DNA of 64,000 nt from assembly GCA_031266775.1 (NCBI GenBank), contig JAISAQ010000107.1, positions 18,553-82,552 of the forward strand, in the 5' to 3' direction. This document shows positions 1 through 64,000 of the stretch, one piece after another. Position numbers and translations under genes: made by a program. The stretch is from Treponema sp. Its GTDB lineage: Bacteria > Spirochaetota > Spirochaetia > Treponematales > Breznakiellaceae. The notes under the pieces were generated by a model. That model did no database searches and was not told the DNA's origin. It worked only from the letters and a program-made list of their open reading frames with translations. Position 1 is the stretch's first letter. The number at the start of each line of letters is the position of its first letter.

Positions 1-1
1 T

Positions 2-691
2 GAATTTGAAAAGCTCCTCCCCAATCTCCTTAAAGATCCCCGGAAGATCATTTCCGGCCGCCTTGCCTTCAGGCTTTACGATACCTACGGCTTCCCCATA
101 GAGCTTACCCAGGAACTGGCGGGGGAACACGGCATGACGGTGAACCGGGAAGAATTTGACGAGGCGTTCAAAAAACACCAGGAACTTTCCAGGTCCCAAG
201 GCGGACAGGTTTTTAAGGGGGGGCTTGGGGATCAGGGTGAAATGGCGGTAATGTACCACACCGCCACCCACCTTCTGCACAGGGCCCTCCGTATGGTCCT
301 TGGGGATCATGTCACGCAGAAGGGGTCCAATATCACCGCCGAACGCATGCGTTTCGATTTTTCCCATAACGCCCCCATGACCAGGGAAGAGATCGAAAAA
401 GTCCAGAACATCGTCAACGGGCAAATCAAAAAAGATCTTCCCGTAACAATGGAAATCATGAGCCTTGAAGACGCCAAGGCGGCCGGGGCCATTGCCCTTT
501 TTGGTGAAAAGTACGAATCTCAAGTCAAGGTTTATACCATTGGGAACGGGGCGTCGGGGATCTTTTCAAGGGAAGTCTGCGGCGGCCCCCATGTGGAGCG
601 GACAGGGGCCATGGGGGCCTTTGTCATACAGAAGGAACAGTCCTCATCGGCCGGGGTAAGGAGGATCAGGGCTGTCCTTGAACAGGGATGA
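2..691 (+). CDS. alaS: Alanyl-tRNA synthetase, C-terminal part (5' truncated by window edge)
   Basis: Open frame from base 2 (EFEKLLPNLLKDPRKIISGRLAFRLYDTYGFPIELT...) with editing-domain motifs HTATHLLHRALR and CGGPHVERTG; ends after SAGVRRIRAVLEQG. Confidence 0.95.
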   Translation, partial: EFEKLLPNLLKDPRKIISGRLAFRLYDTYGFPIELTQELAGEHGMTVNREEFDEAFKKHQELSRSQGGQVFKGGLGDQGEMAVMYHTATHLLHRALRMVLGDHVTQKGSNITAERMRFDFSHNAPMTREEIEKVQNIVNGQIKKDLPVTMEIMSLEDAKAAGAIALFGEKYESQVKVYTIGNGASGIFSREVCGGPHVERTGAMGAFVIQKEQSSSAGVRRIRAVLEQG

Positions 692-748
692 ACAAGGCAC
701 ATGCGCCTGTAACTTCAGGCGGGCGCTTATTTTTTATATATTGAAGGT

Positions 749-1822
749 ATGTGTATGAAAAGGTTGTTTTTTGTCATTTTGGGGGTACTCGGGTCTCTGG
801 CTTTTGCCCAGGATCTGCAGCTTCAGCCTGTTGCGAAGGTGAATTTGATCAAAACCGAGGTTATTACGGTAAAACAGTACCGTTCCGAGGTTGAAAGGAC
901 CGAAAAAACGTCCGGCAGGGCCTTCACGCCGGAACTGCGCAGGCAGATTCTGGACATGATGATCAACGAAAAACTGGTCCTCCAGGCGGCCGAACGGGAC
1001 AAGGTCGCCATAAGCGAGAACGAGGTGAATCAGCAGTTCGACCAGCTCCGCGCCATGTTGTCCAGAAACATAGGGGGACGCCAGCCCACAGAGGCGGAAT
1101 TCGCCACCGCGGTACGAAACCAGTACGGTCTTGAACTGCCGGCCTTCCGTGATCAGGTAAGGCGCCAGCTTATCGCCAACAAATACCTCAACCTTAAAAA
1201 GGAAAACGTGCTCAAAGCCTTTACGGAACCGACAGAGGAAGACATCGTAAAGACCTACGATCTTATCAAGGCGCAGTTTGTCCGCCCCGACGTGATCCGG
1301 TTCTCCATGCTGCAGATTCCCTACGGCAGTAACGCCGCGGAAGCCCGGAGAACCGCCGAAGGGCTGATCAGGGAAATAGGCTCCAGTCCCGCGAAATTCG
1401 ATGAAAAGGTCAACAGCGCCCGTTCCCCCAGCGCGAACGCGGGCTACCAGAGCTACAAAGACGAGTATATTCAGAAGGATATGCAGACTCAGCAGATGAT
1501 GGGGGCCGATTTTGTCACCATCGCTTTCAGCCTGAAACAGGGGGAAGTCTCCAGGCTGCTTGATAACGGCCAGTTTTTCAGGATCATCAAGATTTCCGAA
1601 ACCTACGAGATGAAGGCCCTGCAACTTGACGATATTTTCCAGCTCGGCACCCCCTACACGGTCCGCGACTACATAGGCAATACCCTGTTGCAGGAACGCC
1701 AAATGGCAGTCCTCCAGCAGGCCACCGAGGAACTAACGAGGGAACTGCGGGCCGGAAGAACCTATGAGGATCCGGACAACAACAGGGAATACAAAAGAAT
1801 CATGGATCAGATCGTCTGGTAA
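749..1822 (+). CDS. SurA-N-like periplasmic chaperone / peptidyl-prolyl isomerase-type protein
   Basis: Signal peptide (MKRLFFVILGVLGSLAFA) and SurA-like N-terminal region (LRRQILDMMINEKLVLQAAERDKVAISENEVNQQFDQL). Confidence 0.7.
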   Translation: MCMKRLFFVILGVLGSLAFAQDLQLQPVAKVNLIKTEVITVKQYRSEVERTEKTSGRAFTPELRRQILDMMINEKLVLQAAERDKVAISENEVNQQFDQLRAMLSRNIGGRQPTEAEFATAVRNQYGLELPAFRDQVRRQLIANKYLNLKKENVLKAFTEPTEEDIVKTYDLIKAQFVRPDVIRFSMLQIPYGSNAAEARRTAEGLIREIGSSPAKFDEKVNSARSPSANAGYQSYKDEYIQKDMQTQQMMGADFVTIAFSLKQGEVSRLLDNGQFFRIIKISETYEMKALQLDDIFQLGTPYTVRDYIGNTLLQERQMAVLQQATEELTRELRAGRTYEDPDNNREYKRIMDQIVW

Positions 1823-2256
1823 TGGCATCCCGCAGAAAAGGGCGAATTCTGGCCTTTCAGGCGCTGTACTCGTGGGATGCGGTAAAGGTTCCCGTACGGG
1901 AACTTTTGCAGTTTTCGTGGGCCGGGGAAAAGAGCGTTCTCCTTGACAAGGGGATCTCCGATTTTTCCCGGCTTTTGACGCTGGGCACCATAGAAAACAT
2001 TGAAACTGTAGACAGCATGATCCGCGCGCATCTTGAAAATTGGGACATCTCACGGCTTAACCGGGTCGATCTTGCCATCCTGAGGATGAGCGTTTATACC
2101 CTGATGTTTCAGACCGACATTGCCCCTTCTATTACCATCAACGAAGCAATAGGCATTTCAAAGGAATTCGGCGCCGAAGATTCCTACCGCTTTGTCAACG
2201 GCGTACTGGACAGCATCCGCAGGGCGCTGGAAGAAAAGCCGTGTCCAAAGGACTAG
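1822..2256 (+). CDS. nusB: Transcription antitermination factor NusB
   Basis: MASRRKGRILAFQALYSWD...NRVDLAILRMSVYTLMF..PSITINEAIGISKEFGAEDSYRFVNGVLDSI; overlaps upstream stop by 1 nt. Confidence 0.93.
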   Translation: MASRRKGRILAFQALYSWDAVKVPVRELLQFSWAGEKSVLLDKGISDFSRLLTLGTIENIETVDSMIRAHLENWDISRLNRVDLAILRMSVYTLMFQTDIAPSITINEAIGISKEFGAEDSYRFVNGVLDSIRRALEEKPCPKD

Positions 2257-3989
2257 GCCTGTTTCAGGGCCGCCTGCTCCGGGCGGTTTTTATTTCCGGC
2301 CTTATCCTTTCGGCCCTTATAAGCGTACCGCTTGGGATCCTTTCGGTCTTGTCCTTTATGCGATCCGGGCTTTACCGCGGGGAAGAGGCCGGGGGGGGAT
2401 CATGGAGAAGTTCCCTCGCGGAATTCGACGCGCTTGCCGCCGCCGGAGAAGGCCCCGATCAGCTTGAGCGCATCCTTAACCGGCTTGAAAAAGAGGCGGA
2501 AGGGGTTGAATCCCGGCTTTCGCTTCTAAAAAGAAGGCGGGAACTTTCGGGGCGCGCCCCCCGTTTTTTAAACGCCTACAGGGAGGCCGCGCGGAAGGCG
2601 GCGGACGATTTTCCCTATTCCCGGCCGCTGGCCGCCCTGGCCGCCGCCGCCCTGATCCACGATTCCCCCATGACCGGGACTCTGATCGAAGAACTGCGGA
2701 AGTATATGCCGCTTCTGGAAGACGGCGCGTTCAGCCCGCTTGTTCTGGCCGCCCGCATTCTTCAGGGCGAGATGCGGAACATCGAAAGGGCCCGCGCTTC
2801 CCCGCGCCTTGCGGCCCTTTTTTCGGACGCTTTTCCCCTTGTTTCAGGCGGAATGGCCGCCGCGGAGGCCGAAGCGCTCATCGTTGATTTTGCCGTTCTT
2901 GACATTCTGAACGGCGGAGCGCGGGAAGCGGCCGCCCGCGTCATACTCGCGGACAAAGGGGAAAACGCCCGCCATAGTCCGGCCTTTCTCCGCTTTGCCG
3001 CGGAATACTACTACGATTTCGGTGATCCGCTCAGGGCGGCGGGCGTTTTTTCGGAGCTTGAAGGGGAAGAAGCGCTGATCCGGAAAGCCGACTCCCTGTG
3101 GCTCGCGGGTTACCCCGAGGCGGCCGGAAACATCTGGAAGGCGCTGGTTTCGCCGGAAAGAAGGGAAGAAGCACAGGCGCCTTCCGCCGCGTCTGCCGCC
3201 CTTCCCGTTTCAGGCGGAATCCGTATCCGCAGCCTCTACAATCTTGCCGCCGTGACGGATGAGGCGGAAGCGGCGGAATGGCTCAAGCAGCTCTACGCGG
3301 AACGCGGAACCGGTTTCACGGAAAAGGCGGGCCCGGACAGAGACGCCCTCCGCTTCGGCATTATCCGGTACACCCGGCTGCTTCCCCTTCCACAAGCGCT
3401 GGCCGTTCTGGACGACGCGGCCCTGCAAACAGATCCGTTTCTGGATCTGGAACTGCTTCGCCGCCGGGAAGAACTCTGGACTCCGGGCCGCGTCACCGGG
3501 GAAACATGGCTGCTCCTTGGCCGCCATCCCGGCGTACAGGAACTGTACCGGTGGGCGGCCTGGTACTTCGACCGCCAGCGGGAATACGGCGAAACATCCC
3601 GGCTTGCCGGGATTGCCGGGGGCCGCGGCACGGACGGGCCGTGGCTTTCCCTGCACAGGGCAATCTCCCTTATCGCGGAAGGAAACCTCGACGGGGCCGA
3701 AGAGGCCCTTTTATCCGCGCCGGAAAACGTATGGCAGGCTCCGGCAAACCTCGGCCTCATCATGGAAGCGCGCCGCTCGCCTGAGGCCGCCCTTTCCCTC
3801 TACGAGACCGCCGTATCGGTAATGGAAAAAAGCGGCGTCAACAGGACGGAGGCCGCGCGGCTCCAGCTGCGCATAGCCGGATGCTTCACCGCCATGGGCC
3901 GCCCTGAAGAGAGCCGCCGCGTCCTTGAATACGCGCGGGATCTTGATCCTGAAAACATCACTGTGCAGATGGAGTTAAGGCGGCTATAA
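2241..3989 (+). CDS. TPR-repeat membrane-anchored hypothetical protein
   Basis: N-terminal hydrophobic segment (FISGLILSALISVPLGILSVLSF), helical repeats, C-terminal TPR-like ARLQLRIAGCFTAMGRPEESRRVLEYARDLDPENI. Confidence 0.65.
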   Translation: MSKGLGLFQGRLLRAVFISGLILSALISVPLGILSVLSFMRSGLYRGEEAGGGSWRSSLAEFDALAAAGEGPDQLERILNRLEKEAEGVESRLSLLKRRRELSGRAPRFLNAYREAARKAADDFPYSRPLAALAAAALIHDSPMTGTLIEELRKYMPLLEDGAFSPLVLAARILQGEMRNIERARASPRLAALFSDAFPLVSGGMAAAEAEALIVDFAVLDILNGGAREAAARVILADKGENARHSPAFLRFAAEYYYDFGDPLRAAGVFSELEGEEALIRKADSLWLAGYPEAAGNIWKALVSPERREEAQAPSAASAALPVSGGIRIRSLYNLAAVTDEAEAAEWLKQLYAERGTGFTEKAGPDRDALRFGIIRYTRLLPLPQALAVLDDAALQTDPFLDLELLRRREELWTPGRVTGETWLLLGRHPGVQELYRWAAWYFDRQREYGETSRLAGIAGGRGTDGPWLSLHRAISLIAEGNLDGAEEALLSAPENVWQAPANLGLIMEARRSPEAALSLYETAVSVMEKSGVNRTEAARLQLRIAGCFTAMGRPEESRRVLEYARDLDPENITVQMELRRL

Positions 3990-3995
3990 AACAAA

Positions 3996-4018
3996 CGCCC
4001 GGCCTTGCGGACCGGGCG
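3996..4018. terminator. Hairpin between convergent TPR gene and groES
   Basis: CGCCCGG-N9-CCGGGCG in the convergent intergenic gap. Confidence 0.5.
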
Positions 4019-4045
4019 CATGTAAAGGCCGGAGAAGACCGGCGC

Positions 4046-4318
4046 CTATTCGATAGCCGCGATAATGTCGGACATCTTAAGAATCAGGTGATCCTCGCCG
4101 TCAATCTTGACCTGCGTTCCGGCGTATTTGTCGTACATCACCTTTTGTCCTGCCTTAACGGTGATGGGATCCTTTTCGGTTCCCGGTCCCACTTCAACCA
4201 CAGAGCCGGTCTGGGTCTTTTCCTGGGCGGTATCGGGAATGATGATGCCTCCGGCGGTTTTCGCCTCATTCTTCTCAAGTTTGACCAATACCCGGTCGCT
4301 CAAGGGCTTTACCTTCAT
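4046..4318 (-). CDS. groES: Co-chaperonin GroES
   Basis: MKVKPLSDRVLVKLEKNEAKTAGGIIIPDTAQEKTQTGSVVEVGPG...VMYDKYAGTQVKIDGEDHLILKMSDIIAAI. Confidence 0.97.
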   Translation of the reverse strand: MKVKPLSDRVLVKLEKNEAKTAGGIIIPDTAQEKTQTGSVVEVGPGTEKDPITVKAGQKVMYDKYAGTQVKIDGEDHLILKMSDIIAAIE

Positions 4319-4365
4319 AATTATTCCTCCGTTTGTTAAAAATACGAGTAGATAAGATATAGAGA

Positions 4366-4394
4366 ATATACAAAAATTTTCACGGCAAGGTCAA
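4366..4394 (-). promoter_or_regulatory. Sigma-70-type promoter for groES
   Basis: Minus strand TTGACC-17 nt-TATATT upstream of groES ATG. Confidence 0.5.
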
Positions 4395-4463
4395 GAACAA
4401 TCGGAAAATTTTCACCGCCGGCCGCCGCGCGCGGAAAAACCGCGATCCTCAAAACCGGCCTGT

Positions 4464-4524
4464 GGGTCATAAAATGGGGAATTATGACACATTTATACGG
4501 CGATTTTTGAAGATCGTGTCATAA
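4464..4524. promoter_or_regulatory. Cluster of inverted half-sites, candidate enhancer (UAS) for the sigma-54 promoter
   Basis: GGGTCATAA (4464-4472), TTATGACAC (4482-4490) and GTGTCATAA (4516-4524); the last two are exact reverse complements. Confidence 0.45.
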
Positions 4525-4530
4525 TAGGAC

Positions 4531-4552
4531 ATGAAAGGCCCACGCCTTTCAT
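4531..4552. repeat. Perfect inverted repeat ATGAAAGGC-CCAC-GCCTTTCAT
   Basis: 9-bp arms at 4531-4539 and 4544-4552. Confidence 0.6.
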
Positions 4553-4649
4553 GCGGAAAGAATTTCCCCTTTGAAAAGATCATATTTCTTTCTAATTCAT
4601 TGTAATACAAGGAATTAGACGATCCGTTTTTTTACGGTAAAACAGAAGA

Positions 4650-4666
4650 TTGGCACGGTTATTGCT
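4650..4666 (+). promoter_or_regulatory. Sigma-54 (RpoN) promoter
   Basis: TTGGCACGGTTATTGCT matches the YTGGCACGrNNNTTGCW consensus; GG and GC correctly spaced; ATG with AGGAGG SD follows at 4697. Confidence 0.8.
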
Positions 4667-4696
4667 ACTATATTGGTAACCTGGCAAGGAGGGTAC

Positions 4697-5575
4697 ATGA
4701 CCGCGACTAAAGTCAAGAAAACCGAACCACGGATGAGGAAGAACCTCGAAGACAATGTTCTTTCCCAGTACCTCAAGGAAATCAACCGCATTCCCCTTTT
4801 GACAAGGGAAGAAGAAGAAAATGCCGCAAGGAGCGCGGCAAAGGGCAATCAGGAAGCCAAGAACATTCTGATCAGGGGGAATCTGCGTTTTGTCGTCAAT
4901 GTAGCAAAGAAATATCAGGGACAGGGGCTGCCTCTTTCGGATCTTATCAGCGAAGGAAACATAGGCCTTATAAACGCCATTGGCCGCTACGATGTAGAGA
5001 AGGGATACCATTTTATCTCCTACGCGGTATGGTGGATACGCCAGGCGATCCTAAAGGCAATCTGCGAAAAATCCCGGATGATACGGCTTCCCCTTAACCG
5101 GGCAAACGAAATGGTCCAGATTGAAAAGGCAAGGAAGATGATTCAGGAAGGCGCCGGGACGGACAGCGAGACACAGGAAATAGCAAGGCTCCTTAACATG
5201 GACGCTTCCCATGTGGCGGATCTGGTAAAAATTTCACGGGGGCTCGTTTCCCTTGAAAATCCCGTCTATTCAGGCAAGGACACATCCAGTCTGGGCGATT
5301 TTATAGAGGATGAAAACTACCAGTCGCCTGATGAACACGCCATTGAATATGCCCTTAAAAAAGACATAGAAATGGTGCTGAAAACCCTCAACGAAAAAGA
5401 GGCGGACATTATCCGTTACCGCTACGGCCTGGGGAACACCACTCCCCTTTCCCTCAAGGAAATAGGCGAACGCTTTAACCTTACAAAGGAAAGGATACGC
5501 CAGATTGAAAAGAAAGCCATCAAGCGGCTGCAACACCCTTCGCGGCAGAAACTCCTGGAAGTCTACGTCGCCTGA
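4697..5575 (+). CDS. Small RNA polymerase sigma-70-family factor (no region 1.1)
   Basis: NLRFVVNVAKKYQGQGLPLSDLISEGNIGLINAIGRYDVEKGYHFISYAVWWIRQAI (region 2), C-terminal LKEIGERFNLTKERIRQIEKKAIKRL (region 4); start set at the ATG after AGGAGG. Confidence 0.93.
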   Translation: MTATKVKKTEPRMRKNLEDNVLSQYLKEINRIPLLTREEEENAARSAAKGNQEAKNILIRGNLRFVVNVAKKYQGQGLPLSDLISEGNIGLINAIGRYDVEKGYHFISYAVWWIRQAILKAICEKSRMIRLPLNRANEMVQIEKARKMIQEGAGTDSETQEIARLLNMDASHVADLVKISRGLVSLENPVYSGKDTSSLGDFIEDENYQSPDEHAIEYALKKDIEMVLKTLNEKEADIIRYRYGLGNTTPLSLKEIGERFNLTKERIRQIEKKAIKRLQHPSRQKLLEVYVA

Positions 5576-5576
5576 A

Positions 5577-5610
5577 AACCCTCGAAACCCGACCGGGGTT
5601 TCGGGGGGTT
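5577..5610. terminator. Hairpin between convergent sigma-factor and MATE genes
   Basis: AACCCTCGAAACCC-GACC-GGGGTTTCGGGGGGTT. Confidence 0.5.
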
Positions 5611-5612
5611 CC

Positions 5613-6968
5613 CTATATTCCCGTTGTTACATTGTGCAGCCACTTTCCCGACCTGCTGCGGGAAAGGCCCAGTATCACCTTTAAAAATTCCTCCGAGGAG
5701 ACACAGAGGTAAACGGCCCAGACAGGCAATTTGAAGATAAAGGCGGCGGCCATGGCGGCAGGAAGGGCAACACACCACATAAAAAAATTATCGTAGAACG
5801 CGCAGAACACCGTATCCCCGCCGGCGCGGCATATTCCTATTACCATGCTCATGTTAAAGGCGCGAAACGGATACGAGACGGAAAGAACAATGAGCATCAG
5901 GGCGGCGCCTGAAAACACGGCCTGACCGGCATTAAAGACAAGAGGAAGAAGGCGCGACACGGGAACAAGCACAAGGGCCGCCCCGACGGCAAGCGCGGGG
6001 GCAAAGCGCACGATGCGGGCCGCGTAATCGCGCGCGCCCCGCTCATCGCCTGAGCCTATCTTCTTTCCTATGAGCACACCCACGCCGTTTCCCAATCCTA
6101 TAAAGAGAACCCAGGTAAGCTGGGAAACGGTACTGACAATGTTAAACGCGGCAATGGCATCGGTGCCGGTCCGCGCGAAGATAATGTTTTGGACAGTCAC
6201 CCCCAAAGACCAGATGATCTCGTTGAAGATCACAGGCAGGCAGATGCCGAAGAAGCGCCGCACATAAACGGCGTTAAAGGCGGTAAGTTCCCGGAGGCTT
6301 CCGGCAAGGGCGTATTTTCCGCCGTAGCTTATGGCAATTAAGAACACGGTTTCCACTGCCCGCGCCATGACGGTGGCGATGGCCGCTCCCCGTACCCCCA
6401 TGGCGGGAAAAGGTCCTGCGCCGAAAATCAGAAAGTAGTTGAACACCACATTGATGCCAAGGGCGGTAAAGGTGCCTATCATGGGGATGCGGACCTCTTC
6501 AATCGAGCGGAGGGTCAAAAAGAAAACCTGGCTTACCGCGAAGGGAATAAAGGAAGGGGCAAGCGATTTGAGATACACGCCGCCTGACGTTATTACCGCC
6601 GGATCGCGGGAGTAGATTCGCAGTATTCCTTCCGGCGCAAGAAGCGCCGCCAGCGTAAAGAGAATGCCCGCGGCAATGTTGAGGAGCAGGCAGAAACCGG
6701 TGTTTCTCCGTATTCCCGCAATATCCCGCCTGCCCCAGAACTGGGCGGTAAAGATGGAGCCGCCCGAAGTAACGCCAAAGAGAATAATCGAATAGAGGAA
6801 AAAAACATTGTTGCCTATTCCGACCGCGGCTATTTCCACCGTCCCCAGCCTGCCTATCATGATCGTATCCGCCATGTTGACCGCGGCGTTGACAAGATTT
6901 TGCAGCATAATGGGAAGGGCGACGGCAAAAAGATTGCGGTAGAATTCCCTGTCGTCAAAAAGTTTCAT
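5613..6968 (-). CDS. MATE-family efflux transporter
   Basis: MLQNLVNAAVNMADTIMIGRLGTVEIAAVGIGNNVFFL...; 12-TM pattern. Confidence 0.9.
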   Translation of the reverse strand: MKLFDDREFYRNLFAVALPIMLQNLVNAAVNMADTIMIGRLGTVEIAAVGIGNNVFFLYSIILFGVTSGGSIFTAQFWGRRDIAGIRRNTGFCLLLNIAAGILFTLAALLAPEGILRIYSRDPAVITSGGVYLKSLAPSFIPFAVSQVFFLTLRSIEEVRIPMIGTFTALGINVVFNYFLIFGAGPFPAMGVRGAAIATVMARAVETVFLIAISYGGKYALAGSLRELTAFNAVYVRRFFGICLPVIFNEIIWSLGVTVQNIIFARTGTDAIAAFNIVSTVSQLTWVLFIGLGNGVGVLIGKKIGSGDERGARDYAARIVRFAPALAVGAALVLVPVSRLLPLVFNAGQAVFSGAALMLIVLSVSYPFRAFNMSMVIGICRAGGDTVFCAFYDNFFMWCVALPAAMAAAFIFKLPVWAVYLCVSSEEFLKVILGLSRSRSGKWLHNVTTGI

Positions 6969-7012
6969 ACAGGGATTTCATCCTATCAGGCTTTAATACG
7001 AACGGCAAGAAC

Positions 7013-7042
7013 TTGCAACGGATACTCAGGTTCGTGTAGTAT
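7013..7042 (+). promoter_or_regulatory. Promoter of proS
   Basis: TTGCAA-18 nt-TAGTAT; -10 ends 8 nt before ATG. Confidence 0.5.
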
Positions 7043-7050
7043 CAAGTATC

Positions 7051-8895
7051 ATGCTTCAGAGCAAAACATTCATCCCTACCCTGCGGGAAGTTCCCGCCGA
7101 CGCGGTAACGGCAAGCCACCGGTTCATGTTCCGGTCCGGCATGCTGCGCAAACTGGCAAACGGCCTCTTTGTGTATCTGCCTCTGGGGCTCAGGGCCTTT
7201 AGAAAGGTAGAACAGATTATCCGCGAAGAAATGGATGCCACAGGCGCGCTTGAAATAAAACCGCCCGTGGTGGTTCCCGGGGAACTATGGAAGGAGTCGG
7301 GCCGCTGGGATTCCATGGGCGAATCAATGCTCCGCGTCAAGAACAGGCAGAACGGGGACTTTGTCATTTCCCCAACCGCCGAAGAAGCCTTTACCGCGGT
7401 GGTAAGGGACGAACTTTCAAGTTACCGCCGGCTTCCCCTTTCCCTTTACCAGATCAACACAAAGTACCGCGACGAGATCCGTCCCCGCTACGGCGTCATG
7501 CGGGGAAGGGAATTCGTGATGAAGGACGCCTATTCTTTTCACGCGGATGAAACAAGCCTTGATAAAACCTACGATGACATGGGCCGCGCCTACAGGCGCA
7601 TCTTCAAACGCTGCGGCCTTTCGGTGATCCCCGTAAAGGCCGATTCGGGAGCCATGGGGGGAAGCGGCTCCGAGGAATTTATGGTTGAAAGTGACATAGG
7701 CGACAACACGCTCGTCCTGTGCGGGGCGTGCGGCTACGCGGCCAATGTCGAAAAGGCGGCGTGCAGGCCCGACTACTCCCCCCGCCCCGCGCCGGAGGAG
7801 GCCAGGGCCGCGGCGGCTTCCGTTCCGCCTCTTGAAAAAATAGCTACGCCTTCGGTACGGACCATAGAGGAACTCTCCGCCTTCCTCAAGACCGGCGCGA
7901 AACAGTTCATCAAGACACTGATCTACCGCGCGGTAAATGCCGGGGCGGATTTTCCGGGAAAGGACGGCGCTCGTCTTGCGGAACATGAAAACCCGGGACA
8001 AAAAAGGAACGCCCCGGGACCCCTGGGCGAGGCGTTCTTCGCCGCCGCCATACGCGGCGATCTTGATGTCAACGAAGCGAAACTTGCCGCGGTCCTCAAG
8101 GCGACGGAAGTGAGCCTCGCGGCGGACACCGATGTGGAACGCATTACAGGAGCGCCCGTGGGCTTCGCGGGCCCTGTGGGGCTGGGCCTTCCCGTTGTTC
8201 TTGACGAAACCGTTACCGGCATGAACGACGCGGTAACAGGGGCGCTTGCGAAAGATCTCCACTACAGGCACGCCGCCTACGGCCGTGATTTTGAAGGCTG
8301 GATCACCGCCGACATACGGACCGTAAAGGCCGGCGATTCTTGCCCCGTCTGCGGCGGAGCGTTATACGAAAAAAAAGGCAACGAACTGGGGCACATCTTC
8401 AAACTTGGCCGCAAGTACACAAAGGCCATGAACGTAAGCTGTCTTGATGAAAACGGCAAAAGCATTGTCCCCGTCATGGGCTGCTACGGCATAGGACTCG
8501 ACAGGACGCTCGCTTCGATCATCGAGGAACACCACGACGAGGCGGGGATCATCTGGCCCATGACCGCGGCGCCGTATCATGTGATCATCATTCCCGTAAG
8601 ATACGAGGGCGCCATGAAACTGGCGGCGGACGCTCTGGCGGCGGAACTACAGGCGCGCGGCGTCGAGATCCTCCTTGACGACAGGGCCGAACGGCCCGGC
8701 GTCAAATTCAACGATGCGGATCTCATGGGCATTCCCCTGCGGGCCGTTATAGGCGACAGGAACCTCGCCCTTTCGCCGCCGTGCGTTGAAGTGAAGCGCC
8801 GGGACGAAAAGGAAAGCCGCCTTGTCGAAGCGGCGGCAGCCGCGGAAGAACTTTCCGGCCTTGTCAGGGCTGAACTTGAAAGGCTGAACCGTTAA
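7051..8895 (+). CDS. proS: Prolyl-tRNA synthetase (bacterial type with editing insertion)
   Basis: RYGVMRGREFVMKDAYSFH, PVMGCYGIGLDRTLASIIEEHHDEAGIIWP; YbaK-like INS region between. Confidence 0.96.
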   Translation: MLQSKTFIPTLREVPADAVTASHRFMFRSGMLRKLANGLFVYLPLGLRAFRKVEQIIREEMDATGALEIKPPVVVPGELWKESGRWDSMGESMLRVKNRQNGDFVISPTAEEAFTAVVRDELSSYRRLPLSLYQINTKYRDEIRPRYGVMRGREFVMKDAYSFHADETSLDKTYDDMGRAYRRIFKRCGLSVIPVKADSGAMGGSGSEEFMVESDIGDNTLVLCGACGYAANVEKAACRPDYSPRPAPEEARAAAASVPPLEKIATPSVRTIEELSAFLKTGAKQFIKTLIYRAVNAGADFPGKDGARLAEHENPGQKRNAPGPLGEAFFAAAIRGDLDVNEAKLAAVLKATEVSLAADTDVERITGAPVGFAGPVGLGLPVVLDETVTGMNDAVTGALAKDLHYRHAAYGRDFEGWITADIRTVKAGDSCPVCGGALYEKKGNELGHIFKLGRKYTKAMNVSCLDENGKSIVPVMGCYGIGLDRTLASIIEEHHDEAGIIWPMTAAPYHVIIIPVRYEGAMKLAADALAAELQARGVEILLDDRAERPGVKFNDADLMGIPLRAVIGDRNLALSPPCVEVKRRDEKESRLVEAAAAAEELSGLVRAELERLNR

Positions 8896-8905
8896 TTGGC
8901 CCGGA

Positions 8906-10675
8906 TCAGGGCCGCTCGCCTGTGAGCGACTTTAATTCCTGTATGTCCTTTATGATCTTCGTGCGGCTGTAGTCGCGGAAGCGTTTGGGGATCATTTCCT
9001 TGGACGTACATTCCAGAATGGCCACCAGGTTCTGCAGCTCCACCTCGTGGGGATACGCGGCGGGAATAAAATCGCCCATGGCTTCCTCCATGTCGTTCTT
9101 TGTTACGAAGACACGGTTATCCATGGCGGCAAGGAGCTTGGCCCTGACCAGCACTGCCTCGAGATCGGCGCCCGAATATTCATAACGGTACTTCCTGAAA
9201 AGATCCGATACGGAAAATTTTCTGATGTCAAGATCAAGCTTCTTTACCAGCGTGTTGAAAAGGGCTTCCCGGTCGGCATCGGATTCGGGATAAAAGAGGG
9301 CAAGATGTTCCTCGGCCCTGCCCTGCCGCTTCAGATCTATGGGGATAAGATCCGGCCGGCAGGTAATAAGGAACCAGATGATCTTTCCCCGGTATTCGGT
9401 GTTTCCCATGAAGCTTGCGATCTGGGCAAAGACGCGGTTGCTTGTTCCCGAGTCTCCCTCCTGATCCCTGCTGCCAAGAAACGCGTCGGCCTCGTCTATC
9501 ATTACCGCCACGGGCGCCATGGCCTTGAGTATGCTGAGGACTTTTTCAAGATTCGATTCGGTATCGCCCTGCCACTTGGATCTGAAGTTGCGGAATTTCA
9601 CCATGGGAATACCTATTTCACCGGCAAAGGCGCTGACCATAAAACTCTTCCCCGTACCCACAGGGCCCGCGATAAGGTAGCCCATGGGAAGCACATCGGG
9701 GCGGCCCATCCTGATTGCCCTGGCGGCATTCCTGAAGCGCTTCTTTACAAAATCATGGCCCGAAACATGGGACAGGTTGAAGCTGGTCTCCATGAATTCC
9801 AGGAGCCCCGCCGCCTCGTTTTCAATTATTTCCTTTTTCTTCCTGCGCAGGTAATCGAGGGAAAGCGGCGTGTTCTTTTCATAACTTTCCGAAACAAGCT
9901 GGTTCAGGTTCATCAGATTAACGCCGTTTGTAATAGACGCTATGTTTTCGGCCGCAAGCCCGCGGTCAAGAAGCAGCCTGCCGTCCTTCTCCTTGAATTT
10001 GAGGAAGCTGGTCCTTATTTTTTCATCGGGAAAGGGAACGGCGATCTTGACCGTCGCCGGAGATCCCGCAAGCCGCTGCGAAATGTCGGCGATGTTTTCC
10101 GTAAGAAGGATCACCGAAATATCGCCGTGTATGAATTTCGGCTCAATGGCCCAGCGGTTAAAGGTGACAAGACAATAGCGGTCGGCGTCGGAAAGCCGTA
10201 TCAGATCGCCCGCGGGAACTATGGTTTCGGCATAATCAATTATCAGCACCATGCGGCAGTGTTCCCGCCTGTTGGCGGGAATGCGCGACAAAAAATACCG
10301 TTCAAGATGGGGGAAACAGAGTTCGGGATCGGGGGAAACAAAATCCGGGGAATCGGCGCCGGAAGAAGCGTTCCTCCTTTCCATGGCCGCAAGATAATCC
10401 CGCGTCATTTCTTCGCCGCCGAACGATACGCCGGCGGACCTGTCATAAAACGCAATGATGTCCTCGTTGCCAAAGAGAACTTCGGAAATATATTCCTGCA
10501 CGCGGGTAAAAGTAAATTCATTTTCCTTTTTTTTGTGGGGAAGATAGTCACGTATGTTTCCGTAGAGGATGTAAAGGTTCGCCGTCCGCGAACCGTATTT
10601 ATTCGCCATCTCCTGGGCCCACGCGGGAAGTATTCTAATGTACCCTTCGTTTTTATAAATGTATTGATCGGACAT
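8906..10675 (-). CDS. AAA+ ATPase, degenerate N-terminal half plus canonical C-terminal AAA module
   Basis: Walker A GPVGTGKS, Walker B AVMIDEAD, sensor ITCRPDLIPIDLKRQGR. Confidence 0.85.
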   Translation of the reverse strand: MSDQYIYKNEGYIRILPAWAQEMANKYGSRTANLYILYGNIRDYLPHKKKENEFTFTRVQEYISEVLFGNEDIIAFYDRSAGVSFGGEEMTRDYLAAMERRNASSGADSPDFVSPDPELCFPHLERYFLSRIPANRREHCRMVLIIDYAETIVPAGDLIRLSDADRYCLVTFNRWAIEPKFIHGDISVILLTENIADISQRLAGSPATVKIAVPFPDEKIRTSFLKFKEKDGRLLLDRGLAAENIASITNGVNLMNLNQLVSESYEKNTPLSLDYLRRKKKEIIENEAAGLLEFMETSFNLSHVSGHDFVKKRFRNAARAIRMGRPDVLPMGYLIAGPVGTGKSFMVSAFAGEIGIPMVKFRNFRSKWQGDTESNLEKVLSILKAMAPVAVMIDEADAFLGSRDQEGDSGTSNRVFAQIASFMGNTEYRGKIIWFLITCRPDLIPIDLKRQGRAEEHLALFYPESDADREALFNTLVKKLDLDIRKFSVSDLFRKYRYEYSGADLEAVLVRAKLLAAMDNRVFVTKNDMEEAMGDFIPAAYPHEVELQNLVAILECTSKEMIPKRFRDYSRTKIIKDIQELKSLTGERP

Positions 10676-10682
10676 CAGCGCC

Positions 10683-11987
10683 TCATTTCAGGCATGCGGT
10701 TTCCAGGAGGTTAAGGGCGCCGCCTGAAAGTTCGACATTTTCTTTCCGCAAGGAAGAAATCACCTGTCCACGGGAATCGCGGTACGTTACCGTAAACGAA
10801 TACGAGCCGGGGGCAAGGTTGAGCCCGCCCACCCAGGCTCTGGCGGGAAAGTACCGTGAAACGCGAAGATCCGCCTTTTCCGTCGCCTCGGCAAACACCT
10901 TGTTCGCAAGGCCGAGCACGCCGAACACAAGGGCGGCGTTTCCCTCCGATTCGGCCGCCTTGGCGTCAAGAACGGCCGAGGCGGCCCCCTTGGTAACCGC
11001 CCTGATAATGGTTTTAAGATAAATGAAGGTCCTTTTGTTTTTGAAAGTCTCCTGAGCCACCGCGTCTATATCCTCAAGCAGTTCAAGGGACATGCTTTTC
11101 CCCCCGTCAACGGCAAGGTCAACGGCCGCAACAAGGGAATTCCGGGGCGAAAGGACAGGCAGGGCTATCTTGACGTAATTGGACAGGGAAACGGGAATGC
11201 GGAGCGTCTCTTCCTTTTTGACCGGGGAAAGCCCGCTAAAGGCAATAACGTTAAGCCGGGCCGCGCCCTCCGGCACGTCAAGCTCCCCCTCAAGCGACGA
11301 AGGAGGCGGAAACGTGTACACCCCCGGAGCGTTGGCAAAGGCGGTTCTGAGATGATCATAATCGATACGGGCGTCATCGGCGTTGCCCGCCGTCCGGTGA
11401 AAAAGCATGCCCAGATACCGCGCCAGGGCGGAATCGGAAAATTCCGTACTTCCAAAACCGGGAGGCACAGCGGCATTGTCCTCCAGCGCCTTCTTCTGAA
11501 GCTCCGAAATAACAAGGCCGTATTTTGAGGCAAGAAACTGAACTTTTTCGTTCATCCTCCGTATTTCCACCATGGCGTCTTCCATGGCGCCCCTGTGGTA
11601 GTAATTGAGGGCGTTGAAGGTATTGATGTACACATCCTCGTAATCTTCCCCCGCGTATTCAAGAATGGTGTCGTTGACAAGGTAAGAGGCGGCCTGGGCG
11701 GTAACGCTTTTTGTATACGCCGCCTCAATGGCCCGTTCCCCGTCTTCAAGCAGGGCCGAAGAATCCCCGTACAGGCCCGCGTAGTGGGCAATGAGCCCCT
11801 TGTCAAGATAGTACAGTACGGCATCCTGCGTGCGGTAGAGCCGGCCTTTCCCCTTTTCAAGTTCCTGTATGCCTTCCGGAAAATTTCCTTCCGTTACCCT
11901 GCCGTCGACGCCGGAAAAGGAAGCCGTCGCGCATGAAAAGAGCAATTCCGGCAAAATCAGAAATATGAATGTTTTCAGCAGCTTCAT
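10683..11987 (-). CDS. COG3014-like lipoprotein
   Basis: Lipobox LLFSCA; tetratricopeptide-like region (NYYHRGAMEDAMVEIRRMNEKVQ). Confidence 0.6.
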   Translation of the reverse strand: MKLLKTFIFLILPELLFSCATASFSGVDGRVTEGNFPEGIQELEKGKGRLYRTQDAVLYYLDKGLIAHYAGLYGDSSALLEDGERAIEAAYTKSVTAQAASYLVNDTILEYAGEDYEDVYINTFNALNYYHRGAMEDAMVEIRRMNEKVQFLASKYGLVISELQKKALEDNAAVPPGFGSTEFSDSALARYLGMLFHRTAGNADDARIDYDHLRTAFANAPGVYTFPPPSSLEGELDVPEGAARLNVIAFSGLSPVKKEETLRIPVSLSNYVKIALPVLSPRNSLVAAVDLAVDGGKSMSLELLEDIDAVAQETFKNKRTFIYLKTIIRAVTKGAASAVLDAKAAESEGNAALVFGVLGLANKVFAEATEKADLRVSRYFPARAWVGGLNLAPGSYSFTVTYRDSRGQVISSLRKENVELSGGALNLLETACLK

Positions 11988-12017
11988 GACGGCGCCTTCC
12001 GGTCTGCAATCGCGGGG

Positions 12018-12620
12018 CTACAGGCGGGCCCGGGGGGTCTTGATGATTTTCTTTATTTCGCTGTTCTGATCCATCCACAAAAGAACGCCGGTTTCAATAT
12101 TCGTAAGACGCGCGCTTACGTAGTAGGTCCTGGTCAGCGTACCTCCCGCCCTGTCCACTATGGTCTTGACGGAGCCGGTGAGCAGAAAATCCGCGCCGAC
12201 CTCCATTCCCAGGGCCCTGGCCGTTTCCTCGCTTGCGTTCCCCTGCTGATCCTGCCGTTCCGTGCGGAGCTGCTCCCGAATGCCGCCGCCGGCGACGAAT
12301 TCCGCCCTTTCGCTGTCGAAGATGGCCAATTCCATGGTCTCCGATATGATCGACGTGTCAAGATGCTCACCGGTTTCATTTGAAAAATTCCCCACCAGAA
12401 ATACGGGGAGCCTTCCCAGACTGTCCGCGGTCCCGGTTACCCGCCGGGAATTAAGGCACGCCTGTATAAGAGTGCCGCAGACTATCTCAACGTCCGTATT
12501 GTTCCAGTACCCGCTTAAATCCGTAACGGTGTCCGCGCTTACCCGGCTTACCTGGGGACCCGAAGCACAGGCGGCGGACAAAAAGCCAAACACAAGCCAT
12601 AAAATCCGGTATTTTCCCAT
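12018..12620 (-). CDS. LpoB-like (penicillin-binding protein activator) lipoprotein
   Basis: Lipobox SAACAS; LPVFLVGNFSNETGEHLDT...GADFLLTGSVKTIVDRAGG...YYVSARLTNIETGVLLW. Confidence 0.75.
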   Translation of the reverse strand: MGKYRILWLVFGFLSAACASGPQVSRVSADTVTDLSGYWNNTDVEIVCGTLIQACLNSRRVTGTADSLGRLPVFLVGNFSNETGEHLDTSIISETMELAIFDSERAEFVAGGGIREQLRTERQDQQGNASEETARALGMEVGADFLLTGSVKTIVDRAGGTLTRTYYVSARLTNIETGVLLWMDQNSEIKKIIKTPRARL

Positions 12621-12789
12621 ATCCTTTATTTTCCTCCATGGTTTATAAATGCCGCAAAAACTATTTTATTGTACTACAAGCGGCCGGATTTATCAATGAA
12701 GAAACCGGAAAGCAGGGATAAAAGCGGTAAAACAGGCCGGTTTTATCAACCCGGCGGCTGCATGGTCCGGCACGGCTGTACGGTCCGCA

Positions 12790-12819
12790 TTGACGAACCT
12801 TTCGAATATATAGTATAAA
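12790..12819 (+). promoter_or_regulatory. Promoter of first LPP20-like gene
   Basis: TTGACG-18 nt-TATAAA. Confidence 0.5.
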
Positions 12820-12834
12820 TAGATATTATAATTT

Positions 12835-12852
12835 TATCCTGGGAACAGGATA
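12835..12852 (+). promoter_or_regulatory. Leader hairpin abutting Shine-Dalgarno
   Basis: TATCCTG-GGAA-CAGGATA directly before aaggag. Confidence 0.5.
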
Positions 12853-12864
12853 AGGAGTATTTAG

Positions 12865-13422
12865 ATGAAAAAGACGTGTCTTGCGATTCTCGGGATTCTC
12901 TGCATAATGCTGGCGGCGGGCTGCGGATCAACCCAGGCTCCCGCCCCTGCCTCCGCCGTAGCGGGGGATATGCCCGAGTGGTTGAACGATTTTCCGCCCG
13001 AAGATGTGATATGGGGAATCGGAACGGCGAAGCAGTCAAACGACAGTATGGCGATGCAGTTTGCCGAAATGCGGGCCCGCCAGTCCATTTCCTTTCAGCT
13101 GACCGCCGCGGTCAAAGCCATGCTCACCGATTACGGCGAAGACATGGGCGCCGCCAACGTCACCCAGCTGCAGGAAAATGTCGGCCAGCAGCTGACCAAC
13201 AGCACCCTCACAGGCGCCATTCCCATTAAACGCTGGAAGGCCCAGGACGGGACTTGGTGGTATCTGGTTCAGTACAGCAAGGCCGACGCCGCGAAACTGG
13301 CGACGAGTTTTGTTGACAACGAGGCCGCCCGTTACGCGGAATACAAAACCAGTGACGCGCTTGCCCGTATGAACAGCGCCCTGGCGGCGTCCACATCCAA
13401 ACCTCCTGTTATCAGCGAATAA
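12865..13422 (+). CDS. LPP20-family lipoprotein
   Basis: Lipobox LAAGCG; MPEWLNDFPPEDVIWGIGTAKQSND...QFAEMRARQSISFQL. Confidence 0.7.
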   Translation: MKKTCLAILGILCIMLAAGCGSTQAPAPASAVAGDMPEWLNDFPPEDVIWGIGTAKQSNDSMAMQFAEMRARQSISFQLTAAVKAMLTDYGEDMGAANVTQLQENVGQQLTNSTLTGAIPIKRWKAQDGTWWYLVQYSKADAAKLATSFVDNEAARYAEYKTSDALARMNSALAASTSKPPVISE

Positions 13423-13433
13423 CCGGGAAAGCG

Positions 13434-13463
13434 GAGCAATTGTCCCCTGCGGGGCAATTGCTC
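13434..13463 (+). promoter_or_regulatory. Strong intergenic hairpin directly before SD of the next gene
   Basis: GAGCAATTGTCCC-CTGC-GGGGCAATTGCTC, 13-bp stem (one wobble). Confidence 0.6.
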
Positions 13464-13469
13464 AGGAGC

Positions 13470-14246
13470 ATGATGTCACAAAAAACGGCGGCGGCGGTGT
13501 TTTTACTGGCGGTTATTGTATCGGGATGTGTGAGCCGTCCCGCCGTCCCCGCAAAACAAATTCCGGTCGGAGAACCCCCTCCCGCCGGCCTCCTTTTTAT
13601 CGGTGTTTCGGCCGTATTGTCCAGCAGGGAGGCGTCTATCCGGCTGGCGCTGGAAGAGGCCGCCCGAAGGGTGGCTATATATCATTCCGTGGCGGGCGAG
13701 TTTACTTCCAATCAGAATATCGGTTCGGGCGCCCTTGATTTCAGCCAGGAGACGCGGGCGTCGATACAATACGACGACGGCTACAAAAGATTTGTCGACA
13801 GTCTCATCTTTGATCCCGAAACGGATATCCGTACAATCAACAACAGTATCTTCGTATACGTCAGGTACGCCGCCCCGGTTCCTCCGGATATACCTTACCC
13901 CGTTTCCCTGTCGGAGGGAAGCGCAATGCCCGCATGGGCGCTCAATCCCCCCGCAATTCCGGGGTACATTGTAGGGATAGGCTATGCCGGGCGCAGGGCG
14001 GCCCACCGGGACACGGTGAACATTTCCTATGAAAACGCGGTTTACTCGGCGTTAAGAAATGTCTCTTCCAGTATAGAGGGGAGCGCTTCAAATTCCCGGG
14101 ATTCAGGCATCCGGTACAATTCTTCCGCCGGCGGCATGATCAGGACTGCCGGAACCCTGGAGGGTTTCTACGCCCTTGATTTCTGGGTTGATCCGTCTAC
14201 CCAGGCGGTATGGACCCTTGCCGTCGCAAAACCAGGGGGAGATTAA
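13470..14246 (+). CDS. LPP20-like lipoprotein, second copy
   Basis: Lipobox VIVSGC; PAWALNPPAIPGYIVGIGYAGRRAAHRDTVNISYENAVYSAL; ATG after AGGAG preferred over the TTG at 13440. Confidence 0.6.
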   Translation: MMSQKTAAAVFLLAVIVSGCVSRPAVPAKQIPVGEPPPAGLLFIGVSAVLSSREASIRLALEEAARRVAIYHSVAGEFTSNQNIGSGALDFSQETRASIQYDDGYKRFVDSLIFDPETDIRTINNSIFVYVRYAAPVPPDIPYPVSLSEGSAMPAWALNPPAIPGYIVGIGYAGRRAAHRDTVNISYENAVYSALRNVSSSIEGSASNSRDSGIRYNSSAGGMIRTAGTLEGFYALDFWVDPSTQAVWTLAVAKPGGD

Positions 14247-14248
14247 CC

Positions 14249-15166
14249 ATGAACATTCCGGGAGCTTCCGTAAAGCGCGCGCTGCTGTTTGCCGTCTGCA
14301 TACTGACCGTAACGCGGCTGTTCGCCGCGGGCGCTCAAGGGAAGGCCGAGGAAGTGCGGGCAACAAGGGGAAACGCGGCGGACGCTCTTGGCAACATGGA
14401 AGAAGCGCTGGCAAAACAGGAAGAAGATTTCAGCCCTGAAGACGAGTATTTTTTGGGCAGATCGGTAAGCGCGGTGATCCTTGAGCGGTACAGGCTCTAT
14501 ACGGCAAATCCCGGCCTTACGGCGTATCTCAATAAAATATGCTCCACCCTCGTCATAAATTCCCCCAGCCCCGGATTGTACAACGGATACTATGTGATGA
14601 TTCTTGACAGTCCCGAAATTAACGCCTTTGCCAGTACGGGGGGCCATATTTTTGTAACGCTCGGAATGGTGCGGATCGCCGGCGGCGAAGACATGCTGGC
14701 CGCCGTTATTGCTCACGAAATTGGCCACATACAGCTCAGGCACAGCATGCAAATGATAACGGAAGGCCGGCTTTACCGGGAAATGTCGGCGGCGGCAGAA
14801 CGCGCCCGGAGCCTGGCAAACAGGGCGGATACCCAGAGGCTCTTTGACAATTCGGTCAGGGAAACGGTAAATACCATACTGGTGAACGGCTACTCCAGGG
14901 CCCAGGAATTTGACGCCGACGCCTTTGCCGCGGAGCTTTTGACCGCGGCGGGCTATGAACCTTCCGGCCTTATCGATACATTAAGGCTTCTTGACCAAAA
15001 CCAGCCGGCCTCCGCCGGGGGGATCAACAAGACCCATCCATCCCCGCAGCTTCGTATTTCCAATGCGGAAAAAAACATCGCCGAATACGCCCGGTACGGC
15101 AGGGAAGACACCGGCCGCTTCAGGACGGACCGTTTCGACAGGACGGTAAAAACAGGCGGACGGTAA
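14249..15166 (+). CDS. M48-family metalloprotease
   Basis: HEIGH zinc motif (AAVIAHEIGHIQLRHSM) and EFDADAFAAELLTAAGY. Confidence 0.88.
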   Translation: MNIPGASVKRALLFAVCILTVTRLFAAGAQGKAEEVRATRGNAADALGNMEEALAKQEEDFSPEDEYFLGRSVSAVILERYRLYTANPGLTAYLNKICSTLVINSPSPGLYNGYYVMILDSPEINAFASTGGHIFVTLGMVRIAGGEDMLAAVIAHEIGHIQLRHSMQMITEGRLYREMSAAAERARSLANRADTQRLFDNSVRETVNTILVNGYSRAQEFDADAFAAELLTAAGYEPSGLIDTLRLLDQNQPASAGGINKTHPSPQLRISNAEKNIAEYARYGREDTGRFRTDRFDRTVKTGGR

Positions 15167-15172
15167 CATATC

Positions 15173-17272
15173 GTGCGTCAATTCGAAGTCGTTTCGCCGT
15201 TTAAGCCTGCGGGGGATCAGGGAGAAGCTGTAGCCGCGCTCGCGGAAGGCATACACAGGGGAGACAAATACCAGACACTCAAGGGCGTCACCGGTTCGGG
15301 AAAAACCTTCACCATGGCGAAGATAATAGAGGCGGTGCAGATGCCGACCCTCGTTGTAAGCCACAACAAAACCCTGGCCGCCCAGCTCTTCCGTGAATTC
15401 AAGGGATTTTTTCCCCATAACGCCGTTGAGTATTTTGTTTCGTATTACGATTACTATCAGCCTGAAGCCTATGTGGCAAGCCGGGATCTGTACATTGAAA
15501 AGGACGCGTCCATCAATGACGAGATTGAGCGGATGCGGCTTTCGGCAACGCGGAGCCTCATGGAAAGGGAAGACGTGATCATCGTCGCCACCGTTTCCTG
15601 TATCTACGGCCTTGCCACCCCCGAAGTGTACCGGCAGATGACCGCCTCCTTTTCGGTTGGAGACACCGTCGACGCCGACGCGCTGGTGAGGCGGCTCGTG
15701 GAGCTGCAATACGAAAGAAACGACGCGGTTCTTGAACGGGGCCGTTTCCGCCGCCGGGGTGACACGCTTGAAATATACCCGGCGTACCTTGAAGACGCAT
15801 ACCGCGCGGATCTGGACTGGAACAGGGTGGAACGGATCAGGCGCTTCGATCCTGTCTCCGGCAAAATACTGGAAGAACTGGACCGGGCGGTTATTTATCC
15901 GGCAAAACAGTTTGTCATGCCCGGCGACATGATTTCAGGTGCCATTGGCCGCATTAAGGAAGAACTTGCCGAAAGGCTGGAATTCCTTAAAAGTACGGGA
16001 AAGATCCTCGAAGCGGAACGGCTTAAAACGAGGGTGGAATACGACATTGAAATGCTCAGCGAAATGGGCTACTGTCCCGGCATAGAAAATTACTCCGCCC
16101 CGCTTTCTGGCCGCAGGCCCGGCGAGGCGCCCGATACCCTCATCGACTACCTTCCCAAGACGCCCGGCGGAATGCCGAGGCATCTGACCTTTATCGATGA
16201 AAGCCACGTTACCCTTCCGCAGATTGGGGCCATGTACGCGGGAGACCGTTCCCGCAAACAGAGTCTTGTGGATTACGGCTTCCGCCTTCCCTGCGCCCTG
16301 GACAACAGGCCCCTGCGCTACGATGAATTTGCCGGGCGGCTGGACAAGACAATCTACGTTTCGGCGACTCCGGGAAAAACCGAAATCGAACAGTCAAGCC
16401 GGGTGGTACAGCAGCTCATACGGCCGACGGGCCTTCTGGATCCGGAAATAGAAGTACGGCCAAGCGAAGGGCAAATGGAGGATATTTACGCCGAAGTAAA
16501 GAAGCGCATAAAGGCCGGGGAACGTTCCCTTATTCTTACCCTGACAAAGAAAATGGCCGAAGATCTTACCGATTATCTTTCCGGCTTGGGACTGAAGGTT
16601 CGTTACATTCACAGTGAAGTCGAAACAATAGAACGGGTTGAAATACTCACCAGCCTCAGGCAGGGAGATTTTGATATTCTTGTGGGGATCAACCTCCTCC
16701 GTGAAGGAATAGATCTTCCCGAAGTTTCGTTCATCGCCATTCTCGACGCCGACAAGATAGGCTTTCTCCGTTCACTCACAAGCCTTGTGCAAATCATAGG
16801 AAGGGCGGCCCGCAACGCCGCCGGCAAGGTCATCATGTACGCCGACAGGATGAGCCCCGCCATGGAAGAGGCCATTGCCGAAACCGAAAAGCGGCGGCAG
16901 ATACAGACGGACTACAACAGGAAGCACGGCATTACTCCCGCCACGGTAAAAAAAGCCATAGCCTCCATCCTGGAACGCCATGCCGAGGAAGCCGAAAACG
17001 CCGCCGCCGCGTCCATTGAGGTGCTCAAAAGATCCTACAACATGCTTGTCCCCGCCCAGAGAAAACAGCTCCTCAAGGCGCTTGAGAACGAGATGCTTGA
17101 ACACGCGAAGAAGCTCGAATTTGAGGAAGCCGCGGCGATACGCGATGAAATACAGCGCATCGGCGAACTGGGCAGGGCGCCGGAGGCGGACAGGGCGTCC
17201 CGGACGGGCAAATCATCCCAAGCAGACAAAACGTCCGGGACGCGCCAAAGGAAAAGCGGAAAAAAACGCTGA
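15173..17272 (+). CDS. uvrB: Excinuclease ABC subunit B
   Basis: GVTGSGKTFTMAKII, EYFVSYYDYYQPEAYV, GINLLREGIDLPEVSFIAILDADKIGFLRS; C-terminal UVR domain; GTG start. Confidence 0.97.
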   Translation: MRQFEVVSPFKPAGDQGEAVAALAEGIHRGDKYQTLKGVTGSGKTFTMAKIIEAVQMPTLVVSHNKTLAAQLFREFKGFFPHNAVEYFVSYYDYYQPEAYVASRDLYIEKDASINDEIERMRLSATRSLMEREDVIIVATVSCIYGLATPEVYRQMTASFSVGDTVDADALVRRLVELQYERNDAVLERGRFRRRGDTLEIYPAYLEDAYRADLDWNRVERIRRFDPVSGKILEELDRAVIYPAKQFVMPGDMISGAIGRIKEELAERLEFLKSTGKILEAERLKTRVEYDIEMLSEMGYCPGIENYSAPLSGRRPGEAPDTLIDYLPKTPGGMPRHLTFIDESHVTLPQIGAMYAGDRSRKQSLVDYGFRLPCALDNRPLRYDEFAGRLDKTIYVSATPGKTEIEQSSRVVQQLIRPTGLLDPEIEVRPSEGQMEDIYAEVKKRIKAGERSLILTLTKKMAEDLTDYLSGLGLKVRYIHSEVETIERVEILTSLRQGDFDILVGINLLREGIDLPEVSFIAILDADKIGFLRSLTSLVQIIGRAARNAAGKVIMYADRMSPAMEEAIAETEKRRQIQTDYNRKHGITPATVKKAIASILERHAEEAENAAAASIEVLKRSYNMLVPAQRKQLLKALENEMLEHAKKLEFEEAAAIRDEIQRIGELGRAPEADRASRTGKSSQADKTSGTRQRKSGKKR

Positions 17273-17318
17273 CAAGGAACCGGTTCACTTCTTTCCGCCA
17301 AAAGCCGATACTTTTATC

Positions 17319-18212
17319 ATGAAACGAATAAACGCGGTCTTCTTTTTCAGCATGGTTCTTGCCGCCTCCGCCTTTTCGGAAGAGACGGCCGGGGGGAGCC
17401 TTTTCCGGCAGGAAGGAATAGCCTCCTGGTATGGTCCCGAATTTGACGGCCGGCCTACCGCCTCCGGAGAGATCTTCAACTCGACCCTTTTTACGGCGGC
17501 CCATCCAACCCTTCCCTTCGGGACAACGGTAACCGTCACCAATAAACAAAACAACCGGAAGGTCACGGTCCGCATAAACGACCGGGGCCCCTTTGTATCC
17601 GCCCGTATCATCGATGTTTCCAGGGCCGCCGCGGCGGAGCTTGACATAATAAGTACCGGAACCGCCCCCGTCATTGTCGAGGGAACGCCTTCCCAAACAC
17701 GGAACGCCGAAGGGAGGCCTGCCGCAGTACGGACAGAGCCGGCGCGGACGGAGCCGGTACAGCCGCCTGTTATATCACAGCCCGCGTGGAACACGGCGCA
17801 GCCCGCACAGAACAACACGGCAGGAACCGCGGAGCAAGAGTCCGCGTGGAATGCGCCCGCACGGAACGGCGCGGCGGGGACTGTGGTACAAGAGTCCGGG
17901 GAAAGGCCGCCCGTGCTGGATACGCCACAGGACATCCGGGAATATTCCGCGGCCGCCGTGAGGCTGATCCCGTCCATTACCCCGGAAAGGGACAAGGTGT
18001 ACCGCCTTCAGATTGGCTCCTACAAGATCCCCAGAAATGCGATGGACGCCTTTGAAAAACTCAGAAACGCCGGACTCAGTCCCGCCTATGAGCGGAGCGG
18101 CGATTTTTACCGGGTAGTACTCGCGGGTATACGGGCGGCGGACATAGATCCGGTAAGCCTGAAGATAGGCGCGGCGGGATTCAGCGAAGCCCTGATACGG
18201 GAAGAACGGTAG
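17319..18212 (+). CDS. rlpA: RlpA-like septal ring lytic transglycosylase with C-terminal SPOR domain
   Basis: GIASWYGPEFDGRPTASGEIFNSTLFTAAHPTLPFGTTVTVTN..VRINDRGPF; SPOR-like C-terminus. Confidence 0.88.
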   Translation: MKRINAVFFFSMVLAASAFSEETAGGSLFRQEGIASWYGPEFDGRPTASGEIFNSTLFTAAHPTLPFGTTVTVTNKQNNRKVTVRINDRGPFVSARIIDVSRAAAAELDIISTGTAPVIVEGTPSQTRNAEGRPAAVRTEPARTEPVQPPVISQPAWNTAQPAQNNTAGTAEQESAWNAPARNGAAGTVVQESGERPPVLDTPQDIREYSAAAVRLIPSITPERDKVYRLQIGSYKIPRNAMDAFEKLRNAGLSPAYERSGDFYRVVLAGIRAADIDPVSLKIGAAGFSEALIREER

Positions 18213-18225
18213 CCCCGGACCCGGC

Positions 18226-19215
18226 ATGAATAAACAAGCTCTCCGCTCCGATGTGCTGCTGCTTTTGACGGCGGCAATCTGGGGTTTTGGATTTGTCGCC
18301 CAGAGGTCCGGCATGGAATATACCGGGCCTTTTACCTATAACGCGATCCGTTTCTTGCTGGGGAGCATTTCCCTCCTTCCCCTTATTGTCCTGAGAAAAA
18401 AAAGGGGTATTCCCGGCGGCGCATACGGCAGAGGAAAGACAGCCGTCCCCGCCATCGTGGCCGGAAGCTGCCTCTTTGCGGCCGTAGCCCTGCAGCAGAC
18501 CGGGCTCATGTTCACCACCGTCGGGAATTCCGGGTTTATTACCAGCCTTTACGTTGTACTCACGCCCATATTCGGCGTTGTTTTGGGAAGAAAAACGGGA
18601 CTTCCGACATGGATAGGGGCCTTCGTTACGCTGACAGGGCTGTACTGCCTCAGCGCGCTGACAGGCGGAGGAGGGATCAATCCGGGGGACATCCTCACCG
18701 CCGCCTGCGCGGTCCTCTTCGCCTGTCATGTACTCATCATAGACCGTCTTGTAAAGTACACCGATCCCATACGGCTTTCGGCCGGGCAGTTTGCCTGGTG
18801 TTCCTTTCTGGCCTTTATCGCCGCCCTCCTGCTTGAACCCCATATCAATGCCTGGGCTTCCCGTATCTCCGGCAGTTTCAGGGAACAGCCCTGGCGGTCC
18901 CTCTTTGCCCTTGGTTCTTCCCTTACGGACGGATCTTTTTCATGGGAGCGTTTTATCAACGGATCGGTTCCCATACTCTACGGAGGGCTGGCCTCGGTAG
19001 GGATTGCCTACACCCTTCAGGTGGTAGCGCAGAAGAACGCCCCGCCGGCGCACGCGACCATTATCCTCTGTCTGGAAAGTTCCTTCGCCGCCTTCGGAGG
19101 CATCATCATACTTGGGGAAAAACCGGGCGCCTTTACCTTTCTGGGTTTCGCGCTGATGCTTTTGGGTATGCTGATTTCACAATGGGAAGTTATCGCGGGC
19201 GGAAACAAACGGTAA
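18226..19215 (+). CDS. EamA/DMT-family transporter
   Basis: LLLTAAIWGFGFVAQRSGMEYTGPFTYNAIRFLLG; about 10 TM segments. Confidence 0.88.
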   Translation: MNKQALRSDVLLLLTAAIWGFGFVAQRSGMEYTGPFTYNAIRFLLGSISLLPLIVLRKKRGIPGGAYGRGKTAVPAIVAGSCLFAAVALQQTGLMFTTVGNSGFITSLYVVLTPIFGVVLGRKTGLPTWIGAFVTLTGLYCLSALTGGGGINPGDILTAACAVLFACHVLIIDRLVKYTDPIRLSAGQFAWCSFLAFIAALLLEPHINAWASRISGSFREQPWRSLFALGSSLTDGSFSWERFINGSVPILYGGLASVGIAYTLQVVAQKNAPPAHATIILCLESSFAAFGGIIILGEKPGAFTFLGFALMLLGMLISQWEVIAGGNKR

Positions 19216-19224
19216 CGGGCCGCC

Positions 19225-19260
19225 GGAGTTGTTCAGCAACTGGAGTTATTGAACAACTTC
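19225..19260. terminator. Hairpin between convergent DMT and znuB genes
   Basis: GGAGTTGTTCA-N14-TGAACAACTTC. Confidence 0.5.
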
Positions 19261-20117
19261 CGCCTAAAAACGCGATTTTTCCCCTTTAAAACCCTCAGCG
19301 CCGAGATGCCCAGGAACACCGTTCCCGCGATGATTACCGTCATGGCTCCCACCGGAACATCAAAAGCCCAGCCCGCCGCCAGCCCCGCGGCGGAAAAAAC
19401 GGCCGAAAAAAGCGAACTTACGATCATCATGCCGCCGAGGCTCCGGGAAAAAACGGAGGAACATCCTGAGGGAAGGGTCAGCATGGCTATTACCATGACG
19501 ATTCCCACGAAGGTCTGGAGCAGTACGATGGCGCAGGCGGTGATCCCAAGGAGGACAAGAAACACCGCGCCTACGGGCACGCCCCGCACCCTGGCGAATT
19601 CGCCGTCAAAGGAAGAAGCCTCAATCTGCGGGTAAAAACGCAGGACAAGAAAAAGGACAAACACGTCAAGAACGCCAAGAAGAACAAGATCCCGGTTTGA
19701 GATGAGCAGTATGTTTCCGAAAAGATACGCCTGCGGATCGGTGTAACCGGGTGTCTTCGCCATAAAAAGAACGCCAAGGCTCATTCCTATGGCCCATATG
19801 GCGTTTATAACCGTATCTTCACGCTGCTTTGCCTTGAGCGACACAATGCCTATGACAAGCGCCGCGAGCACCGCAAACACAAAAGCGCCGGCTATGGGGG
19901 GAAAACCCGGCAGTATTCCCGCCGCGGAAAAATACAGGGCCATGCCTATGCCGCCCAGAACAGCGTGGGAAACGGCACCCGCGAGGCTTCCGATTCGCCG
20001 CACCGTCACCACGGAGCCGATGGTTCCAAAAAGCACGGCCGAAAGGAGACCGGCAAAAAAGGCGTTCCTTACAAAGGGCGCCTGTGCGCCCAGAAACGCC
20101 GCGATAAAATCCTTCAC
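19233..20117 (-). CDS. znuB: Zinc/manganese ABC transporter permease
   Basis: ABC-3 family; RRIGSLAGAVSHAVLGGIGMALYF, FVGIVMVIAMLTLPSG. Confidence 0.85.
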   Translation of the reverse strand: MKDFIAAFLGAQAPFVRNAFFAGLLSAVLFGTIGSVVTVRRIGSLAGAVSHAVLGGIGMALYFSAAGILPGFPPIAGAFVFAVLAALVIGIVSLKAKQREDTVINAIWAIGMSLGVLFMAKTPGYTDPQAYLFGNILLISNRDLVLLGVLDVFVLFLVLRFYPQIEASSFDGEFARVRGVPVGAVFLVLLGITACAIVLLQTFVGIVMVIAMLTLPSGCSSVFSRSLGGMMIVSSLFSAVFSAAGLAAGWAFDVPVGAMTVIIAGTVFLGISALRVLKGKNRVFRRKLFNNSSC

Positions 20118-20953
20118 GAATGCCCGTCCCCGTCACAGCATGATTCCCGTCCGCCTTCGCCGTAACAGAGGCCGGCGGGAACGCCGCCGCCGTGAATCAC
20201 CCGCGAAACGCCGTGCGCGCCTTCCGCCTCGGTGCGGTGCTGGAGGATGCTGCGGCCTCCGCCGTAACGCGGCTCCCCGCCGTCTCCCATGCACAGGACG
20301 CGGTCGGTAAGGGAAGAAACAAAATCCGTATCGTGGGTCACTATCAGAATGGTAGCCGTCCCTTTCAGCTTTCCCAGAATTTCAAAGAGCCGTTCCCCGC
20401 TTTCGGCGTCCATGTTCGCGGTAGGCTCATCAAGGATGAGGATATCGGGCCCGGCGGCAAGCGCGCGGGCAACAAGGACGCGCCTCCGCTGCCCGCCCGA
20501 AAGGGCGCCGTAGGGGCGGTCCGCAAGATCGGCGATCTCCGCCTGCCGGAGGGCGTCTTCGGCGGCGGCCCTGTCCTTCTTCGAGTACAGGCGGAAAGGA
20601 AGAAGCCGCCCCATGCGCACCACGTCACGAACCGAAATGGGAAAGATCTCGTCGCCGGGCGGCTGCTGGGGAACATAACCCGCACGCGCGCCGAAAAGGT
20701 CTATTCTTCCCGCATCGGGCGTTTGGAGTCCCAAGAGCAGCTTGAGCACCGTCGTCTTGCCCGAACCGTTTGGACCAACAAGGGCGACAAATTCCCCCTC
20801 GTGTATGTGAAAGGCGGCGTTTTCCAGCACCTTCGTCTCTCCGTAGGAAAAAGACACGCCTTCAAATTCAAGCGCGACGCGCCTGTGAAGAGGATGAAAG
20901 GGAAGGGAATTCTTCCCCAAAGGATCTTTAAAAACGGCCTCCGGTTTAGCCAT
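20114..20953 (-). CDS. znuC: Zinc/manganese ABC transporter ATP-binding protein
   Basis: Walker A GPNGSGKTT, signature LSGGQRRRV, Walker B ILILDEPT; start at MAKPEAV. Confidence 0.88.
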   Translation of the reverse strand: MAKPEAVFKDPLGKNSLPFHPLHRRVALEFEGVSFSYGETKVLENAAFHIHEGEFVALVGPNGSGKTTVLKLLLGLQTPDAGRIDLFGARAGYVPQQPPGDEIFPISVRDVVRMGRLLPFRLYSKKDRAAAEDALRQAEIADLADRPYGALSGGQRRRVLVARALAAGPDILILDEPTANMDAESGERLFEILGKLKGTATILIVTHDTDFVSSLTDRVLCMGDGGEPRYGGGRSILQHRTEAEGAHGVSRVIHGGGVPAGLCYGEGGRESCCDGDGHS

Positions 20954-21932
20954 CCTGGACTCCGCGCGGTTCCAGAGCTTTAAGGAGCGCGCCGCCCATG
21001 CGGCGTATGTTGCCGGACCAGTCCGGATCAAGGGGATCAAGAGGAACAAGTTCCGCGCCCGCGGCCCGGGCGGCGGTCGCCGCGGCGTTTGCCGGAAACT
21101 GCGCCTGTACAAAAATAACCGCCGCCTTCTCCTTTTTCGCCTTTTCTATAAGACGCCCAAGATCCCGGGGCCCCGGCTCCTTTCCCCCTGTTTCCACCGC
21201 CTCCTGTTTTATTCCGAATTCATCCAGAAAATAACCGAAACTGGGGTGATACACAAAGACGGCCCTTCCCCGCAGGGGGGCAAGCTCCTTCCGGAGCCTG
21301 TCGAATTCGGCGTCTATTTCATCCGTGAGCGTCCGGCAGTTACGGCGGTAGAAATCCGCGTTATCGGGATCAAGGACAAGGAGCGCGTCCCTGATATGGG
21401 AGGCGAGGATCTTGGCGGGATTCCTTCCCAGCCAGGTATGACGGTCAAAACCGCCGTTCCCTTCGTCACGATCGTCATCATCATGTTCCTCAAGCCGGCG
21501 AAAGACCACCCCTTCGGTCCCGTCAACAATGCGGAGGCCGGGAAAAAGGGCGGCGATTCTGGGACGGAGACCCGTTTCAAATTCGGCGCCCGAAAGAATC
21601 CACACGCCCGCGCCGGCAAGGCCCGACATCTGTTTTGGGGAAGGTTCGTAAGTATGGGGGTTCTGTCCCGGACCGGCAAGAACAACCGTACGGGCCCTGC
21701 CCCCGGAAACGCGCGACACAAACCAGTCCTGCGGCAGTATGCTCACCGCGACGACAGGACCGCCGCGGGACGCGGAAGGACTGTCTGAAGATTTTCCGGG
21801 AGAGGCGCGCCCGCAGCCCGCAACGCAACACAGGAGGAGGACAAGGCATCCCGGCGCCCGCCAAAACCCCGTGAGGCGGCGTCTCACGGGCCGGCGTCTC
21901 ATAAAGCGGCATTCCACAAGCCGGCACATCAC
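20946..21932 (-). CDS. znuA: Zinc/manganese ABC transporter substrate-binding lipoprotein
   Basis: Lipobox CVAGCG; AVSILPQDWFVSRVSGG...VLAGPGQNPHTYEPSPKQM..; acidic/His loop EEHDDDDRDEGNGGFDRHTW. Confidence 0.87.
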   Translation of the reverse strand: MMCRLVECRFMRRRPVRRRLTGFWRAPGCLVLLLCCVAGCGRASPGKSSDSPSASRGGPVVAVSILPQDWFVSRVSGGRARTVVLAGPGQNPHTYEPSPKQMSGLAGAGVWILSGAEFETGLRPRIAALFPGLRIVDGTEGVVFRRLEEHDDDDRDEGNGGFDRHTWLGRNPAKILASHIRDALLVLDPDNADFYRRNCRTLTDEIDAEFDRLRKELAPLRGRAVFVYHPSFGYFLDEFGIKQEAVETGGKEPGPRDLGRLIEKAKKEKAAVIFVQAQFPANAAATAARAAGAELVPLDPLDPDWSGNIRRMGGALLKALEPRGVQDG

Positions 21933-23128
21933 AAGGCAGCCGCCTTGTGGTTTTTACCCAGAATGGCGCGGACGGCGAAGACAAAGAGGCGGAACCAGAG
22001 GGGTTCCATACGCCTCCTTACCATGGCAAGATATTCAATAACGGGAAGATGCTGGGGGCAGTGCTGTTCGCACCGGCCGCACCGTACGCAAAGGCCGGGG
22101 CTTCCCGTCTTTTCGGAGATTACCGCGGTACTGGTAACGAAGTGTTTCATCCCCTCGATATAACCCATGGAATACGATAAATTATAGGCGGCAAACGAAG
22201 AAGGAATATTGACCCCGCACGGGCAGGGCATGCAGTAGTTGCAGCCGGTACAGCGTATTTTAAAACCGCGGTTCACTACCTCGAGCACCCGGCGGTAAAG
22301 ATCCAGATCCTCCTTCCCGAGCATCCCCGGTTCCGCCCTGTCCGCAAGGGCAAGGTTCTCCTCAAGCTGGCCCATGGTACTCATGCCCGAAAGCAGCGTC
22401 GTAACCTCTTCCCTGTTCCACACCCAGTTAAGACCGCGGCCGGCGGGCGAAAGGGAAGGATCGGCCTTTCTGAAAAGACCCTCCGCCTCCGGGGAAAGCG
22501 CGGCGAGTTTTCCCCCAAGAAGCGGCTCCATGATCACCACGGGCATCTTCTTCGCAGCGGCCTTGAGGCCGGCAGTACCGGCCTGGAAATTCTCGTCGGA
22601 ATAGTTGTACTGAATCTGGGTCATATCCCAGTCGTAACCGTCAAGAATTTTCTGAAATTCGGGACTGCTTCCATGAAACGAAAATCCGGCGCTCCGTATT
22701 TCACCGCTTTTTTTCTTCCGCACTATCCAGTCCGTAATTCCCCAGGAAACAAGTTTGTTCCACAGTTCAAGGTTCGTAAGCATGTGCATAAGGTAATAGT
22801 CCGCGTAATCCGTCCTGAGCCGTTTAAGGGACATCCCGAAATAACGGTCAAAATCACCCGGCCCCCTGAGGATCACCACCGGCAGCTTGGTGGCGATAAA
22901 CACCTTCTTCCTCAGCCCGTTTTTTTCAAGAACCGCGCCAAGGGCATCCTCGCTTCCCGGATAAATAAAGGCGGTATCGAAGTAATTCACCCCTCCGTTA
23001 ACGGAACGGACTATGAGTTCTTCGATCTTCCTCATACCGGCGGCGCCAGGAATTTTGGGGAAGCGCATACAGCCGTATCCCAGCGCGGATATTGAATTGC
23101 CCGTTTTTATGTCTGTTCTGTACCGCAT
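21929..23128 (-). CDS. Aldo/keto reductase with C-terminal 4Fe-4S ferredoxin-like domain
   Basis: SALGYGCMRFPKI..; CTGCNYCMPCPCGVNIP and CVRCGRCEQHCPQHLP cysteine motifs. Confidence 0.88.
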   Translation of the reverse strand: MRYRTDIKTGNSISALGYGCMRFPKIPGAAGMRKIEELIVRSVNGGVNYFDTAFIYPGSEDALGAVLEKNGLRKKVFIATKLPVVILRGPGDFDRYFGMSLKRLRTDYADYYLMHMLTNLELWNKLVSWGITDWIVRKKKSGEIRSAGFSFHGSSPEFQKILDGYDWDMTQIQYNYSDENFQAGTAGLKAAAKKMPVVIMEPLLGGKLAALSPEAEGLFRKADPSLSPAGRGLNWVWNREEVTTLLSGMSTMGQLEENLALADRAEPGMLGKEDLDLYRRVLEVVNRGFKIRCTGCNYCMPCPCGVNIPSSFAAYNLSYSMGYIEGMKHFVTSTAVISEKTGSPGLCVRCGRCEQHCPQHLPVIEYLAMVRRRMEPLWFRLFVFAVRAILGKNHKAAAL

Positions 23129-23191
23129 CCCTTGCCCCGCAATCTTTACAAAATATGCCCATTTGCTATTATAGACGGTAAGGAGCATAAA

Positions 23192-23392
23192 ATGAAGACT
23201 ACCTTGCACATAGAAGGGATGTCCTGTGAACACTGCGTCAAGCATGTCACCGAAGCCCTTAAAGGAATAGCGGGCGTTTCTTCCGCGGAGGTCAATCTTA
23301 AAAAAAAGAGCGCCGTCGTGGTCCACGAAGATTCGGTGGACCTGAGCGCAATGACGGCCGCCGTAAAAGAGGCCGGCTACGAAACAGAGTAA
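23192..23392 (+). CDS. Heavy-metal-associated (CopZ-like) protein
   Basis: MKTTLHIEGMSCEHCVKHVTEALKGIAGVSSAEVNLKKKSAVV (MxCxxC). Confidence 0.9.
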   Translation: MKTTLHIEGMSCEHCVKHVTEALKGIAGVSSAEVNLKKKSAVVVHEDSVDLSAMTAAVKEAGYETE

Positions 23393-23419
23393 TCTGAGGC
23401 AAAGGCCGGCCGCGGCGGC

Positions 23420-23448
23420 TTACCAAAACGGCTTTTTTGAAGTAGACT
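23420..23448 (+). promoter_or_regulatory. Candidate promoter of the outer-membrane protein gene
   Basis: TTACCA-17 nt-TAGACT, 6 nt before ATG. Confidence 0.35.
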
Positions 23449-23454
23449 AAAAGC

Positions 23455-25374
23455 ATGAAGTTTCCCGCATGGTTTGTATGTATTTTCTGTCTCCTCGTCC
23501 CGCCGGCGCTTAACGCCCAGGAGCACAATTCAATCCCGCTTGACAGCGACGTGTATGCCGTCATCGAAAACGCTGTTCTCCGCGGCCTTGTAACTCTTCC
23601 CCCGTCCGCGAAACCCTGGCCGGGCGGACAAGTCAAGGACATGCTGACCGAAATTCTTAATGCGGGAATTTCGGACCGGGAGAATGTCATAGTACGAAAA
23701 CTTCTTGAATCCTTTGAGCGCAGCGAGGGTCTCAGTTACCGGGAAGGGCGCTATTATTCCAATAACTTGTTCGAAAGCGGAACAAGGTTTTCGTTTGAAG
23801 GCGGCGTTAACTGGGAAAGCGTGTTTTCGTTCAGGGTTCCGGACACTGCCCTGGGCAGTGTCAACATGGGAACACTGTACATGGCCGGGGATATGGGAAA
23901 CCGCCTTTCCTGGAATTTCAACGTAAAGGGCGGCTTTCTGTATGTTGACCGGGATATACTGGGCTCGAGGCCCAATCCGCCTTATATCGACACAAAATAC
24001 GGAAGGCCAACCGATCCCTATGGCGGCCCCCCGTATTACGACGCGAACGGTATTCTTATTTCCCATACGTACTATTATGACATCTACCCCCAGTCCTATT
24101 CGCTTATCTACGATATTCCGGCGTGGTTTCCGGGAACTTTTACCAAGAAATGGGAAGGAGCGGTATTTCCCCCGGCGGATCTGGGCGGGTATCACTCGTG
24201 GCCGGACAGCGTAGCCTTTGGCTACGAAATTATTTCCGAAATAAACGCGTCCTTTTTTGACAGGCGTCTGGCGTTCCGCTTCGGCAGGATGAGGCGGGAC
24301 TGGGGCCCCGAAGGAAACGGGGCAAGCCTCGTGCTCAACGCCGCGGCCCGCCCCTTTGTAGCCGCCGAAGGCAGCGCCATTGTGACGCGGTGGATGAACT
24401 TCTCCTTCCTCACAGGCGCCCTTGAATACATGAAGACGAGCAATCAGTGGATGGACGCCGATCCTTTCCAGAATTTGTTTACCCTTGCCATGCTGGAGTT
24501 AAATCCGGGAAAGTTCCTCCATATCGACTTCGGCAGCGCTACCGTGTGGCCCAAGCGTTTCGATCTGGGTTATTTCTTTCCGGTAAACAGCAATTTCTTC
24601 TATCAGAACAACGTGGGCGACTTTGACAATCTTGCGCTCTTTGGCGATTTGGAAATACGCATACCCGGCAAATTCAAGGTCTGGGGCAGCCTTTACCTTG
24701 ACGAGGCCCGTTTCGACACGGGAATCGGCAGTTTTCTTCATCAGGACAGGAACATGTACGCGATTCAGGGGGGCACAAAGATAAACATCCCGTGGCTTCC
24801 CTTTGCGTCCCTTACCCTGCGTTATACCAAGGTAGAGCCTTACTGCTATACCCACGAATACACCGAAACGCCCTGGACCCGCGTTCCCATGGATACCGCC
24901 TATATAAACAACGGCGAATCGCTTGGCATCTATCTGCCGCCCAACAGCGATGAAGCGCTTCTGCGCATCGAGGCTATGATGCTCCCCGGCGCGAAGATCC
25001 ACGCCCAGTATCAAATGATACGCCACGGCGCCGATTGGGGCAGCGGGCGCGTAGACGGCTCCTCGCTGGGGGACAAGATCTACAAGGATGCCAACACGGA
25101 AAAAGCCTTTCTTGAGGACGGCGTATACCAGTGGCGCCACGTGTTCAAAATAGGCGGAAGCTACAGCCTCAAGACAAGAAAAATCCCCCTCTCCCTCTTT
25201 GCCGAAGCGGGCATAGTCGTCACGCGCTACACCAGGGGAGGGCAGACAACCTTTGATCCGGCGACAGGCTATGTCGTCAACGAACAACAGGGGGGGTATT
25301 CAAGCTACAGTTCACCCGAGTATCTGCCGCGCACAGACTTTGTCATGAGCGTCGGCTTCAAGATATTCCCCTAA
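23455..25374 (+). CDS. Predicted outer-membrane beta-barrel, capsule-assembly Wzi-like
   Basis: Signal peptide; aromatic beta-rich; RFGRMRRDWGPEGNGASLVLN resembles the Wzi WGPG signature. Confidence 0.55.
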   Translation: MKFPAWFVCIFCLLVPPALNAQEHNSIPLDSDVYAVIENAVLRGLVTLPPSAKPWPGGQVKDMLTEILNAGISDRENVIVRKLLESFERSEGLSYREGRYYSNNLFESGTRFSFEGGVNWESVFSFRVPDTALGSVNMGTLYMAGDMGNRLSWNFNVKGGFLYVDRDILGSRPNPPYIDTKYGRPTDPYGGPPYYDANGILISHTYYYDIYPQSYSLIYDIPAWFPGTFTKKWEGAVFPPADLGGYHSWPDSVAFGYEIISEINASFFDRRLAFRFGRMRRDWGPEGNGASLVLNAAARPFVAAEGSAIVTRWMNFSFLTGALEYMKTSNQWMDADPFQNLFTLAMLELNPGKFLHIDFGSATVWPKRFDLGYFFPVNSNFFYQNNVGDFDNLALFGDLEIRIPGKFKVWGSLYLDEARFDTGIGSFLHQDRNMYAIQGGTKINIPWLPFASLTLRYTKVEPYCYTHEYTETPWTRVPMDTAYINNGESLGIYLPPNSDEALLRIEAMMLPGAKIHAQYQMIRHGADWGSGRVDGSSLGDKIYKDANTEKAFLEDGVYQWRHVFKIGGSYSLKTRKIPLSLFAEAGIVVTRYTRGGQTTFDPATGYVVNEQQGGYSSYSSPEYLPRTDFVMSVGFKIFP

Positions 25375-25411
25375 GCAGGGGGAAAGGCGGGGCGTTTTCC
25401 CCTGGGAAAGG

Positions 25412-28400
25412 CTATTCCTCCGTCTCCGCCTCTTCCCCTTCGGGGGCGTACTCTTCTTCTTCGTTCTCGTTTTCCGCTTCCATGGTAACTTCAAGCCTGC
25501 GCCGCTCAAGGATCTCCTGCATGTACAGATCCAGATCCTGCTGATCCTCATCGAACAGCTTGATCTGCCGGTAGCGCTTCATGCCGGTACCGGCCGGAAT
25601 GGGATGCCCTATGATGATGTTTTCCTTAAGGCCGCGCAGATAATCGGTTGATCCGGCTATGGCGGCGTTGGTAAGCACACGGGTGGTCTCCTGAAAAGAC
25701 GCGGCGGAGAGGAAAGAGTCAATGTTAAGGGAAGCCTTGGTAATCCCCTGGAACATGGGCTTGGCGACGGCGGGCTGGCCGCCTTCCGCCATGACCCGGC
25801 GGTTTTCCTCGTGGAACTTATACTTGTCCACCATGGCGCCGTAGATGAACCGCGTGTCCCCCACGGCGACAATCTCCACCTTCCGCATCATCTGGCGCAC
25901 GATGACGCCGATGTGCTTGTCATTGATGGAAACCCCCTGGAGGCGGTACACCTGCTGTATCTCGTCCATGAGATAGCGGTGAAGGGTGCTTTCGCCCAGT
26001 ATGTGCAGCACATCGTGGGGATTAGCGGCGCCCATACAGAGCATTTCCCCCGCCTCTACGGTATCACCGTCCCGGACAAGAAGCCGTTTTGCCATGGGGA
26101 TAAGATGCTTGTATTCCTTGCCGAAACTGTCCTCAACGGTCACCACCCGCTTGCCCTTGACGATACCCTTGAAACGGACAGTACCGGAAACCTGGGCAAG
26201 AACGGCGGGATTCTTCGGCTTGCGGGCCTCGAAGAGTTCGCTGACACGGGGAAGGCCCGAGGTAATGTCGGAGGCCTTCACGAATTCCTTAAAGGTTTTG
26301 GCGATTGTCCTTCCGGCGTGTACTTTTTCATCCTCGTCAACCAGTATGACGGCCCCTCCGGGCAGAAAGTAGGAGGCAAGCTCCGTCCCTTCCTCGTCCA
26401 CAATGAAGATCCTCGGCTGTTTGCTTTCAAACTGAAAATCGGTGATCCTTTTTTCCGTGTTTCCCGTTTCCTCGTCTATTTCTTCCTTAAGGGTGGAACC
26501 GGGAATAATGTCTTCGTATTTTACGGTCCCGCCGGCTTCGGCGATGATGGGGTCCGAGAAGGGATCAAAGGTGGCGATGGTTTTTTCCGCTTCCGCCACT
26601 TCTCCTTTCTTCACCACCAGTTCCGAACCGTTGCGTATCTCTATTTTTTGATCCTGGCCGATAAGGTAAAGGCTCGTCCCGTTTTCACCCTCCTTTACCA
26701 TGGCGTAGGCTATTTCGGTGGAAAGGATATCCTTGTTCCCGCGCCTTATGACAGGCTCGCCCCGGATGATCTTCTTGCCGTTCTCCACAAGGAGGCTGTC
26801 CTTTGCCTCAAGGCGGTATTCCTTCATCACTCTGTTGGCCACTGCGTACCCCTTGCGGGTAAAAAGCCAGTGCCCCGACGGAAGTTCCACATGAACCCCC
26901 GTGATGTCACGGATGTACACAGGGTATTTTAGGAAGGTTCTGTTTTCCTCGCTTACCTTGGTGGCAACGCCCCCTATATGAAAGGTCCGCATGGTAAGCT
27001 GCGTGCCCGGCTGGCCTATGGACTGGGCCGCTATGGTTCCCACCGCTTCGCCTATATCCACCGAACGGTTTGTCGCCAGGTTGCGGCCGTAACAGCGGCG
27101 GCAGACCCCGTGCTTTGCCTCGCAGGTAAGCACCGTTCGTATACGCACGGTCTCTATTCCCGCGGTCTCTATGGCGGCGGCTATGTCCTCGGTAATCTCC
27201 TCGTTAACATCTATGATAAGTTCCCCCGTAATAGGATGCTTGACCCGCTCCAGGGTGTAACGGCCCACGATGCGGTCGGAGAGGGGCTCCACAATATCCT
27301 CGCCGTCCTTGATGGCCGAATAGGCAATGCCGTTGATAGTGCCGCAGTCGTCCTCGTTTACCACCACATCCTGGGCTATGTCCACAAGCCGCCGCGTCAG
27401 GTAGCCGGCCTCGGCGGTCTTGAGCGCCGTATCGGCAAGCCCCTTGCGGGCGCCGTTGGTGGAGATGAAGAATTCGATAACCGAAAGGCCCTCTTTGAAG
27501 TTGGACCTGACCGGAAGCTCTATAATGTCCCCGGAAGGCTTGGCCATGAGGCCGCGCATACCGGCAAGCTGGCGTATCTGGTTGCGGCTTCCCCGGGCGC
27601 CGGAGTTCGCCATCATGTAGACCGAATTGAAGCCGTCGCGGTCCGCTTCCAGGGTCTTCATCATGATGTTGGTAAGCTCCTCGTTGGTCCTTGACCAGAC
27701 TTCGACAACACGGTTGTACCGTTCTTCCTGGGTAATGTGCCCCTGACGGTACTGCTTCTGAATAGAGTCAACTTCCTTGTTGGCCTTGTTTATCATTTCG
27801 GCCTTTTCCTTGGGCACCACAATGTCGTCGACGCCAATGGTGGCGCCGAAAACCGTCGCGGATTTATAGCCCGTGGATTTAATGGCGTCGAGCATACAAA
27901 CCGTGGTCCAGGAGCCTTTTTCACCAAAGATGTTTTCGATAAGGGCCCGCAGTTCCTTGTCCTTTAGTTCATAATTGATGAAGGGAATTTCCGGCGGCAG
28001 CTCTTCGTTGAACACAAGACGGCCCGCGGTCGTTTCGATAAGGCCGTCGCGCCCGGTTTCCGCCTCATGACCAACCTTATCCCAGACCGGCAGTTTGGGC
28101 GGAGATACCCGTATCACCGCCTCCCATTCAAGGGAACCGGCTTCCACCGCCATGTAGATCTCCTCCACCGTGGAATAGGAAGGAATCTTGTCCTTTGTCC
28201 CGTCTCTAGCGGAGCCGGGACGCTTGGCGTTCGGCTTGATCCTTGTAAGGAAGTTAATCCCCAGCACCATATCCTGCGACGGAAACACGATTGTTTTCCC
28301 GTTGGCCGGGTTAAGGAGATTGCGGACACTGAGCATGAGGGTCCAGCACTCCATCTGGGCAGCCTGGGTAAGGGGCACGTGAACCGCCATTTGGTCGCCG

Positions 28401-29752
28401 TCAAAGTCGGCGTTAAAGGCGTGGCAGACAAGCGGGTGAAGCTTAATAGCCTTTCCCTCGACAAGCACGGGCTCAAATGCCTGAATCCCCAGCCGGTGCA
28501 GCGTAGGGGCCCGGTTAAGAAGCACCGGATGTTCCTTGACCACCTCGTCAAGAACGGCAAAAACCTCGGAAGTTTCCGCCTCCACCAGCATCTTCGCCTT
28601 CTTGATGTTATAGACAACATCCTTGTCCACAAGTTTCTTCATGATAAAAGGCTTGAAGAGTTCCAGCGCCATTTTGGTGGGAAGCCCGCACTGCCACATC
28701 TTGAGATCCGGCCCAACGGTGATGACGCTCCGGCCGGAATAGTCAACGCGCTTTCCAAGGAGGTTCTGCCTGAAACGGCCCTGTTTTCCCTTGAGCATGT
28801 CGCTTATCGATTTAAGGGGCCGGTTGCTTGCGCCCTTTACAACCCGTTTCTTCTTGGAATTGTCGAACAGTGCGTCCACCGCTTCCTGCAGCATGCGCTT
28901 TTCGTTTCGTATGATAATATCGGGGGCGTTGAGCATCTGCAGGCGCTTCAGCCTGTTGTTCCGGTTGATCACCCGGCGGTACAGATCGTTGAGATCGCTT
29001 GTGGCAAAGCGCCCGCCGTCAAGCTGAACCATGGGACGCAGTTCCGGCGGGATCACCGGGATAACATCGAGTATCATCCATTCAGGCTTATTGCTGGAAT
29101 TGCGGAAATTCTCAACAATATCGATGCGCTTCAACAGGCGTTTGTCGCTCTTCGCGCCTTTCTCTATCATTTTGGCCCGCAGTTCAGCGGCAATCTGATC
29201 GAGGTTGATATTTTCAAGAAGGGTCCGTATCGCCTCGGCGCCCATACCGGCGGAAAAGGCCCCGCCGTAACGCTCCAGCGCTTCGTAATACTCTTCCTCG
29301 GTAAGGAGCTGCATCTTTTTAAGATCAGTGTCCCCCGAGTCTATGACTACGTATTTTTCATAGTAGAGCACCGAGCGGAGGGCCGTCATGGGGAGATCCA
29401 GGAGCAGGCCCATGCGGCTGGGAACGGAACGGTAGTACCAAATATGCGAAACCGGGGCGGCCAGTTCTATGTGGCCCATCCGCTCACGGCGCACCTTGAA
29501 GTGGGTAACTTCAACACCGCAGCGGTCGCAGATCACACCCTTGTAGCGTATGGACTTGAATTTACCGCAGTAACATTCCCATTCCTTGGTTGTCCCGAAG
29601 ATGCGCTCGCAGAAAAGGCCGTCTTTTTCGGGCCGGAGCGTCCGGTAATTGATCGTCTCCGGTTTTTTTACTTCGCCGTAGGACCACGCCCGTATCATCT
29701 CCGGGGAGGCCAGCTTTATCATGATCGAATCAAAATCCTGAATGTCCCGCAT
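25412..29752 (-). CDS. rpoC: DNA-directed RNA polymerase beta' subunit
   Basis: [15 protein letters not shown], zinc ribbon [33 protein letters not shown]. Confidence 0.99.
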
Positions 29753-29826
29753 ATACTCTCCTTGTTCGCCGCTCCCGGCCGTTCACCACAACACGTTCCG
29801 CCTTTCTCCAGCCGCATACCGGCTTT

Positions 29827-32800
29827 TTAAAAATTGGAACCGGACTTCGTTATCAGTTCATCATCCCGCTCGGTAAGCGGTATCTGTTTGCCTTTAAGGT
29901 CATAGATCGTAAGGTCCAGGGCAAGCCCGCGGAGTTCCTGAACCAGAACATTAAAGGATTCGGGGATTCCCGCCGTTGTGGAAGGCTCCCCCTTGACAAT
30001 GGCCTCGTAGATTTTGGACCGGCCCATCATGTCGTCCGACTTGATGGTAAGAAGTTCCTGCAAGGTATTGGCCGCGCCGTAGGCCTCAAGCGCCCATACT
30101 TCCATTTCACCGAGCCGCTGGCCGCCGAACTGGGCCTTGCCGCCCAGGGGCTGCTGGGTCACAAGGGAATAGGGCCCTGTGGATCGCGCGTGCATCTTAT
30201 CGTCTACAAGGTGATGGAGCTTGAGGAAGTAGATCATCCCGCAGAAAATGGGATTCACAAACGGTTCGCCCGTCCTGCCGTCCCTGAGCGCGGTCTTGCT
30301 GGTAACCGGCAGCCCCGCTTCCCTGAGTTTTTCTTCTATTTGCTCCGTGGAAGGAGACTGAAACACCGGAGTCGAATACCATTCATCCAGCGTGGAGCCC
30401 GCCCATCCCAATTCTGTTTCCAGAAGCTGGCCTATGTTCATGCGCGAAGGCACCCCCAGCGGGGTAAGGCAGATGTCCAGGGGAGTGCCGTCTTCCATAT
30501 ACGGCATGTCTTCTTCGGGAAGAATGCGGGCAACGACGCCCTTGTTGCCGTGGCGGCCGGCCATCTTGTCGCCCTCACGGAGCTTGCGTTTTGTGGCGAT
30601 AAGCACCTTGACCACTTCGTCAACGCCGGGGTTAAGATCGTCCCCCTGGGTACGCTTGAGCCGCTGAATGTCGATGATGGTTCCCTCAATGCCGTGCGGC
30701 ACCCGGAGGGAAGAATCGCGGACCTCCTTGGCCTTTTCGCCGAATATAGAGTTAAGAAGCTTGAACTCGGGCGTGGTTTCCGTTTCACTCTTGGGGGTCA
30801 CCTTTCCCACAAGAATGTCCCCGGAACGGACCTTGGCCCCTACCCGGATGATCCCTTCCCCGTCAAGGTTGTCAAGGCTTTTTTCGGAAGTATTGGGAAT
30901 GTCGCGGGTGATCTTTTCCGGCCCCAGCTTGGTCTCCCGTACTTCGGTAATAAATTCCTTGATGTGGATGGAAGTAAACATGTCGTCCTTGACCACCCGC
31001 TCCGAAATAAGAATGGAATCTTCGTAGTTGTAGCCGTTCCAGGGCATGAAACCCACAAGTATATTACGGCCCAGCGCCAGCTCCCCGTTTTTTGTGGCGG
31101 GCCCGTCGGCAATTACCTGTCCCGCGTTTATCTTTTCGCCCGTTTTGACAATGGGGCGCTGATTGTAGCAGGTATCCTGATTGGTACGCTGGAATTTTAC
31201 CAGATGGTACACGTCAAAACCTTCGGAATTGGTTTCGGCTATGGCCTCCGCGGCGCCCGCCTCCGGTTTGATCACGATCTCGTGGGAGGTAACGCGGACC
31301 ACCGTTCCGTTCCGCCTGGATTTAACAAGCACCCCGGAATCGTAGGCGCACTTCCCTTCCATTCCCGTACCGACTATGGGAGCCTCGGGGAATACCAGCG
31401 GCACCGCCTGCCTCTGCATATTGGAACCCATGAGCGCGCGGTTGGCGTCGTCATGTTCCAGAAAGGGAATGAGGGACGCCGAAACCGAAATGATCTGCTT
31501 CGGCGAAACATCCATGTACTGAATGTCTTCGGGAGTACGGGTGGTATAATCACCCTGACGGCGGCAGGAGATCTGCTCGTCGGCAAAACTGCCGTTGCCG
31601 TTGAGTTTCGCGGAAGCCTGCGCTATGTAGTACCGGTCCTCGTCCATGGCGGAAAGGTACTCGATGTCACGTGTGGCGACCCCCTTGAGCACCCTGCGGT
31701 ACGGAGTCTCAAGGAACCCGTATTCGTTCACCCTGGTATAATTCGCCAGTGAAACAATGAGGCCGATATTCGGGCCCTCCGGGGTTTCTATGGGGCACAT
31801 GCGGCCATAGTGGGTATAGTGAACATCCCGCACCTCAAAGCCCGCCCGGTCACGGGAAAGCCCGCCGGGACCCAGCGCGTTAAGCCGCCTTTTGTGGGTC
31901 AGCTCCGCGAGGGGATTAACCTGATCCATAAACTGGGAAAGCTGGCTGGAACCGAAGAATTCCTTGATGGCCGCCACAACCGGTTTAATGGAAATAAGAT
32001 CCTGCGGCTTGATGGTGTCCGTTTCCTTGAGGCTCATCCGCTCTTTGGCAATACGCTCCATGCGGCTAAAGGCGGTTTTCATGGTGTTGGCCATGAGTTC
32101 CCCGACAGAACGTACCCGCCGGTTTCCCAGATGATCGATATCGTCGATGTTTTCCTCGCCAACCCAGACCTGGATAAGGAATTTCATCGTCGCAATGATA
32201 TCCTGTTTGGTAAGGGTAAAATCGGCCAGGGGCGGCTTGAAGTCAAATTTCTTGTTAAGCTTGTAGCGCCCCACTTTTCCAAGATCGTAACGGCGGCTGG
32301 TAAAAAACATCCCCAAAAGATCCTTTTCCGCGGCTTCCACAGTGATCGTCTCTCCGGGCATGAGGACGGAATAAACCGCCGAAAGGGCGTCTTCACGGGA
32401 AGGCTCGTCCCGCAGGGCGTCTTCACGGACAAATTTGATCTCTTCCCGTTCAAAACAGTTGAGAAGCATAAGAGAATTGAGGGAACCTTCCGCCTCAAAG
32501 TCGATAACTTCCACGGAGGAGACCCCGTTGGAAAGAAGTTCGTCAACATTGTGGGGATGAAGTTTTTCTCCGGCGCGGTACAGTTTCTTCTTCCCCCGGT
32601 TTTCATCTTCCCTGCCGCCTGAGTTCCTGCCTCCTTCCTTTGACTCCCGTGCGCTTTCTTTCGCCGTCCTCGAGCCTCCTTCCTTCGGCTCCTTAACCCC
32701 CGCCCCGCCGGGTTTTTCATCGCTTTCATCCACCCACACCGGAACGGCAAGAACGCACCCGGACAGCTTTTCCCGCGTTTCCCTGTCGTCCTTTATTTCA

Positions 32801-33471
32801 GCAATACGGGTCTTGTAAAACGCGTTGATAATATCCTCGCGGGTTTCATAGCCCAGCGCCCGGAGGAAGATCGAACCCAGAATGCGCTTCTTCCGGTCTA
32901 TTTTGGCGTAGATGAGTTCCCGCTTCTGGTCTATTTCGAATTCCAGCCAGGACCCACGGTACGGGATGATGCGGGAAGAGAAAATCCCCTTTTCATGGCT
33001 AAAGATAACCCCCGGGGAACGGTGAATCTGGGAGACAACCACCCGTTCGGCGCCGTTTATGATGAAGGTGCCCCGCTCGGTCATGACGGGAATATCCCCC
33101 ATATAAATGTCTTTCTGGCGTATTTCGCCTGTCTGCTGAAAGATAAGATTGATCCGCGCCTTGAGGGACACCGCGTAGGTAAGGCCCTTTTGCCTGCAGT
33201 CCTGCTCGGAAAATTTGACGGTATTTTCATCAAGGATGTAGTATTCGTATTCCAGCACCATGTCGCCGTTGGGGCTTTCAACAGGAAAGGTATTCCTGAA
33301 AACTTCCTCCAGCCCCTGCAACGCGGGTTTTTCCCCTGCCCTGAGCTTTTCCCGCTGAAGAAACCGTTCATAGGAACAAAGCTGTATATCAATCAGATCC
33401 GGCAGTTCCATTACATCCTGAATGTCCTTGCCCACGTAGATCCTCTTCACGGCCGTCTTCCCTTTTACCAT
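29827..33471 (-). CDS. rpoB: DNA-directed RNA polymerase beta subunit
   Basis: [65 protein letters not shown]. Confidence 0.99.
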
Positions 33472-33523
33472 TGATTTCCCCCGTGCAATCTGTATAGCCC
33501 GCCGTCTTTACAAACAAAAGGAC

Positions 33524-33553
33524 CCTTCAGAAACCCGGCCGGGTTTCTGAAGG
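33524..33553. terminator. 30-bp perfect palindrome in rplL-rpoB intergenic region (candidate attenuator/processing hairpin)
   Basis: CCTTCAGAAACCCGGCCGGGTTTCTGAAGG. Confidence 0.6.
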
Positions 33554-33609
33554 ATTCCTCCCCTGAGAATCGAGACTGTATGTTTCCGGAATTTCCGGAC
33601 AAAACCAGG

Positions 33610-34008
33610 TTACTGAACGTCGACAGTACCGCCGGCAGCGGTAACCTGTTCCTTGATTTTAGCGGCTTCTTCCTTGGAGATGCCTTCTTTAAGGGGCTTG
33701 GGCGCCCCTTCAACAAGGTCTTTGGCCTCCTTAAGCCCGAGACCCGTAACCGCCCGGACTTCCTTGATAACCGCAATTTTCTTGGAATCGTCAAAAGCCT
33801 TGAGAATAACATTGAATTCGGTTTTCTCCTCCGCACTGTCTCCGCCGCCCGCGGCCGCGCCGGGAGCGGCGCCTGCCGCAGCTACCGCAACCGGGGCCGC
33901 CGCGGAAACGCCGAATTTCTCTTCCATTGCCTTTACCAGTTCCGAAATTTCCAGAACCGTCATGGATGAAATCGCCTCAAGAATCTGATCCGTTGAAAGG
34001 GCTGCCAT
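33610..34008 (-). CDS. rplL: Ribosomal protein L7/L12
   Basis: [50 protein letters not shown]. Confidence 0.98.
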
Positions 34009-34187
34009 ATTATCTTCTCCTCAATAACATATTGCGCGCCTCATACGATGCACGCCCGGTTTACCCGGCGCAGAAACCCGACAGGTCAGCAACCTTCATA
34101 TACGAAGCCTGACGGGCCTTTAACTTTTTTCACAAACAGGCCGCGCCCCGCCCTCCGGGACGGGACCGCCGGTTTTACCGCCCGCCG

Positions 34188-34733
34188 TTAACCGGCGGAC
34201 TCCGGCTTTTTGGCGGCCACCGCATTGACCGTCCGTACCAGCCGGGCGGGAATGTCGTTGAGGGCGGCGGCGAGATTCCGGGCCGGCCCGTTCATCACCG
34301 ACATGAGCATGGCGATAAGCTCCAGCCTGCCGGGCAGTTTCGAAAACGCCTCGGTCTGGGACGCCGTATAGATCGTGTCCCCCATCAGGGCGCCCTTTAC
34401 CTGGAACACCTGGGCTTCCTTCGCAAAATCGAAGAGTATCTTCGCGGTCTCGTTGGCATCCCTGGGCACAATAACCACTGCGGTAGGCCCTGCAAGATAC
34501 GCCGACACATCGGGGAATTTAAGCTCCTCGAAAGCAAGGCGGGCAAAGTTGTTCTTGACCACCTTGCAGCGGGCGTCTTTGGCCCGCAGGTTTTTCCGAA
34601 GGGTGGTTATCTGTTCCACCGTCAACCCGCGGTAATTGGTAAAAATAAAATCCTTTGACGAACCAAAATTTTCCGCCAGTTCCTTTATGGCCCTGGTTTT
34701 GCCGTCCTGTATCTTTTTCGCAACTATTGCCAT
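34188..34733 (-). CDS. rplJ: Ribosomal protein L10
   Basis: MAIVAKKIQDGKTRAIKELAENFGSSKDFIFTNYRGLTVEQITTLRKNLR; start set at MAIV. Confidence 0.96.
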   Translation of the reverse strand: MAIVAKKIQDGKTRAIKELAENFGSSKDFIFTNYRGLTVEQITTLRKNLRAKDARCKVVKNNFARLAFEELKFPDVSAYLAGPTAVVIVPRDANETAKILFDFAKEAQVFQVKGALMGDTIYTASQTEAFSKLPGRLELIAMLMSVMNGPARNLAAALNDIPARLVRTVNAVAAKKPESAG

Positions 34734-34749
34734 TTTTAACGGTCCTCCC

Positions 34750-35433
34750 TCAGTTTTCCCCGGCCCTGGCATTTACCCAGACTCCGGGTCCCATGGTAGA
34801 CGCCACCGAAACGGTACGGATAAAATCGCCTTTTGCATCGGCGGGCCGTTTCCTTTCTATTTCGGACACCACGGTTTTGACATTCTCCACTATCTTTTCA
34901 CCATCCATGGAAACCTTTCCCACGGCAAGGTGAACCACGCCGGTTTTATCGGCCCTGAATTCGACCCGGCCCTTTTTGAGTTCCGCAAGGGCGCCCTTGA
35001 GATCGAAGGTCACCGTGCCGGTCTTGGGGTTCGGCATGAGCCCCTTGCGGCCCAGAACCATACCGAGCTTGCCGACATCCTTCATCATGTCCGGCGTCGC
35101 CACGGCGATGTCAAAATCCGTCCAGCCGCCCTTGATCTTTTCGATAAGATCATTGGCTCCCACATAGGCCGCGCCCGAATCCTGCGCTTCCTTTTCCTTT
35201 TCGGGTTTGCAGAAAACCAGAATCTTTTTTTCACCCCTGAACTGATGGGGAAGCACTACCGTGTCCCGCACGGACTGGTTTTTCTTGAGGTTCACCTTGA
35301 CCGAAAGATCGACGGTCTCGTCGAATTTGGCGCAGGCCATGGTTTTGACAAGCCCCACCGCCTCGGCAAGCTCGTAACTGTTTTCGGCGTTGTATTTCTT
35401 GACGCTCTCCCGGTATTTTTTCCCGCTTTTCAT
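34750..35433 (-). CDS. rplA: Ribosomal protein L1
   Basis: [15 protein letters not shown]...[19 protein letters not shown]. Confidence 0.98.
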
Positions 35434-35861
35434 TTTTCCACCTCAACGCCCATGGACCGGGCGGTACCGGCTATGATACGCATCGCGGCGTCTATGTCGT
35501 TGGCGGAAAGATCCGCCATCTTCATTTTGGCTATTTCCTCGCATTTGGCCCGGGGCAGCTTACCCACCTTTGTTTTGTGGGATTCGTTTGAACCCTTTTC
35601 AAGGCCTATGGCCTTTTTGATAAGGACGGAAGCCGGCGGGGTTTTAAGGATAAAGGTAAACGATTTATCCGCGTAAACCGTGATAACCACCGGGATAATA
35701 AGCCCCGGCTCCATGCTCTTTGTCCTGTCGTTGAACTGCTGGACAAACTGGGGCGCGCTTACGCCGTGCGGCCCCAAGGCGGGACCGACAGGCGGCGCGG
35801 GCGTCGCCTTTCCCGCGGGGCACTGCAGCTTGATAAACGCCGCAATCTTCTTCTTCGCCAT
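35430..35861 (-). CDS. rplK: Ribosomal protein L11
   Basis: [44 protein letters not shown]. Confidence 0.98.
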
Positions 35862-35935
35862 TCATTGCTCCTTTGTGGTATTAGCGTTCCCTGTTTTCAC
35901 GGAACTCCCACCGTCGCGTAAAAACACGCGCGTTT

Positions 35936-36493
35936 CTACAGTTTTTCAACCTGTAAAAGATCGACTTCCACCGGGGTATTGCGCCCGAAGATGCCGACCA
36001 TGACTCTAAGTTTGTTTTTCTCCTGATTCACATCTTCGATGGTTCCGGTAAAGGACTCAAAGGGCCCGTCTATGATCTTTACCTGCTCCCCGGCGGAGAA
36101 AGACTGGCGTGCCCTGACCGGCCGCTCGCCTTTGATTTCCCCGGATTTCTGCAGTATGGTCCTTGCCTCGTCCCCCGAAAGCGGCTGGGGCTTCTTGTCC
36201 GCGGGAGTCCCTACAAAACCGGTAACACCCTGGATTTTCCTGATGCGGGAACAGGGGGTTTTCCAGTCCCCGTCCGGCAGATCCATTTCCACCAGGATAT
36301 AACCGGGAAGGAATTTGCGGATCTGCCTCCGTTTTTTACCGTCCCGGACTTCCACAACCTCCTCGGAGGGAACCTTTACATCGCGGACCACTTCCTTGTC
36401 CAGATCACCCTTTTCGGTCATCATGCGTATTGTTTTTTCAATTTTGTTCTCATACCCCGAATAGGTGTGGAGGACATACCATCCTGTCGCCAT
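35936..36493 (-). CDS. nusG: Transcription termination/antitermination protein NusG
   Basis: WYVLHTYSGYENKIEKTIR...FLPGYILVEMDL...KOW EQVKIIDGPFESFTGTIEDVNQEKNKLRVMVGIFGR. Confidence 0.97.
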   Translation of the reverse strand: MATGWYVLHTYSGYENKIEKTIRMMTEKGDLDKEVVRDVKVPSEEVVEVRDGKKRRQIRKFLPGYILVEMDLPDGDWKTPCSRIRKIQGVTGFVGTPADKKPQPLSGDEARTILQKSGEIKGERPVRARQSFSAGEQVKIIDGPFESFTGTIEDVNQEKNKLRVMVGIFGRNTPVEVDLLQVEKL

Positions 36494-36510
36494 TTGTTTC
36501 CCTTGTTCCG

Positions 36511-36690
36511 CTAAAAAATCAGCCTTATTCCAAAGAGGAGCAGTACGTCCACGAGGCCCAGGACGATGGCGATAATGGCGGTGGAAATAATAACCACTTT
36601 AACCGAGCTGACAACGTCTTCCCGGCCCGGCCATACCACTTTCCGGAGTTCAACATAAGATTCCTTGACAAATTGAACCAGCTTGTTCAT
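36511..36690 (-). CDS. secE: Preprotein translocase SecE
   Basis: MNKLVQFVKESYVELRKVVWPGREDVVSSVKVVIISTAIIAIVLGLVDVLLLFGIRLIF. Confidence 0.95.
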   Translation of the reverse strand: MNKLVQFVKESYVELRKVVWPGREDVVSSVKVVIISTAIIAIVLGLVDVLLLFGIRLIF

Positions 36691-36759
36691 GCTCTCCCCA
36701 TTCCACAGGATTATCCCGGACGCCCTGTTTCCCGCCCGTATCCGCAATTCCACTCAATC

Positions 36760-36832
36760 CAGGCCAGGTAGGAATCGAACCCACGACGTTCGGTTTTGGA
36801 GACCGATACTCTACCAATTGAGCTACTGGCCT
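36760..36832 (-). tRNA. tRNA-Trp (CCA)
   Basis: AGGCCAGTAGCTCAATTGGTAGAGTATCGGTCTCCAAAACCGAACGTCGTGGGTTCGATTCCTACCTGGCCTG; anticodon CCA. Confidence 0.96.
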
Positions 36833-36839
36833 ATGTAAA

Positions 36840-37013
36840 CTACTTGATCTTGGTCTCTTTGTGCAGCGTGTGTTTTCTGTCAAAAGGACAGTACTTTTTC
36901 AGCTCCAGCTTTTCCTGAGTATTCCGACGGTTTTTCTGGGTGGTATAATTGCGGCGCTTGCATTCGCTGCACTGAAGCGCTATTAATTCCACCGCCGTTT
37001 TTTTGCTCGCCAT
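36840..37013 (-). CDS. rpmG: Ribosomal protein L33 (57 aa, below the ORF-track length cutoff)
   Basis: [57 protein letters not shown], CxxC-CxxC type. Confidence 0.95.
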
Positions 37014-37071
37014 ATTTCCTCCTCAAGCGCCCGTTCTCCCGGAAGACCCTTCGGTTCCGTTTTCAGCCTGA

Positions 37072-37144
37072 AGCCCTCAAGCGGAATCGAACCGCTGACC
37101 GCATCCTTACCATGGATGTGCTCTGCCAACTGAGCTACAAGGGC
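37072..37144 (-). tRNA. tRNA-Thr (GGT)
   Basis: GCCCTTGTAGCTCAGTTGGCAGAGCACATCCATGGTAAGGATGCGGTCAGCGGTTCGATTCCGCTTGAGGGCT; anticodon GGT. Confidence 0.95.
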
Positions 37145-37282
37145 GCAAAAAGCGCACGACTATGCGTGAACTGAGGATAACAAAAAAGCCCGGAAAGATC
37201 AAGAGGCTGCGCAAAGAACATTGTTTTTTTTGTCCGTGCACAGTACACTGAAATATACCTTAAACCGGCAGCAGGAGGAACC

Positions 37283-37987
37283 ATGTCTGTTCATATCGCC
37301 GCGGGGCCGGGGGACATTGCGGAGGCGGTTTTGCTTCCCGGAGATCCCCTGCGGGCCAAATTTATCGCCGAAAATTTCCTTGAAAACCCCAAACAGTACA
37401 ATGAAGTACGAAATATGTTCGGTTATACCGGGACTTACCGGGGGAAAAAAATTTCCGTTCAGGGTACAGGCATGGGAATTCCTTCCATATCTATCTATGT
37501 AAACGAACTTTTCAGGGACTACGGGGTAAAAAGGGCCATACGGGTCGGAACCGCGGGCTCCATACAGGAAAAAATACAGGTCCGGGATCTGGTATTGGCC
37601 ATGTCCGCCTGTACCGATTCGGGGACGAATGCCGTTCGTTTCGGCGGCCGGAATTTCGCCCCGACGGCCGATTTCGGCCTCCTTAAAACCGCCTATGAGA
37701 CGGCCGCGGCCAGGGGCTGGAATCCCCGGACAGGTCCGGTGGTCTCCTCGGATATGTTCTACACCGAAACCCCGGACGAATGGCGGCTCTGGGCGCGTTT
37801 CGGCTGCCTTTGTGTGGAGATGGAATGCGCGGAACTGTACACCCTGGCGGCCAAATACGGCCGGGAAGCCCTCTGCATTCTCACCATCTCGGACAACCTT
37901 GTTAATCATGAGATTACCACCGCCGAAGAGCGTCAAAATACCTTTACCCGCATGATGGAAGTAGCCCTGGATACGGCCGTTTCCTGA
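37283..37987 (+). CDS. deoD: Purine-nucleoside phosphorylase (DeoD type)
   Basis: [57 protein letters not shown]. Confidence 0.96.
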
Positions 37988-38064
37988 CCAAAAAAGCAGC
38001 GCCGGTTAACGGCCTTTGGATTGTATTGACCAGAAACGGGGAAGTACGCTATTATCACCGGTAC

Positions 38065-38148
38065 GCCCGGATGGTGGAATTGGTAGACACGCTGGTTTCA
38101 GGTACCAGTGCCTTCAAAAGCATGGAAGTTCGAGTCTTCTTCCGGGCA
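38065..38148 (+). tRNA. tRNA-Leu (CAG)
   Basis: GCCCGGATGGTGGAATTGGTAGACACGCTGGTTTCAGGTACCAG...GTTCGAGTCTTCTTCCGGGCA; long variable arm; anticodon CAG. Confidence 0.95.
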
Positions 38149-38223
38149 AAGTATCCATAGCCATTGGTTGCAAAAGATAACGGTTTGTTTATACATGGCC
38201 GAGAACGAGACTCGAACTTCGGT

Positions 38224-39198
38224 TCAGCCCGCTGACCATCGGGAAGAAAAGGCGCCATGGATGGCGCTGACAGGGCTGAACCGCGGCCCGGAACCCCGAA
38301 ACAGGATGTTGAGGGGTGGAGGGTTCGAGTCTTCTTCCGGGCAATTTTTTCCTTTCCGGTATATAAACTGTTCCCCAAGGGCAAAAATATGAAAACGCTT
38401 TCCGGGGCAAAGAGCGTACATATGATGTGCGAAAATACCGGGATCTTCGTTGTTACCCGGCATCATGTCGTAATGGGAAGGAATGGTCAGATCCGCGCCA
38501 AGGACACGCGAAAGTTTAACCGCCTCAAGGGCGCTCATGTTTCCTATGACGCCGGCCGCCGTACGTTCCCAGTCGCCGCCGTTAATGGGAAGTATGACAA
38601 CATCTATGGGACGGAGCTTCATGAGGGTCTCCACGAGCCTTGGCGTGACATAGGTGTCGCCCGAATGGTACACCGAAATTCCCCCTCCCCGTATGACATA
38701 GCCCAGACACTCATAATCCCCGTCTTCGCCCGCGTAGTCAGGATGGGCCGCGGCAACAGGAAAAACGGTAACGCCGCTACCGGGTGAAAATTCCCCGCCT
38801 TCGCGCGCGCCTGTAACGCTTTCGGCGGGTATGCCCCCGGCGGCAAGAACGCCCCGGTGGGGAGAAGGCACAATGAAGCGCGCGCGGGGATTCGCCTGCG
38901 CCGCGGGAAGAAGCGTCTCCATATTGAGGTGATCCCGGTGTTTGTGGGTACAAAAAAAATAATCCAGGCGGCTGATTCCGGAAGGAGGGAAAGGTTCACG
39001 GTAACAGCGTTTGGACAGCCCCTCTTTGTCCTTGATGTCGTTGAGGATCACGTCAATATATATGACGGCATTGCCCAGGTTTATGACAAAACCATGCTGC
39101 CCCATGAACCAGAACAGCGCCTCTTTGTTTTCCGTCCGCGAAGCGCGTATTTCTTCAAGAAGGGCGTCTCCCTTTTTGTACCATCTGTCTTCCGCCAT
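38224..39198 (-). CDS. UlaG-like metallo-beta-lactamase-fold hydrolase with non-native C-terminal extension
   Basis: THKHRDHLN, HSGDT, ILPINGG, PSHYDMMPGN; family-like end at ALGEQFIYRKG, then reads antisense through the tRNA-like segment. Confidence 0.8.
   Translation of the reverse strand: MAEDRWYKKGDALLEEIRASRTENKEALFWFMGQHGFVINLGNAVIYIDVILNDIKDKEGLSKRCYREPFPPSGISRLDYFFCTHKHRDHLNMETLLPAAQANPRARFIVPSPHRGVLAAGGIPAESVTGAREGGEFSPGSGVTVFPVAAAHPDYAGEDGDYECLGYVIRGGGISVYHSGDTYVTPRLVETLMKLRPIDVVILPINGGDWERTAAGVIGNMSALEAVKLSRVLGADLTIPSHYDMMPGNNEDPGIFAHHMYALCPGKRFHIFALGEQFIYRKGKNCPEEDSNPPPLNILFRGSGPRFSPVSAIHGAFSSRWSAG
38286..38343 (+). pseudogene. Degenerate tRNA-Leu-like fragment
   Basis: Retains acceptor arms GCCCGGA...TCCGGGCA and the exact tRNA-Leu 3' 22-mer, but has lost D and anticodon arms. 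Confidence 0.6.
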
Positions 39199-39315
39199 GC
39201 GAAGTCTCCTTTTTATCCCGCGTTTTTCCGCTCAGGGACAGTTCAACGATACCTGTTTTTGTGTTTTTTTGCCATGGGAAACCTTGGCGGCTGGAGCCCC
39301 GGCGGTCATAAAATC

Positions 39316-39344
39316 TTGACTTTTCGGCGGACGCGTCATACACT
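39316..39344 (+). promoter_or_regulatory. Promoter of ptsN
   Basis: TTGACT-17 nt-TACACT, 8 nt before ATG. Confidence 0.5.
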
Positions 39345-39352
39345 TAGGAATT

Positions 39353-39799
39353 ATGAACATCAAAACAGTTCTAACTGCAGATACCATTAATCTTCACCTG
39401 AAAGGGACAACGAAGGAAACCATTATCAACGAGCTGCTTGACATGCTTGTGGCGGCAAAAAGAATACAGGACAGGGAAGCGGCCTACGCCGCGGTAATGG
39501 ACAGGGAACAGAAAATGTCCACGGGAATGAAGCACGGCATCGCCATTCCCCACGGTAAAAGCCCTACCATCCATGATCTTGTGGCCTGTATAGGGATCTC
39601 CGAAAAACCGGTAGATTTTGACTCGCTGGATCACGAGCCCTGCCGCATTTTCATCATGACCCTTTCACCGGTGGAAAAAACCGGCCCTCATCTGCAGTTT
39701 TTGGCGGAAATAAGCCTTCTTTTCAAGAGTTCGGAAAAACGGCAGGAAATCCTCAACGCCGCTTCACCCGAGGCGATACTGCACATTCTGGCGGAATGA
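39353..39799 (+). CDS. ptsN: PTS EIIA-Ntr-like regulatory protein
   Basis: MSTGMKHGIAIPHGKSPTIHDLVACIGISEKPVDFDSLDHEPCRIFIMTLSP (EIIA-2 active-site His). Confidence 0.88.
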   Translation: MNIKTVLTADTINLHLKGTTKETIINELLDMLVAAKRIQDREAAYAAVMDREQKMSTGMKHGIAIPHGKSPTIHDLVACIGISEKPVDFDSLDHEPCRIFIMTLSPVEKTGPHLQFLAEISLLFKSSEKRQEILNAASPEAILHILAE

Positions 39800-40004
39800 A
39801 GAACCCCCGCGGGCCAAGGCTCCGGGGCGGCAAGCCAGGCCGTTTGAAAATCACAGGCTGAAAAGTTTCCGCCCGGCCCCGGCAAAGACGGCCGCGCGTA
39901 AAAAATTTCCGGTACAGCCGGCCCTTCGCGGACGGGAGATCCCCTTTTTTGCCCCAGGCGTGTTTTTCCGTGCCGGCGGAAGACCCCGCCGGACACCGCT
40001 TCCG

Positions 40005-41201
40005 CTACTGCGTCAGTTCACTTATGGCCTGGGCGGCAAGGCGCTGGATGGCGCCGGTCCAGGCGGCGGAGTTTTGAACCAGGAAAAGTACCGGCCTGCC
40101 AAGGGACTTTTTGGTTTGGCCCAGGGCCGGAATAACTTCCCGGATCAGGGATTCGTCATCCCTGGTAAGGCTGCCGGACTGGCGGCGCTGGTGCAGATCC
40201 GCCACATAGGAGGCAAGGAGGCGGGCCGCGTCTTCGGTTCCCAGTATTCCCAGCACCCGCACCGTGTCCAGCTTTTCCTGCATATCCATGCCCCGCTTGT
40301 AGGAATTGTCCAGCTGGGGATAAACGGCCGCGTCATCTATGCCGTAGCGGCGTATCATGCTGATGGCCAGCTTCCGCATCTGCGATAGTTCATTGCGCTG
40401 GCGCACGTCGTTCGTGGAAACCTTCCAGCCTTCCGTAAGGGCGGAAAGGGCCGCCTGTGCCTTGGACGGCTCAGGCGCCTGGGAGCGCTCCTCGGTACGA
40501 AGCGCCAGGTGTTTTACCTCGTAGCTGTAGCCGGGGCTGGTGATAACCTGGATCAGGGGCTCCGTCGGATCGTCAAGGATCCGGGGAAGGGAAATGGAAG
40601 CCTGGTTTTTGATCCGTTCGTTGTACCAGCCTGTGGAAGCGAAGAAGACGGGAAGATACCCCGAAGGCTCCCCGTAATTTTCAAGGGAGATGACGGCCCC
40701 GTAGGCTATCCGCTCGTTCTGGATCTGGATGTTCCTGTCCTGGGGGGGCCGGGCATTGAGATCCGCGAGGAGCTGTACCACCCGGGGAAGGTAAAGTTCG
40801 GCCTTGATCTTCCCAAGCGCGATAAGGGCCTCCGATCTGGCAAGCGCATAGTCCTGGCCTCCCTGAAAGCTCTGAACCACGAGCCAGAGACTGGGAGCCG
40901 CTTCCGCAAGCTGGGCGTTTCCCAACGCCCGGGCAAGCAGGATGGCCGTACGATCGGCGGTATTCAGCTCGTTCTTGTCTTTTATGTCGGGATACACCTT
41001 TACCAGCTGATCGAGCGCACGGGCAAATAGTTCCGTCGATCCCGAAGGGTTGGAATCCGCCACCTGCTGGAGCACTACCAGCCGCCCTTCAACGGTATCG
41101 GCGCCGTTGTAAAGATCGTTCCACATGGTCATTTCGTCGGACTGGGCAAAAAGAGCCGCGGCGGCGAAAAAGACCGCAATGATCGTTATATGCCGTTTCA
41201 T
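40005..41201 (-). CDS. Secreted HEAT-repeat-like protein
   Basis: Signal peptide MKRHITIIAVFFAAAALFAQ; alpha-repeat pattern (RVLGILGTEDAARLLASYV). Confidence 0.6.
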   Translation of the reverse strand: MKRHITIIAVFFAAAALFAQSDEMTMWNDLYNGADTVEGRLVVLQQVADSNPSGSTELFARALDQLVKVYPDIKDKNELNTADRTAILLARALGNAQLAEAAPSLWLVVQSFQGGQDYALARSEALIALGKIKAELYLPRVVQLLADLNARPPQDRNIQIQNERIAYGAVISLENYGEPSGYLPVFFASTGWYNERIKNQASISLPRILDDPTEPLIQVITSPGYSYEVKHLALRTEERSQAPEPSKAQAALSALTEGWKVSTNDVRQRNELSQMRKLAISMIRRYGIDDAAVYPQLDNSYKRGMDMQEKLDTVRVLGILGTEDAARLLASYVADLHQRRQSGSLTRDDESLIREVIPALGQTKKSLGRPVLFLVQNSAAWTGAIQRLAAQAISELTQ

Positions 41202-41307
41202 ACGATATATTTTATGCTATAGTAAGGAATACTTGCAATAGACTTTTGAGCCGATTCCGGAATTGGCTGTTTTGAAACCGTTCGTTCCATAGAAAAAAGG
41301 AGAAAAC

Positions 41308-43134
41308 ATGCGTATAGAGGGCCGGTACATATATGACGAAGAGGGAAGAACCCTGATCCTGCGGGGCTGTAATCTGGGGGGAAGTTCCAAACAGCCCGCC
41401 GGAAAACCCGGCGCGGGGCTGCTGCCCGAATCCCTTGAAAATCCCGCCGAGGCGTCGTTCACGGGACGGCCGTTTCCCCTTGAAGAGGCGGAAGACCATT
41501 TTGAACGGCTTGCGCGCCGGGGTTTTACCTTTCTGCGCCTTGTGGTGACCTGGGAGGCGCTGGAGCACGCCGGACCGGGAATCTACGATGAGGCGTATCT
41601 GGCCTATCTGCGGAAACTGCTCCTTGCCGCCGGGGCAAAGGGGATCAAGGTCTTTATCGATCCGCATCAGGATGCCTGGAGCCGCTGGACCGGAGGAGAC
41701 GGAGCCCCGGCGTGGACCCTTGAAAAATTCGGCATGGACACAGAAAAACTGGACCGTACCGGGGCGGCGCTTACCTGGCAGCACGGCGCGCGCGGGCGGA
41801 TGATATGGCCCTCCAATTACAACCGTTACGCCGCGGCGACCCTCTTTACCCTGTTCTTCGGGGGAAACACCTACGCGCCCGCCGCCGTCATTGAAGGGAA
41901 AAGCGCCCAGGACTGGCTCGAGGAGCGTTACATCGCCGCATGGCGGCACTGTTACAGGCGGCTCAAAAACTGCGCCGCCGTCGCGGGCTGGGGGGTAATG
42001 AACGAGCCCCATCAGGGCTTTATAGGCCACACCGACGCGGGAAAATCCGAAAATCCGGTGATGCCCATGGGCGCCATGCCCAGTCCCTTCGACACCATGC
42101 TTGCCGCATCCGGCCAGAGTGTGAAGGTTCCGGTACGGCCGGGCGGACATGAAATCCTCAACCCGGAAGGAATACCCCTTTTCAGGGACGGCTTTTCCTG
42201 CCCCTGGGAAGCAGAAGGAGTCTGGACACGGAAAGACGGCGGAAGGCTGCTGCGGAAGGATCACTTTGCCTTCTACAAGGGGCGCCCGGCGAATTTTACC
42301 GAAGATTTCCTTAAACCCTTCATGATCCGCTTCATCGAAGCCATGAAGGAACCGAATCCGTCCGCCCTGTTTTTTATCGAAGGACTGTCCTCCGGGGTTC
42401 ATCCCGGATGGGGGCCTAAAGATCCGCCCAATGTAGTCAACGCCTTTCATCATTACGACGGCTTCACCCTGTATGCCAAAACCTTCATCCCCTGGTTTAA
42501 TCTGAGAACCGAAAAATTCGGCGTGGTTCTGGGCAGGAAGAAGACGGCCGCGTATTTTTCCCGGACGCTCGAAAAGAGCGTGGAATGGACAAGGGAACAC
42601 ATGGGGGACATGCCGCGCCTCCTTGGGGAATTCGGCCTTCCCTTTGATCTGAACGGGGGAAAGGCGTTCAAAACCGGGGACTACCGCCTCCACGAGGACG
42701 CGCTGTCCCTCTATTACGACGGGGTGGACGCGAACCTGCTTCACTCCGCCATCTGGAACTACACCGCCGACAACACCAACGAAACCGGGGACAACTGGAA
42801 CGGCGAGGATCTGTCGGTTTTTTCGGAAGGGAAGACCCGCGCGGAGGACGGCTGGGTAAGGCCCTACCCCATGGCGACGGCGGGTCTTCCTGTTCACTTT
42901 AGCTGGAACAGGAAAAAACGGATCTTTGTTTTCCGTTTCATCGCCGCCGCCGGAATTCCTTCTCCTACGGAAATTTTCCTTCCCGGCCGGTACTTCGGGG
43001 AAGCGCCCGGCATACGGATACGGAAAGACGGCGGCGAGCCGCGTTTTGAATACAGGCCGGAGGAACAGCGCCTTTTTATCTGGAACGGCGGCCGCCCGGG
43101 AGAAACGGAAGTTACCGCAGCGGCGAAAGCCTGA
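41308..43134 (+). CDS. Glycoside hydrolase family 5, endoglycoceramidase-like, no signal peptide
   Basis: ILRGCNLGGSSK, FTFLRLVVTWEALE, IDPHQDAWSRWTGGDGAP, GWGVMNEPHQGFIG, LLGEFGLPFDLN; catalytic Glu in MNEP and GEFG. Confidence 0.85.
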   Translation: MRIEGRYIYDEEGRTLILRGCNLGGSSKQPAGKPGAGLLPESLENPAEASFTGRPFPLEEAEDHFERLARRGFTFLRLVVTWEALEHAGPGIYDEAYLAYLRKLLLAAGAKGIKVFIDPHQDAWSRWTGGDGAPAWTLEKFGMDTEKLDRTGAALTWQHGARGRMIWPSNYNRYAAATLFTLFFGGNTYAPAAVIEGKSAQDWLEERYIAAWRHCYRRLKNCAAVAGWGVMNEPHQGFIGHTDAGKSENPVMPMGAMPSPFDTMLAASGQSVKVPVRPGGHEILNPEGIPLFRDGFSCPWEAEGVWTRKDGGRLLRKDHFAFYKGRPANFTEDFLKPFMIRFIEAMKEPNPSALFFIEGLSSGVHPGWGPKDPPNVVNAFHHYDGFTLYAKTFIPWFNLRTEKFGVVLGRKKTAAYFSRTLEKSVEWTREHMGDMPRLLGEFGLPFDLNGGKAFKTGDYRLHEDALSLYYDGVDANLLHSAIWNYTADNTNETGDNWNGEDLSVFSEGKTRAEDGWVRPYPMATAGLPVHFSWNRKKRIFVFRFIAAAGIPSPTEIFLPGRYFGEAPGIRIRKDGGEPRFEYRPEEQRLFIWNGGRPGETEVTAAAKA

Positions 43135-43894
43135 AAAAACGGGGACGCTCCGGTTTCGGGGGCGGGGCGGCCTCGGCGGTTTCCGCTTCCTCCTTGCGGC
43201 GCAGCGCGTCAAGAACGGCGGCGGTAAAGGCGCCGTCCAATGCCCGCCGGTACTCAAGCACGCGGTGAATGTAGTCAAGGGTGTTTTTAGGCGTTCCCAC
43301 ACTGCTCACCCGGTGCAGACCTGCGTTGTACATGGCAAGCGCGGCTATTTCCGTTCCGCCGGAATTAAGGCACATGCGCAGATGGCCCATGGCATAATAG
43401 GCGCTGACGCCGGGCCTGAAAAAATCATCGGGCTTGATATTCGGAAAGGATCTGTCGTTAAGCTGAAAAAGCCCCCTGTCTATGCTGGCGTTGCGGTTTG
43501 TCCGGTTAACGGCGGCGGGGTTGTAACGGCTTTCTTCCCGGCACAGGGCAAAAGCCAGGACAGGCGGAATGTCAAATTCAACGGCGTTGGCCAGGATTAC
43601 GGAGGCTATTTCCCGGGAACCTGTGACGGCGGCAAAATAGTCCTCCACCATGTCCCTGGTTTCCAGGTTACGGTACAGCGCGGCGGCAAGATCCTCCGTC
43701 CGCGTTCCGGCTTCCGCCTCCGCTTCCGCCGCGTCTTCCTCGCGGGGAAAATCCTCCCCGGGAGCCGGAGAGGCGGCCTTGCCGGGGCCCGGCCAGTTCC
43801 TTATCCCGTCCACGGCAGCGCAGAGGATCAGAGAAAACAGCGCGCCGAAAAAAAACGGCGCGTATTCCACATTTTTTAAATTGCCGCTTTCCAC
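43112..43894 (-). CDS. Lytic transglycosylase (SLT domain)
   Basis: DIPPVLAFALCREESRYNPAAVNR..DRGLFQLNDRSF..AIAALAMYNAG pattern. Confidence 0.8.
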   Translation of the reverse strand: MESGNLKNVEYAPFFFGALFSLILCAAVDGIRNWPGPGKAASPAPGEDFPREEDAAEAEAEAGTRTEDLAAALYRNLETRDMVEDYFAAVTGSREIASVILANAVEFDIPPVLAFALCREESRYNPAAVNRTNRNASIDRGLFQLNDRSFPNIKPDDFFRPGVSAYYAMGHLRMCLNSGGTEIAALAMYNAGLHRVSSVGTPKNTLDYIHRVLEYRRALDGAFTAAVLDALRRKEEAETAEAAPPPKPERPRFFRLSPLR

Positions 43895-43901
43895 AGTAAT
43901 G

Positions 43902-45077
43902 TTACACCCCCTGTTCTATTGCGCGTACCCGTATGATCCCTTCTACGCCCATAAGCCGCTTTAATGTATAGTCCGGAATACGCTGTTCAATATCGATGAT
44001 GTTATAAGCATAATCGTCCCGGTGGTGATTTATCAAATCCAGGATGTTGTTGTTTTCCTCCGCCAGAATGGTGGTGATTTGCCCCACCATATTGGGGATG
44101 TTGCGGTTTACCACCAGGAGTCTGAAGGGGGAATGCTGATCCAGCCTGCAACGGGGAAAATTCACCGAATTTTTGACGGCCCCGGATTCGAGGTAGTCCA
44201 TGATCTGGCGGACGGCCATGGCCGCGCAGTTGTCCTCGGCCTCGGGGGTGGAAGCCCCCAGATGGGGAATGCAGAGGGCGCCGGGAGAGGCGAGCAGTTC
44301 CGCCGAGGGGAAATCCGTGACATAGGCGGAAAGTTTCCCGCCCTTCAGGGCTTCTATGATGTCCGCCTCGTTCACAAGCCCTCCGCGGGCAAGGTTGACG
44401 ATACGGGCGCCTTTCTTCATGAAACGGATCTTTTCCGCGTCAATGAGCCCCCTTGTCGTGTCGCTGAGGGGAACATGAAGAGTAACATAATCGGACTTCG
44501 CAAGAAGCCCCTCCAGGGTATCGGCGCGGGCCACCTGCCGGGAAAGGTTCCACGCGGCGTCCACGGAGATATAAGGATCGTAGCCAATGACATCCATGCC
44601 AAGGGAAATGGCGTCGTTGGCCGCCATGACGCCTATGGCGCCAAGCCCCACGACGCCCAGGGTTTTTCCCTTGAGTTCAGGCCCCTCAAAACGGGATTTT
44701 TCCTTTTCGACAAGTTCGGGCACCTCGTCGGCGCGTCCGGCTATTTCCTTTCCCCAGTTAATTCCCCCCAGAATATTCCGGGATGAAACAAGAAGGGCGG
44801 CTATTACCATCTCCTTTACCGCGTTCGCGTTTCCGCCGGGGGTGTTGAAGACCGCTATGCCCCTTGCGCTGCATTTTTCAACGGGGATGTTGTTGTAACC
44901 CGCCCCGGCCCTGGCTATGGCCAGCACCGATTCGGGAATCTCCAGGGCGTGAAGATCGGCGCTTCGTACCAGGACGGCGTCGGGATTGGGAATCCCGCTT
45001 GCCACTTCATAACGGTCACGGGGAAAAAGTTCCAGCCCCGCCGGGGAAATCTTGTTCATTGTCTGTATGCGAAACAT
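43902..45077 (-). CDS. serA: D-3-phosphoglycerate dehydrogenase with ACT domain
   Basis: AGAGYNNIPVEKCSARGIAVFNTPGGNANAVKE, GVVGLGAIGVMAANDA, HLGASTPEAEDNCA; C-terminal ACT. Confidence 0.94.
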   Translation of the reverse strand: MFRIQTMNKISPAGLELFPRDRYEVASGIPNPDAVLVRSADLHALEIPESVLAIARAGAGYNNIPVEKCSARGIAVFNTPGGNANAVKEMVIAALLVSSRNILGGINWGKEIAGRADEVPELVEKEKSRFEGPELKGKTLGVVGLGAIGVMAANDAISLGMDVIGYDPYISVDAAWNLSRQVARADTLEGLLAKSDYVTLHVPLSDTTRGLIDAEKIRFMKKGARIVNLARGGLVNEADIIEALKGGKLSAYVTDFPSAELLASPGALCIPHLGASTPEAEDNCAAMAVRQIMDYLESGAVKNSVNFPRCRLDQHSPFRLLVVNRNIPNMVGQITTILAEENNNILDLINHHRDDYAYNIIDIEQRIPDYTLKRLMGVEGIIRVRAIEQGV

Positions 45078-45108
45078 AAGAAACTCCCTTAAAATATAGA
45101 GGCCGGCC

Positions 45109-46230
45109 CTAAGACCGCGCCTTTTCTTCAAATTTTTTCATGAAGGCGACAAGCGCGCCGACGCCTTCCAGCGGCATGGCGTTGTAGATGCTGGCCCGCA
45201 TGCCCCCGACAAGCCTGTGCCCCGCAAGGTTTACAAGACCTTCCCCGGCAGCCTCCGCGACAAAACGCTTTTCAAGCGCGCTCCGTTTTTCGGGATCTTC
45301 TTCCACGGGCACAAAGGGAATGTTCATGAGGCTGCGGAAAGGCTTTTCCACCGGGGAACGGAAGAAGCGGGAATGTTCCAGATATGAATAGAAGAGATCC
45401 GCCTTTTCCCGGTTCCGCCTTGCCGCCGCGGAAACGCCGCCTGAATCCTTAAGCCATTGCAGTACAAGCCCTATGATATAGATACCATAACAGGGAGGGG
45501 TGTTGTACATGGAACCTTCGGCGGCGTGTATATCGTAGCGAAGCATGGCCGGAACCCATTCCGGCGCGCGGCCTATAAGATCCTCCCGTATGATCACCAC
45601 GGTGGTTCCCGCGGGGCCAAGGTTCTTCTGGGCTCCCGCGTAGAGAATGCCGAATTTTGAAACGTCAAGCGGCTCCGAAAGGATACAGCTTGATATGTCG
45701 GCCACAAGGGGAACCTCTCCGGTTTCCGGAAGACCGGCCCATTTGGTTCCCACAATGGTATTGTTAAGGGTGATATGGTAATAGGCGTCGTCCGGGGCGG
45801 GGGCCGGGGCGGAAGGAATATAAGTGTAGGCCCTGTCTTTGGAACTTGCCGCCGTGACCGCTTCGGCGTATTTGGCCGCCTCGGCGGCGGCCTTTTTGGC
45901 CCAAATCCCGGTCTCAACATAGAGGGCGCGCTTCCCCGCGCCCGCTTCGGCGCCGGTCTGTGCGCCCGCCGCCAGATTGAGGGGCACCATGGCAAACTGG
46001 AGCGAGGCTCCGCCCTGAAGAAAGAGCACCCGGTAGCCGCCGGGAATCTCCATGAGTTCCCGAAGGAGCGCTTCGGCCTTTTCGATGATGGGCCTGAAAT
46101 CCCCGGACCGGTGGCTCATCTCCATTACCGACTGGCCCGTCCCGTTCGCGTCGGTCATTTCGGCGGCGGCCCGCTCAAGCACGGGAAGGGGAAGCACGGA
46201 AGGTCCCGGAGAAAAATTGTACACTCGCAT
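45109..46230 (-). CDS. serC: Phosphoserine aminotransferase
   Basis: YNFSPGPSVLPLPVLERA, LFLQGGASLQFAMVPLNL, YAGAQKNLGPAGTTVVIIRED. Confidence 0.96.
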   Translation of the reverse strand: MRVYNFSPGPSVLPLPVLERAAAEMTDANGTGQSVMEMSHRSGDFRPIIEKAEALLRELMEIPGGYRVLFLQGGASLQFAMVPLNLAAGAQTGAEAGAGKRALYVETGIWAKKAAAEAAKYAEAVTAASSKDRAYTYIPSAPAPAPDDAYYHITLNNTIVGTKWAGLPETGEVPLVADISSCILSEPLDVSKFGILYAGAQKNLGPAGTTVVIIREDLIGRAPEWVPAMLRYDIHAAEGSMYNTPPCYGIYIIGLVLQWLKDSGGVSAAARRNREKADLFYSYLEHSRFFRSPVEKPFRSLMNIPFVPVEEDPEKRSALEKRFVAEAAGEGLVNLAGHRLVGGMRASIYNAMPLEGVGALVAFMKKFEEKARS

Positions 46231-46280
46231 AAAATCTCCTTATATCAGGCGGCGGAATTGCCGCCGCCACGAATAAAACA

Positions 46281-46928
46281 TTAACAGCCGGAAGGGAACA
46301 GTTTGACGGCAAGCGCCCGCAATTCGTCGGCCAGATACACATTGCGCACGGCAATATCCGGGGGAAGCGCAAGGGCGGCGGGGGCAAAATTGATAATGCC
46401 CCTGATCCCGGCGGCGGCGAGTTTTCCGGCCGCGTCCCGGGCCGCCGCGGCGGGAACGCAGAGAAGGGCCATTTCTATGCCGAAACGGGATATAACCTCC
46501 CCCATCTTGTAGGCCGGGTACAGGGGCACGGAAGATTTAAGGATCTCCACGCGGTTTACATTGGTATCGAAACCCGCGGCAAGTTCAAATTCCTCCATGC
46601 CGCCCGGACCGGGGGCAAAAGGACGATCCAGGTAGGCCGAACCCAGCCGTCCAAGACCCACGACACAGAAACGCCTGACCCGGTCCAGCCCCAGCGCCTT
46701 CCTGATAGCCGGAATAAGGAACTGCGGATTATAACCGCCCGGCGTTCCGGCCGCCTCCCCGCCGTTTCCCAGCCACGAGATGTCTTTCCGTATCGTGTCC
46801 CGGTGCCAGCCCGTCAATTCTTCCACCATGGCGGACGTAACAAGGCCGGAACCTTCGTCCCTGTTTTTCTCGAGAAGCCTCAAAAGATACAAAAGCCGTT
46901 CTTTCGCCGGTTCCGGAACGTGATTCAT
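46281..46928 (-). CDS. rex: Redox-sensing transcriptional repressor Rex
   Basis: VTSAMVEELTGWHRDTIRKDISWLG, GGYNPQFLIPAIRKALG, FCVVGLGRLGSAYL (Rossmann). Confidence 0.92.
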   Translation of the reverse strand: MNHVPEPAKERLLYLLRLLEKNRDEGSGLVTSAMVEELTGWHRDTIRKDISWLGNGGEAAGTPGGYNPQFLIPAIRKALGLDRVRRFCVVGLGRLGSAYLDRPFAPGPGGMEEFELAAGFDTNVNRVEILKSSVPLYPAYKMGEVISRFGIEMALLCVPAAAARDAAGKLAAAGIRGIINFAPAALALPPDIAVRNVYLADELRALAVKLFPSGC

Positions 46929-46959
46929 TTACCAAACACCGGCCAATAGCCGCACCTTC

Positions 46960-46977
46960 CTGTGAATTTTTTCACAG
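46960..46977. promoter_or_regulatory. Rex operator
   Basis: CTGTGAATTTTTTCACAG matches TTGTGAA-N4-TTCACAA at all but the outermost positions. Confidence 0.8.
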
Positions 46978-46979
46978 TC

Positions 46980-47008
46980 AATATAAAAAAAAACGGCGGA
47001 TATGTCAA
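46980..47008 (-). promoter_or_regulatory. rex promoter
   Basis: Minus strand TTGACA-17 nt-TATATT. Confidence 0.7.
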
Positions 47009-47050
47009 GGGCCCGCATTGTCTCAAGTAAAATCAAACCATAGCGGCCTC

Positions 47051-47079
47051 TTGTATATTACAAAATATTGCCATACTAT
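47051..47079 (+). promoter_or_regulatory. Promoter of FkbH-MBOAT operon
   Basis: TTGTAT-17 nt-TACTAT; SD AAGGAGA before ATG 47120. Confidence 0.55.
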
Positions 47080-47119
47080 AGGCCCCATAAACAAAAGGAA
47101 ACAAAAAAGGAGAACTCCG

Positions 47120-48856
47120 ATGCTGACCTTTCTTGAGTTACAGCGTAACTTAAAGAAGGAGAGTGCTTCCATGCCGGCGGTAAAAGCCGCGCTGCTTGGG
47201 GACACGGCCACCCAGTTCCTGGCGGCCGCCCTCAGGGGAACGGCTGTGGAACGGGGATTCCGCCTCGATCTGTTCGAAGCCGAATTTAACCAGATTGAAC
47301 GGCAGATAATGGATCCCCAGTCGGAATTTCACGCCTTTGGGGCGGATTACGCGGTGATTTTTCAGTCTACGCACAAACTGCTCTGCCATTACGATAAACT
47401 GGCCCCGGAAAAACAGGCGGCCCTTGCGGATGAACGCATCGATTTTATCCGCCTGCTCTGTGCTTCCTTTCCGGGCAGGATCATCTACTGTAATTACCCT
47501 GAAATTGACGACACCGTGTTCGGCGGTTTTGCCTGCAAGATCGAGCATTCCTTTGTCTGGCAGACGCGCAAACTCAACTATGAACTGATGAAACTGGCCC
47601 GCGGCAGCGCCGGCCTGTTTATCTGCGACCTCGCGGCCCTGCAAAACAAGCTTGGCCGGGACGCCATGTTTGACGCGTCAATCTACACCGCCAGTGAAAT
47701 GATCCTTTCCCTGGACAGCGTCCCGCAGGCGGCGTCCCGGATCATGGATGTGATATGCGCCGCGCAGGGACAAATCAAAAAATGCCTTATCCTCGATCTG
47801 GACAACACCCTCTGGGGCGGCGTCATAGGGGATGACGGCATCGAAAACATACAGTTGGGCCACGATCTTGGCATAGGCAAGGTCTTTACGGAATTTCAGG
47901 GCTGGATCAGAAAACTGAAAAACAGGGGGATCATTCTGGCGGTCTGTTCCAAAAACAACGAAAATACCGCGAAGGAGCCCTTTGAAAAGCACCCTGAGAT
48001 GGTGTTAAAACTGGAAGACATTTCGGTTTTTATGGCGAACTGGGACAACAAGGCGGATAATATAAGGCGCATACAGTCCATCCTCAATATAGGCTTTGAC
48101 TCCATGGTTTTTCTGGACGATAATCCTGTGGAGCGGGCCATGGTCCGGGAAAACATTCCGGGAATAACGGTTCCCGAGCTCCCGGCGGACCCGGCCGACT
48201 ATCTGGAATACCTGTACGGCCTTAACCTTTTCGAGACCGTCTCCGTTTCCGCCGAAGACGCCGAACGTACCGGGCAGTACCGGGCCGAAGCCCGGCGGGT
48301 AGAGGCGCAGACAGCCTTCGCCGATGAAGGCGAATTCCTTGCGAGCCTTGAGATGGTGTCGGAAGCAAAGGATTTTGACGCCTTTAACATCCCGCGGGCG
48401 GCACAGCTTTCACAGCGCAGCAATCAGTTCAACCTCCGTACCGTCCGCTATACCGAGGCGGACGCGGCCCGGCTTGCCGCCTGCGGCCGTTACAAAAACT
48501 GGTGCTTTACGCTGCGGGACAAATTCGGCGACAACGGCCTTATCTGCGTGATCATCCTGGAAAAACAGGACGCACAGACCCTGTTCATCGACACATGGCT
48601 GATGAGCTGCCGGGTATTGAAACGGGGAATGGAACAGTTCACCCTGAACACTATAGCCGCGTGGGCGCGGGAAGCGGGTTTCAAAAGGCTTATCGGCGAG
48701 TATATTCCCACCGCAAAAAACAAAATGGTGGAATCCCATTATCCCGGCCTCGGTTTTGAACCGCTGCCCTGTGAGGGACGCATCCTGTACACGCTCGATG
48801 TCGGCGCGTACAAACCAAAAAAATGTTTTATAGCCGGGGCACGGCAAAACGAATAG
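47120..48856 (+). CDS. FkbH-like HAD-superfamily protein (candidate glyceryl-ACP synthase)
   Basis: KCLILDLDNTLWGGVIGDDGIENIQLG HAD motif, ILAVCSKNNENTAKEPFEKHPEMVLK, FLDDNPVERAMVREN, GNAT-like C-terminus (IGEYIPTAKNKMVESHYPGLGF). Confidence 0.9.
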   Translation: MLTFLELQRNLKKESASMPAVKAALLGDTATQFLAAALRGTAVERGFRLDLFEAEFNQIERQIMDPQSEFHAFGADYAVIFQSTHKLLCHYDKLAPEKQAALADERIDFIRLLCASFPGRIIYCNYPEIDDTVFGGFACKIEHSFVWQTRKLNYELMKLARGSAGLFICDLAALQNKLGRDAMFDASIYTASEMILSLDSVPQAASRIMDVICAAQGQIKKCLILDLDNTLWGGVIGDDGIENIQLGHDLGIGKVFTEFQGWIRKLKNRGIILAVCSKNNENTAKEPFEKHPEMVLKLEDISVFMANWDNKADNIRRIQSILNIGFDSMVFLDDNPVERAMVRENIPGITVPELPADPADYLEYLYGLNLFETVSVSAEDAERTGQYRAEARRVEAQTAFADEGEFLASLEMVSEAKDFDAFNIPRAAQLSQRSNQFNLRTVRYTEADAARLAACGRYKNWCFTLRDKFGDNGLICVIILEKQDAQTLFIDTWLMSCRVLKRGMEQFTLNTIAAWAREAGFKRLIGEYIPTAKNKMVESHYPGLGFEPLPCEGRILYTLDVGAYKPKKCFIAGARQNE

Positions 48857-48880
48857 CAACGTTAACAAGGAGGGCAAATC

Positions 48881-49123
48881 ATGGAAAGAGGGGAAATACT
48901 GTCCCAGGTACAGGACATTTTCCGCGATCAGCTGGATGACGGGGATGTGACGCTGCGGGACGAGACTACCGCCGCGGATGTGGACGGCTGGGACTCCCTG
49001 ATGCATCTGCAGCTTATTGTGGCTATCGAGAATCATTTCAAAGTCAAATTCAGTTCCAAAGAGATCATGTCCTGGAAAAATGTCGGTGAAATGATTGACT
49101 GTCTGCAAAAAAGGAACGCCTAA
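48881..49123 (+). CDS. Acyl carrier protein
   Basis: VDGWDSLMHLQLIVAIENHFKVKF; phosphopantetheine Ser in DSL. Confidence 0.92.
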   Translation: MERGEILSQVQDIFRDQLDDGDVTLRDETTAADVDGWDSLMHLQLIVAIENHFKVKFSSKEIMSWKNVGEMIDCLQKRNA

Positions 49124-49139
49124 GGAGCCCGTTTATCGT

Positions 49140-49160
49140 GGTTTTTGCGGCGCAAAAACC
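49140..49160 (+). repeat. Intra-operon hairpin between ACP and MaoC genes
   Basis: GGTTTTTGC-GGC-GCAAAAACC. Confidence 0.6.
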
Positions 49161-49201
49161 TGCATGTAACAGGCTTCTGGAAATTACCACGGAGCATATA
49201 G

Positions 49202-49606
49202 ATGGAATATCCGTTTAGGGAAAATGATGCCTTTGAAGCGGCGTTTACTGTTTCGGGGCAAATTCACGATGGTTTCATCAGGCTTTTCGGGGACAAAAAT
49301 CCCATGCATACGGACCCTGCCTTTGCGTCGGGCAAGGGCTTTAAGGGGATCATCATGCACGGGAATATCCTCAACGGTTTTTTGTCGTATTTTATCGGCG
49401 AGCTTCTTCCTGTAAAAAACGTGATCATTCACAGCCAGGAAATAAACTACCGGAAGCCGGTGTACCTTGACGACAAGCTTACCTTAAAGGCGCGGATAAG
49501 CGAAATTCATGAAAGCGTTAACGTGGTAACATTTAAATACAGTTTTGTCAAAGAGAACGGCGAAACGGCGGCCAGCGGATCAATTCAGACGGGGATACTC
49601 GCATGA
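49202..49606 (+). CDS. MaoC-like hot-dog dehydratase
   Basis: IRLFGDKNPMHTDPAFASGKGFKGIIMHGNILNGFLS. Confidence 0.87.
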   Translation: MEYPFRENDAFEAAFTVSGQIHDGFIRLFGDKNPMHTDPAFASGKGFKGIIMHGNILNGFLSYFIGELLPVKNVIIHSQEINYRKPVYLDDKLTLKARISEIHESVNVVTFKYSFVKENGETAASGSIQTGILA

Positions 49607-50493
49607 ACGCGCCCCGTTTCTTCACCCTGCCGAACCGGCTGCGGATTCCTTCTGTAGGGTACGGCACCTGGCAGATACCCCCCGGGGAAGAAACCGCCGG
49701 GGCTGTGAGCCGCGCGCTTGCCGCGGGTTTCAGGCACATCGACACCGCCGCCGCCTACGGCAACGACTTCAGCGCCGCGGAGGCGGTTAACAGGAGCGGC
49801 ATCGAAAGGGGCGATATTTTTGTTTCCGGCAAACTGTGGATCAACAAACGCGGTTATGATAACGCGGTAAAAGCCCTTAAACAGACCCTTAGACGTTTCA
49901 GGATGGATTATATAGATCTCTTTCTTGTTCACTGGCCGGCGGCTCCTTCGGTGTACGATGACTGGAAAGAAGTAAACAGCGATACATGGCGGGCGTTCGA
50001 AACCCTTTACAGGGACGGGCTTGTCAAGTCCATAGGGGTAAGCAATTTTACCCCTTTTTATCTTCGGCCCCTCATGGAAAAGGCCCAGATTATTCCCATG
50101 GTCAACCAGATAGAATACCATCCCGGGCATACGCAGGAAGAAACGGTCGCGTTCTGCGGCGGCAACGCCATTCTGGTTGAGGCGTGGAGTCCCCTTGGAC
50201 AGGGGGTGGCGCTTATGAAAAGGGAACTCGTGGATATTGCGGAAAAATACGGACGATCCGCCGCACAGATATGCATACGGTGGTGTCTGCAGAACGGCGT
50301 TCTTCCCATTCCAAAATCGGCGCATCCCCAAAGGATACAGGAAAACATATCGGTATTTGATTTTGAAATTTCTCAGGAAGACATGGATGTTATCAACACG
50401 CTGCCTGGTTTCGGCGCCTCGGGAAACAACCCCGATACTTTCGAAGCGGCAATAAGGGAAGCCCAAAAGGCTTCCCCGGGAGTTCCTCTATGA
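49603..50493 (+). CDS. Aldo/keto reductase
   Basis: IPSVGYGTWQIP..GFRHIDTAAAYGNDFSAAEAV..MDYIDLFLVHWP..SIGVSNF; overlaps MaoC by 4 nt. Confidence 0.92.
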   Translation: MNAPRFFTLPNRLRIPSVGYGTWQIPPGEETAGAVSRALAAGFRHIDTAAAYGNDFSAAEAVNRSGIERGDIFVSGKLWINKRGYDNAVKALKQTLRRFRMDYIDLFLVHWPAAPSVYDDWKEVNSDTWRAFETLYRDGLVKSIGVSNFTPFYLRPLMEKAQIIPMVNQIEYHPGHTQEETVAFCGGNAILVEAWSPLGQGVALMKRELVDIAEKYGRSAAQICIRWCLQNGVLPIPKSAHPQRIQENISVFDFEISQEDMDVINTLPGFGASGNNPDTFEAAIREAQKASPGVPL

Positions 50494-51353
50494 CGTGTGA
50501 AGATCTGCAAAATATCCGGGAATTGCGAAAAAACATTTTTCTTGCGGCCTATTCCTCAGGCGGCGGACATGCCCATCTTGCGTCGTCTTTTTCCATCGTC
50601 GAAATATTGTACGTCCTTTACATGAAAGGAATATTAAAATACCGGAGCGGGGAGCCCTTGTGGAAGGACCGGGACATTCTTGTCATAAGCAAGGGGCACG
50701 CCAGCCTCGCAGCCTACGCCGTCCTCGCCATGGCCGGTTTTTTTGACCGGGAAGAACTCTTTACTTTTTGCTGCGGAAAAACCCGGCTGGGAGGAGAGCC
50801 GAGCATGCTGCTCGTACCCGGCGTGGAATCTTCTTCCGCGGGATCGCTGGGGCACGGCCTTTCCTTCGGCGCGGGCGCGGCTCTGGCGAACAAAATGGAC
50901 AAGAGCGGTTCGAAGGTATACGTTATTATCGGAGACGGCGAATGCGAGGAAGGGACGATCTGGGAAGCGGCCATGTCGGCGGCCCGTCACAGGCTGGATA
51001 ACCTTACGGTCATTCTTGACAACAACCGGATCCAGAAAATGGGGTTCGTCATGGACACCATGTCCATTGATTCATGGGAAAGCCGCTGGCGCGCCTTTGG
51101 CTGGCATATCATCAGGGCCGGCGGACACGACACGGACAGCCTGGCCGGCGCTTTTGGCGATCCCGGCGAAGAAGGAAAGCCCCGGCTTGTCATTGCCGAT
51201 ACGGTAAAAGGCAAGGGCGTGTCCATTATGGAAAACAACCCGGACTGGCATTTTAAAATGCCCAACAAAAAGGAACTAAAAACGGTGATACAGGAACTGG
51301 GTATTACCGGGGAGGAACTTCTCAATTGCAGAAAGCATACCTCTTGGCATTAA
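50490..51353 (+). CDS. Transketolase, N-terminal (TPP-binding) subunit
   Basis: VISKGHASLAAYAVLA, SLGHGLSFGAGAALA, VIIGDGECEEGTIWEAAMSAARHRLDNL. Confidence 0.93.
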   Translation: MTCEDLQNIRELRKNIFLAAYSSGGGHAHLASSFSIVEILYVLYMKGILKYRSGEPLWKDRDILVISKGHASLAAYAVLAMAGFFDREELFTFCCGKTRLGGEPSMLLVPGVESSSAGSLGHGLSFGAGAALANKMDKSGSKVYVIIGDGECEEGTIWEAAMSAARHRLDNLTVILDNNRIQKMGFVMDTMSIDSWESRWRAFGWHIIRAGGHDTDSLAGAFGDPGEEGKPRLVIADTVKGKGVSIMENNPDWHFKMPNKKELKTVIQELGITGEELLNCRKHTSWH

Positions 51354-52249
51354 ACGAACTTGCCGAACAGGATCCCAATGTGGTTTCCCTTATTGCCGAC
51401 AGCGGGACCGGCTACGACGAACTGTTCAAAAGGGATTTCCCCAATCAATTTTTTGACTTCGGCATCGCGGAAGAACACATGGTCGCCGCTGCCGCCGGCA
51501 TGGCTTCACGGGGAAAAATTCCTTTCGTGTTCACCGCCGGCGCTTTTCTGGCCTACCGTTCGTTCGAATTTATCCGGGACGATCTGTGCATACAAAAGCA
51601 GAACGTAAAAATCGCCGGTATGGGCAGCGGGCTGTCCTGGTCTACGCTGGGAGCCACGCATCATACAACCGAGGACATCGGCGTACTGCGGACGCTGCCG
51701 GATCTTGTTATCTTTTCCCCCGCCACGCCCATGGAAGCGGGGAACGCGGTACGCGCCGCGTATGCCGTGAAGGGTCCGGTCTACATAAGGCTGGGAATGG
51801 GCGGCGAACCGGAACTTTACGGCGAACCATGTCAATTAAGGCCGGGAAAAGCCGTAACGCTGAAAACAGGAGGGGACATTACGATCTTCACAACCGGAAG
51901 CATTGCCGCCGAGGTAATGGACGCGGCGGAAAAGCTCGCGGAACGCCGCATCGGCGCGCGTGTTGTCAATGTTCACACCATAAAGCCCATGGACAGGGAT
52001 GCGGTGCTCAGGGCTGCCGCGGAAACGCGGATGCTTTTTTCAGTGGAGGAACACAATGTTCGAGGCGGACTGGGCGGCATCATCGCGGAAATACTGGCGG
52101 ACGAAGGCGCGCCTGTAAGGCTTAGGCGCATAGGACTTCCGGATTCCTTTGCAAAAGGCTACGGGAGCATCGGGGAACTGCGGCGCATAAACGGCCTTGA
52201 CTCAGGCGGCATCACGAACACCGTCCTTGAAAGCCTGGGAGCCTTGTGA
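51326..52249 (+). CDS. Transketolase, C-terminal subunit
   Basis: FDFGIAEEHMVAAAAGMASRGKIPFVFTAGAFLAYRSFEFIRDD; TTG start inside the upstream gene. Confidence 0.92.
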   Translation: MQKAYLLALNELAEQDPNVVSLIADSGTGYDELFKRDFPNQFFDFGIAEEHMVAAAAGMASRGKIPFVFTAGAFLAYRSFEFIRDDLCIQKQNVKIAGMGSGLSWSTLGATHHTTEDIGVLRTLPDLVIFSPATPMEAGNAVRAAYAVKGPVYIRLGMGGEPELYGEPCQLRPGKAVTLKTGGDITIFTTGSIAAEVMDAAEKLAERRIGARVVNVHTIKPMDRDAVLRAAAETRMLFSVEEHNVRGGLGGIIAEILADEGAPVRLRRIGLPDSFAKGYGSIGELRRINGLDSGGITNTVLESLGAL

Positions 52250-52251
52250 TC

Positions 52252-53721
52252 ATGGCCCTTAATTCCCCCGGATTTCTGCTGTTCCTTGCCGTAGTGTTTT
52301 TTTTGTACTATTTTCCGCTCAGGGAAAAAACAAGGGCGCAGAATATCCTCCTGCTCCTTGCAAGCTATGTCTTCTACGGAATGGCCGGCTGGAAGATGCT
52401 CCCCCTTCTCGCGGGAGCGACGGCGGCATTCTGGGGACTTGGCCTTGCGGTGGGAAAAACAACCGCGGAAAAACCCCGCGCCGCGTCGATTCTGTGTTTC
52501 CTGGGCGTATGCATGGGGGCGGGAATACTCCTCTATTTCAAATACCTCAACTTCTTTACCGGCTCTTTTACCGCCCTTTTCCGTTCATTCGGATTCCGGG
52601 TCAACGAAAAAATATTCAACATCGCCGTGCCGGCGGGGGTGAGTTTTTTCACCTTCAGGCTGATAAGCTACATAACTGAAATCTACCGGCAAAAAATGAA
52701 ACCCGAAAAAGACGCGGTGATCTTCGCCGTCTACGCCGCCTTTTTCCCGGCCATGATGGCGGGCCCCATAGACCGTCCGGGCGCCTTTATCCCCCAGCTT
52801 AAAAACGGACGGCCTTTCCGGTACGGCCTTGCCGTCGATGGATGCAGGCAGATCCTGTGGGGCGCGTTCAAAAAAATAGCCGTTGCCGACAGCCTTGCCA
52901 GGGCGGTTGATCATGCATGGGACGCCTTTCCCCCGTTAAGCGGAATCTACATTTTTATCGCCATCCTCGTGTACGCAATGCAGATTTACACCGATTTTTC
53001 AGGCTATTCCGATATGGCCATTGGAGCCGGAAAACTTCTGGGATTCAGGATCACGGCGAATTTCAAATACCCTTTTTACAGCAGAAACATCGCGGAATTC
53101 TGGAGAAACTGGCACATTTCCCTGACCTCCTGGCTTACCGATTATGTGTTTATGCCGCTCAGCGTCGCGTTCAGAAACGGGGGCAAGGCCGGGCTTGTCC
53201 TCGCCATCATGATCAACATGCTTCTTGTGGGCATGTGGCACGAGGCGAAGCTTACCTGGGCGGTGTTCGGGCTGTACAACGGCATCCTCTTTATTCCGCT
53301 GATACTTTCGGGAACCTTTGTCCTTAAAAACAAACTAAAGGCAAACAAATACGGCCTTCCCCCGTTAAAGGATCTTGCGGGCATGATCCTCACCTATGTA
53401 TTGTTCGCCGCGGGCGCGGGTCTTACCAGGGCGGAAAGCATTGGACAGGCGGCGGAATACTACGGACGGCTATGGAATGATTTTCTGCCGCGTTCCTTTG
53501 CCTTTTCCGAAATACCCGGCAAGAAGGCCATACTGCTTGTCATGGCGGTGCTGGTTTTCGAATGGCACGGCTATACACACAATTGGGAGTACGCCGTCGC
53601 GGGGGCGGGCGCTTCCCTTCCGCGGGCCCTGCGGTGGGCGGCGTACCTCCTCGTTGCCTTGTTAACGGCTTTGTTTTTCACCGCCAATGTTCCGCGGCAG
53701 TTCATTTACTTTCAGTTTTAA
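52252..53721 (+). CDS. MBOAT-family membrane-bound O-acyltransferase (AlgI/DltB-like)
   Basis: YTDFSGYSDMAIGAGKLLGFRITANFKYPFYSRNIAEFWRNWHISLTSWLTDYVFMPL..GMWHEAKLTWAVFGLYNG. Confidence 0.93.
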   Translation: MALNSPGFLLFLAVVFFLYYFPLREKTRAQNILLLLASYVFYGMAGWKMLPLLAGATAAFWGLGLAVGKTTAEKPRAASILCFLGVCMGAGILLYFKYLNFFTGSFTALFRSFGFRVNEKIFNIAVPAGVSFFTFRLISYITEIYRQKMKPEKDAVIFAVYAAFFPAMMAGPIDRPGAFIPQLKNGRPFRYGLAVDGCRQILWGAFKKIAVADSLARAVDHAWDAFPPLSGIYIFIAILVYAMQIYTDFSGYSDMAIGAGKLLGFRITANFKYPFYSRNIAEFWRNWHISLTSWLTDYVFMPLSVAFRNGGKAGLVLAIMINMLLVGMWHEAKLTWAVFGLYNGILFIPLILSGTFVLKNKLKANKYGLPPLKDLAGMILTYVLFAAGAGLTRAESIGQAAEYYGRLWNDFLPRSFAFSEIPGKKAILLVMAVLVFEWHGYTHNWEYAVAGAGASLPRALRWAAYLLVALLTALFFTANVPRQFIYFQF

Positions 53722-53730
53722 GGGGCGTAT

Positions 53731-54807
53731 ATGGCTGTATTTCTGAAACGGATGGCCCTTTTTCTGGCTATCTTCCTCGTACTGTTTACCGGAACAGGCG
53801 TTCTGGTAGTGCGCATGGCGGCAGTATCCGGGGAGCTTACCCCCCTTGATGAAATGATTGAAAGGCAGTTGGAGGACAATGTTCTTGTTGGATCGGCGCT
53901 TGCGGAAATAATTCCCTGGTATAAATTCAGAATGGCGGTCCTGACCGGACCCGATATACTTGTCGTGGGAACTTCCCGCGCGCTGTACATAAAACAGGAA
54001 CATTTCCTCCCTGAAACAAAATTCTACAACGCGGCAACCGCGGCGCAGAATTTCCCCGCTTACCGTAACTTTATCGAAAGCCTGGGCAGAGTGAACACAA
54101 GGCCCCGCCATATCATCCTCAACCTGGATCAATGGCAGTTTAACCGGAATTATTTTGACCAGCCAATGGCAAAGACAATGCGGCAGGACCATGATTACAA
54201 CAACGGCTATGTATACGGCCGGGAGAACATTATCCGGGGCTTCTACCGGCTGCTGCTTTCAGGGGAGTACCGGCCTGCCCTGAGTGTGCCGTACCCCGGA
54301 AACATGGGCCTCGCGGCGGCCGTATACGGCGACGGTTTCAGAAAAGACGGTTTTTATGTATGGACCCGGAAGATTATATCGGAAGCCTACCGGGCAGGCG
54401 CGGCGTATACCGACTTCATTCCGCATGTGGAATCAGGCAGGGACATGTTTGCCTTTGGAGACGGAATAGAAATATACGGCGAATCGGTACAGGAAGTTGA
54501 AAAGATCCTCGCTCTCTGCCGGGAAAAGGGAATCATGGTTACAGCCTTCTTCCCGCCCTTTGCCCCTTCTTTCTACAGACTCCTTGCCGAAAGCGGGCGC
54601 CATGAATATATGACAGGAATCTACCCTGTCCTTCTTCCCCTTTTTGAAAAATACGGATTTGAACTGTACGACTTTACCGGTTCTTCCGTCATTGACGACA
54701 CCATGACCTACGACGGTTACCACCCGGACGACCGGGGTTCGCACAGGATACTCCTTTTCATGAAGGCGCACGGTTCGGTTCTGGCGGACTGCATAGCGGA
54801 AGAATAG
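53731..54807 (+). CDS. Membrane-anchored SGNH-like (DltD/AlgJ/DUF1574-type) protein
   Basis: N-terminal TM; DILVVGTSRALYIK (GxS) and DGYHPDDRGSHRIL (DxxH-like). Confidence 0.65.
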   Translation: MAVFLKRMALFLAIFLVLFTGTGVLVVRMAAVSGELTPLDEMIERQLEDNVLVGSALAEIIPWYKFRMAVLTGPDILVVGTSRALYIKQEHFLPETKFYNAATAAQNFPAYRNFIESLGRVNTRPRHIILNLDQWQFNRNYFDQPMAKTMRQDHDYNNGYVYGRENIIRGFYRLLLSGEYRPALSVPYPGNMGLAAAVYGDGFRKDGFYVWTRKIISEAYRAGAAYTDFIPHVESGRDMFAFGDGIEIYGESVQEVEKILALCREKGIMVTAFFPPFAPSFYRLLAESGRHEYMTGIYPVLLPLFEKYGFELYDFTGSSVIDDTMTYDGYHPDDRGSHRILLFMKAHGSVLADCIAEE

Positions 54808-54820
54808 AAGAATCTCCGCC

Positions 54821-54849
54821 TTGCAAAGAGAAGTTCCGTCCTTTATGAT
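54821..54849 (+). promoter_or_regulatory. Promoter of hprK
   Basis: TTGCAA-17 nt-TATGAT, 6 nt before ATG. Confidence 0.55.
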
Positions 54850-54855
54850 AGTGAT

Positions 54856-55842
54856 ATGGCGGACAGGCGTTTAACCGTTCTTGACCTTATCGACATCGAT
54901 CTCAAGGAGCATAATTCCCTTAATTTGCACTGCATAGGAGGACGGAAGGGCCTTACGCGGGAAATCAACAGTCCCGAAGTTAACAGGCCCGGCCTTGCCC
55001 TTTCGGGTTTTTACGATTCCTTTGCCAACCAGCGCATACAGCTCTTTGGCCGGGGGGAAGCGGCCTATCTGGAGAAAATTTTAACGGAAGGGGTAACCGG
55101 CCCCATTGAAAAAATGTTCACCTACATCATCCCCTGCTGCATCTTTACCCATAACCTGTCTCCCGGCGAAGTTTTTTTTGAAATTGCCGAAAGCGCCCAG
55201 TGCCCCACGCTTCAGACCGATCTTTCCACGTCGGAATTCAGCGCCCGCCTCATGCGCGTCCTTTCGGAGATATTTTCTCCAAGACAGAGTATACACGGAG
55301 TGCTGGTGGAAGTGTCCGGCATCGGCATTCTGCTTCTGGGCGATTCGGGGGTGGGGAAAAGCGAGACCGCCCTTGAGCTCATAGAACGGGGGCACAGGCT
55401 GGTGGCGGACGACGTGGTAGAGATACGCTGCGTGGGCAACATGCTCATAGGCGCCGGGGCAAACAAGATCATCGGGCATCACATGGAAATACGGGGGCTG
55501 GGGATCATCAACATTACCCACCTCTTCGGCGTCGGGGCGATACGGGACAGCAAACGCATACAGATGGTGGTGATGCTGGAAGAATGGGACTCCAAAACAA
55601 ACTACGACAGGCTGGGGACCGAAGAAACGTACATGGAACTTTTGGGGGTCAGCGTTCCCAAAATAGAGATCCCGGTAAAGCCCGGCCGGAACATTCCCAT
55701 TATCATAGAAGTCGCCGCCATGAACGAGCGGCTTAAAACCATGGGGTACAACGCGGCCAAGGAATTTAACCAGAACATTCTTAAATGGATAGAAAGCGAC
55801 GCTGCCCGTTCCGTTTATTTTGGCAGTGAAGACATCATCTAG
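54856..55842 (+). CDS. hprK: HPr kinase/phosphorylase
   Basis: GIGILLLGDSGVGKSETALELIERGHRLVADDVVEI; ..HHMEIRGLGIINI. Confidence 0.95.
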   Translation: MADRRLTVLDLIDIDLKEHNSLNLHCIGGRKGLTREINSPEVNRPGLALSGFYDSFANQRIQLFGRGEAAYLEKILTEGVTGPIEKMFTYIIPCCIFTHNLSPGEVFFEIAESAQCPTLQTDLSTSEFSARLMRVLSEIFSPRQSIHGVLVEVSGIGILLLGDSGVGKSETALELIERGHRLVADDVVEIRCVGNMLIGAGANKIIGHHMEIRGLGIINITHLFGVGAIRDSKRIQMVVMLEEWDSKTNYDRLGTEETYMELLGVSVPKIEIPVKPGRNIPIIIEVAAMNERLKTMGYNAAKEFNQNILKWIESDAARSVYFGSEDII

Positions 55843-55853
55843 GGGAAGAGGGA

Positions 55854-56120
55854 ATGACGGAAAAGATCATTACCATTTCAAACCGGGCCGGCATTCACGC
55901 CCGTCCCGCGGCCATGCTGGTTCAAACGACAAAAAATTTCAAATGCGATATTTTTTTTGAAAAAGACAAAGACAGGATCAATGCGAAATCCATCATGGGA
56001 ATCATCACCCTGGCGGCGGGTTACGGAACGGAAATCAAAATTATCGCCGAGGGGGAAGATGAAGAAGGTGCGGTTGAAACGCTGGCGCGGCTTTTTGAAT
56101 CGAAGTTTGAAGAAGAATAG
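55854..56120 (+). CDS. ptsH: Phosphocarrier protein HPr
   Basis: ISNRAGIHARPAAMLVQTTKNF...INAKSIMGIITLAAGYGTEIKI. Confidence 0.95.
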   Translation: MTEKIITISNRAGIHARPAAMLVQTTKNFKCDIFFEKDKDRINAKSIMGIITLAAGYGTEIKIIAEGEDEEGAVETLARLFESKFEEE

Positions 56121-56156
56121 CCCCGGCCCGGCGCGGCGCGAGGCGGCGGCGCAGCC

Positions 56157-57950
56157 ATGAAAACAGTCAGAACCCATCCGAAACAGCCGGTGGTAAGCGT
56201 TCGGGGGCTGGTGCTGATCTACTTTCTCCTCTGTATCCTGTCCGTGTTTTTTTCGCGGTCGTTTTTTTCGGAAACGCTCCGCAGCGGCAGCATGCCAAGC
56301 CCCCTTAACCTTGCCGTCTTTTTTGCCATTCCCGCCGTTCTCCTTGTACTTCTCGCCATTTCCGCGGCAAGCCTTGTCCGGGATCTCATTACCCAAAGAA
56401 CGGGAAGCAAATTCAAGGCGCGGCTGCTTGCCTACTTCATCGTCATCGTCGTATTTGCCGCGGCGCCCGTGACCCTCGTCACAAACCTGGGGATAAGGGA
56501 GATGATCCGGTTCTGGCGGGGCATAGACACGGGCGCCGCCATGGGCGCCGCGGAAAGTTTCGCGGTCGAAAATTATTCCCTTCACAGCGAGCGGTTTGAA
56601 ACGATGATCCGCGGCGCCGATCTTTCCCCGTACCTTGTACCGGACGAAGCGGCGGCCGGCGCGGCCGGAAAGGGGTCTGCCGGCGTCCCGCCCCTTCCGC
56701 CCGGTATAGCGGCGCTGGAGGAATTCCGGGAAGACGAAAACGGCGCGTGGAAGAGCCTCTCTTTTGCGGGGGAAGAATCAAGGCGGCTTGCGGCCCCGCC
56801 CCTCCTCTACAGCGGCTTTGTCCCCAGGGAACTGCCCCGGGACCGCGGCCTCATACGTTACGCGATCCGCGGCGAAGATACCGTCCGCGTCATCAGTTAC
56901 ACTATTGGGGAAGATTTTGACCGGGGCATGGAAGCCATGCAGAACGAAAAGGCGCACTTCGAGATCATCGATTCGCTCAGGATTAATTACCAGAGGCTCA
57001 TGATCTTTTTTTACGGGGTGTTTTTCTTCCCCAGCCTCCTTATGACCATTATCATCGCCATTTCATTTACGCGGCGGGTTACCGCCCCCATCGTGGAACT
57101 GACCGAGGCGACGCGGCGCGTGGCGGAAGGTGATTTTTCCATACAGATACTCGCCCGCCGGGGAGACGAACTGGGGCTCCTTATCCGTTCCTTCAACTCC
57201 ATGGTGCACGATCTGGAAAAATCAAGGGAGGCTCTTTTCAAGGCGGAAAAAATCACCATCTGGCAGAACATGGCGCAGCAGCTTGCCCACGAGATCAAAA
57301 ATCCCCTCACCCCCATCAAGTTGTCGGCGGAACGGGTCCTGCGCCGCTGGAGGGGCGATCCCGGACGCATCGGCGAAATCCTCGAAAATTCCATGCTGGC
57401 CATCATCCAGGAAACCGAAGGGCTTTCCACCCTGTTAACCGAATTCCGTACCCTTTCCAAACCGATGGAGCCTTCAGGAACCTGGACCCGCATCAGGGAA
57501 GCGGCGGAGGCGATCACGGCCCCCTACACCGTATCCTACCCGGGGGTGCGCTTTGATACGGAATACATGGGCGGCGGCATTCTTGTGAAGATGGATCAGC
57601 ACCGCGTTTCCCAGGTACTGACCAACCTTATCATCAACGCCATAGACGCCATGAACGGCAAGGGGGTCATAGAACTGCGCACCGACCTTGTCAAAAAACG
57701 CGAGATCCGGTATTGTAGATTAAGCATTAAAGATACGGGGAAGGGGATTCCGGCGGAAGAAAGTTCCCTTGTCTTCACACCGTACTACACCACCAAAGAG
57801 TCCGGAACGGGACTGGGGCTTCCCATTGTTGAGCGGATTATCGGCGATCATGGCGGGGCCATCTGGTTTGATTCCAGGGAGGGAACGGGCACCACTTTCT
57901 TCATTGATCTTCCCATTGAAGAAGGCGGAGGAACCGATTCAGGACAATGA
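56157..57950 (+). CDS. NtrY-like sensor histidine kinase (TM, HAMP, HisKA, HATPase)
   Basis: NMAQQLAHEIKNPLTPIKLSAERVLRRW; N-box LINAIDAM; GLGLPIVERIIGDHGG. Confidence 0.92.
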   Translation: MKTVRTHPKQPVVSVRGLVLIYFLLCILSVFFSRSFFSETLRSGSMPSPLNLAVFFAIPAVLLVLLAISAASLVRDLITQRTGSKFKARLLAYFIVIVVFAAAPVTLVTNLGIREMIRFWRGIDTGAAMGAAESFAVENYSLHSERFETMIRGADLSPYLVPDEAAAGAAGKGSAGVPPLPPGIAALEEFREDENGAWKSLSFAGEESRRLAAPPLLYSGFVPRELPRDRGLIRYAIRGEDTVRVISYTIGEDFDRGMEAMQNEKAHFEIIDSLRINYQRLMIFFYGVFFFPSLLMTIIIAISFTRRVTAPIVELTEATRRVAEGDFSIQILARRGDELGLLIRSFNSMVHDLEKSREALFKAEKITIWQNMAQQLAHEIKNPLTPIKLSAERVLRRWRGDPGRIGEILENSMLAIIQETEGLSTLLTEFRTLSKPMEPSGTWTRIREAAEAITAPYTVSYPGVRFDTEYMGGGILVKMDQHRVSQVLTNLIINAIDAMNGKGVIELRTDLVKKREIRYCRLSIKDTGKGIPAEESSLVFTPYYTTKESGTGLGLPIVERIIGDHGGAIWFDSREGTGTTFFIDLPIEEGGGTDSGQ

Positions 57951-59365
57951 CCGGTATTCTGATCATAGATGACGAGCCTGGGATACGCCGCACGCTTGCT
58001 TCCATTCTGGAAGACGAGGGATACCGGGTCTATACATCGGAGGACGCCGTCATGGGCCTTGAAGTCCTTGCGTCCGAACAGATCAGCCTTGTTTTTCTTG
58101 ATGTCCTGCTCCCCCTGCTCGGCGGTATGGAGGCCCTTGAAACAATACGGACGGAATGGCCCGGCGTTGAAGTGGCGATGATCTCGGGCCACGCCAACGT
58201 GGACATGGCGGTGCGGGCGGTAAAACTTGGAGCCTTCGATTTTCTGGAAAAACCCCTTTCCCTCGACAAAGTGTTAACGGTATGCCGCAACGCCCTTGCC
58301 ATGCACAGCCTGCGCGAAGAAAACCGGGACCTTAAACAGAACTTCCGCTTTTCGGAAGAGATAATAGGCACAAGCAATGAGATAGAGGCGGTCCGCGCCC
58401 TGATCAGGCAGGCGGCCGCGAGCGACGCCCGTATTCTTATCACCGGGGAAAACGGCTCGGGCAAGGAACTTGCCGCAAGGGCCGTCCACAACGGATCTTC
58501 CCGCGCGGGAAAGGCGTTTGTGGAAGTGAACTGCGCCGCCATTCCCGAAACCCTCATAGAAAGCGAACTCTTCGGCCATGAAAGGGGAGCCTTTACCGGG
58601 GCGGCGTCTTCCAGAAAAGGCCGTTTTGAACAGGCCTCGGGGGGAACATTGTTCCTTGACGAGGTAGGCGATATGTCCCTTTCCGCGCAGGCAAAGGTGC
58701 TGCGGGCCATACAGGAGCAAAAAATAGAACGGGTAGGCGGAGAAAAAACCATACATACCGACGTGCGCATCCTGGCTGCTTCCAACAAGGATCTTGCCGC
58801 CGAATGCGGCGCGGGCCGTTTCCGCGAGGATCTTTTTTTTCGCCTTAACGTGATCCCCATACGCATCCCCCCCCTTCGCGAGCGGCCGGACGACATCATC
58901 CTCCTTCTAAGCCATTTCCTCAAAAGCCTCAATCTTCCGGATCTGGTCCTTGAAGAAGGAGCCGTAAAGCTGCTGGAAGCCCATCCGTGGCCGGGCAATG
59001 TACGGGAACTGCGCAACCTGGCGGAGCGGATATCCGTCATGTACCGGAACGGCGATACCCTGAACGCCGAAAGGGCCAGGGACCTGCTCCGCAAAAATCC
59101 CGAAGCCTTCGGCGGAAGCGCCGCGGCGCGGAAGCCGGAAGGGGCGGATTTCTTTCTTCCCAGGAGTATCATGGACATGAATTTAACAGGCGCGCGGGAA
59201 TCTTTCGAAAAGTGCTATTTGGAGTTCCAGCTTTCCAGAAACAATGGTATAATATCCAGGACGGCGGAGGCAATCGGCGTTTATCCGAGCAACCTTCACG
59301 CCAAACTAAAAAAATATAAAATAGCCGTAGACGGCGCGGTCCACAGCGAGAGGGAAGAACGGTGA
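57947..59365 (+). CDS. Sigma-54-dependent response regulator (NtrX/NtrC-like)
   Basis: ILIIDDEPGIRRTL receiver; ENGSGKELAARAVH; GAFTGA; GGTLFLDEVGDMSLSAQAKVLRAIQEQKIERVGG; C-terminal HTH. Confidence 0.95.
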   Translation: MTGILIIDDEPGIRRTLASILEDEGYRVYTSEDAVMGLEVLASEQISLVFLDVLLPLLGGMEALETIRTEWPGVEVAMISGHANVDMAVRAVKLGAFDFLEKPLSLDKVLTVCRNALAMHSLREENRDLKQNFRFSEEIIGTSNEIEAVRALIRQAAASDARILITGENGSGKELAARAVHNGSSRAGKAFVEVNCAAIPETLIESELFGHERGAFTGAASSRKGRFEQASGGTLFLDEVGDMSLSAQAKVLRAIQEQKIERVGGEKTIHTDVRILAASNKDLAAECGAGRFREDLFFRLNVIPIRIPPLRERPDDIILLLSHFLKSLNLPDLVLEEGAVKLLEAHPWPGNVRELRNLAERISVMYRNGDTLNAERARDLLRKNPEAFGGSAAARKPEGADFFLPRSIMDMNLTGARESFEKCYLEFQLSRNNGIISRTAEAIGVYPSNLHAKLKKYKIAVDGAVHSEREER

Positions 59366-59970
59366 AAGAACTTACACAGCGCCAAAATGAAGTGTTGTCG
59401 TTCATCGCGGAGTACTACGGAGCTCACACATATCCCCCGACCATACGGGAGATAGCGGATTATTTTTCAGTATCGGTAAAGGCGGCGCACGATCATATTT
59501 CGGCGCTGAAGAAGAAGGGCCGCCTTAAACAGGCCGGCAGGAGATCGAGGACCATGGAGCTGGTCCGAAACGGCGAAGACGAAAAGACAGAAGATTTTGT
59601 ACAGGTTCCGCTGTTGGGAAACGTGCCCGCGGGCCAGCCTGTTCTGGCGGAGAATAACTGGAACGAATCCATTTCCCTGCCCAGGTCCATGCTGAAAAGA
59701 AACCAGAATTACTTCGCGGTTAATGTACGGGGAGATTCCATGTCCGGCGCGGGCATCATGGACGGGGACCTGGCGGTTGCCGAACGGCTGGAAAGTCCCG
59801 ACAACGGGGAAATCGTCGTGGCGGTGGTGGACGATGCGGTAACGCTGAAACGGTTTTTCAGGGAAAGCAACAGGATACGGCTTCAGCCGGAAAATCCGGC
59901 GTACAAACCTATTTACAGCCAGAACGTCCGGGTCCTGGGAAGGCTCGCCCGCCTCTTCAGGTCTTATTGA
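59362..59970 (+). CDS. lexA: LexA repressor
   Basis: TQRQNEVLSFIAEYYGAHTYPPTIREIADYF; cleavage site VPAGQP; GDSMSGAGI Ser and VTLKRF Lys; GTG start overlaps upstream stop. Confidence 0.94.
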   Translation: MKELTQRQNEVLSFIAEYYGAHTYPPTIREIADYFSVSVKAAHDHISALKKKGRLKQAGRRSRTMELVRNGEDEKTEDFVQVPLLGNVPAGQPVLAENNWNESISLPRSMLKRNQNYFAVNVRGDSMSGAGIMDGDLAVAERLESPDNGEIVVAVVDDAVTLKRFFRESNRIRLQPENPAYKPIYSQNVRVLGRLARLFRSY

Positions 59971-60959
59971 TGGGAAAGGCCGTTCCGTGGGGCTGTTACC
60001 TCTTTCTGGGGCCGGAATTGGGCAGAAAGGAAGAGGCAACAGGAGAACTTCGCAAAAAACTCGCGGCGGAAGCGCCCGCGTCGGCTGTGGAGGAATTTTC
60101 GTATTACGCGGGGGAAACTTCCGCCAGTGAAATATGCGACGCCCTTCGCAACGGCTCGCTCTTTGCCGAAAAGAGGCTCTTCTTCATAAAAAACTCTGGC
60201 GCCCTTAAAAAAAACGAAGCGGAGATCCTCGCGCCTGTCCTTGCGTCCCTTCCCCCTCTTACCGCCGCGGTACTCCTCTCCGCCGAGACGCGCCTTGCGA
60301 AGTCCCTTGAAGACGCCTCGGGACGGGGCAAACAGATCTTCTGGGAACTGTTTGAAAACGAGAAGATCGAATGGATACACTCCTTTTTCCGCCGAGAGGG
60401 ATACCATGTGGAAGAAGAGGCGGCGGCGACCATTCTTGAAATGGTAGAAAACAACACCGCCGCCCTGCGGTCCGAATGTTCACGGATCTGCCTTTTCATG
60501 GCGAAACAGCCGGGGGATACCCTTAACGCGGCAATGGCCGAAGAATGGCTTTCGCACACAAGGGAAGAATCGGCGTTCATCCTTTTTTCACGCATTGCGC
60601 GGGGAGACCTGGCAAGGAGCCTTGAATCGCTCCATACCCTCCTTGCGGCAAAGGAAAGCCCCCCCGCCATCCTCGCGGGCCTTGCTTGGTGCTTCCGTAA
60701 ACTCCGGGACTACCTTGCCCTGACAGGCGGGGGCGGAGCCGGTGAAGCGGAATTCCGCAGAATGGGGCTGGCGGCGCCCAAGGCCCGCGCCGATTATGCC
60801 GAGGCGGCAAAACGCTACGGCGGGGCGGCCGTTGACCTGTGCCTTGCGCTTACCGCCGAATACGACATTCTTGCCCGCCGGGGCGGAGCGGGCCTTGAAC
60901 CGGTGCTTATGGATCTGTACCTTGTCAAAATCCTGCGCGCGCCGCGCGCCTTCGGCTGA
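59970..60959 (+). CDS. holA: DNA polymerase III delta subunit
   Basis: CYLFLGPELGRKEEA...LFAEKRLFFIKNSGALKK...FSRIARGDLARSLESLHTLLAAKESPPAILAGLAWCFRKL. Confidence 0.8.
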   Translation: MGKAVPWGCYLFLGPELGRKEEATGELRKKLAAEAPASAVEEFSYYAGETSASEICDALRNGSLFAEKRLFFIKNSGALKKNEAEILAPVLASLPPLTAAVLLSAETRLAKSLEDASGRGKQIFWELFENEKIEWIHSFFRREGYHVEEEAAATILEMVENNTAALRSECSRICLFMAKQPGDTLNAAMAEEWLSHTREESAFILFSRIARGDLARSLESLHTLLAAKESPPAILAGLAWCFRKLRDYLALTGGGGAGEAEFRRMGLAAPKARADYAEAAKRYGGAAVDLCLALTAEYDILARRGGAGLEPVLMDLYLVKILRAPRAFG

Positions 60960-60963
60960 ACCA

Positions 60964-61572
60964 ATGCTGGAAATTTTTCTTATAGGACTTGCCCTTTCCA
61001 TGGACGCCTTTGCCGTATCGGTCAGTTCCGGCATCTGCATACGGGATCTAAAACCCTTTTACGCGGTACGGGCAAGCCTTTCCTTCGGGATCTTCCAGTT
61101 TATCATGCCGGCCGCAGGATGGTTTCTGGGCGGCGCCTTCGCGCGGTACATCGGCGCCTTTGACCACTGGATAGCATTCTTCCTTCTTGTCTTTACAGGC
61201 GGAAAGATGATCTTCGAGGCGCACAAAGACGGGGGAAAAACAAAAAAGGGCGGTGAAGAACACTCAGACGGCGGGCGTTTTTGTGACGAAAAAAACACCG
61301 CGGACATAAGAAGCCCCGCCGCCCTGCTTGTCCTTTCTCTTGCCACCAGCATAGACGCGCTTGCGGTGGGCGTTTCCTTCAGCATCATGCAGAACGGCAT
61401 CTGGGGAAGGGCCGCCCTTATCGGGGGCATCACCTTTTTTGTCTGCCTTGCCGGTTTTGCCTTTGGGCGGCGCATCGGCTTCCTGTTCGAAAAATGGGCG
61501 GAAACGGCCGGAGGGATCATCCTTGTGATGATAGGGGTGAAGACGCTGGCCGAACATCTCCTGGCAGGATGA
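60964..61572 (+). CDS. mntP: Manganese efflux pump MntP-like
   Basis: LEIFLIGLALSMDAFAVSVSSGI..FGIFQFIMPAAGWFLG..LVLSLATSIDALAVGVSF. Confidence 0.92.
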   Translation: MLEIFLIGLALSMDAFAVSVSSGICIRDLKPFYAVRASLSFGIFQFIMPAAGWFLGGAFARYIGAFDHWIAFFLLVFTGGKMIFEAHKDGGKTKKGGEEHSDGGRFCDEKNTADIRSPAALLVLSLATSIDALAVGVSFSIMQNGIWGRAALIGGITFFVCLAGFAFGRRIGFLFEKWAETAGGIILVMIGVKTLAEHLLAG

Positions 61573-61582
61573 ACGGAGGTTC

Positions 61583-62743
61583 ATGATGTCAAACAGCGGA
61601 GACGGCCGCCGGCCGGAAATAAAACCTCTTACCTCGCTGCGTTTTGTCTTTGCCATGCTGGTTTTTTTATCCCATTATTCAACAGGGGAAAAGGTTATTT
61701 TTTTCGAAGGGTTCATCGGGGTCGAATTTTTCTTTATCCTGAGCGGATTCGTACTTTCCTATACCTACGGAAACAGAATAGCGGAAAAGAAAACGCCGCT
61801 GGGGGAATTCTTCATGGCGCGCTTCGCGCGGATATACCCCCTGCATCTTGCGACGTTTCTTTTGTCGCTGGCGCTGCTGGTTAGAAATTCCCTTGCAGCC
61901 GGGGGGGGGGGGGTAACTACGCTGCCATGGCTCAGGATGTTTTTCAACATAACCCTGCTGCAAAGTTTTGTCCCCGACTCCTCATATTATCTTTCGTTTA
62001 ACATTGTTTCATGGAGCATTTCGGACGAGATGTTCTTTTACCTCGCGTTCCCCCTGCTGCTGTGCGTCTTTAACGGACACCGAATCAAAATAAAGGCGGC
62101 GGCGGGCCTTGTGGTGCTGGCGGCGTATTTTACGGCGATCTTCCTCCTCCCCGGACAGTACGCTCACGCGGTTTTTTACATAAACCCGCTTGTAAGAATG
62201 CTTGATTTTATCCTGGGAATGCTGCTGTTCCGTATATGGCGGCGCATTACATCCGGCGCGGAAAACAGGAAAGGCGCGCTTCACGGAAAATTCCTTCCTG
62301 CCGCTGTCGAAATTGCGCCGGTATGCCTTCTTGTCATAATGGTGGCGGCGGCAGACAGGATTCCGCTTGTGTACAGAATAGGAAGCTACTACTGGATACC
62401 CCTGGCGCTGCTTGTTCTGTGCTTCGCGCAGCCGTTCGGCGAAGGAATCATCTCAAAACTATTGTCGCTTAAACCTTTCATGTTTCTGGGCAGAATAAGT
62501 TTTGCGTTTTATATGCTGCATCACATGATGTTAAGCCTGGTACCCGCCGCGGTAAAACGTGTGCTGCACCTGGATCTGGAAAGCATACATCCCGCCGCAA
62601 GATTCACAATAATTTTCGCGGCGGTCCTCGCGGCAGGCATAGCCGGCTTTTACTGTTTTGAACTGCCCGCCGGTAATTTCATAAAGAACCTTTCGAAAAA
62701 ACGGAAAAAGCAGACCGGTACAAGCCCCCGGAACGCCGCCTGA
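61583..62743 (+). CDS. Acyltransferase-3-family membrane protein
   Basis: KPLTSLRFVFAMLVFLSHYSTG..GFIGVEFFFILSGFVLSYTYGNR; many TM segments. Confidence 0.92.
   Translation: MMSNSGDGRRPEIKPLTSLRFVFAMLVFLSHYSTGEKVIFFEGFIGVEFFFILSGFVLSYTYGNRIAEKKTPLGEFFMARFARIYPLHLATFLLSLALLVRNSLAAGGGGVTTLPWLRMFFNITLLQSFVPDSSYYLSFNIVSWSISDEMFFYLAFPLLLCVFNGHRIKIKAAAGLVVLAAYFTAIFLLPGQYAHAVFYINPLVRMLDFILGMLLFRIWRRITSGAENRKGALHGKFLPAAVEIAPVCLLVIMVAAADRIPLVYRIGSYYWIPLALLVLCFAQPFGEGIISKLLSLKPFMFLGRISFAFYMLHHMMLSLVPAAVKRVLHLDLESIHPAARFTIIFAAVLAAGIAGFYCFELPAGNFIKNLSKKRKKQTGTSPRNAA
61901..61913 (+). repeat. Homopolymeric G tract (13 G) inside coding sequence
   Basis: ccttgcagcc-G13-taactacg, encodes AAGGGGV. Confidence 0.95.
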
Positions 62744-62762
62744 ATATTTGTCTCTCACCTGA

Positions 62763-62841
62763 GCTTGTTTCATCGAACCGAAGGTTCGCACCACGCTTTA
62801 GCGTTGCGCTAAGCGCACGGTCAATTAGTTTTGGAACAAGC
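62763..62841. repeat. Structured intergenic element, predicted three-way junction
   Basis: Outer arms GCTTGTTTC / GGAACAAGC enclose hairpins CGAACC-GAA-GGTTCG and CGCTTTAGCG-TTG-CGCTAAGCG. Confidence 0.5.
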
Positions 62842-62989
62842 CATACTCTTGAATAGGCTTGGCCCCCAGGATAAACGCATAGAAATTCCCCCCGTTCCCC
62901 TGACGTGGTATACTCTCCATCGGGAGAGGAACATGGCAAAAAAGAGCTCAAAATTCGCAAGCCGTATCCTGAAAAAGACCAAAAACGCC

Positions 62990-63019
62990 TTGACGAACTC
63001 CGCTTTTTTATCCTATGAT
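62990..63019 (+). promoter_or_regulatory. Promoter of rplU-prp-rpmA
   Basis: TTGACG-18 nt-TATGAT. Confidence 0.55.
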
Positions 63020-63053
63020 ATACTATTATTATGGTTTTTGAAGGATGTTTTTC

Positions 63054-63365
63054 ATGTACGTTTTGATGGAATTCAAAGGCAAACAGTACAAAGCCGAAAC
63101 GGGCGCCCGGTTAAAGGTTGACCGGATAGACGCCGAGCCGGGGGCTGTCCTGGACATAGATTCGGTACTCCTCCATTCCGGGGATACGGTATCCGTGGGC
63201 GCTCCCTATATAACGGGCGCCCGGGTTCAGGCGGTGGTGGAAAGCCACGGCAGGGAACGGAAGATCATTGTTTTTAAGTACAAACCCAAAAAAGATTACC
63301 GGCGCAAACAGGGACACCGCCAGGGGTATTCGATCCTTAAGATCGGGGATATCACCGGAGTTTAA
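63054..63365 (+). CDS. rplU: Ribosomal protein L21
   Basis: MYVLMEFKGKQYKAETGARLKVDRI...KRKIIVFKYKPKKDYRRKQGHRQ-type sequence. Confidence 0.95.
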   Translation: MYVLMEFKGKQYKAETGARLKVDRIDAEPGAVLDIDSVLLHSGDTVSVGAPYITGARVQAVVESHGRERKIIVFKYKPKKDYRRKQGHRQGYSILKIGDITGV

Positions 63366-63391
63366 GGGGAACGGGTTTAATTCGGGACGGG

Positions 63392-63736
63392 ATGATAACT
63401 ATCGACGTGGTTTTGGACGCCCAGGGGCTTCTCAGGTCCTGTACGGTCACCGGTCATGCCCGGGCGGGGCCGAAAGGCTCCGATGTGGTCTGCGCCGCCG
63501 TGTCGATTCTGACAAAAACCGCCCTCAAGACCCTTGCGGGCCGGGAGGGGATAACCCTCCGGGTCCCGGCGGGGGTTCCGGAACGGGGAACCTTTGGAAT
63601 GGAAACGGATTATACCGGCCAGGGCAGGGATTTTCTTGCCGCGGCCGGGGCTTTTTTGCTCGAAGGCCTGGGTTCGGTTTCCGAAGGGTATCCTGATTAT
63701 TGTACCATGACTATTCATAAGGAACGGAGGAGCTGA
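63392..63736 (+). CDS. prp: Ribosomal-processing cysteine protease Prp
   Basis: [26 protein letters not shown]: conserved His and Cys; located between rplU and rpmA. Confidence 0.9.
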
Positions 63737-63737
63737 T

Positions 63738-63998
63738 ATGGCCCGAAAAAGAGGCGGCAGCGGCGCAAAAAACGGCAGGGATTCAAACCCCCACTATTTG
63801 GGGGTCAAGGCGTCGGGGGATACCCTGGTAAAAGCGGGGACCATTATCGTCCGGCAGAGGGGCACCAAAATTCACCCGGGCAGCAACGTGGGCTGCGGGG
63901 GGGATTATACCCTCTTTGCCAAGGTGGACGGCCGGGTCTGTTTTTCTACCCGCCGGGGCCGGAAACTGGCCGGGGTTATCCCCGTCGCGGCGGAGTAG
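63738..63998 (+). CDS. rpmA: Ribosomal protein L27
   Basis: [48 protein letters not shown]. Confidence 0.97.
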
Positions 63999-64000
63999 GT

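Follow-up and report, generated by a model that had tools for sequence, protein, structure and literature searches.

The sigma gene and its upstream region

The DNA analysed, hereafter the window, was a stretch of 64,000 nucleotides from a Treponema draft genome (G000; 3.1 Mb, 108 contigs, 87% complete). Its sigma gene and the upstream region contain the following features:

4046–4318, minus strand: groES (co-chaperonin), divergent neighbour of the sigma gene, used as synteny marker
4481–4525, unstranded: inverted repeat ATTATGACAC...GTGTCATAAT, 10-bp arms, in the gap between groES and the sigma gene; kept in the four closest sequences
4591–4619, unstranded: palindrome TCTAATTCATTGTAATACAAGGAATTAGA, centred at 4605 (46 nt upstream of TGGCAC); candidate enhancer (UAS)
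4650–4666, plus strand: predicted sigma-54 −24/−12 promoter TTGGCACGGTTATTGCT, perfect consensus; GG at 4652–4653, GC at 4664–4665
4677–4679, plus strand: predicted transcription start, 12–14 nt 3' of the GC
4687–4692, plus strand: Shine–Dalgarno sequence AGGAGG
4697–5575, plus strand: sigma-70-family factor, 292 aa (ATG at 4697, stop ending at 5575), assigned from domains, synteny and trees

The consensus TGGCACG-N4-TTGCW was matched in full at 4651–4666, and the ATG of the sigma gene was found 30 nt downstream of TTGGCACGGTTATTGCT; the site at 4650–4666 is thus as given by the sequence-only reading, which had claimed a sigma-54 consensus here. In B. burgdorferi the mapped start of rpoS lies 14 bp after the GC (PMC1976401). 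Regions 1.2, 2, 3 and 4 of the sigma factor were found with Pfam and region 1.1 was absent, which bears out its earlier description as a factor lacking that region; the scores of the RpoD and RpoS equivalog models were under their cut-offs. The genome was also checked for rpoN, and a single intact copy was located (G000:C107; 510-aa open frame, E 4.8e-52). The inverted repeat at 4481–4525 may be part of groES or of the sigma gene. Nearest relatives were Treponema MAGs (sigma protein identity 97, 93 and 85%), which, going by the isolate series, we take to be termite-gut organisms.

Conservation of the promoter

Pattern searches of the 3.1-Mb G000 draft, with the reversed pattern as control, gave 11 matches to TGGCACN5TTGCW (control: 0); eight of them run directly into a dinucleotide repeat, most in one gene family, and the remaining three stand upstream of an ABC transporter and of two sigma genes, that of the window and a second one. 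When up to one mismatch was allowed, the TTGGCACGGTTATTGCT site was the sole match in the window; as about 1.6 such matches are expected by chance in DNA of this size, the motif in a single genome is weak evidence. Far beyond chance is its conservation upstream of orthologues: the strict motif stood near the gene start at 72 of the 78 related loci having upstream DNA (a one-letter variant at five more), and for 80 related loci 72 matches were counted in 19.5 kb of upstream DNA against 12 in the remaining 957 kb (strand sequence of the same 80 loci outside the upstream regions), a 294-fold enrichment. Class-wide sampling was confined to genomes of at least 90% completeness, mostly drafts or MAGs like the others compared; of the 102 examined, 96 kept the site, the 1.14-Mb T. 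pallidum-like genome G071 included, at a score threshold of 23 of 27, which is looser than the strict pattern used for the background. The same scan returned the motif before rpoS, an established sigma-54 target, in five Borrelia-like genomes. By these comparisons the predicted sigma-54 promoter before the window sigma gene is kept across nearly the whole spirochaete class; conservation in close relatives, which had been proposed earlier as a check, was observed for nearly all orthologues. A chance match, with the gene read from an ordinary sigma-70 promoter, would agree with the chance number given above for the window, but is hardly credible in view of the enrichment at this position and of class-wide conservation down to about 45% protein identity.

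Other sites of this type were noted in passing. Perfect sigma-54 sites TTGGCACGGTTTTTGC at the G000 loci L002, L005, L006, L007, L009 and L012 (also L008 and L011) run into (TC)n or (AC)n repeats that span the expected transcription start and vary in length among the copies; they stand mostly before a multi-copy lipoprotein-like family (MKRMSMFF..., Listeria–Bacteroides repeat domain) and are possible phase-variable sigma-54 promoters. The TTGGCACGGTTTTTGC core was found at several places in G001 and was absent from G002. A further perfect site, TGGCACAATTATTGCT (L003, G000:C18), lies shortly upstream of an ABC transporter ATPase/permease pair. In G071 a second sigma-54-like site, TTGGCATGGTTTTTGCT (L354, G071:C1:1136989–1137004), was found ca. 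40 nt before an ATG; most other sigma-54-like matches in that genome were at chance level.

Orthology of the two sigma genes

In a first tree Borrelia RpoS was grouped with G000:C33, the second sigma-54-driven sigma gene of the source genome, and a clade of Borrelia RpoS with the window family was rejected by the AU test (p = 0.010, with a long-branch caveat). Because long branches were a concern, class-wide RpoS-type sequences were added; in the fuller tree the window family (100/99) was separate from the RpoS-type family, Borrelia RpoS included (100/99). Reduced genomes that evolve fast, G071 and G016 above all, are placed with uncertainty in the trees, and for them the argument is carried by synteny. 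The gene order sigma – polysaccharide-deacetylase-like – tsaD is common to Borrelia rpoS and G000:C33 and was found also in G016 and at most other RpoS-type loci examined; the window gene stands not in this order but in a groES neighbourhood, and its neighbours (groES/nusB/surA-like/alaS) are shared with the sigma gene of G071. Gene position and gene order are part of the basis for labels like "Borrelia-like" or "T. pallidum-like".

As judged from trees and gene order, the window gene is the predicted orthologue of the groES-adjacent sigma gene in G071 (TP1012 type), which presumably stands at the position expected for TP1012, and the true orthologue of Borrelia rpoS in G000 is, by the same comparisons, G000:C33. 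The window gene as the RpoS orthologue was ruled out by the AU test, the fuller tree and synteny. The earlier proposal that the locus mirrors the Borrelia cascade holds for the regulatory logic; the window gene itself does not correspond to RpoS.

The sigma-54 motif was found at 65 of 68 RpoS-type loci (genomes), and at both sigma genes in 56 of the 62 sampled genomes having both. In G044 and G025 (2.8 Mb, T. denticola-sized) TTAG replaces TTGG of the −24 element, a change coordinated at both sigma genes (L207, L208, L418, L419). In G035 the window-type sigma gene is present three times (L196, L221, L228), twice without a sigma-54 motif.

Candidate activators

Toward the other end of the window an enhancer-binding protein (EBP) and its kinase are encoded:

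56157–57950, plus strand: HAMP-domain histidine kinase, partner of the NtrX-like EBP; best NCBIfam model HK_LIC11548, below cut-off
57947–59365, plus strand: NtrX-like response-regulator EBP with intact GAFTGA; not favoured as activator of the TTGGCACGGTTATTGCT promoter

This NtrY/NtrX-like pair is followed directly by lexA (56157–59970 in all). Three full EBPs were found in the G000 draft, namely a NifA-like and an FhlA-like protein (names read from domain layout) and the NtrX-like protein of the window. The EBP tree contained an Rrp2 clade (SH-aLRT 96) comprising Borrelia Rrp2, the T. pallidum-like response regulator, a protein of the congener G001 and the sigma-adjacent EBPs of free-living species; the window EBP fell outside. 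The HTH is strongly conserved within the Rrp2 clade and differs in the window protein. Tree and HTH comparison together ruled out the window EBP as the Rrp2 equivalent; the activator pointed out by the sequence-only reading is thus present with its GAFTGA motif, but is NtrX-like and lies outside the Rrp2 clade.

In seven genomes (G034, G010, G006, G024, G027, G061 and G112) the window-type sigma gene has a cluster of holB, a PAS kinase and an Rrp2 orthologue at a distance of 3.5–14 kb; in Borrelia, Rrp2 is 7.7 kb from rpoS. In G052 and G008 the Rrp2 orthologue was the sole EBP found; the promoter is kept in both and the palindrome in G052. All three congeneric assemblies have an Rrp2 orthologue (91–100% identity). 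None was found in the 87%-complete G000 draft, for which an assembly gap would be the simplest explanation. The Rrp2 orthologue, being linked to the sigma gene and the sole EBP in some genomes, appears from these gene contents the better activator candidate. It is unlikely that a real sigma-54 promoter is served here by the NtrX-like or the FhlA-like EBP instead: both are present in the draft in which no Rrp2 orthologue was found, and the former is encoded in the same window, ca. 53 kb off, but the promoter is kept where the Rrp2 orthologue is the only EBP, the three congeners retain Rrp2 at high identity, and the NtrX-like HTH is unlike that of Rrp2.

The upstream palindrome

The palindrome TCTAATTCATTGTAATACAAGGAATTAGA was found by aligning close relatives, in which it is conserved; an unbiased search for upstream palindromic words gave mostly A/T-rich words, and the alignment was more useful. 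In the more distant L048 both arms were changed and matched. Copies with at most three mismatches were found at 12 places in G000 (control: 0); one copy lies 40 nt upstream of the promoter of the second sigma gene, and another precedes a further sigma-54 site by 51 nt. A shared palindrome, TAANTCNTTRTANTAYAANGANTTA, was recognised in many promoters of both kinds, with its centre ca. 40 nt before the −24 element. Class-wide, the share of promoters with a match (at least 16 of 24 within the 60 bp adjoining the sigma-54 motif) was 42% for the window type and 49% for the RpoS type; in shuffled sequences it was 0.8%, and in a stretch lying farther from the motif 0–2%. Centres fell most often 36 to 42 nt before TGGCA, and over half of the promoters had no strong match. 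A spacing periodicity of ca. 10 bp in one set (p = 0.006, jitter null) is inflated by shared ancestry and only suggestive. The palindrome was not recognisable upstream of Borrelia rpoS and was not found at the T. pallidum-like sigma gene of G071.

Further copies in G000 (L126, L129, L130, L131, L133) have no sigma-54 site and lie in the dnaA–gyrB gap, beside tRNA genes, where they are terminator-like hairpins, and before a LacI-type gene. At L135/L301 (G000:C53:17700) a sigma-54 site, TTGGCACGGAATCTGCT, has the same palindrome 51 nt upstream and precedes a gene whose product, a membrane protein, is similar to dolichol or CDP-diglyceride kinases (the fragment tested had no match in Pfam); it is a possible third regulon member.

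These distributions suggest that the palindrome is a candidate enhancer for RpoN-driven sigma genes. A groES operator is unlikely, since RpoS-type promoters without adjacent groES have the palindrome too. A possible, if somewhat doubtful, reading is that a different regulator binds here, be it a repressor, a nucleoid protein or a BosR-like factor, the EBP acting from solution as in Borrelia. Enhancer-independent activation has been reported for Borrelia Rrp2 (PMC1976401), copies of the palindrome occur outside sigma-54 promoters, and the centres lie just ca. 40 nt before the −24 element, all of which accord with such a regulator; against it, the palindrome is common to both RpoN-driven sigma genes at similar spacing, and comparison with the Fur and Per boxes and the BosR repeat given in PMC3037356 yielded no match, so that a Fur, Per or BosR site was discarded.

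Proposed switch

The enhancer reading is used in what follows. The parts read directly from the sequences are the promoter, rpoN, orthology, conservation, the shared palindrome and the linkage with Rrp2 orthologues; from them we infer occupancy of the site and transcription from it, a palindrome-binding protein, a signal and a regulon. RpoN–RNA polymerase would be poised at 4650–4666 as a closed complex; an AAA+ EBP, most likely the Rrp2 orthologue, would be phosphorylated by its PAS histidine kinase, bind the palindrome at 4591–4619 and remodel the polymerase; the alternative sigma factor then made would direct core polymerase to a regulon of its own. The second sigma gene, the predicted Borrelia RpoS orthologue, would be driven by the same activator through the same palindrome. 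The two-sigma arrangement would be ancestral in the class Spirochaetia, Borrelia having kept the RpoS arm alone, with no recognisable palindrome, and the T. pallidum-like genome the window arm alone.

It is probable, as far as comparative sequence data reach, that the window sigma gene is the output of such a two-step RpoN/Rrp2 switch with a palindrome enhancer and belongs to an ancestral two-sigma arrangement. Points against are the failure to find the Rrp2 orthologue in G000, the palindrome copies away from sigma-54 sites, the many promoters with no strong palindrome match and the behaviour of Borrelia Rrp2. The RpoN-to-sigma cascade put forward by the sequence-only reading is well supported for the window gene, with rpoN present and the motif kept in nearly all orthologues, so that neither of the two genomic findings it had named as refuting was obtained; the EBP it had pointed to was given up as the Rrp2 counterpart. 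For B. burgdorferi, purified Rrp2 showed no binding to the DNA before rpoS, and upstream DNA was dispensable for activation (PMC1976401); together with the unrecognisable palindrome of Borrelia, this fits loss of an ancestral enhancer.

On balance we lean towards a spirochaete ancestor in which a single RpoN/Rrp2 switch, equipped with an enhancer palindrome of its own, fed two sigma factors; the Lyme cascade would then be what is left of it after reduction to the RpoS arm, its enhancer no longer recognisable, and T. pallidum would keep the other arm, making TP1012 RpoN-controlled. The comparisons suggest that in the Lyme-disease cascade one branch of an older two-sigma switch has survived, and that the circuit was inherited, ancestrally with two sigma outputs, its enhancer since lost in Borrelia. 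If true, this helps to explain why the DNA-binding helix of Rrp2 is conserved despite no enhancer having been found in Borrelia. For treponemes, in which little is understood of how transcription is controlled, the prediction is that RpoN controls the TP1012-type sigma factor.

Comparison with known systems

In the open-access literature no description of a class-wide or treponeme two-sigma RpoN cascade was found (subscription papers could hold one), nor, in the open literature, a report of RpoN control of TP1012. Papers on the Borrelia RpoN–RpoS pathway stay within the genus, B. burgdorferi being said to have "appropriated" RpoN for rpoS (PMC6719511); Spirochaetia also appear in a survey of sigma-54 regulons from 2025, with no sigma gene named as a target in the passages located (PMC12316311).

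Leptospira sigma-54 with EbpA/EbpB resembles the present system in combining a spirochaete RpoN with FhlA-like and NtrC-like EBPs, and the best model for the window kinase is of the LIC_11548 family (below cut-off). L. interrogans is without RpoS, and its listed sigma-54 targets are metabolic and envelope genes (PMC12655853).

T. pallidum TP1012 (RNA polymerase sigma factor), as represented by the T. pallidum-like G071, is like the window gene in sequence and in its groES/nusB/surA-like/alaS neighbourhood, and a sigma-54 motif stands 29 nt before its start; it differs in its 41–45% identity, its long branch and the presence of one arm only, and its identification as TP1012 rests partly on position.

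The B. burgdorferi Rrp2–RpoN–RpoS cascade shares with the window an RpoN promoter that drives an alternative sigma-70-family factor, and with the relatives compared here the Rrp2 orthologues in holB–histidine kinase–Rrp2 clusters. It differs in that the window sigma factor is of another family than RpoS, and in that two sigma targets and an upstream palindrome absent in Borrelia are found here.

Follow-up and report, generated by a model that had tools for sequence, protein, structure and literature searches.

A G13 tract lies in frame within an acyltransferase-3 gene

Within the analysed window, a 64,000-nt stretch of a Treponema sp. genome (G000), a run of 13 guanines (G13) was found in frame inside an acyltransferase-3 (AT3) gene, and judging from its sequence context this run is probably a slipped-strand-mispairing contingency tract, which would make the AT3 gene phase variable at the level of translation. 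The gene (61583..62743, + strand) starts with an ATG at 61583 and has an intact ORF of 386 codons. The tract occupies codons 107−111 (61901..61913, + strand) and begins 318 nt after the ATG, which confirms the first-pass annotation that had placed it about 320 nt into the gene. It is read in frame as GCC-GGG-GGG-GGG-GGG-GTA-ACT (AGGGGVT) and falls between the predicted helices 73−105 and 114−123. A TAA triplet follows directly 3′ of the tract (61914..61916, + strand), which is out of frame at 13 Gs and becomes a stop codon at 12 Gs.

Translating the gene at different tract lengths gave products of 138, 110, 386, 139, and 111 aa for 11, 12, 13, 14, and 15 Gs, respectively. Since the TAA abuts the tract, one G fewer puts a stop in frame at residue 110, while one G more ends the protein at 139 aa. 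Translation thus bears out the earlier claims that gain or loss of a single G truncates the 386-aa protein and that the tract is currently ON, the frame being open at 13 Gs as assembled. A threshold of 9 Gs, applied to coding and promoter tracts alike, has been used for poly-G phase-variable loci (PMC5953494); G13 is a coding tract above this length, and a one-unit change alters its expression as judged only by translation.

Based on these products, slipped-strand mispairing would alter the length of the G13 tract and thereby switch AT3 at translation: the full 386-aa enzyme would be encoded at 13 Gs, while the truncated products would keep just the first helices. We infer that the tract length changes in vivo, that the truncated forms lose activity, that the acyl acceptor is a cell-envelope glycan, and that switching is of benefit to the cell; the output would then be a glycan that is acylated or not at random, each state being heritable.

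Run statistics and assembly context of the tract

Apart from G13, no G or C run in the window exceeds a length of 8, which is reached twice, and extrapolation of the run-length decay predicts 0.002−0.013 runs of at least 13 per window by chance. A lone G13 in one window could be a chance oddity, but the source genome contains 41 G/C runs of at least 9, of which 31 are at least 12. Similarly, runs of at least 10 G have a median density of 7.3 per Mb in the source family versus 2.35 per Mb in the other families of the order (p = 9e-4), and this tract-rich background supports the switch that the first-pass annotation had proposed.

The G13 tract is located about 2.1 kb inside contig C71, away from the contig end, while 22 of the 41 G/C runs of at least 9 in the source genome have a contig end no more than 150 nt away, versus 0.4 expected. 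Either cells differing in tract length or poorly sequenced G runs may lie behind this excess. Poly-G junctions also account for some of the fragmentation of such genomes in assembly. Being resolved inside its contig unlike those 22 runs, the G13 tract may be less variable than they are.

The exact length of G13 may carry an assembly error, and a stronger form of this doubt holds that the AT3 gene is an ordinary one, whose tract length results from faulty assembly or sequencing. Poor assembly of poly-G in drafts is evident from terminal runs of 48−102 G or C at contig ends of the source genome (e.g. C8, C20, C23, C69, and C84), and from an AT3 gene of G013 (L148:2238-2420), where a G16 and a G12 flank a garbled-looking tandem copy of about 170 bp. 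This copy is possibly a misassembly caused by poly-G, which indicates that poly-G regions in such assemblies can be misassembled. Nevertheless, the G13 tract lies inside a contig, its frame is open, and conserved sequence resumes on both sides; tracts of 12−61 are also found in the finished single-contig relatives G045, G046, and G056. The HiSeq2500 and HiSeq4000 are four-colour machines, on which dark-cycle G runs do not arise. These machines were used in a termite metagenome study that is the likely but unconfirmed source of related assemblies (PMC9137090), which likewise speaks against an artefact. We consider an artefactual tract very unlikely.

Identity of the AT3 gene and comparison with known phase-variable systems

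The 386-aa protein matches the Acyl_transf_3 profile (PF01757) with an E value of 1.5e-22 and a score of 80.5 bits (cut-off 31), its residues 18−353 aligning over profile positions 6−322 of 326. This is the sole domain found in the protein: 33 aa lie beyond the end of the match, no SGNH domain is fused to it, and the protein therefore lacks the C-terminal SGNH that marks the AT3-SGNH (PglI/OafB) type. The three AT3 family motifs listed in a review, R/K-X10-H, VxxFFx(I/L/V)SG(F/W/Y), and RXXR (PMC9558356), are all present, as R20-X10-H31, V47EFFFILSGF56, and R80FAR83, respectively. In an alignment of 21 homologs, V47, F50, F51, S54, G55, F56, and R80 are invariant, and R20, H31, and R83 are nearly so. 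It is the only AT3 gene found in the source genome, which is 87% complete. No relative of solved structure was obtained by sequence at E 1, and a Foldseek search with the AT3 model gave no significant match; human HGSNAT was considered as a structural relative (TM 0.40) and set aside because of its E value of 2.4.

Directly 5′ of the AT3 gene, with a gap of 10 nt, lies mntP (60967..61572, + strand), encoding a putative manganese efflux pump. The same gene precedes AT3 in both congeners (G001 and G002), and this arrangement makes a shared transcript of mntP and AT3 possible. The nearest relatives of the AT3 protein outside the family are mostly from Bacteroidota, at 35−40% identity, which suggests that the gene was acquired by horizontal transfer. 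Compared with G002, the dN/dS ratio is 0.56 for the AT3 gene, 0.29 for mntP, and 0.11 for part of holA, and a ratio of 0.44 was obtained for the AT3 part downstream of the G001 tract. By these ratios, the AT3 gene is evolving faster than its neighbours, under a constraint that is relaxed but real.

Among known systems, Neisseria pglI (NMB1836) encodes an AT3-SGNH pilin-glycan O-acetyltransferase and is phase variable by a genic poly-G of 9−15 (PMC5953494; PMC9558356). The gene studied here resembles it in encoding an AT3 enzyme with a coding poly-G tract in the same length range, by which frameshifts would turn it ON and OFF. However, PglI carries a fused SGNH domain that is absent from the 386-aa protein, so the two belong to different AT3 subtypes; they also come from unrelated lineages, and both acceptor and switching are established for PglI, whereas switching is here proposed from sequence. 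Haemophilus influenzae oafA, a phase-variable AT3 O-acetyltransferase gene of lipooligosaccharide (PMC9558356), also has a simple repeat as its switch, and its switching alters surface acylation, but the repeat is a tetranucleotide instead of poly-G and the acceptor is known.

The first-pass annotation had pointed instead to Treponema pallidum, where poly-G tracts are found at tprE/G/J/L and tp0126 (PMC7864442). This parallel holds insofar as poly-G tracts at surface-related genes of a spirochaete are concerned. It falters in that the best-studied tracts there act in promoters and affect transcription, not the reading frame, although genic tracts such as that of tp0798 at +826 are also listed (PMC7864442), and no acyltransferase is among those considered; the closer coding precedent is Neisseria pglI (PMC5953494). 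An AT3 enzyme under the control of a coding poly-G tract is already known in PglI, and what would be new is the lineage of the source genome. A search of openly available papers turned up no account of phase variation for termite-gut treponemes or for the source family. The nearest named relatives of the source genome are Treponema recovered from gut metagenomes, in all likelihood those of termites.

Orthologs of the AT3 gene carry tracts at three sites

Searching 195 genomes of the family at an identity of at least 40% yielded six AT3 orthologs, that of the source genome included (G000, G001, G002, G068, G090, and G099), and four of the six carry a tract of at least 13, at three different sites. 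The closest ortholog, that of G002 (85% identity), has no tract and reads GGGGACGCGG where G000 has G13; the G090 ortholog is also without a tract. The G001 ortholog (72% identity) has no tract at the G000 site and carries a G13 near its own codon 25 (query aa ~34), at which it is frameshifted: the upstream frame runs into a TGA after 29 aa, the halves on either side of the tract lie in different frames, and the downstream frame is open. A G15 in G068 and a G23 in G099 are both situated near query residue 285 and lie 36−42 nt from contig ends; well-assembled tracts are present in only two of the six orthologs (G000 and G001).

Under uniform placement, the probability that at least three of the other five orthologs carry a tract of at least 12 is 3.6e-5, or 0.002 with G068 and G099 counted as one event, and both figures are too high if most tracts are intergenic. 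The recurrence of tracts, together with the frameshifted OFF allele of G001, backs the switch reading of the first-pass annotation; the open G000 and the frameshifted G001 alleles come from different species and different tract sites, and are not one locus switching.

All three tract sites are situated in indel-rich stretches of the 21-homolog alignment and in loops of the AlphaFold2 model (loops 31−44, 105−114, and 281−289; pLDDT 80, pTM 0.83). Because these loops tolerate indels, a glycine run of varying length is likely tolerated when the frame is open, as judged from the alignment and the model, and the ON protein would carry the run harmlessly. In this reading, tracts have formed more than once in the AT3 gene, always within a loop that tolerates indels.

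The same set of orthologs bears on gene decay, by which the tract would mark the first step in losing an acyltransferase that came by horizontal transfer and is dispensable. Such a loss would fit the sparse distribution of the gene (6 of 195 family genomes) and its mostly Bacteroidota outside relatives, as well as the truncated copy of G020 and the G068 copy, which may be a pseudogene since it carries a further 2-bp frameshift near residue 40, as seen against the fragment of G020. It is countered by the G000 and G002 genes, which are full length with intact motifs and a dN/dS below 1, and by the frameshifted G001 allele, which is still open beyond its tract (382 aa, no stops). Decay is in our view the least probable account of the tract.

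Poly-G tracts across the source genome and family

Most of the long tracts in the source genome are intergenic. In G056 and G000, several tracts precede genes encoding BspA-type leucine-rich repeat, InlB-repeat, Big_2, OmpA, or cadherin-like proteins, a placement shared with T. pallidum; since other G000 tracts adjoin metabolic or transport genes, such as those of acetate kinase (downstream of its stop) and UDP-sugar dehydrogenase, this association with surface genes is descriptive. Some intergenic tracts with conserved flanks vary in length by copy and species, being G21, G12, and G21 in G000 and G13 in G002.

This distribution can be read in favour of neutral slippage, by which a stretch of G-rich loop codons happened to lengthen in a lineage whose G runs tend to grow, giving a hypermutable tract of no benefit whose OFF alleles are deleterious or tolerated. 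The family is tract-rich overall, the long G000 tracts are mostly intergenic, the AT3 gene is less constrained than its neighbours, and the tract sites are G-rich even in tract-less relatives, as seen in the G002 stretch given above for the G000 site and in AGGGGAAAAGG of G000 at the G001 site. However, long tracts are rare in conserved genes, yet they occur in four of the six AT3 orthologs at the low chance probabilities calculated above (3.6e-5 to 0.002), and the position of several family tracts upstream of surface-protein genes, though descriptive, looks selected. Neutral slippage is therefore an unlikely explanation, if a more serious one than artefact or decay, and a contingency tract in the AT3 gene is preferred. 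Loss of mismatch repair was also considered as a cause of the tracts and, as far as MutL shows, is not indicated. MutL is present in the source genome; it was found in 35 of 39 genomes, and its absence from G002, G003, G007, and G013 may reflect incompleteness.

If the G13 tract is a contingency tract, the AT3 frame switch would operate beside promoter-type poly-G tracts that precede surface-protein genes. Extending this, we tentatively suggest that the symbiotic treponemes of invertebrate guts might possess a genome-wide poly-G phasome, in which adhesin-like promoter switches would be coupled with envelope-acylation frame switches, and AT3 tracts would be lost and regained at different loops with the gene staying switchable. 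As invertebrate hosts are without adaptive immunity, the driver would be phage, lysozyme, or protist contact. Most known cases of poly-G phase variation come from pathogens and commensals of vertebrates, and are usually explained by immune evasion. If the proposed switching is true, such a tract-rich family, whose spirochaetes are symbionts, probably of invertebrates, would be evidence that poly-G switching is sustained by pressures other than immune evasion. An AT3 gene with tracts at three loops would also allow a direct study of how contingency tracts arise and disappear.

On the C strand, a conserved promoter-like stretch of approximately TAATTCCTTGTATTATAATGAATTA precedes many intergenic tracts (L119, L123, and L125 in G056; L058 and L062 in G000), and a surface-type ORF starts about 60−190 nt downstream. 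With TATAAT as the −10 box, transcription would start at the C tract. A TAA directly follows tracts of at least 10 G in 13 of 34 cases in G000, 11 of 22 in G001, 8 of 12 in G002, 7 of 10 in G007, and 7 of 18 in G021, and this is rare in G010 (1/157) and G015 (1/85). The TAA was considered as the mark of one mobile element. The intergenic tracts have a promoter-like flank in common, but the coding AT3 tract matches them in the first few bases only, and a common origin is therefore not claimed.

Whether AT3 genes are tract hosts in general was also considered, and a G/C run of at least 9 was found in or near 5 of 21 loci from 12 genomes, some of them very tract-rich, which is too weak to uphold such a rule. 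In the single-contig genome G056, a C61 followed by (AC)6 occurs at the 3′ end of an AT3 gene (L073:2588-2648) and encodes a proline run; this gene was rejected as an ortholog, being a distant relative instead. Finally, a G11 in G000 (L035:1502-1512) and a G13 in G001 (L172:1502-1514) are in frame in two different secreted-protein genes, the L172 product being substrate-binding-protein-like, and both tracts sit just after the signal peptide (AGPGQQGGG).
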